IMG/VR virus record: IMGVR_UViG_3300004463_000073
Span: 1 to 21,666 of that record
Length of the DNA stretch: 21,666 bases
DNA from: a virus
Reading direction: 5' to 3' (one strand)
Below the pieces are notes generated by a model. The model was not told the DNA's origin. It saw nothing but the letters and a program-made list of their open reading frames with translations, and ran no database searches. Positions within the stretch are counted from its first letter, which is position 1. Each line of letters opens with the position of its first letter. Positions 1-21,666 of the stretch are shown piece by piece. A program made the position numbers and the translations under genes.

Positions 1-56
1 CAGTGTCAAAGCTGGTGACAGTGACGTTATCCTGTGCCGCATTATCCTGAAAGGCG
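1..56. repeat. Terminal redundancy, left copy (contig circularisation overlap)
   Basis: Bases 1-56 are identical to 21611-21666. The repeat lies inside a coding region, and the reading frame entering from 1816 continues without a stop from the right-hand copy. This fits an assembly overlap from a circular or circularly permuted molecule better than a true packaging repeat. Confidence 0.95.
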
Positions 57-1816
57 ATCTTGAAGTAGTCCGCACCAGCTGGGACTGACACGGTGAAGTC
101 AAAGGAAGCAGCAGATGACCGGCTGCAGGCATCAGGACTGAGAAAGATCTGCTGGATGTAGGACGTGTCACCGGCACCCAGCGTGGCGTAGAAGCGGACA
201 CGATACTTCTTGACCGCGAATTCTTCGGAGAACCAGTTACGGGCAATCTCACCCGTTATCTGGATCGTGCCACCTGGAACGCACGGCGCCTTGGGACTGA
301 ATCCCGCATAGCCATTGCCCGGTGATCGGGCATAGTCAGTGGTAAGGGCACCGCCCATCCCGGCTTCACCGGTACCAGCCGCATTCCAATTCTGGCCGAA
401 TGGGTAATCACCCAGCGTACTGTTAAGGTCGTCATCCTCGTAGTCCCATGTGCGCGTCCAAACGACTGACGCGCCAGTGGGCGGCTCACCTGGCGTACCC
501 GGCGTGGCTGCACCGCACAGGCTCATCGGACAGCCAGTGCAGCGCGTCAGCGTTGTGAGGCTGCGTATCTCCTTGGCTGACTGAGAATCGATGTACTGGG
601 CACCCAGCTCAACCCACACATCATGGCCGTGGCCTGATTCAATGCGCCACTCAATGGCTGCAACCTGGATCGGCTGCTCATCGAATTCATGGGCACCTGT
701 ACCGGTATGCAGAGTGACCAGCGTGCCCACGTTGAAGTGCCTGCCATTGCCCGCGGTATACAGCCCTTCCAGCGGAGCATTGCCGCTGACGATCGGGAAG
801 CGTGCTTCTGCCTGAGCCAGCTTCCGCAGCCTGATCGATTCTTCAGCCGCATCCTGCAGAATGGCCGAATCACTGGTATTCGCAACATTGATCGTGTCCC
901 TGATGACCGGCTCACCTGGCGACCAGTCAGGATCAACAGCTTCCTCCCAGCTGATACCGTCCTGGCCCTTAGCCAGCACATGAGAGGCATAGGCCGATGC
1001 ATGAATGGCCTTGCTGAGATCGTTGCGAATATTGATGTCGCGCTGGAAGCGGACCTTTCCGGAAGCAAACGTGGCAGACGTTCGATCCGTTCCTATCGTT
1101 CCAGCAACGTAGGCAGTCGGCGTGAAGCTGTCAGGGTTGATGAAGAAGTCAACGCCATTACGCATGATGGCAAGAGCAATCTCACCAGCCTTGTCACCTA
1201 CGGTCAGGTCATACGGACCACTGGTAGGAGTCCATGGATTGCCCAGCGTATCGGTCGTATCGTTCCAGGTCCGACCCGGCATACCGGGCGGGAAGGGTGA
1301 AGGATCGTCCTGCAGAATCTCCTCATACAGTCGATCCAAGATGCCGCCGTACGTCTCACCTGTGAAGCGAAGATAGCCGTTGGCATCCTGGTAGGCCTGA
1401 TGCTGAGCCAGCTCGTCATCAAAGGGTGATCGCAGCGTAGTGGGCCACGTCGCCCGATTCATCAGGTCAAGCGTGCCGGGACCACCCAGGCTGCGGAATT
1501 CACCGCCCAGCTCTCTCTTGCTGACGACTACCTCGTCACCAGCCTGCAGCCAGAAGCCACCGATCACCTCTTCGGAGAATCCGGCAGAGCGGTCGACTAC
1601 CCGAACATAGTTGCCTTCAACGAAGTGACCGGCTGCGATGGCAGCATGGTCAGCATGCAGGATGATCTTGCCTTCACCGGCACCGCGGAACACGGCACGC
1701 CAGTACGTTCCCTTCTGGCAGTCATCCTCAGTCAGCCTGACCAGCAGCGTTCCATCGATCGGATCGTCACCGGGATAGATGTCATAGGCGACCAGCGCCC
1801 GTACACCGTCAAGCAT
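1..1816 (-). CDS. Minor tail protein, Siphovirus Gp37-like, N-terminal two thirds (continues across the junction)
   Basis: This is the first 605 codons of a 912-residue protein whose remainder is at 20688-21610. The start ATG at 1816 shares its A with the stop of the distal tail gene (TGATG), implying translational coupling. Residues 1 to about 420 resemble the ReqiPepy6 Gp37-like tail family, seen for example in the segment beginning MLDGVRALVAYD and in a region ending GAQYID. A small Cys cluster (CTGCPMSLC) lies near residue 424, followed by a beta-rich stretch (WTRTWDYEDDDL) that could be a carbohydrate-binding or tail-tip domain. No stop occurs in this frame between 1816 and 1. Its place after tape measure and Dit fits a tail-tip protein acting in host binding. 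Family assignment is from recognition only. Confidence 0.85.
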   Translation of the reverse strand, partial: MLDGVRALVAYDIYPGDDPIDGTLLVRLTEDDCQKGTYWRAVFRGAGEGKIILHADHAAIAAGHFVEGNYVRVVDRSAGFSEEVIGGFWLQAGDEVVVSKRELGGEFRSLGGPGTLDLMNRATWPTTLRSPFDDELAQHQAYQDANGYLRFTGETYGGILDRLYEEILQDDPSPFPPGMPGRTWNDTTDTLGNPWTPTSGPYDLTVGDKAGEIALAIMRNGVDFFINPDSFTPTAYVAGTIGTDRTSATFASGKVRFQRDINIRNDLSKAIHASAYASHVLAKGQDGISWEEAVDPDWSPGEPVIRDTINVANTSDSAILQDAAEESIRLRKLAQAEARFPIVSGNAPLEGLYTAGNGRHFNVGTLVTLHTGTGAHEFDEQPIQVAAIEWRIESGHGHDVWVELGAQYIDSQSAKEIRSLTTLTRCTGCPMSLCGAATPGTPGEPPTGASVVWTRTWDYEDDDLNSTLGDYPFGQNWNAAGTGEAGMGGALTTDYARSPGNGYAGFSPKAPCVPGGTIQITGEIARNWFSEEFAVKKYRVRFYATLGAGDTSYIQQIFLSPDACSRSSAASFDFTVSVPAGADYFKIAFQDNAAQDNVTVTSFDT

Positions 1817-2292
1817 CAGGACGCTACTTCAAAAGCCGGATCGAAGGCCTCTAGCTTCACGTTCCAGCGCTGATAGGTCATGTTCGACAGCACTGGCCCA
1901 GTCACAACGTTGATCGTGGCAGCGTCAATGCTCACGTCATCTTCCAGCCCCAAATACGGTGCCAGAATCGCCAACGTACCTGGCGTGGCAGTCAAGCTGA
2001 AGAGGCTGCGAAGAATATCGCTCTGATCGCGCCATGAAGCCTGACGTTCACTGAGATCAGCACCCTGGCCGCGTGCGAAGCCATCCAGCTCCAACAGCAG
2101 CGAATCTTCGATCTTCGGCATCCAGATACGGCCTGCAGCCCCTGGCACGTTCCAGTCCTCGCCCTTGACTCGCACTGGCTCACTGTAACCCTGCAGGAGA
2201 TCGAAGTAGATGAGCGGTTGCCCGAGATCATCCAGCAGCTGCAGGCTCTGGCTGCGGAACGTGATCAAGTCCTCGCACAGTGGCAGCGGCAT
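1816..2292 (-). CDS. Distal tail protein (Dit-like)
   Basis: 158 residues between the tape measure gene and the Gp37-like gene, the usual position of Dit. The start ATG overlaps the tape measure stop (TGATG at 2294-2290). The sequence contains WNVPGAAGRIW followed by ELDGFARGQGAD, a pattern seen in short actinophage-type Dit/minor tail proteins that join tube to tip. It has no Cys cluster and no membrane segment. Assignment rests mainly on position plus general resemblance, so the exact tail-tip role is an inference. Confidence 0.65.
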   Translation of the reverse strand: MPLPLCEDLITFRSQSLQLLDDLGQPLIYFDLLQGYSEPVRVKGEDWNVPGAAGRIWMPKIEDSLLLELDGFARGQGADLSERQASWRDQSDILRSLFSLTATPGTLAILAPYLGLEDDVSIDAATINVVTGPVLSNMTYQRWNVKLEAFDPAFEVAS

Positions 2293-4088
2293 CAGCTGAT
2301 CACCGAATCCAGGTCACCGAATCCAGCCACCGTGCCACTGCGACGGATCAGGTCAATCACTCCCGCTTCACGATCAGTTGTCAGGTCGCCTTCAACGTTC
2401 AGAATGATGGTCACCCCGCCAGATGGCCCTGTGAAGCCACCAGAAGCCACAGAAGCCGCGGAAACGTCAGAACCAAGGGCAGAAGCCGTCAACGGGCTTA
2501 CGGCCAGTGCAGAGGCCACCAGAGCCGATGCACGCTCTGCCTGCCCAATGTGATCGATCATCTCACCCGTAATCGAAGTGACGATGGCCCCGCCCACGTC
2601 CATGATGTCAGACAGTGGCCCGACCAGAGCATTCGATCGCGGCAAATAGCCACTGATCTTCGCGGCCAGATACGAGGATGCTCCATCGGCCAGATGTGAG
2701 GATGCGTAAATTCCAGCAGCCACGTTACTGCCCACGGAATACCCGCTGTTGTAGGCATTGACTCCAAGCCCTGCCAGTTCAGCCACAATCTGAGCGCGAA
2801 GCGCATTGGCGGCACCGCGCACGCCAGGTCGACCGTCTCTGAGTCCCGCTGCCAGCTGCTGTGAATTGAGAAGGCCTGTGAGATAGGCGATCCGCTGCTG
2901 CTTCGTCTGCTCTTCAGCCTGCAGCCGCGTCAGGGCTTCCATGCCCACCTTGATCTGGTTCTGCCCATCCAACAATCCAAGCTTCTGCTGCACCGTCGTT
3001 TCAAACGCTGCGCGGCGTACTTCGTCCCAGTGAGCTTCAATCTCTTCGATCGGGATACGTGCGATCTTCTGAGCCGCTTCCTGCACTGGCTTGAAGGCAC
3101 TGCTCAGAACGTTGCTGTAATCAGCCCATGCATCTGCCTGATGCTCAATGAGCTTGTCTGTTTCCTTCGCTGCCTTCTTCTGATCGTCAAGCAGCGGGCC
3201 GAACGGATTGACAGCGTTATTGATCAGCTCACCAACGAAGTCGATCGCCTCTCCGAAGTGACCGAATACCGGAATAACGGTGTCTCTGATGAAATGAGCC
3301 ACCTCCAGCACAACGGGCATGAGCTTCTGCCCAATCTCAATCTGCAGATTCTCCATCTCTGCAGCGATCTCACGCTGAGTGTTCGCCATGCCTTCTGACG
3401 TTCTGCCGAAGTCACCTTGCGCGTCAGACGTTTGAGCCAGAATCTCAGCCTGAGCAGCCAGCACTCGCACCTGTGGCGACAGAGCATTCTTCGTAGTCGA
3501 CACAAGGCCCATCTCAAAGGCCCGCTGTCGCAGCGTGGCATCGTCCAGAAGCACGCCATAGCGGCGGATCGGCTCAGACTCGCCGCGAAGAGCGGCACCA
3601 ATGGCTGTGATTGCCTCTTCCGTGCTACCACCAAAGAAAGAAGCCAAGTCACCGCCCAGCGCGGTCATCTCAGTAGCAAAGTCAGTAAGCTCGTCGCCAG
3701 CCAACCCAGCAGACTTGCCAAACACTGACATCTGCACCGCGGATTCAAGAGCCAGCTGCTTAGAGGCACCGAAGGCAGAAGCCGCGTTGTCAGCCCACTC
3801 TTCCAGGGCAGGCACAGCTTCAGTACCCATGGTCACAGCGGAAGCGGAAACTACATCCTCAAACTCAGCCGCCTTGTTGACAGCATCGGAGAGGAATTCC
3901 ACAGCCTGAGCCGCAGCCTGCACGCCAAGCAAACCGCCACCAATGGCAGCACCAGCCTTGACCAATCCCTTGAAGCTGGTATCCAGCCTCTTGGCTGAGC
4001 CATCGATAGCGTCAAGGTCATTCGATAGACCCTTGATGTTGTTCTGGCCCTTGACGATCGCTTCAACGACAAGATCAAGACGTGCCAT
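2292..4088 (-). CDS. Tape measure protein
   Basis: 598 residues, the longest gene lying wholly within the window, directly after the tail chaperone region and one more gene. The N-terminus has the heptad-rich pattern of tape measures (NNIKGLSNDLDAIDGSAKRL), then a Gly/Ala-rich hydrophobic stretch around residues 44-65 (KAGAAIGGGLLGVQAAAQAV), then long helical segments (GMANTQREIAAEMENLQIEI). The C-terminal third is Ala/Ser/Gly-rich. At roughly 0.15 nm per residue the predicted tail is about 90 nm, a short siphovirus tail. The start overlaps the upstream stop as TGATG, and the stop overlaps the Dit start in the same way. Confidence 0.9.
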   Translation of the reverse strand: MARLDLVVEAIVKGQNNIKGLSNDLDAIDGSAKRLDTSFKGLVKAGAAIGGGLLGVQAAAQAVEFLSDAVNKAAEFEDVVSASAVTMGTEAVPALEEWADNAASAFGASKQLALESAVQMSVFGKSAGLAGDELTDFATEMTALGGDLASFFGGSTEEAITAIGAALRGESEPIRRYGVLLDDATLRQRAFEMGLVSTTKNALSPQVRVLAAQAEILAQTSDAQGDFGRTSEGMANTQREIAAEMENLQIEIGQKLMPVVLEVAHFIRDTVIPVFGHFGEAIDFVGELINNAVNPFGPLLDDQKKAAKETDKLIEHQADAWADYSNVLSSAFKPVQEAAQKIARIPIEEIEAHWDEVRRAAFETTVQQKLGLLDGQNQIKVGMEALTRLQAEEQTKQQRIAYLTGLLNSQQLAAGLRDGRPGVRGAANALRAQIVAELAGLGVNAYNSGYSVGSNVAAGIYASSHLADGASSYLAAKISGYLPRSNALVGPLSDIMDVGGAIVTSITGEMIDHIGQAERASALVASALAVSPLTASALGSDVSAASVASGGFTGPSGGVTIILNVEGDLTTDREAGVIDLIRRSGTVAGFGDLDSVIS

Positions 4089-4483
4089 CAGAAGCCCATT
4101 CCGCGTGCAGCATCAGCCAGTATCTCTTCTAGGCTCTTGTCAGCCTTGCCCAGCACCGCGGAGTCTCTGGTAGCGGGATACAGCCAGTACCCGCGAGGAT
4201 TCGGCCCACGGTGGAATTGAGGCCATACGGCAGAACCGAATTCGGACCCTATGCCGACCGCCACTTCTGGTAATCCGGCAGAGCCGCGCGGAAAGATGTT
4301 GCCGCCTTCGGCCACCATGACAGAAGCGGCCATGCGTGCCTGTGGGGTGGGCTTGCCAGCAGCGTTCTTCTTGGCCTGATCCAAGATGGCCCTGGCGTAA
4401 TCCTGCTCTAGATCGTCAGGCTTCTGCAGCTCTTTGAGGATGCGCCGTAGTGCCCTTTGGCCGAAGGTAAGGTCTTTTGGCAT
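4088..4483 (-). CDS. HK97 gp10-like neck/tail-completion protein
   Basis: 131 residues. The central segment GSEFGSAVWPQF, followed by GYWLYPATRD, matches the conserved core of HK97 gp10-family (neck/tail completion) proteins, where EFG..PQF and a GYW(L/F)(Y/W)PT-like motif recur. The start ATG at 4483 lies one base after the stop of the frameshifted chaperone product (TGA-G-ATG), and the end overlaps the tape measure start. Such genes usually sit between the connector and the major tail gene. Here the gene lies between the chaperone and the tape measure, so it could instead be a tail component that resembles gp10. Confidence 0.6.
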   Translation of the reverse strand: MPKDLTFGQRALRRILKELQKPDDLEQDYARAILDQAKKNAAGKPTPQARMAASVMVAEGGNIFPRGSAGLPEVAVGIGSEFGSAVWPQFHRGPNPRGYWLYPATRDSAVLGKADKSLEEILADAARGMGF

Positions 4484-4484
4484 C

Positions 4485-4661
4485 TCACCTTCGGCCTTTC
4501 CGCTTGCTCTGAGCCTTCCTGGCTGCTCGTTCTCTCTCGCGTAGGTCCCGCGCCATGTATTCCGCGAATGCGAGGTATTCGGGAATGGTCATATCCCGTA
4601 CCTCGCGCGGAGTCATTCCCCAGTAGCGGCAGAAATTAGCGAGAGGTCTGAAGCCTCTGGT
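4485..4661 (-). CDS. Tail assembly chaperone, -1 frameshift extension (gpT-like part)
   Basis: This frame has no good independent start far enough upstream, but it is open across the end of the gpG-like gene. After the slip it reads TRGFRPLANFCRYWGMTPRE and then EYLAFAEYMARDLRERERAA, ending in a basic tail with TGA at 4487-4485. A WGM(T/S)PREV-type start followed by EYM is common in gpT-like chaperone extensions. Joined to the first 99 codons of the upstream gene, it gives a product of about 157 residues. An in-frame ATG at 4616 overlapping the gpG stop could alternatively give a free 43-residue peptide. Confidence 0.7.
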   Translation of the reverse strand, partial: TRGFRPLANFCRYWGMTPREVRDMTIPEYLAFAEYMARDLRERERAARKAQSKRKGRR

Positions 4662-4957
4662 AAAGGGTCGTCACCCTCTCCGATCAGGGAGCGCAGCTGC
4701 TGGGTCCATTCCTTCCAGGCCCGAGCAGGCACCATCTGAGCCGCCGTCGTCCCGTTGGTCAGCCCCAGCCTTGCAGCCGATCGATTGAAAATCTCACGGC
4801 TGATCTCCAACGGATGGGCGGCAACGTCGGGATAGACAGCCATCGCTTCCACGATGTCATCAGCTGTTGCGTAGGCGACGATCCGATCGATCTCCTCGCG
4901 CGTCAGCCAATGCGGCTGCTCCGGTGCCTGCTGCTGAAGCTCCTGATCAAAGTCCAT
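4613..4957 (-). CDS. Tail assembly chaperone (gpG-like)
   Basis: 114 residues between the major tail protein and the tape measure region, the conserved place for the first tail assembly chaperone. The N-terminus (WLTREEIDRIVAYA) and the Asp/Glu-rich helical body fit the family. The start overlaps the major tail stop as TGATG. Near its 3' end it holds a perfect X-XXY-YYZ slippery heptamer, read in frame as C-CCT-TTA. Chaperones of this type bind the tape measure protein during tail assembly and are not part of the virion. Confidence 0.75.
   Translation of the reverse strand: MDFDQELQQQAPEQPHWLTREEIDRIVAYATADDIVEAMAVYPDVAAHPLEISREIFNRSAARLGLTNGTTAAQMVPARAWKEWTQQLRSLIGEGDDPLPEASDLSLISAATGE
4661..4667 (-). 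promoter_or_regulatory. Slippery heptamer CCCTTTA for programmed -1 frameshifting
   Basis: On the minus strand the gpG frame reads GAC-CCT-TTA, giving C-CCT-TTA in X-XXY-YYZ phase. The -1 frame opens only just upstream of this point, after a TGA, and runs to 4485. A 5-bp hairpin (AGAGG, 7-nt loop, CCTCT; 4642-4658) follows two bases later, which is closer than usual for a stimulatory structure. Confidence 0.7.
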
Positions 4958-5391
4958 CAGGACGGTGACTCCGAATCGTGCCAGGTGACTGCAGATGTGA
5001 CTGCCACATCGAAGCTGAATGCCCTTGCCTCACCAGGATCGTCAGGACCGTAGAGCGAAGGATTCAGCTGAATCTGAGTCTCAAAGCTGCGATAGCGGGC
5101 AGAGTCTGTCCGGTCCCACAGGTCAGCGCGAACACGCTTGCCAACAAGGGCTGACCAGCGGCTGTCTGTCTCATCATTCACGGTCACTTCCATCGTGGCG
5201 CCCACGGTGATGTCATCCGGAATCTGGAAGTTGCCGCAGAAGGTCGTCACGTCCGTTGTGGGAGTGTCGACCGTCAGCTCAACGCTGCTCATATCGCAGC
5301 TCACGTCGACCGCGGCGCCGTCCTCTTCACCTTCAGAGTCGAGAGGCTGAAGATGGAGCAACGGTCGATAAACGATGATCGGTGCGACCAT
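4957..5391 (-). CDS. Major tail protein (probable)
   Basis: 144 residues placed between a tail terminator-like gene and the tail assembly chaperone. The sequence is rich in beta-strand residues (VELTVDTPTTDVTTFCGNF, TMEVTVNDETDS), consistent with a tail tube subunit. A strong ribosome-binding site, GGAGGAG, lies 8 bases before the ATG, the best site in this module and fitting for a highly made structural protein. One base separates it from the upstream stop. It is somewhat short for a major tail protein, and no additional Ig-like domain is seen. Confidence 0.65.
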   Translation of the reverse strand: MVAPIIVYRPLLHLQPLDSEGEEDGAAVDVSCDMSSVELTVDTPTTDVTTFCGNFQIPDDITVGATMEVTVNDETDSRWSALVGKRVRADLWDRTDSARYRSFETQIQLNPSLYGPDDPGEARAFSFDVAVTSAVTWHDSESPS

Positions 5392-5392
5392 C

Positions 5393-5782
5393 TCAGGACT
5401 CCTCCAATGATTCGTTGTTGAAGTAGCTCAAATGTACCTGTGTCGCCAAGAATGCGGTACCAGTTGTCTCATCCAGCACCAGCCCATCCACTGTATCAAA
5501 ACGCCAGCCTGCCGGTAGGTTGGCAATGATCACCTGCCAGATGTTGTAGATGCGTCTCATAGCATCCAGGCTGGAAGCGGCGGAGGCCACCACCACTGCC
5601 ACATACCGCTGATGATCGAAGCAATATGCTCCACCATCCGATGGAGTAGACCAGGGGCTGTCAGGACGAAGCACAACGGCAGGAGCGATGATCTGAGACT
5701 GCGTAGGCGCAGCCATGATGTTGACTCCGGAGAGGCCATCCAGCGCCCTGAGGGCTTCTGCCAGGTCATCGGTCGGAGTCAT
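5393..5782 (-). CDS. Tail terminator-like protein
   Basis: 129 residues, starting with a 4-base ATGA overlap on the connector gene. The N-terminal helix (TDDLAEALRALDGLSGVNIM) followed by alternating strands (YVAVVVASAASSLDAM) and a C-terminal strand pair resembles tail terminator/neck proteins that cap the tail tube. The assignment depends on gene order: connector, this gene, major tail. A head-closure (stopper) role is the main alternative, because no separate stopper gene is recognised here. Confidence 0.5.
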   Translation of the reverse strand: MTPTDDLAEALRALDGLSGVNIMAAPTQSQIIAPAVVLRPDSPWSTPSDGGAYCFDHQRYVAVVVASAASSLDAMRRIYNIWQVIIANLPAGWRFDTVDGLVLDETTGTAFLATQVHLSYFNNESLEES

Positions 5783-6171
5783 CCAACGCCAAAGCTCACG
5801 CGATTGCCCACGAGCATTCGTAGGTATGTTGGATGCTCTGCCGCCACTCTGATTCCACCGGTATCGAACACGGCTGCGATGCCGAACGGCGCATCTGGTG
5901 CCTTCATCGCCATGACTGCCAGGATCAGTGCTGCCTGAGCTGTGGAGTAATTCGGGACGATCTCTGCCACTGTCTCATCGGCATCGGCTGTGCCGGTGAG
6001 AGTGAAAGCATCATCTCCGGACTCTTCGGTGATCTCCACCTGCAGATAGCCTAGGTCCCAGCCCACTTGCTCAATGGCAGCGGCCAAGGCGGCGGCTAAG
6101 TCAGCGTCTCTGGAGTCTGTGTCGACTCCCAGTGCACGCTTCAAAGCCGCCACCGTAGGCCACTCAGCCAT
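5779..6171 (-). CDS. Head-tail connector (gp6-like adaptor)
   Basis: 130 residues, starting MAEWPTVAALKRALGVDT, the usual opening of gp6-like connector proteins (a short helix, LKxxLG, then an Asp-rich helix with ALAAAIEQV). I chose the ATG at 6171 because AGGAG lies 5 bases upstream. A longer frame back to 6318 only runs through the capsid gene and is Cys/Arg-rich noise. Eleven bases separate it from the capsid stop. Its role would be to join the portal to downstream neck proteins in the mature head. Confidence 0.7.
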   Translation of the reverse strand: MAEWPTVAALKRALGVDTDSRDADLAAALAAAIEQVGWDLGYLQVEITEESGDDAFTLTGTADADETVAEIVPNYSTAQAALILAVMAMKAPDAPFGIAAVFDTGGIRVAAEHPTYLRMLVGNRVSFGVG

Positions 6172-6182
6172 TCGCTCCTGCC

Positions 6183-7781
6183 TTAGCTCGTCAGAGCGTA
6201 GGTCGTGAAGGCCGCAGGATAGGCCGCAACAAAGACGACGAATCCGCCAAGAGCGATATCGCGTCCCAGTCGACCAGGCACATCCGCCGTCAGGGTGAAG
6301 GTGCCTTCCTCTGCCCACGCGAAGCCGCGGGACGGTCCCACGATCACGTCGACAGCCTCGTCGTCAAGAGCAGGAACCCAAACCGGCTGCAGCGTCATCG
6401 GCAGCGGCCCAGCCGAGCCACCGTCAATGCCGCTGATCCCAGCAAGGCCAGGGTACATGGACGTTCCGCCGCCACCCGTTGGCGTCTTGGCGTCGATCAT
6501 CGCCACAAGGGCTGCGGTCGAAAGCCAGATGCGGTCAGGGATGAGCGTTGTGCCAACGGCAACCGCGTTCTCGAACGCTTCGCCGAAGTGCGGCTCTTCC
6601 ACGTCCCAGCCACCCGTACCAGCGGTCGGAGACGAAGCCAGCAGCTTGTCGACTGCCGCATTGTCCGTGGCCTGTGCGTAGGCTTCTGCCAGAAGTTCCA
6701 GGTAGAAGCTCAGGAATTCCGGAGACGATCGGCGCAGCAGCTGGATCGAAAGGTCACCGGCACCAGCGAACGTCCGAACGTTCTCAGTGACCGTGTCCGT
6801 GTGCACTTCCTGGCTGCTGACTTCGGCCTTCTGAGTCGTCTGCTCAGCAACGGTCGGACGCTGTGTGATCCGCGGGAAGCTAAGCGTAAGGCCGGATTCC
6901 GGCATCTCAATTCGCCGCGTGCTTCCCATGAAGCGGCGCAGCGGATCGATGATGCCAATGACTTCCTGCTGGTACTGCAGCGGCATGAAAGCAGGATTGT
7001 CGGCACTGATGATGTCAGCCAGCGCACGCTGGTAGACAGGGTGAAGATCACCGCCGTCCATGAGCGTGAGGGCGCCCTTCATCCACTCGCCCTTCTTGGG
7101 AATCTCCTGCTCCCTGGGCTGTGGCGGCTCTTGGCCCGTACTGATCGAAGATCGCTCTTCCATCAGTCGCACCCGCTCCTGCAGCTTCGTGAATGTCTCT
7201 TCATCGACACTTGACTCGATGCCGCGCGGCTGCGGCACCTCTGGGACCGCTTCCGTTGCGGCGTCTGTCATGGGTTCGTCTCCTAGCTCTTGCGATCGGG
7301 CGTACAGCACTTCTGTACCCGCATATGTCGGTCGCCAGGTAAGCGAAACCTCTCGCAAGCCAACCTTCTTGCGAACGGTCACACGCTGACGATCAACGTA
7401 CTTGAACGTGCTGCCACCTTCAGACGCTTCGAAGGAAGGTGAAGCACCCTTGAAGAAGCCATCCTTAGCCAGAGACATCAGCTCATCGCCGCGTGGCGTA
7501 TTGGCTGCTCTGGCGATCAGAACGGCATGATCGGAGCGCTCTTCAAGAGCCAGTCCGCGTCCCGCGGGCGGTCCTTCATGCTCCATGCGAATGATGACTG
7601 ACGTGGGATCGGTGCCAGAAAACGCACCAGGCTCAAAGACTTCCAGCCCCTGAGCTGTGCGCCCGATCTCACCGTAGGTCATAAAGCGAATGCCGATCTC
7701 CCGATCGCTTTCGCTCCTGACTTCAATCTCAGGCTGCTGATCTCCCTCTTCGAAGGTCAGCACTTCGTCAGGACTCGGCAT
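6183..7781 (-). CDS. Fused prohead protease-major capsid protein (HK97 fold)
   Basis: 532 residues. Residues about 25-160 carry an S78/U35-like prohead protease domain: GIRFMTYGEIGRT, EVFEPGAF, the catalytic-His region IRMEHEGPPAGRG (His68), a Ser region GASPSFE (Ser114/116) and REVSLTWRPTYAG. Residues about 165-235 form a charged linker with a short coiled coil (KLQERVRLMEER) that may act as the scaffold/delta domain. Residues about 235-532 look like an HK97 major capsid protein (RRIEMPESG, TRTFAGAG-like segment, DRIWLSTAALVAMIDA, PLPMTLQPVWVP). The start ATG has AGAGGA 9 bases upstream and overlaps the upstream gene by 14 bases. No stop or frameshift separates protease and capsid, so self-cleavage during maturation is inferred. 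Confidence 0.85.
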   Translation of the reverse strand: MPSPDEVLTFEEGDQQPEIEVRSESDREIGIRFMTYGEIGRTAQGLEVFEPGAFSGTDPTSVIIRMEHEGPPAGRGLALEERSDHAVLIARAANTPRGDELMSLAKDGFFKGASPSFEASEGGSTFKYVDRQRVTVRKKVGLREVSLTWRPTYAGTEVLYARSQELGDEPMTDAATEAVPEVPQPRGIESSVDEETFTKLQERVRLMEERSSISTGQEPPQPREQEIPKKGEWMKGALTLMDGGDLHPVYQRALADIISADNPAFMPLQYQQEVIGIIDPLRRFMGSTRRIEMPESGLTLSFPRITQRPTVAEQTTQKAEVSSQEVHTDTVTENVRTFAGAGDLSIQLLRRSSPEFLSFYLELLAEAYAQATDNAAVDKLLASSPTAGTGGWDVEEPHFGEAFENAVAVGTTLIPDRIWLSTAALVAMIDAKTPTGGGGTSMYPGLAGISGIDGGSAGPLPMTLQPVWVPALDDEAVDVIVGPSRGFAWAEEGTFTLTADVPGRLGRDIALGGFVVFVAAYPAAFTTYALTS

Positions 7782-8031
7782 TGCGAATGATCCTCTGCAG
7801 GTCGCGTGTCAGCACCTTGCGTGGCGGGAATTCACGGCTCAGCTCAGCATCAAGAGCTTCCTGTGCCAGCTCCGGATCGTCGCCAACGCGAGCCAGGATG
7901 GCTGCAGCCGTTTCAACGGCCAGCTCAAACGACGGTGGGCGTTCTGCATCCTCTGCCGGAATCCATGGATAGCCTAGAGCAGAAGCAGACTCTTTCTGCC
8001 GTCCGTTGAAAGTATTGACGTAAACAGCCAC
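7768..8031 (-). CDS. Hypothetical protein between portal and capsid
   Basis: 87 residues, GTG start sharing one base with the portal stop (TAGTG). It has no Cys pairs and no membrane segment. The C-terminal half is helical and charged (DPELAQEALDAELSREF, then VLTRDLQRIIRN). I do not recognise the family. Its location suggests a head-morphogenesis role, but this is only positional. It could be a short scaffold or a protein that partners the fused protease-capsid product made from the overlapping gene. Confidence 0.65.
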   Translation of the reverse strand: MAVYVNTFNGRQKESASALGYPWIPAEDAERPPSFELAVETAAAILARVGDDPELAQEALDAELSREFPPRKVLTRDLQRIIRNAES

Positions 8032-9170
8032 TAGCCAATTGCCCTCAAAGGTTCTGGAACAGTATCAGACACAGGTGCAACAGCGTTAGCGCTGGGTGCA
8101 ACCGCGTTGTCAGCACGCTGGAAACCTTCAACGTCAAAACGTGCTTCATGCCCGCGTGGCCTGAGGTCGCTGAAAGCCTCTTCAATCGGTTCCAGGTACT
8201 GCGGTCCAACGCATAGCCTGATCAGCTCAGTGGCTAGGCCACCAACGTTTGAATACTTGATTGAAGAGCCAGAATCAGCCACTTCCATCAAGGCGCCACT
8301 GATGCCGAACATGAGCGCTGCATCTGAGCGTGTGAGCTTCCTGGCTTCAATGGCCTGAGACTGCTCCATATCAAGAGCCAGGTTATGCGGAGTGAAACCG
8401 TGGCCTACCTTCGGCAGATTGGGCGGTCGGCTGGCCCAACGCTCATGGAACACGTCAACGTCACCGCTTGAAAGCGGAGAAGCTGAGTCCATATAAAGAC
8501 TCGTCTGTGAGCCTAGGTAGAAGCGGCTGGCCCATACCTCTGCCTGCTGAGCTGCATTCAGTGCAATCCCACACAGCTGCAGCGGTCCCAGTCCGCGTCC
8601 AGTGGCAGGATCACGCGTCAGGTACATGTGCCGGATCGTGGCAGGGTTGAAGTGCCTTTCACGGCCATCGTTATCGCGTGTCCACCAGTCAGTGAATTCG
8701 CGCCCGTTCCAGTCCGACTGCATCTGCTCCGGAACAAGCGGCAGGAGACTGGTGGCGAAGCCGTCAAAGCCCACTTCATCAATCATCCAAATGGACTCAC
8801 CGCGGCTTGCCATGTACATCGCGGTATCGCGTTTGAATTCAGACGGCTTCCAAGCCTTAGCGGGACGCTTCAGGACTGGTGCAGCATCAATCTCTACATC
8901 GCCAATGAATTCCTGGAGATCAAGACTGCCCACGACTGAGGAGATCAGGGAAACGGCTCTGTAAACCGCTGGGATTCCTAGAGCCTGCTTTATCGTCAGT
9001 CGACTGGAAGAGCCAATGGCCTGCTGCTGCTGACGTGCGTACAGCTGCTCATCGATCGTTGGATACCAGATGTCAGGATCAAGCTCAGCGGTGCGCTGTT
9101 CAAGAGGCTCAGTGAGCCAATTCCAGACGCGGCCAACGGGTGAAGTCACTGCAATCGTCTTATACCACAC
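8031..9170 (-). CDS. Portal protein (HK97-like)
   Basis: 379 residues. The core matches HK97 portals: TIKQALGIPAVYRAVSLISS near the N-terminus, HMYLTRDPATGRGLGPL, GIALNAAQQAEVWASRF and a stem/wing region followed by FGISGALMEVADSGSSIKYSN. It forms the dodecameric ring through which terminase packages DNA. The start is uncertain. GTG at 9170 gives the longest protein but lacks a ribosome-binding site. GTG at 9149 would form a GTGA overlap with a 27-codon mini-ORF at 9146-9229, matching the overlap style used elsewhere. It is slightly short for the family. Confidence 0.85.
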   Translation of the reverse strand: MWYKTIAVTSPVGRVWNWLTEPLEQRTAELDPDIWYPTIDEQLYARQQQQAIGSSSRLTIKQALGIPAVYRAVSLISSVVGSLDLQEFIGDVEIDAAPVLKRPAKAWKPSEFKRDTAMYMASRGESIWMIDEVGFDGFATSLLPLVPEQMQSDWNGREFTDWWTRDNDGRERHFNPATIRHMYLTRDPATGRGLGPLQLCGIALNAAQQAEVWASRFYLGSQTSLYMDSASPLSSGDVDVFHERWASRPPNLPKVGHGFTPHNLALDMEQSQAIEARKLTRSDAALMFGISGALMEVADSGSSIKYSNVGGLATELIRLCVGPQYLEPIEEAFSDLRPRGHEARFDVEGFQRADNAVAPSANAVAPVSDTVPEPLRAIG

Positions 9171-9229
9171 AGAGAGAAGCGGCGGGACAAGTCAACCGCC
9201 GCATTCTCCCAGGACTCGCCAATCAACAC
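9146..9229 (-). CDS. Possible 27-residue mini-ORF between terminase and portal
   Basis: The 93-base gap between terminase and portal contains a GTG-started frame of 27 codons (VLIGESWENAAVDLSRRF...). Its stop overlaps an in-frame GTG of the portal gene as GTGA. An AAGAG box lies 8 bases before the GTG. It may couple translation across the gap, but such a short frame could easily be chance. Confidence 0.2.
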   Translation of the reverse strand: MLIGESWENAAVDLSRRFSLCGIRRLQ

Positions 9230-9263
9230 GAGTACCGCTCTTCAGGGGGACTTCCGAGCAGGC

Positions 9264-10640
9264 TCAGTATATCTCTGCCGTCAACGGCGGGGCTGATGCC
9301 AGCCAGACGGCGCGGATGGCTGCGAGAAATCCAGTAATTGAGCGATCTGATCTAGCAGGCTCAACGATCCAAGCGGTTGTGCCTGTGTGCTTCCTAGCTG
9401 TGTACGGTCGATCGTCTGAGACTGGCTGCGCGTGCTGCCAGACAAGCTCTCCTGTTTCAACGGCTCTGACGAAGCGTTCTGAAGCATTGGCGTATTCCTG
9501 CCCGTTGATGGCTTTGGCCTTGTCAAAGTACCTGGCTAAGTCCTGATCGGTCCATGGATCAAAGCCAACCATCTGCACCTGATCAGCCTTGGCCTGCTCT
9601 TCCAAGTCCGTAGCCAGCATCTTCTTGTTGATCGGACTGCCGGTGAAGTCCCTGACGATCAGCCCCAGCTTGCCATCACTCTGACGCCACGCATACGCCA
9701 CTGAAGCACGGCTACCATCACTGCTGACGCTGATGCCCATGAATGGCCGTACCGGCTCTTCCGTGTGCCCTCTGGCCTGCTGCCAGGCAACGTCAGCCAC
9801 AGCGGCAGGTGCCATGCTCACAACCCAGCGGCACAGATGCTCTGTCTCGAAGATACTCAGCTCATTGGCATCGCGGTACTTCTCGTACAGAGCTTGAATC
9901 CGATCGATCGTGAGCGGTCCATAGCCGATGGAAGGATTGGCCTGCAGCCAGCCTTCACGGTCATCAACCGCCAGAGCAGGATCAGCGGACCATTCCTTGT
10001 ACGCCAGTCCTGGTGCACCTGAAAGGGCACGCGCTCTGAGATCGTTGAGAACGATCGAATCCTCATCCCCGGCATTCGATCGGTACACAACCTGTGGATC
10101 AGTCGAAGCTGTAAGGGTCGGCTCTGCAGCTGCGATGAAGTCGAAAGATTCGTACTCCCTGATCTCATCGATAATCAGCGTGTCTGCAGAGTGGCCGCGT
10201 ACGCCCTTCTGTGGCGCAATGATCGTATAACTACCACCTGATCCAGAAAGCCTGATCTCTTCCTGACCGTTGGCGTATCTGACCTTGGCCCACGGATAAG
10301 CGTGAGCCACGCGGATGAAAACGTGGCGCGGAATAATCCGGTTCTGTGCGGTATGCAGCACGCGTCGACCTTCATCAAGGTCAGCCACGATCCGCGGGAT
10401 CAGCTCTTCAGTCTTTCCGTTCTGGCGTGCGACAACGTCGGCATCTTCGAAGTAGCGCAGCTTTCCCTGCTCATTTGTCTCCAACGAAATCCACAGGGAA
10501 TACCGCTGCCAAGGGTAGAGAGTGATCCCAAGCCTCTCAGCGGCTCTGTAAGCGGCTTCTGCACGCGAAGTGGCACCAGGTACCGGGCCGATACGTGGCG
10601 CGCCTTCTAGAGCCGTCTCCGTGGCTTGTAGGGCATTCAC
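9264..10640 (-). CDS. terL: Terminase large subunit
   Basis: 458 residues. The ATPase half has a Walker A-like motif VVARQNGKTE (residues about 69-78), RGHSADTLIIDE with the Walker B motif near 155-159, and a coupling motif near VVYRSNAG. The nuclease half has GISVSSDGSR, MVGFDPWTDQ and a C-terminal DRSITGFLAAIRA with acidic residues in the expected places for the RNase H-like nuclease. I chose the GTG at 10640 because it gives the 4-base GTGA overlap seen throughout this genome; an upstream GTG at 10658 is the alternative. No small terminase gene is recognised, although an HNH gene lies close upstream. Confidence 0.92.
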   Translation of the reverse strand: MNALQATETALEGAPRIGPVPGATSRAEAAYRAAERLGITLYPWQRYSLWISLETNEQGKLRYFEDADVVARQNGKTEELIPRIVADLDEGRRVLHTAQNRIIPRHVFIRVAHAYPWAKVRYANGQEEIRLSGSGGSYTIIAPQKGVRGHSADTLIIDEIREYESFDFIAAAEPTLTASTDPQVVYRSNAGDEDSIVLNDLRARALSGAPGLAYKEWSADPALAVDDREGWLQANPSIGYGPLTIDRIQALYEKYRDANELSIFETEHLCRWVVSMAPAAVADVAWQQARGHTEEPVRPFMGISVSSDGSRASVAYAWRQSDGKLGLIVRDFTGSPINKKMLATDLEEQAKADQVQMVGFDPWTDQDLARYFDKAKAINGQEYANASERFVRAVETGELVWQHAQPVSDDRPYTARKHTGTTAWIVEPARSDRSITGFLAAIRAVWLASAPPLTAEIY

Positions 10641-11536
10641 GCTGTCAGCCGCTGCCACTGGTCCCTGACGCGCGGGTAGTCGTGCCAGGTTCTCAGGTAA
10701 TTCATCCCAACCTCGGCCCAGTGCTTCCGCGTCTGTGGGGATTCCACCAGCATTAGCAGCACATCGTAAATGGACGATTCATCCGCTGGCGCGAATGGCA
10801 GATAGCCGATGCGATCTTCCATCCTTGCCAGCGTTTCATCGTCCGCGCCCGCGATGACTGGCTGATGCATTCCCCACGATTCCAGAGCATTGCAGCCGTA
10901 GCCTAAGACGACCTGATCAAAGTAGATGTCAGCAGTGGCCTTCCGACGAAGGCACTCGGCCCACGTCACATTCTCGATGATGTCAAGGTCAACCGGATAG
11001 CCCTCGTCCCTGAGGCGGTCAACAGCTGCGATCAAGGCAGCAGTGGACTTCAGGGCACGATTGGTCGGAGCGTGGGCAATCTTCACGCGATCCCCTTGGG
11101 ATGTCCGGCAGAGCGATTCCAGCCAATTGACATCGTAAGGAGCTGGTAGCCAGGGCAAGCCTGATCGTGCTTCCAGGTCTAGCGTGCTGACCACGCCCAT
11201 CGCGCCGGGCCAGGACTGCAGCTCGCGCATGTGCCGCATTCGTTCCTTCATATCGAAGGTCGAAGCACCGTGATAGTGGATGAGAAAGCGCTTCTTCTTG
11301 CTGACCGGCAGGTGCCGCAACGCCCAGCGAATGCTCTTGAAGCCATGGTGGCTGTAGACGATGTCCGCTTCCTGCCACAGCTTGATGGCTAGGTTCCGAT
11401 CCCATTCCAGGTCATTCGGGTAGTCGATGTAATTCTTGGCGTTGACCATCGATCGGAAGTCAGGCTTCAGGGCTTCTGCCAGCCGTCCGCTGATTCCGGC
11501 GCAGTCAGCCCCAGCGATGAAGCTGAAGGTCGACAT
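10637..11536 (-). CDS. GT-B glycosyltransferase (family 1/4-like)
   Basis: 299 residues with a two-domain GT-B look. The N-terminal half includes EADIVYSHHGF and RFLIHYHGAS; the C-terminal half has KIAHAPTNRALKST, a segment typical of the acceptor/donor switch, then the donor-binding motif FDQVVLGYGCNALESWGMHQPVIAG with the conserved ExxGxP-like ESWGMHQPV. It has no signal or membrane segment, so a cytoplasmic enzyme is expected. A poor ribosome-binding site precedes the ATG. It sits directly before terminase, away from sugar genes. The role could be glycosylation of virion proteins, DNA base decoration or host-surface change; the sequence alone does not decide. Confidence 0.75.
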   Translation of the reverse strand: MSTFSFIAGADCAGISGRLAEALKPDFRSMVNAKNYIDYPNDLEWDRNLAIKLWQEADIVYSHHGFKSIRWALRHLPVSKKKRFLIHYHGASTFDMKERMRHMRELQSWPGAMGVVSTLDLEARSGLPWLPAPYDVNWLESLCRTSQGDRVKIAHAPTNRALKSTAALIAAVDRLRDEGYPVDLDIIENVTWAECLRRKATADIYFDQVVLGYGCNALESWGMHQPVIAGADDETLARMEDRIGYLPFAPADESSIYDVLLMLVESPQTRKHWAEVGMNYLRTWHDYPRVRDQWQRLTA

Positions 11537-11552
11537 CAGTACGTATCCACTG

Positions 11553-11580
11553 TGTATAGGCTGCTACTGATCTCTTTCAA
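11553..11580 (-). promoter_or_regulatory. Possible promoter before the glycosyltransferase-terminase genes
   Basis: On the minus strand TTGAAA (11575-11580) is separated by 16 bases from TATACA (11553-11558). The -35 is close to consensus, but the -10 lacks the final T. It lies in one of the few intergenic gaps, just before the virion module, which is why it is listed. Confidence 0.3.
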
Positions 11581-11604
11581 CAGTAAAAGCATCAGTATTC
11601 AGCC
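11559..11604 (-). repeat. Interrupted 12-bp inverted repeat in the HNH-glycosyltransferase gap
   Basis: Arms GGCTG-C-TACTGAT (11559-11571) and ATCAGTA-TT-CAGCC (11591-11604) pair over 12 bp with a 1x2 internal loop and a 19-base hairpin loop. The structure covers the HNH stop codon. No run of T follows on either strand, so it is not a textbook terminator. It may stop or process RNA between the lysis/fibre genes and the packaging genes. Confidence 0.6.
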
Positions 11605-11891
11605 TTCATCTTTAAAAGGGGAGGTAGTTTTTGATGACTAGCATCTGTAAACCGGTTGCTGCCTAAAAAAACTCCACCCTTCTTCAGATTGCAGCGTCTG
11701 CACGCAGCCTGCAGGTTACTGAGGTCGTCACTGCCACCATCCATGCGGCTGATGATGTGATCAACCGTAGTGGCTGCCTCTGTGCATCCAGGTAGGTGCA
11801 CTCTGCATTTCCACTGATCCCTGATCAGTACCTGCTTCCTCAGAATCTTCCACAGACGAGGATTCGAATGGATGATGCTGCTGCTGGTCAT
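11592..11891 (-). CDS. HNH endonuclease
   Basis: 99 residues with a clear HNH fold: [26 protein letters not shown] with the catalytic His, [17 protein letters not shown] with the Asn/His-region and a second CxxC; the four Cys form the zinc site. The start overlaps the tail-collar gene by ATGA. In many phages a small HNH protein near terminase assists DNA cleavage during packaging, which is a plausible role here. A free-standing homing endonuclease is the alternative. The C-terminus is short and basic ([12 protein letters not shown]). Confidence 0.85.
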
Positions 11892-12745
11892 AGCTTCATG
11901 ATGTAGGCGATGGCGTAGTACGGCGGCTCACTACCCACCGTCTCATGGGCGGTATGGGATAGGGCTGCATGCTGAGCCACAGCAGTACCTGCATGGGGGA
12001 CCGATGCCACTGCACCTGCTGGTGCCAACGTGGCCTGCCCTGCACTTCGAAGAGAACCACCAGTAGCAGCACTGCCCATGAGATGAGTACCAGTGGTAGT
12101 GCCTGTAGTGCCGCCTTGCAGCTGCTCTGTGTGAGTATGTGTCTGCACTTCCGTATGGGCATTGGGCTGAGTCACTGAGTGCGTCTGTGCAGCATGGTCA
12201 CTGTGAGCTGCATGGCCGTGAGTAGCACTGCCACCTGTGCTTCCAGGGTTCTGACCGTTGGCTGCACCCTTGACGAAGCGATCTCTCAGGTCCGGAGTGC
12301 CATTGGCACCGTTGCACAATGCCCAGCCTGAAGGGATGGCTGACAGCAGCCCGCTCCACATGGCGATGATCCCAGCTGGGATGGAAGCATTCGAACCGGC
12401 TGGGCCTTGTGGGCCAGTATCGCCAGTATCACCCTTCGGGCCGGGAATGCCTTGCGGACCCTGCAGGCCAGGATCGCCTTGATCGCCTTTCGGACCAACG
12501 CTGCCAGTGTCTCCCTTGTCGCCTTTCGGGCCAGTCTGCCCTTGTGGCCCCTGTGGCCCTTCCGGACCAGCGGCACCGTCTGAGCCGTCGACTCCATCCG
12601 CACCTGGTGGCCCTGGTGGCCCTTCTGGTCCCTGCTCGCCTTCTGGTCCCTGTGGCCCGACTACGCCACCTTCATCGTCAAGCCCAATCAGCGATACCAG
12701 GAATTCCCGATAGCGGCGGTAGCGGCGTGGAATGCCGTTGCTCAC
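11888..12745 (-). CDS. Collagen-like tail-collar fibre protein
   Basis: 285 residues. After a basic N-terminal segment (RRYRRYREF) there are 30 uninterrupted Gly-X-Y triplets (residues about 30-119, bases 12389-12658), which should form a collagen-like triple helix. Residues about 122-165 form a phage tail-collar domain ([20 protein letters not shown], then [11 protein letters not shown]). The C-terminal part is rich in His pairs ([15 protein letters not shown]) resembling metal-binding repeats of short tail fibres, and ends [10 protein letters not shown], typical of collar proteins. It is a trimeric adhesin by inference. It lies in the lysis region, far from the tail genes. Confidence 0.85.
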
Positions 12746-13446
12746 TTCTCAAACACCGATCGGTCAGGGAACAGGTTGCGGACGAATCTGCCAGCCTTGC
12801 TGTAGCGAAACAGGATGTCACTGGTACTCAGCATCTTCCACTGCTCATAGTCATCGGCAGTGTTGCGGTAGACCTTCACGTCCTCTGATTCCTTGCCTTT
12901 CAGCTTCTGCAGATTGCCGTACACCGTCCGAAGGTGATAGCAGTCCTGCTTGCCTCTGAGGCTCAGCGTTTCCCGCATCGCATCCTTGTGGACGAGTATC
13001 GGACTATGCATCTCGTAGCTGTACAGCGGATTCTCGACGCCAAGGTTCTGCAGCGTCTCCTGAGCGTGAATCATGCCCTGCACATAGTGACCGCTATGGC
13101 GTGCCAGGTAGTCACTGATCAGCTCCTGCAGCAGTCCGCGGTGCAGCATCGGAATGGCCCGCATCTTCCGCAGCATGAAGAAGTCATCATTGAAGAGCCA
13201 GAACGGATCAGAGACATCATCTGACTCGATCGCAGCCAGCAGGTTCGCTTCAGCAGAACGGTACTTGTTGGCCTGCTGTGGAACGGGAATACGGTTTACG
13301 TGTCCATTGAGCCAGGACGGGATGAAGCCTGAGATATGGACTGTGGCATGAGGAACGTTGCTCAGGCTGCGAAGGCTGTAGCGCAGCTCCTCGTTCTCAT
13401 CTCCGCTCCTGACCGGATAGACGATGTCGATCTCTGAGGCCTTCAT
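12742..13446 (-). CDS. Stealth-like hexose-phosphate transferase / glycosyltransferase
   Basis: 234 residues starting [20 protein letters not shown]. This corresponds to the conserved region 1 pattern (IDxVY) of Stealth proteins, and [10 protein letters not shown] at about 83-92 matches conserved region 2 (NDD). Stealth family members transfer hexose-1-phosphate in capsule or wall polymer synthesis; many phages carry shortened relatives. I chose ATG at 13446 because it gives an ATGA overlap with the endolysin stop; a longer frame to 13497 only overlaps the endolysin. It follows the lysin directly and precedes the collagen-like fibre. Possible roles are virion glycosylation or masking of host receptors. 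Confidence 0.65.
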
Positions 13447-14219
13447 ACCAGATGACACAGCTCTTTCTTCACATACCGGAAGCCGCCATTCAGCCATACG
13501 CGGTACCAGCTGCCATCATCGTTGATCACCAGTGGTGCCGTCTTGTGAAGTGACAAGGCAGCGTCCAAGGCTGCGATCCGAACACCGTTGCGATAGATGC
13601 CGTCGACTCTGCTGGTGGCATAGATATTGGCTGAGCCTACGTCCAGGTCCGGAGTACTTCTGACGTTAATGCCAGGACCATTCAGCCGGACTCTCAGCCC
13701 CGGAATAACGATCGGCCTGATGCGTGGATCATTGGCAAGGCTGCCACCAGGCAGGAACAGCCGCGGATCATAGATGAAGGTCCGGGCGATGTTCTGGCTG
13801 TCGACCTGGCGCATCAGCACCGTGAAGTGGGAGTGGTTGCCTGTGGCGGTACCGGTACTGCCCACTCTGGCGATCACTTCGCCTCTTCGGACGCTTCTGC
13901 CGACTGGGAGCATGATGCTGCTGCAGTGAGCGTGTTCGTACCAGACGTTCGGCCTGATCTCCACCTTGACGCATAGGCCGCCGCCGTTGCTCTTCCAGCC
14001 TGCTTCCACGACTCTGCCAGCCTCAGAGGCCAGAATCTCCGTGCCCAAGCCAGCAGCCAAGTCCATAGCTGCATGGAAGTGCTGGTAGAAGCGAAGGCCA
14101 CTGAAGGGCTGCCAATAGGCCACAGTGGCTGATGCGTACATGGCTGGCTCTGCCAGCAGTCGACTGGGACCAAAGCCCTGTGTCAGCACACTGCCTGGAA
14201 TGGGCGGTAGCAGAGCCAT
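13443..14219 (-). CDS. M23 metallopeptidase endolysin with SH3-like domain
   Basis: 258 residues. The peptidase domain spans about residues 10-150 and shows the zinc-site pattern of LytM/M23 enzymes: HFHAAMD (His49, Asp53), EHAH (His98) and GNHSHF (His129/His131). Residues about 173-258 resemble a bacterial SH3 domain (RLNGPGINVRSTPDL, GSWYRVWLNGGFRYV) for wall binding. It has no signal peptide, so export depends on the holin. It cleaves peptide cross-links in peptidoglycan. The start overlaps the upstream stop by 1 base. A tail-associated wall hydrolase is possible, but the neighbouring holin-type genes favour a lysin. Confidence 0.88.
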   Translation of the reverse strand: MALLPPIPGSVLTQGFGPSRLLAEPAMYASATVAYWQPFSGLRFYQHFHAAMDLAAGLGTEILASEAGRVVEAGWKSNGGGLCVKVEIRPNVWYEHAHCSSIMLPVGRSVRRGEVIARVGSTGTATGNHSHFTVLMRQVDSQNIARTFIYDPRLFLPGGSLANDPRIRPIVIPGLRVRLNGPGINVRSTPDLDVGSANIYATSRVDGIYRNGVRIAALDAALSLHKTAPLVINDDGSWYRVWLNGGFRYVKKELCHLV

Positions 14220-14599
14220 CAGGGAAGCTCCACACAGACGATCACGTTGCCCAGCAGGTCAACGCACAGGCTGGGACTAGGCAGGATCGTGGGCAGTGGC
14301 GAAAGCGTCACATCTGGCACAAGCGTCACGCCAGGCGTAGGAGAAGGCCTAGAAGGCGGCTGAGCGGTCGGAGTGGCACTGGGTACCAGAGTGGCGGTAT
14401 CAGGGGCTTCTGAAGGCTCTGGTGGCGTCACAGAGGCTGTTGGCGTGAATGGCACTGGCGACAGCACAGGACTGGCCGATTCCTGCGGAAAGATCGCTTC
14501 CTCTGGTGCCGTTACGACGTAGAACACGCTAGCCCCTACTACCAGTGTGATGGAAGCCGCTAAGGCACCCGTCAGAGACGGTAGCGGCGGAATACGCAT
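14219..14599 (-). CDS. Pro/Thr/Ser-rich single-pass membrane protein of the lysis cassette
   Basis: 126 residues. A hydrophobic anchor at about residues 9-31 (GALAASITLVVGASVFYVV) is followed by about 70 residues rich in Pro, Ser and Thr, and a short hydrophobic end with two Cys (CVDLLGNVIVCVELP). Such a layout fits an anchored protein projecting across the cell wall. It sits between a coiled-coil membrane protein and the endolysin, so a lysis accessory or spanin-like role can be proposed, but no family is recognised. Nine bases separate it from the upstream gene. Confidence 0.65.
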   Translation of the reverse strand: MRIPPLPSLTGALAASITLVVGASVFYVVTAPEEAIFPQESASPVLSPVPFTPTASVTPPEPSEAPDTATLVPSATPTAQPPSRPSPTPGVTLVPDVTLSPLPTILPSPSLCVDLLGNVIVCVELP

Positions 14600-14608
14600 C
14601 AGCTCATC

Positions 14609-14944
14609 TCATGGGCTGATCTGCAGGACGCTGCGGATGAATGGCGCGATGATCGGAAGCAGGAAGGCCAGAATGCCGATCGCTCCAATGATCATGGTCA
14701 CCTGGTTGCGGAGCTTGCCCACTTCCTGACGAATACCGCTCAGCTCTTTGCCAATGCGATCCTCAAAGCGATGCTGCTCCAGGGCTTCCCAGTAATCCGG
14801 ATGGACGTGGTCATCGGCACGCCGCTGCGGAGTCCTGGTCATTGCCCGCTCAGACGCTCGCTCAGCGATAGCAACGTTGCGACGATGAAGAGCCATGAAA
14901 GAACGATGAGACTGACGTACAGAACCTTCTGCAGCATCAGCCAT
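14609..14944 (-). CDS. Coiled-coil membrane protein, possible XhlA-type holin partner
   Basis: 111 residues: a basic, charged N-terminus, a predicted coiled coil at about 60-82 (IGKELSGIRQEVGKLRNQV) and one C-terminal membrane segment at about 83-105 (IIGAIGILAFLLPIIAPF). This order, soluble coil followed by a terminal anchor, is that of haemolysin XhlA-like proteins that work with holins. It starts by TGATG overlap on the holin gene. Alternative roles are an antiholin or an unrelated membrane protein. Confidence 0.6.
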   Translation of the reverse strand: MADAAEGSVRQSHRSFMALHRRNVAIAERASERAMTRTPQRRADDHVHPDYWEALEQHRFEDRIGKELSGIRQEVGKLRNQVTMIIGAIGILAFLLPIIAPFIRSVLQISP

Positions 14945-15330
14945 CAGTCCTGTGGAATCGGATTGGAAGCCGCTGCAGCATTCTCCACCGTGGACTGCAC
15001 ATCAGCAGCGGCGGGCGGTCGAATCGATCCGTAGATGCTGGCAAGCGTCTCTGCCGCATATGCCGTCAGGGCACCAGCTGCAGCCGCGGTCATCACCGGA
15101 TCATCGGTGACGTAAGCAGCAACGGCCAACGTGGCTGAAGGCAGAACACGTCCCAGCAGATGCTTACGGACGAATGCAGCCAGCGAATCAAGAGCGAAGC
15201 TGCCATCGCGGAATGCAGCGTAGACGCCAAATGCGAAGTCGAGGAAGGCTGCAACCAATGCGCCCTTGACTGCCAGGCCTGCCGTGCTGTTCAGAAAGTC
15301 AGTCAGTGAAAAGCCGTCCATATCTACCAT
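14944..15330 (-). CDS. Holin (putative)
   Basis: 128 residues with two to three hydrophobic segments: about 17-38 (AGLAVKGALVAAFLDFAFGVYAAF), 62-75 and 79-97, separated by a basic loop (FVRKHLLGR). The pattern FGVYAAFRDGSF followed by an Arg/Lys segment is typical of small phage holins that span the host membrane. It begins the lysis block leading to the M23 enzyme. The ATG at 15330 overlaps the upstream gene by 7 bases; an in-frame ATG at 15321 lies three codons later and the pair could give two products, as in some holin/antiholin genes. Confidence 0.65.
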   Translation of the reverse strand: MVDMDGFSLTDFLNSTAGLAVKGALVAAFLDFAFGVYAAFRDGSFALDSLAAFVRKHLLGRVLPSATLAVAAYVTDDPVMTAAAAGALTAYAAETLASIYGSIRPPAAADVQSTVENAAAASNPIPQD

Positions 15331-15545
15331 CCTTTAGGTGGAGTGAATGTCTGCAGCATAGAGGAGCAATCCGCGCAGACAGCGTAAATCGTGCCCTTGT
15401 GAGTCACTATCACGTTGTCTGGATGCAACTTACAGAGCTTCTTTTTTGGGTCGATGACCTCTGTACAGCGTCGACCAGAAAGATGCACGTGTTCGCATCG
15501 CTTCTTGCGCTGCAGCTTCCTTAGCCGTGCCTCTTCGGGTTTCAT
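15324..15545 (-). CDS. Small zinc-binding protein
   Basis: 73 residues, starting by ATGA overlap on the VRR-NUC gene. It is strongly basic at the N-terminus (RLRKLQRKKRC) and carries Cys17, Cys27, Cys38, His41, Cys57 and Cys60, enough for one or two zinc sites. No known family is recognised. The basic charge and position beside a nuclease suggest nucleic-acid binding, as an inference. Confidence 0.7.
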   Translation of the reverse strand: MKPEEARLRKLQRKKRCEHVHLSGRRCTEVIDPKKKLCKLHPDNVIVTHKGTIYAVCADCSSMLQTFTPPKGW

Positions 15546-15883
15546 CTGCTCAGAATCTCCGTGATCTCAGCGAACATGGACGGGCGCCAAACGTAAACAG
15601 TCAGGCCAGAGTCAAACAGCAGCTCATGCACCTTCATCTGATCAGCAGTCAGCATCTTCCGATCATTCTTCAGCTCAGCGAAGAAGAAGCCCTTGCCAGC
15701 CTTGCAGAAGAAAAGATCAGGCCAACCCTTGCCCAGCGTGCCGCGAATCGGAAAGTGCTGACCCTTGCCAGTCGTCTTGACGTGCATCCAGTGCCAGCCA
15801 AGATTCTCAGCCAGCCTGGTCACCTGCTGCTGGAATTCAGCCTCTGACAGCTCAATGATGAAAGAGGCTATGGAAGCATTCAC
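15542..15883 (-). CDS. VRR-NUC domain nuclease
   Basis: 113 residues, the usual length of stand-alone phage VRR-NUC proteins. Visible motifs are an N-terminal Glu helix (AEFQQQVTRLAENLGW), GWPDLFF with Asp56, FAELKND with Glu70 and Lys72, and Gln82 in LTADQMKVH. These make the PD-(D/E)XK catalytic set. Enzymes of this kind act on branched or flap DNA, such as Holliday junctions, and in phages often help to resolve DNA before packaging. Starts by ATGA overlap on the preceding gene. Confidence 0.88.
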   Translation of the reverse strand: MNASIASFIIELSEAEFQQQVTRLAENLGWHWMHVKTTGKGQHFPIRGTLGKGWPDLFFCKAGKGFFFAELKNDRKMLTADQMKVHELLFDSGLTVYVWRPSMFAEITEILSR

Positions 15884-16281
15884 GGCTGTCGCCTCTCAGG
15901 AGCGGCCTCACCCAATCGGATGTACTCAGCCACAATGTTGTCAGCATCAAGGTCCCGACTGGCTGATGGGGCCAAGTACGTGTTTCGGATGGCCTCGGCC
16001 AGCCGTTCCACATCGAGGGGCGGCTCCTGCTTGATGGGACTATCCGAAGCAGTCCCTTCCGGGGGAGCGGCGGACGCTTCCAGTCGGTGTACGCGGTCGA
16101 GCAATCGTCGGCTCTGCAAGCGAAGATGCGTGATCTCGCCGTAGTCAACCTGCCAATCGCCGTGAGCCACCTCGCACACGCAGCCCTCGCAGCACACGAC
16201 GGGGGGTATCCGATCCGACTGCCCTGACTCACCCGACGAGCGCCAGTCCTCGCGCCGGTAATCGCCACGCGGATCGGTCAT
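15880..16281 (-). CDS. Hypothetical protein with N-terminal Cys cluster
   Basis: 133 residues. I chose the ATG at 16281 because AAGGAG lies 7 bases upstream; a GTG two codons earlier is too close to that site. Cys30, Cys31, Cys34 and Cys36 form a tight cluster that may bind metal. The C-terminal half contains a helix (VERLAEAIRNTYLA) and AEYIRLGEAAPERRQ, similar in style to many uncharacterised phage proteins. It lies upstream of the VRR-NUC gene in the DNA module. Function not recognised. Confidence 0.6.
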   Translation of the reverse strand: MTDPRGDYRREDWRSSGESGQSDRIPPVVCCEGCVCEVAHGDWQVDYGEITHLRLQSRRLLDRVHRLEASAAPPEGTASDSPIKQEPPLDVERLAEAIRNTYLAPSASRDLDADNIVAEYIRLGEAAPERRQP

Positions 16282-16306
16282 CGGCACTCTCCTTCGAGTT
16301 CGTTAC

Positions 16307-16531
16307 TCATCTGACTACTGCTTCCAGAACGATCGGCAGTGCATAGATGATCACCGCGTACATGAAGAGTACGAAGATGACCAGCCCCAGCAGATGCCAG
16401 AAGGATTCCTTCACAGGCTCAGGATAAGCCTGCATCCGCGGATGAGCGGTCATACCGCAGCTTGTGCAGCCCAGGTACTCTTCCTGGCGTCTCTTGGCCT
16501 GAGTGGCCCATCCGCCGTGCTGCTTCTTCAT
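16307..16531 (-). CDS. Small membrane protein with N-terminal CxxC motif
   Basis: 74 residues. I chose the ATG at 16531 because AAAGGTGAGG precedes it; the longer frame would need a TTG at 16609. The N-terminal part is basic and carries CTSCG near residue 21, and a single long hydrophobic segment (WHLLGLVIFVLFMYAVIIYA) lies near the C-terminus. It would be anchored with the basic end inside the cell. Its ribosome-binding site is buried in a predicted hairpin ending right at the ATG (see the regulatory entry). Function not recognised. Confidence 0.65.
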   Translation of the reverse strand: MKKQHGGWATQAKRRQEEYLGCTSCGMTAHPRMQAYPEPVKESFWHLLGLVIFVLFMYAVIIYALPIVLEAVVR

Positions 16532-16572
16532 CAGCCTCACCTTTCTGAAGGTCAGGCTGCTGGCAAGCCTGA
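16532..16572 (-). promoter_or_regulatory. Structured leader: two mutually exclusive hairpins over the ribosome-binding site
   Basis: On the minus strand, CAGCCT-G-ACCTT, loop CAGA, AAGGT-G-AGGCTG (16532-16559) forms an 11-bp stem with one mismatch, ending directly at the ATG and enclosing the AAGGTGAGG site. Upstream, TCAGGCT-7nt-AGCCTGA (16552-16572) forms a perfect 7-bp stem using the same AGCCTGA strand. Only one can form at a time, as in a translational switch. Confidence 0.45.
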
Positions 16573-16580
16573 AGGTCTCA

Positions 16581-16609
16581 ATTCCAACGCTCACCAGCAG
16601 CCTGTTCAA
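16581..16609 (-). promoter_or_regulatory. Weak promoter candidate
   Basis: TTGAAC (16604-16609) is separated by 17 bases from TGGAAT (16581-16586). The -10 lacks the key second A. The upstream bases GGGTATTGAACAGG closely resemble the -35 region of the main promoter (GGGTATTGACAGG), differing by one inserted A. A start near 16574 would place the switch-like hairpins at the 5' end of the RNA. Confidence 0.25.
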
Positions 16610-16637
16610 TACCCCCGCTTAAGAAGCGGTATCGCTT
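16609..16637 (-). repeat. Overlapping inverted repeats after the ssDNA-binding gene
   Basis: Plus-strand ATACC-CCC-GCTT (16609-16620) pairs with AAGCGGTAT (16624-16632) over 9 bp with a 3-base bulge. A second, competing stem AAGCG-GTAT-CGCTT occupies 16624-16637. No T-run follows on the minus strand, so a simple terminator is not supported; an RNA-stabilising or regulatory structure is possible. Confidence 0.4.
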
Positions 16638-16641
16638 TCCG

Positions 16642-17037
16642 CTAACGGGGGATGCCGTCGACCACCTGCTGCGGGTCGACCTTGGGCAGCACTTCGCTGA
16701 TCTTGGGATAGCCCTTCTCGTTCTTGGCGATGACGACAATGGCACTGTTGCCGGTCGGGTCCTCGACCTTCTCACCGGCCTTCAGGTCCCGCTTCAGCAG
16801 AGCGGACAGCTGCTTGTACGAAGTGCTGTTCGGTCCGGTATTGGCAGACGTGAGCTGGGTCAGGGGCACCACTGCCGCAGCAACGTCTTCACCAGCCTGG
16901 TTCTTGTGGGCAGGCACTTCAATCAGCCAGTGCCACTTCCGCATATCACCGAATTGGCCTTTGTCAGCTTCAACCTTCTCCAGAACAGCAGGGTAGCTGC
17001 CATCAGGGATGTCGACTCCACCAGTGATCTCGAACAC
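16642..17037 (-). CDS. Putative ssDNA-binding (OB-fold-like) protein
   Basis: 131 residues starting with GTG, with AGGAAG 5-6 bases upstream. The layout (IPDGSYPAVLEKVEADKG, a Trp/charged strand KWHWLIEV, TSANTGPNSTSYKQLSALL, AGEKVEDPTGNSAIVVIAKN and an ending ISEVLPK) resembles small phage proteins annotated as ssDNA-binding or recombination-associated, in which a Gly-Tyr-Pro-Ala start leads into an OB-like barrel. It directly follows the Cas4-like nuclease gene, a pairing common in phage recombination modules. No catalytic motif is seen. Assignment to a precise family is not certain. Confidence 0.5.
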   Translation of the reverse strand: MFEITGGVDIPDGSYPAVLEKVEADKGQFGDMRKWHWLIEVPAHKNQAGEDVAAAVVPLTQLTSANTGPNSTSYKQLSALLKRDLKAGEKVEDPTGNSAIVVIAKNEKGYPKISEVLPKVDPQQVVDGIPR

Positions 17038-17046
17038 AGATTCTTC

Positions 17047-17128
17047 CTCTAAGTACGTCAGGCTTCATCAGTACCTGTGGCCTTGACTGTGGCAGTGCTT
17101 GTCTCTGTCACAGCGTGTCTCTAAGTAC
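17047..17128. repeat. Direct repeat CTCTAAGTAC in the nuclease-SSB gap
   Basis: The 10-mer occurs at 17047-17056 and 17119-17128, 72 bases apart. On the minus strand each copy (GTACTTAGAG) lies 7-9 bases before a GTG codon: the start of the ssDNA-binding gene, and the start of a 17-codon mini-ORF. It may be a duplicated ribosome-binding region or an operator pair. Confidence 0.5.
17058..17111 (-). CDS. Possible 17-residue leader peptide
   Basis: GTG-started frame of 17 codons (VTETSTATVKATGTDEA) in the 127-base gap between nuclease and ssDNA-binding genes. It is preceded by a copy of the GTACTTAGAG box that also precedes the next gene. Its length allows chance; listed because the duplicated box parallels the leader at 19606-19724. 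Confidence 0.2.
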   Translation of the reverse strand: MTETSTATVKATGTDEA

Positions 17129-17164
17129 TGAAGGCAGATTCAGTCTCCTGTAGGCCTTCTGGGC

Positions 17165-18151
17165 TTATGTCACTGTATTCAGTCTCATCTCCTTCTTCTG
17201 AAAACGTTTCTTCTGATGCCAGGTATACGCTTCCAATGCTCCTAGGAAGCCCATATAGTCATCTTCTACGGTAGTTGGATACTCAATAAGTCTCCATCCT
17301 GTGTCTGTGTATAGGTCAGGCCTCAGATGCAGTACTCCGGTACGGTCAATCTGTGGCATGGGATACGGGCGAGGATCACCAGGCAGGATGATGGCATCAG
17401 CCCAGCGGTAGGCCGCCAGCTGCAGCCCATACTCCGGATAGATGCCCTTGGACGTCTTGATGTCGATCAGCCACAGCTCCGATCTAGGATTAGCATTCAG
17501 CCTTGACTGCTTCTCAGATGAGATCGGTTCGGCTGGCAATCGCATCAGAACGTCATAGGTGCCGCCATAGCCAGCAGCACTCCATACCATCTTCTCTGAG
17601 CTGACGATCGAAGAGCCGCTGTAACGGCCTAGAAAGCCCCTGTACGCTTCCAGGTAGGGAATCCACTCTTCCGGTACTAGACCAGCCTCTACGGCCTTCT
17701 CAGTGGCTTCCAGCCCATCTCTCGTCTCAATATCTGCCAACAGATGGACGCCACTGCCGATCTTGGCTGCTCTGTCTCTAGCTTCATCGGCTGTAGCAAT
17801 CGCTGCCTTGATCAGCTCGTCATTCAGAGCAGGAACCGGAGCATTGATCGTGGCGGCATCCAGAGCCACCAGCTGATACATAGCCTTGGCAGCCTCACGC
17901 TGCTTCCAATTGACCAGGTCCCACTTCATCAGCACATCGAGTACAGACGTGGCACCTGGAACCGGACCCTGACCATTGAAGTAGTAGCGGTGATCATCTG
18001 TCCGAAAGGCACCTGGTGGAAGCAGACTCTTGACAGAGGCTGGTGCAGGTTCGAAGATGGGTTCTCCGATCCCCTTCGGGTGATCCGGCAGAGGGCTTGA
18101 AGCCGTCAGCATCTGATTCAGACTGGCGGCTTCTTGCTGTTCAGCGCTCAT
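17165..18151 (-). CDS. Cas4/RecB-like PD-(D/E)XK exonuclease
   Basis: 328 residues. I start at ATG 18151, which overlaps the methyltransferase stop as ATGA; a longer frame to 18307 merely crosses that gene. Visible motifs: GATSVLDVL (about 66-74), GSGVHLLADIE with His136, GGTYDVLM with Asp200, LWLIDIKTSKG with Asp230 and Lys232, and YGLQLAAYRWAD with Gln244/Tyr248, the QxxxY signature of RecB/Cas4-type nucleases. No Cys set for an iron-sulphur cluster is apparent, unlike true Cas4. In phages such enzymes resect DNA ends for recombination. The following ssDNA-binding-like gene supports that. Confidence 0.82.
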   Translation of the reverse strand: MSAEQQEAASLNQMLTASSPLPDHPKGIGEPIFEPAPASVKSLLPPGAFRTDDHRYYFNGQGPVPGATSVLDVLMKWDLVNWKQREAAKAMYQLVALDAATINAPVPALNDELIKAAIATADEARDRAAKIGSGVHLLADIETRDGLEATEKAVEAGLVPEEWIPYLEAYRGFLGRYSGSSIVSSEKMVWSAAGYGGTYDVLMRLPAEPISSEKQSRLNANPRSELWLIDIKTSKGIYPEYGLQLAAYRWADAIILPGDPRPYPMPQIDRTGVLHLRPDLYTDTGWRLIEYPTTVEDDYMGFLGALEAYTWHQKKRFQKKEMRLNTVT

Positions 18152-18717
18152 AGCGAACCCCACTGTTCTGCCATCGCATCGGCAATCCCCTGCAGCGTCC
18201 TGCTGCGTTCCTTCCAGCGGTCGGGACCGGGAGACGCATGGTGCACCCGCGGCTGTCGACCATCCACAATATCTGTCGGCTGCAGCTTCGGCAGGTTCTT
18301 CAGCCACAGGCAGGTTGCCTTCGTCTCACCATGGCCGAACATCCACGGCTGGATTATCTGATCCGGCTTCCTGATCTTCGTGCTGATGACGCTGATCGGA
18401 TTCTCGATCGCAATGCGCGGAATATCAGCATCCATTAGTCGACGGACGAATAACAGAGCCTCTTCCTGCTCCTGCTGCTTCTCAGCGAACCACCTTGCTC
18501 CGGAGACAGCCAGGTGCTGGCATGGGGGATGGGCAATGAGGAGATCAGGCCACTGATCAGCCGCATCCAGCATGGTCAGCGCAACCATGATGTCAGTCTG
18601 CAGGTGCGGTCCCGGTCGCTCAGACGGCAGGAGATCGACAGACAGTGCATCATTCCCTCTGGCCCTGAAAGCGTCTCTGACAATGCCTGAGAATTCACAG
18701 GCCACCAGCACTCTCAT
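18148..18717 (-). CDS. Cytosine-methyltransferase-like protein
   Basis: 189 residues. Motif I-like VACEFSGIVRDAF, motif IV AHPPCQHLAVSG with the expected nucleophile Cys66, and motif VI IENPIS are all present, followed by FGHGETKATCLWLKNLP and RWKERSRTLQGIADAM, a segment conserved in phage members of this group. The protein is much shorter than standard C5 methyltransferases and lacks an obvious target-recognition domain. No restriction enzyme is nearby. It may protect phage DNA or take part in another C5 modification of pyrimidine bases. It is coupled by ATGA overlaps on both sides. Confidence 0.78.
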   Translation of the reverse strand: MRVLVACEFSGIVRDAFRARGNDALSVDLLPSERPGPHLQTDIMVALTMLDAADQWPDLLIAHPPCQHLAVSGARWFAEKQQEQEEALLFVRRLMDADIPRIAIENPISVISTKIRKPDQIIQPWMFGHGETKATCLWLKNLPKLQPTDIVDGRQPRVHHASPGPDRWKERSRTLQGIADAMAEQWGSL

Positions 18718-18884
18718 GCCTCATCCTCCTGCTTCCAGCGCAGCCGTGCCTGGTGGCAGTCAACGTGGAACGTGAATCTGACATCTGCCAGCAGTTGCGG
18801 AACGTGCAGCTTCCGGTGCTGATGCTCTTCGGCTGGGTAGACGTGCTTGTTGCAGTACACGCACTTGGGAAGGTCGTCAGTCAT
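18714..18884 (-). CDS. 56-residue zinc-finger-like microprotein
   Basis: 56 residues (MTDDLPKCVYCNKHVYPAEE...), with Cys8/Cys11, His21/His23/His27, His40, Cys43 and His44. A CxxC pair near the start and an HxxCH group near the end make a plausible single zinc site. The start overlaps the upstream stop by ATGA and the end overlaps the methyltransferase start the same way. Function not recognised. Confidence 0.7.
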   Translation of the reverse strand: MTDDLPKCVYCNKHVYPAEEHQHRKLHVPQLLADVRFTFHVDCHQARLRWKQEDEA

Positions 18885-19009
18885 CGCTTGTTCCGATCGT
18901 CCAGCCAGTCAGTCAGTGCCGGTCCAACCAGGTAGTAACCGAGCCAGAAGCCGATGGCAGTAGCAATGAAAACGATCAGAGCCATGACCAGGATGGAAGC
19001 CAGCATCAT
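18881..19009 (-). CDS. 42-residue single-pass membrane microprotein
   Basis: 42 residues (MMLASILVMALIVFIATAIG...). Residues 3-28 form one strong membrane segment, followed by a charged tail (LTDWLDDRNKR). It overlaps both neighbours by ATGA. The pattern fits a small inhibitor or modulator of a membrane process, but no family is recognised. Confidence 0.7.
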   Translation of the reverse strand: MMLASILVMALIVFIATAIGFWLGYYLVGPALTDWLDDRNKR

Positions 19010-19197
19010 CGCACCCGCGTCTTTTCATAGCTGTACGCAATCCCCTCTACCCAAATCTCCAGCCGCCGCACCTTCACGGAATGCTGCACTTCCAGTGCGA
19101 TTAACGCTTTCTCCACCATCGTCAGTGCTGTTTGGTGGGAAGCCTCCTGCTCCTGAGTCAGTGGCGCATCAGTCTCCCAGTAGTAGACGTAATCCAT
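19006..19197 (-). CDS. 63-residue hypothetical protein
   Basis: 63 residues, rich in aromatic and charged residues (MDYVYYWETDAPLTQEQEAS), with a central helix (TALTMVEKALIALEVQH) and a C-terminal strand pair (VRRLEIWVEGIAYSYEKT). The ATG shares one base with the upstream stop (TGATG). No Cys pair and no membrane segment. Function not recognised; codon phasing and tight coupling support that it is real. Confidence 0.7.
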   Translation of the reverse strand: MDYVYYWETDAPLTQEQEASHQTALTMVEKALIALEVQHSVKVRRLEIWVEGIAYSYEKTRVR

Positions 19198-19358
19198 CAG
19201 CGGTCACCATCCGCGGCACGCGATGCCGTCTCCGACTGGTGGCAATTCTCACAGTCGGGATAGCGGCAGTCCTCTTGCACTTCCAGCGGGTAGGTCAGCT
19301 CACAGCCACAGGTATCGCAGTGATCGAACCATGGCTGCACTTCAGGCAGACTCTTCAT
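19197..19358 (-). CDS. 53-residue zinc-ribbon-like microprotein
   Basis: 53 residues (MKSLPEVQPWFDHCDTCGCE...), with Cys14, Cys17, Cys19, Cys31, Cys36, Cys39 and His40, enough for a two-CxxC zinc ribbon. It starts by ATGA overlap on the previous small gene and ends in the TGATG that starts the next. Function not recognised. Confidence 0.7.
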   Translation of the reverse strand: MKSLPEVQPWFDHCDTCGCELTYPLEVQEDCRYPDCENCHQSETASRAADGDR

Positions 19359-19504
19359 CGCTGCTTCTTACCTTCCCATCGCTCGATGAGCTTCCACCAT
19401 TCCGGTGATCGTGGCTCATGCGTGCGACAAGCAGTGCAAGTCTGCTCTTCATCAGTCGTCTGAATGTACTGGCAGCGGCGGCACAGCCTGTAAGTAGGGA
19501 TCAT
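19355..19504 (-). CDS. 49-residue zinc-ribbon microprotein
   Basis: 49 residues (MIPTYRLCRRCQYIQTTDEE...), with CRRC at 8-11 and CTAC at 23-26, a compact zinc ribbon, followed by an aromatic/basic helix (EWWKLIERWEGKKQR). It overlaps both neighbours by ATGA. Possible roles are nucleic-acid or protein binding. Confidence 0.72.
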   Translation of the reverse strand: MIPTYRLCRRCQYIQTTDEEQTCTACRTHEPRSPEWWKLIERWEGKKQR

Positions 19505-19599
19505 CGCTGCTTCCACTCTTCATTGATGGCCCAGCCGTACAGAGCCATCGTCAGGCCGACGATCAGGAAGATGATGGCGAATAGAAGTGCTGTGCCCAT
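19501..19599 (-). CDS. 32-residue membrane microprotein
   Basis: 32 residues (MGTALLFAIIFLIVGLTMAL...), one membrane segment at about 3-24, then NEEWKQR. The box AGTGAGGTT lies shortly before the ATG. This is the first gene of the coupled micro-gene run. Function not recognised. Confidence 0.6.
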   Translation of the reverse strand: MGTALLFAIIFLIVGLTMALYGWAINEEWKQR

Positions 19600-19605
19600 T
19601 CTGAA

Positions 19606-19724
19606 ACCTCACTCTCAGATGTACTCACCGGCTCCCGTCGTAGCCGGGAATACGAAACCGCCCCGACTGACCAGTGGTGAGGTAGTCAGCGGGACGGTGG
19701 ATGGACTCTACCATGCAACCTCAC
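19606..19724 (-). promoter_or_regulatory. Leader with duplicated ribosome-binding box and internal complement
   Basis: The 9-mer AGTGAGGTT occurs before both the leader ORF (plus 19717-19725) and the first micro-gene (19605-19613). Between them ACCTCAC (19677-19683) is complementary to the GTGAGGT in both copies, so the RNA could hide one site or the other. A 6-bp GC-rich hairpin (CCGGCT/AGCCGG, 19628-19647) lies at the end of the leader ORF. Confidence 0.4.
19625..19714 (-). CDS. 29-residue leader ORF
   Basis: ATG at 19714, 15 bases after the predicted transcription start, with AGTGAGG as ribosome-binding site 5 bases upstream. It encodes MVESIHRPADYLTTGQSGRF followed by nine more residues. 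No known family. It contains the ACCTCAC that can pair with the downstream ribosome-binding site, so its translation could control the following gene. It could be a true microprotein or a leader peptide. Confidence 0.45.
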   Translation of the reverse strand: MVESIHRPADYLTTGQSGRFRIPGYDGSR

Positions 19725-19735
19725 TTGCGTGGAGA

Positions 19736-19764
19736 ACCGTACTGCTCTACCTATACCCTGTCAA
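19736..19764 (-). promoter_or_regulatory. Sigma70-type promoter for the early operon
   Basis: Minus strand TTGACA (19759-19764, a perfect -35), 17-base spacer, TACGGT (19736-19741, TAnnnT). It lies in the largest intergenic gap, right after the stop of the 64-residue gene. GGGTAT occurs twice around the -35, 11 bases apart (plus 19753-19758 and 19764-19769), one helical turn, and could form an operator. Confidence 0.6.
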
Positions 19765-19768
19765 TACC

Positions 19769-19963
19769 CTACTTATGTACTAGGTCAAAGTCGATTACGG
19801 CTTCCTGGCCGATCGTAAGCAGCAGCTCCTGTCTCTGCCGTCTGTGCCATGTCAGATTCTCAGAACAGGCCTGACATACCCAATCAGGCTGCATCGGCCT
19901 CTGTGACGCGCTCCTAGCCTCACGGCGCATGTTCTGAAGCAGTCTGTCCGTGCCATCGATCAT
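19769..19963 (-). CDS. 64-residue zinc-binding protein
   Basis: 64 residues. A basic N-terminal helix (DRLLQNMRREARSASQR) is followed by WVCQACSENLTWHRRQR, a CxxC pair with a nearby His. The ATG lies 4 bases after the fibre-gene stop. It closes the late operon, directly before the main promoter. Function not recognised; an incomplete HNH or zinc ribbon is possible. Confidence 0.6.
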   Translation of the reverse strand: MIDGTDRLLQNMRREARSASQRPMQPDWVCQACSENLTWHRRQRQELLLTIGQEAVIDFDLVHK

Positions 19964-19967
19964 CAGC

Positions 19968-20687
19968 TCAGCCTACCCATACCACCTGCACCCTGCCAAC
20001 CGCGGCTGCACCCGGTGGCTTGACGGCAACCATGATCGCGCACCTGTGGTTGTCACTGTTGCCACCAGAGGCTGAAGCGGTCCTGGTCCCAGTCGCGCCA
20101 GCTGATGCAAACGTCTCAGTGCACGTCTCCGCTGATGTATGCGTCTGTCCGGTACCGGAAGTCTTATCCTGCCGCTCTGTCATGGTGCCTGGTGGAGTCC
20201 AAGCACGAAGAGCTGATTGGCTGGCATTCATGCCAAAGAAGGCGACCAGCAGACGATCAGCCCCATTGGTGGTCAGTGTTGGAGCGATCGTGTTGGTCGT
20301 TCCACCAGATGTCTCAGCCTGACCGCTTATGGCATCCAGCCAAGCCGTGCTGGATGACGCATCCTGCCCAGTGATATAGACCATCTCCAGCACACAGTGC
20401 CGGTTGGTCACCCACGTTGGCGTGTAGCTGGCTGGCTCTGAAGAGGCGATGCGGTAGTAGAGCGCCATACGCTCAGTCGTGGCTGATGCAATCTGAGATG
20501 CAGCAGCATCTGGTACCAGCGTCCAGCCAGTGAAGGTGATTGTGCCGGGGTCGTTCCTGTGCGACATCAGGCACAGCATCAGGTCACCGTTGGAGACTCC
20601 AGCTGGAACGTTGATCGCCAGGGATGTCTGACCGCCCGCTGTCGTCGTTCCAGCGTTTGTGCTGTTGCCGTAGGCAGGAGCTGCCAT
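19968..20687 (-). CDS. Fibre-like structural protein
   Basis: 239 residues, ATG at the base right after the TAG of the Gp37-like gene. The sequence is Thr/Ser/Gly-rich with beta-strand pattern (TTAGGQTSLAINVPAGVSNG, TITFTGWTLVPDA, ERMALYYRIASSEPASYTPTW, DRLLVAFFGMNAS), typical of virion surface or fibre beta-sandwich proteins. It has the lone Cys residues of a folded extracellular protein but no enzyme motif. Its place after the tail-tip gene suggests a tail-tip accessory or receptor-binding protein. Confidence 0.7.
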   Translation of the reverse strand: MAAPAYGNSTNAGTTTAGGQTSLAINVPAGVSNGDLMLCLMSHRNDPGTITFTGWTLVPDAAASQIASATTERMALYYRIASSEPASYTPTWVTNRHCVLEMVYITGQDASSSTAWLDAISGQAETSGGTTNTIAPTLTTNGADRLLVAFFGMNASQSALRAWTPPGTMTERQDKTSGTGQTHTSAETCTETFASAGATGTRTASASGGNSDNHRCAIMVAVKPPGAAAVGRVQVVWVG

Positions 20688-21666
20688 CTAGGTACGGCGC
20701 ACCTTCAGAGCCAGCGTGGCTCGCGTGGCAGTCGTGATCGAATCGACGTTGAAGCGCAGTGTCTGACCGGCACTGATCGCTGTAGTCCATCCGGTCAGGG
20801 TCGTATCCTGGCTCTTCGTGGCAGAGCTGACAGTCGGCTTGGCTGAAGCCGTGATGGAGTCGCCCACGACGGGCGGATAGTTGGCATACGAATCCTTCCA
20901 GATGTCGACCACGATCGACCCTGACTGATCCAGCAGCAAGGTGGCTGACTCAATCACGCAATCAAAGTCAACGACAACGTCTCCCTTGATGCCAGTAGTG
21001 ATAGCAGAGCCGCCACCGTCAATGATGAAGTTAAGGGTCGACCGCAGCGGATTCCACTTCAGGCCAGTCGTCTCTGCCGAATCAGCCTGCAGCACATAGC
21101 CATTGGTGCCGACCGACAGCAGCGATGGAGTGTCATTGGCGCTGGCACCGATCAAGTCACCCTTGGCGTTGAAGGTCGACTTGGCGATGTAGTCGGAGTG
21201 AGGCGATCCAGCGTGCGTGCTGTCGACAGTCGGACTGGCCCACGTTCCGCCCAGCTCACCGCCCGGTGTAGTGCCAACGACGATCTCACCGGACAGCCCA
21301 GCCTGAGCCGTGCCCACGAGGTAGTCGGCAGTATCAGGAGCTGCACCGCTGCTGCCTGCAGGAGCTTCAGGTACCCACTCACCTGCCGTGTCATCCCACG
21401 TCAGAACGTCGCCGTCAGCTGCTCCTGCACTGCTGATGTGACTGGGCGGATGGTAGTTGCCGGCATCAGGAGCAAGCAGGCCATGAGCGTGTTGATGATC
21501 ACAGCGGGAAGCAGAGCTATCGGTCCCAGCCGTCTCATCATCCTGAGCAACCGTATCCAGCGGAGCATCACCGCTTGTACCCGGCGTACCCGGTGTACCA
21601 GGACTGCCATCAGTGTCAAAGCTGGTGACAGTGACGTTATCCTGTGCCGCATTATCCTGAAAGGCG
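20688..21666 (-). CDS. Minor tail/fibre protein, C-terminal part of the 912-residue Gp37-like protein
   Basis: This is the continuation of the gene starting at 1816; bases 21611-21666 are the duplicated overlap. The C-terminal third begins with a short Gly-X-Y run (SPGTPGTPGTSG), then fibre-like sequence with a His cluster (CDHQHAHG) and segments typical of phage fibres (AADGDVLTWDD, AKGDLIGASANDT). It ends ALKVRRT followed by TAG at 20688-20690. The next gene starts at the adjacent base. Viewed in this linear window alone, a shorter protein starting at 21317 could be called, but that is an internal fragment of the long frame. Probable role: receptor-binding or tail-tip fibre. Confidence 0.85.
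   Translation of the reverse strand, partial: AFQDNAAQDNVTVTSFDTDGSPGTPGTPGTSGDAPLDTVAQDDETAGTDSSASRCDHQHAHGLLAPDAGNYHPPSHISSAGAADGDVLTWDDTAGEWVPEAPAGSSGAAPDTADYLVGTAQAGLSGEIVVGTTPGGELGGTWASPTVDSTHAGSPHSDYIAKSTFNAKGDLIGASANDTPSLLSVGTNGYVLQADSAETTGLKWNPLRSTLNFIIDGGGSAITTGIKGDVVVDFDCVIESATLLLDQSGSIVVDIWKDSYANYPPVVGDSITASAKPTVSSATKSQDTTLTGWTTAISAGQTLRFNVDSITTATRATLALKVRRT
21611..21666. repeat. Terminal redundancy, right copy
   Basis: Exact copy of bases 1-56 and the other half of the circularisation overlap. Removing one copy gives a 21,610-bp circle. Confidence 0.95.

Follow-up and report, generated by a model that had tools for sequence, protein, structure and literature searches.

A conserved three-hairpin leader ahead of a coupled chain of microprotein genes in a small tailed phage

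Hairpin RNAs that open an early phage transcript or lie close to its start are known from HK022, whose putL lies just downstream of an early promoter, forms two stem-loops within ≈70 nt and acts without a phage protein (PMC9378689). Tandem hairpins in a gene-control leader are known from the Guanidine-II (mini-ykkC) riboswitch, for which a kissing contact of the two hairpins upon guanidinium binding has been proposed (PMC7544219), and small early phage proteins acting on host functions include lambda Orf73/TraR-like, Aqs1 and T7 Gp0.4 (reviewed in PMC11323111). Here we describe a locus that can be compared with each of these, found in the window, by which we mean the whole stretch of 21,666 nt of viral DNA analyzed. 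Its leader resembles HK022 put in its place (PMC9378689) but comprises three hairpins with mutually complementary loops, one of which holds a Shine–Dalgarno site, and binding of polymerase by it is only hypothetical. Like the Guanidine-II riboswitch, it would be a gene-control leader whose tandem hairpins are suggested to make loop–loop contacts, but it sets two GUGAGG loops against one CCUCACC loop and has no match in Rfam. The cassette of genes behind it resembles the reviewed phage proteins (PMC11323111) in small size, clustering and likely expression from a single promoter, but shares no Pfam, PHROGs, NCBIfam or PADLOC family with them, and we infer from position only that the operon is probably early.

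The source of the window is a small, soil-type tailed phage. An exact 56-bp direct repeat stands at its two ends (1–56 and 21611–21666) and on this basis we consider it a complete, circularly assembled genome of ≈21.6 kb. The recognizable genes all lie on the minus strand, as do all window features given below with descending coordinates, and include a portal protein (Pfam), a capsid-region protein with a prohead-protease domain, an M23 peptidase, and a terminase identified through its similarity to actinophage terminases; this similarity, together with that of the exonuclease, gives only a hint at the host. The cassette sits between the last tail-type genes (20688–21665 and 19968–20687) and a DNA methyltransferase gene. 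An extra 64-aa frame with one C-x2-C and a good codon score (19769–19963) stands just upstream of the promoter and is without a counterpart in the syntenic relatives. These relatives were collected with the structural protein encoded at 4957–5391 as bait, which returned 11 further contigs, most of them 80 to 85% identical in the bait protein. Six contigs (L118, L119, L120, L123, L125, and L126) span the region from the tail genes to the exonuclease/methyltransferase and with the window make up the seven genomes compared below, all metagenomic and equivalent to only about four independent lineages. Three other baits were tried and set aside: the methyltransferase (80 loci, no cassette homologues), the large terminase (distant relatives, with G006 carrying a different small-gene series before its methyltransferase), and an exonuclease profile (just two distant contigs added, both lacking the leader).

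A sequence-only reading of the window had described seven tiny genes of 29, 32, 49, 53, 63, 42 and 56 codons, and all seven frames are indeed present on the minus strand. Six of them stand as real genes on the grounds of coupling, synteny and selection, but the frame of 29 codons belongs to the leader RNA. From the 32-aa gene onward every start overlaps the preceding stop as had been claimed (ATGA four times and TGATG once), and the coupling continues unbroken from 19599 to 18714, then by ATGA into the methyltransferase gene, and from there into an exonuclease gene that starts at 18151. When frames of 28 aa or more are counted, the longest coupled chain has seven members, a length reached by none of 1000 dinucleotide shuffles of the region; the shuffle maximum was six (4 of 1000), and antisense windows gave chains of three at most. 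Codon-usage scores, trained on the confident genes of the window, strongly support the 32-, 63- and 42-aa genes, give good support to the 56-aa gene and weak support to the 49- and 53-aa genes, while the long antisense frames on the plus strand score like noncoding sequence. These features of the sequence define a polycistronic operon of six microprotein genes, a DNA methyltransferase gene and an exonuclease gene.

The gene-order comparison proposed in that reading bears the cassette out, since all six relatives that cover the region carry a coupled small-gene cassette in the same place. Content varies from one to the next and parts recur: a C-x2-C…H-x2-C protein is found in all six relatives and the window, a six-Cys protein and single-pass membrane proteins in L118, L119, L120 and L123, and helix-turn-helix proteins in L118, L125 and L126. 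Purifying selection, for which dN/dS on aligned relatives had also been suggested, is evident in close pairs (0.03–0.49, mostly <0.3): pairwise values are 0.19 and 0.24 for the CCHC proteins, 0.11 to 0.12 for the six-Cys proteins, 0.17 to 0.49 for the SRW family, 0.35 for a membrane protein and 0.03 to 0.05 for two others. All of these compare one relative with another, no relative being close enough to the window's own copies, and they are rough because synonymous changes approach saturation in several pairs; all point in the same direction. A LuxR/GerE-type helix-turn-helix protein of 63 aa (L125, 11695–11886; L126, 1509–1700) is 97% identical between its two carriers, with a dN/dS of 0.05.

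The first gene of the chain (19599–19501) encodes a single-pass membrane microprotein of 32 aa with a codon score of 0.58 per codon, and the fifth (19009–18881) another of 42 aa with a score of 0.54 per codon; their 19-residue hydropathy maxima of 2.49 and 2.74 agree with the two membrane proteins recognized earlier, and homology to the membrane proteins of the relatives cannot be shown. The three Cys-rich proteins previously read as zinc-site proteins do carry the corresponding Cys/His patterns, and all three are likely to bind zinc, as judged from these motifs. The 49-aa protein (19504–19355, ATGA-coupled) is zinc-ribbon-like with a C-x2-C…C-x2-C arrangement; its weak similarity to Spt4/RpoE''-like zinc ribbons is subthreshold (Pfam E 0.0011, 19.5 bits against a cut-off of 25; NCBIfam E 0.001, 19.1 against 108). 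The 53-aa protein (19358–19197) has the pattern C-x2-C-x-C…C-x4-C-x2-C-H, and its six Cys, His and C-terminal GDR are all common to the proteins in the same place in L118, L119, L120 and L123; a profile of these relatives' proteins does not find it by score, and homology is likely, not proven. The six-Cys genes end in Gly-Asp-Arg codons read as GGTGACCG or GGTGATCG directly before the next start (e.g., window 19197–19205), an ending that may be conserved not for the protein's sake but because ribosomes bind there to start the next gene. The 63-aa protein (19197–19006) has a homologue in L119, which finds the window gene with an E value of 4e-6 within the window's frames; AlphaFold2 predicts a β-α-β-β fold with good confidence (mean pLDDT 89.5) that has no significant match among PDB or viral models.

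The last microprotein of the chain, of 56 aa (18884–18714), combines a C-x2-C…H-x2-C site with a predicted C-terminal helix in a low-confidence AlphaFold2 model (mean pLDDT 61.6), and profile comparison with the PDB gave weak, nonsignificant matches only. A profile built from the relatives' CCHC proteins only ranks it first of 610 frames (E 0.0025), and C8, C11, H40 and C43 are invariant in the seven sequences. No other cassette family was detected in every one of the seven leader-bearing genomes. That no family would be recognized holds for all of the microproteins, whose matches in Pfam, PHROGs, NCBIfam and PADLOC fall below the curated cut-offs; the PADLOC defence models gave only weak matches (the 49-aa protein to DruE, E 0.019, and the methyltransferase to MTase_II, E 0.0047), and neither viral contigs nor phage isolates yielded a match when the microproteins were used one by one as queries.

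The 29-codon frame (19714–19625) is uncoupled, with a 25-nt gap to the next gene, and its codon score is −0.08 bit per codon. In the relatives it is not kept: the start codon is absent in L125 and L126, L119 reads MGK-stop, and L118, L120 and L123 have different or shifted peptides. Stops and shifts of this kind in relatives are what the sequence-only reading had itself named as grounds for discarding a frame, and there is no coding signal to set against them. We judge from these sequences that the frame belongs to a structured 5′ leader and does not represent a conserved gene. Its loss in relatives also led us to discard attenuation by a leader peptide.

This leader, in three hairpins, is the most unusual feature of the locus and had been missed. 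A promoter-like element precedes it (19764–19736), with TTGACA at 19764–19759, a 17-nt spacer and TACGGT at 19741–19736. The earlier placement of the cassette behind the best promoter holds in part: TTGACA is invariant in an alignment of all seven genomes, 79 to 86 nt upstream of the CCTCACC of the second hairpin loop, but a σ70 consensus scan misses the promoter, and the relatives have TAAGGT, TACTGT or TAGGGT in the −10 place. The first hairpin, HP1 (19728–19715, GCAA-GUGAGG-UUGC), has the same loop on a stem changed on both sides in L123 (ACUG/CAGU). GUGAGG forms the loop in five genomes and lies partly within a stem in L125 and L126; in these two HP1 may form no hairpin in the transcript, because of this position and because it overlaps the −10 box. 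HP2 (19698–19657) is a stem of 16 pairs with the loop CCUCACCAC, in which CCTCACC occupies 19682–19676; CCUCACC is invariant in all seven genomes, on stems that differ in sequence with compensatory changes, and resembles the 3′ end of 16S rRNA. HP3 (19619–19600, UCUGAGA-GUGAGG-UUUCAGA) presents in its loop the Shine–Dalgarno site of the 32-aa gene, and the ribosome-binding site of the first gene lies in this loop in all seven genomes; the loop reads GUGAGU in L119, GUGAAGG in L125 and GUGAGG in the other five. HP2 and HP3 are separated in the window leader by a further GC-rich hairpin (≈19622–19655), which is absent from the relatives.

Folding returns three hairpins in each of the seven genomes (z −2.5 to −7.2 against shuffles), the HP1 loop differing in L125 and L126. 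As DNA words, GTGAGG occurs between TTGACA and CCTCACC in all seven, and GTGAG(G/T) after them in six of seven. Between lineages, compensatory changes are found in all three stems while the loops are nearly fixed; this three-stem count used the pairs predicted for each sequence folded by itself, a procedure biased toward pairing, and the controlled count is that for HP3. There, 36 of 36 cells are paired and the covariation score is 1.03, compared with 0.36 ± 0.10 after shuffling (none of 500 as high) and at most 0.22 when the partner is shifted by one column; MAFFT misaligned the three closest sequences at HP3. In the window the HP2 loop is complementary over 7 nt to the loops of both HP1 and HP3. 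Mismatch-free complementarity between HP1 and HP2 extends over 7, 7, 7, 7, 11, 12 and 10 nt in the seven genomes (with some G–U at the ends); in L123, L125 and L126 the match is longer, and C:G has replaced T:A at the seventh pair. Between HP3 and HP2 it extends over 7, 7, 5, 7, 7, 5 and 7 nt, the 5-nt cases being L119 and L125. The HP1–HP2 contact is thus better supported than HP3–HP2 (7–12 nt versus 5–7 nt), and in the sequences compared the masking half of a putative switch, HP3–HP2, is less conserved than HP1–HP2.

Rfam, with the Guanidine-II riboswitch included, gave no match to the leader at the gathering score or in a permissive search, and no leader-like sequence was found in phage isolates. 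A pattern scan of IMG/VR returned the known relatives and one chance match only, and 84,980 prokaryote genomes scanned for the loop pattern likewise gave chance matches only; a control showed that these matches lack the stems. Elsewhere in the collected loci the three-hairpin architecture occurs at chance level. What these comparisons describe is a compact, covariation-supported RNA that is not in Rfam.

The leader probably controls when the operon is translated. Our preferred reading, which we regard as evenly poised between right and wrong, is that the microproteins are directed at the host or its defences, that their operon is early, and that loop–loop competition for a Shine–Dalgarno site would set its translation. 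Transcription would start within a few bases of HP1, as the position of the −10 element suggests. The CCUCACC loop of HP2 could then pair either with the 5′-proximal GUGAGG of HP1 or with the GUGAGG Shine–Dalgarno loop of HP3. With HP1 holding HP2, the site in HP3 would be free and the first gene translated, and coupling would pass ribosomes, and hence the on/off decision, down the whole chain; with HP1 missing, melted or bound, HP2 would mask HP3 and the whole chain would be off. Candidates for what frees or blocks HP1 are the point of transcript start, a protein, or the order of folding. We put forward tentatively, as a rather unlikely proposal, that phage RNA switches of a new class are represented by this leader, with two GUGAGG loops competing for one anti-Shine–Dalgarno-like loop; if true, translation of the operon would depend on the transcript start or on an HP1-holding factor, possibly a product of the operon itself, of which the CCHC protein is the one shared by all seven genomes.

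Hairpins of this kind might have plainer functions. A 5′-terminal hairpin and a Shine–Dalgarno sequence in an open hairpin loop are common routes to a long-lived, well translated mRNA, and the hairpins of the leader may chiefly protect the 5′ end of the mRNA or hold the ribosome-binding site in place, without acting as a switch. The HP3 loop variants of L119 and L125, which stay Shine–Dalgarno-like but lose pairing with HP2, fit this explanation, which nevertheless leaves both the invariant CCUCACC loop and the covarying HP1–HP2 complementarity unaccounted for; we consider it unlikely. The place of the leader at the very start of the operon, and the comparable two-stem-loop RNA of the early transcript in HK022 putL (PMC9378689), bring to mind a put-like or nut-like antitermination RNA, which would allow transcription to run the length of the operon by binding a phage protein or RNA polymerase. 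Conservation concentrates, however, on loop complementarity and on the position of the Shine–Dalgarno site, neither of which a polymerase-binding RNA needs; no terminators stand out downstream (4 found, 3.5 expected), and Rfam offers no match, so that we find antitermination distinctly improbable. CsrA-type regulation was dropped, as the leader loops lack GGA.

The same words could also be read at the level of DNA, with GTGAGG and CCTCAC as operators bound by a regulator and with hairpins that are no more than incidental inverted repeats. Two direct copies and one inverted copy do lie just behind the promoter, and small helix-turn-helix proteins are encoded in relatives' cassettes, but the flanking arms change in step while the core stays, G–U pairs fit RNA, and the spacing between copies varies, all of which makes operators a very improbable account. 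Finally, the cassette as a whole could be spurious, consisting of chance short frames or decaying gene remnants, as the weak codon scores of the 49- and 53-aa frames might suggest; against a chain longer than in any shuffle, purifying selection and gene order kept in relatives, and conserved Cys/His positions, this is scarcely credible. Phage microprotein genes are abundant, and each frame is usually assessed singly. In this locus, coupling, synteny and selection uphold six frames, whereas the seventh is rejected as part of a folded leader, an example of a short frame being taken wrongly for a gene.

In the competition reading that we prefer, the zinc-site and membrane microproteins would act on host or defence targets, by analogy with what early small phage proteins often do, and the methyltransferase would protect phage DNA from restriction. 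The latter (18717–18148), ATGA-coupled to the cassette, belongs to the phage DNA methyltransferases of PHROG 757 (phrog_757, E 2e-66), whose members are abundant in viral contigs; only its place at the end of a microprotein chain is unusual. L120 has a phrog_757-type gene (dN/dS 0.09 with the window, dS close to saturation), whereas L118, L119 and L126 have no methyltransferase in that place; in L125 a C5-type gene (PF00145; 11883–12587, plus strand) stands in place of the phrog_757 gene of the window and L120, and the two families look unrelated. The exonuclease (18151–17165; phrog_298), next in the coupled chain, is 56 to 60% identical in the syntenic relatives. A methyltransferase of either family or none, small helix-turn-helix proteins, and zinc-site and membrane microproteins that vary from genome to genome, all in the same place, lend indirect support to host takeover or anti-defence, a role that is plausible for the cassette. 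Host- or defence-directed functions are our best guess given this placement, the turnover, the methyltransferase company and the analogy with phage small proteins (PMC11323111). A modular cassette of this composition, with exchangeable methyltransferases, marks a likely collecting spot for host- or defence-directed genes in this phage group. Elsewhere in the window, a protein of collagen-like repeats that weakly matches tail-collar domains (11888–12745) adjoins a Stealth_CR2-like protein (12742–13497, under the curated cut-off) and a GT-like gene (10637–11536) that is present in relatives.
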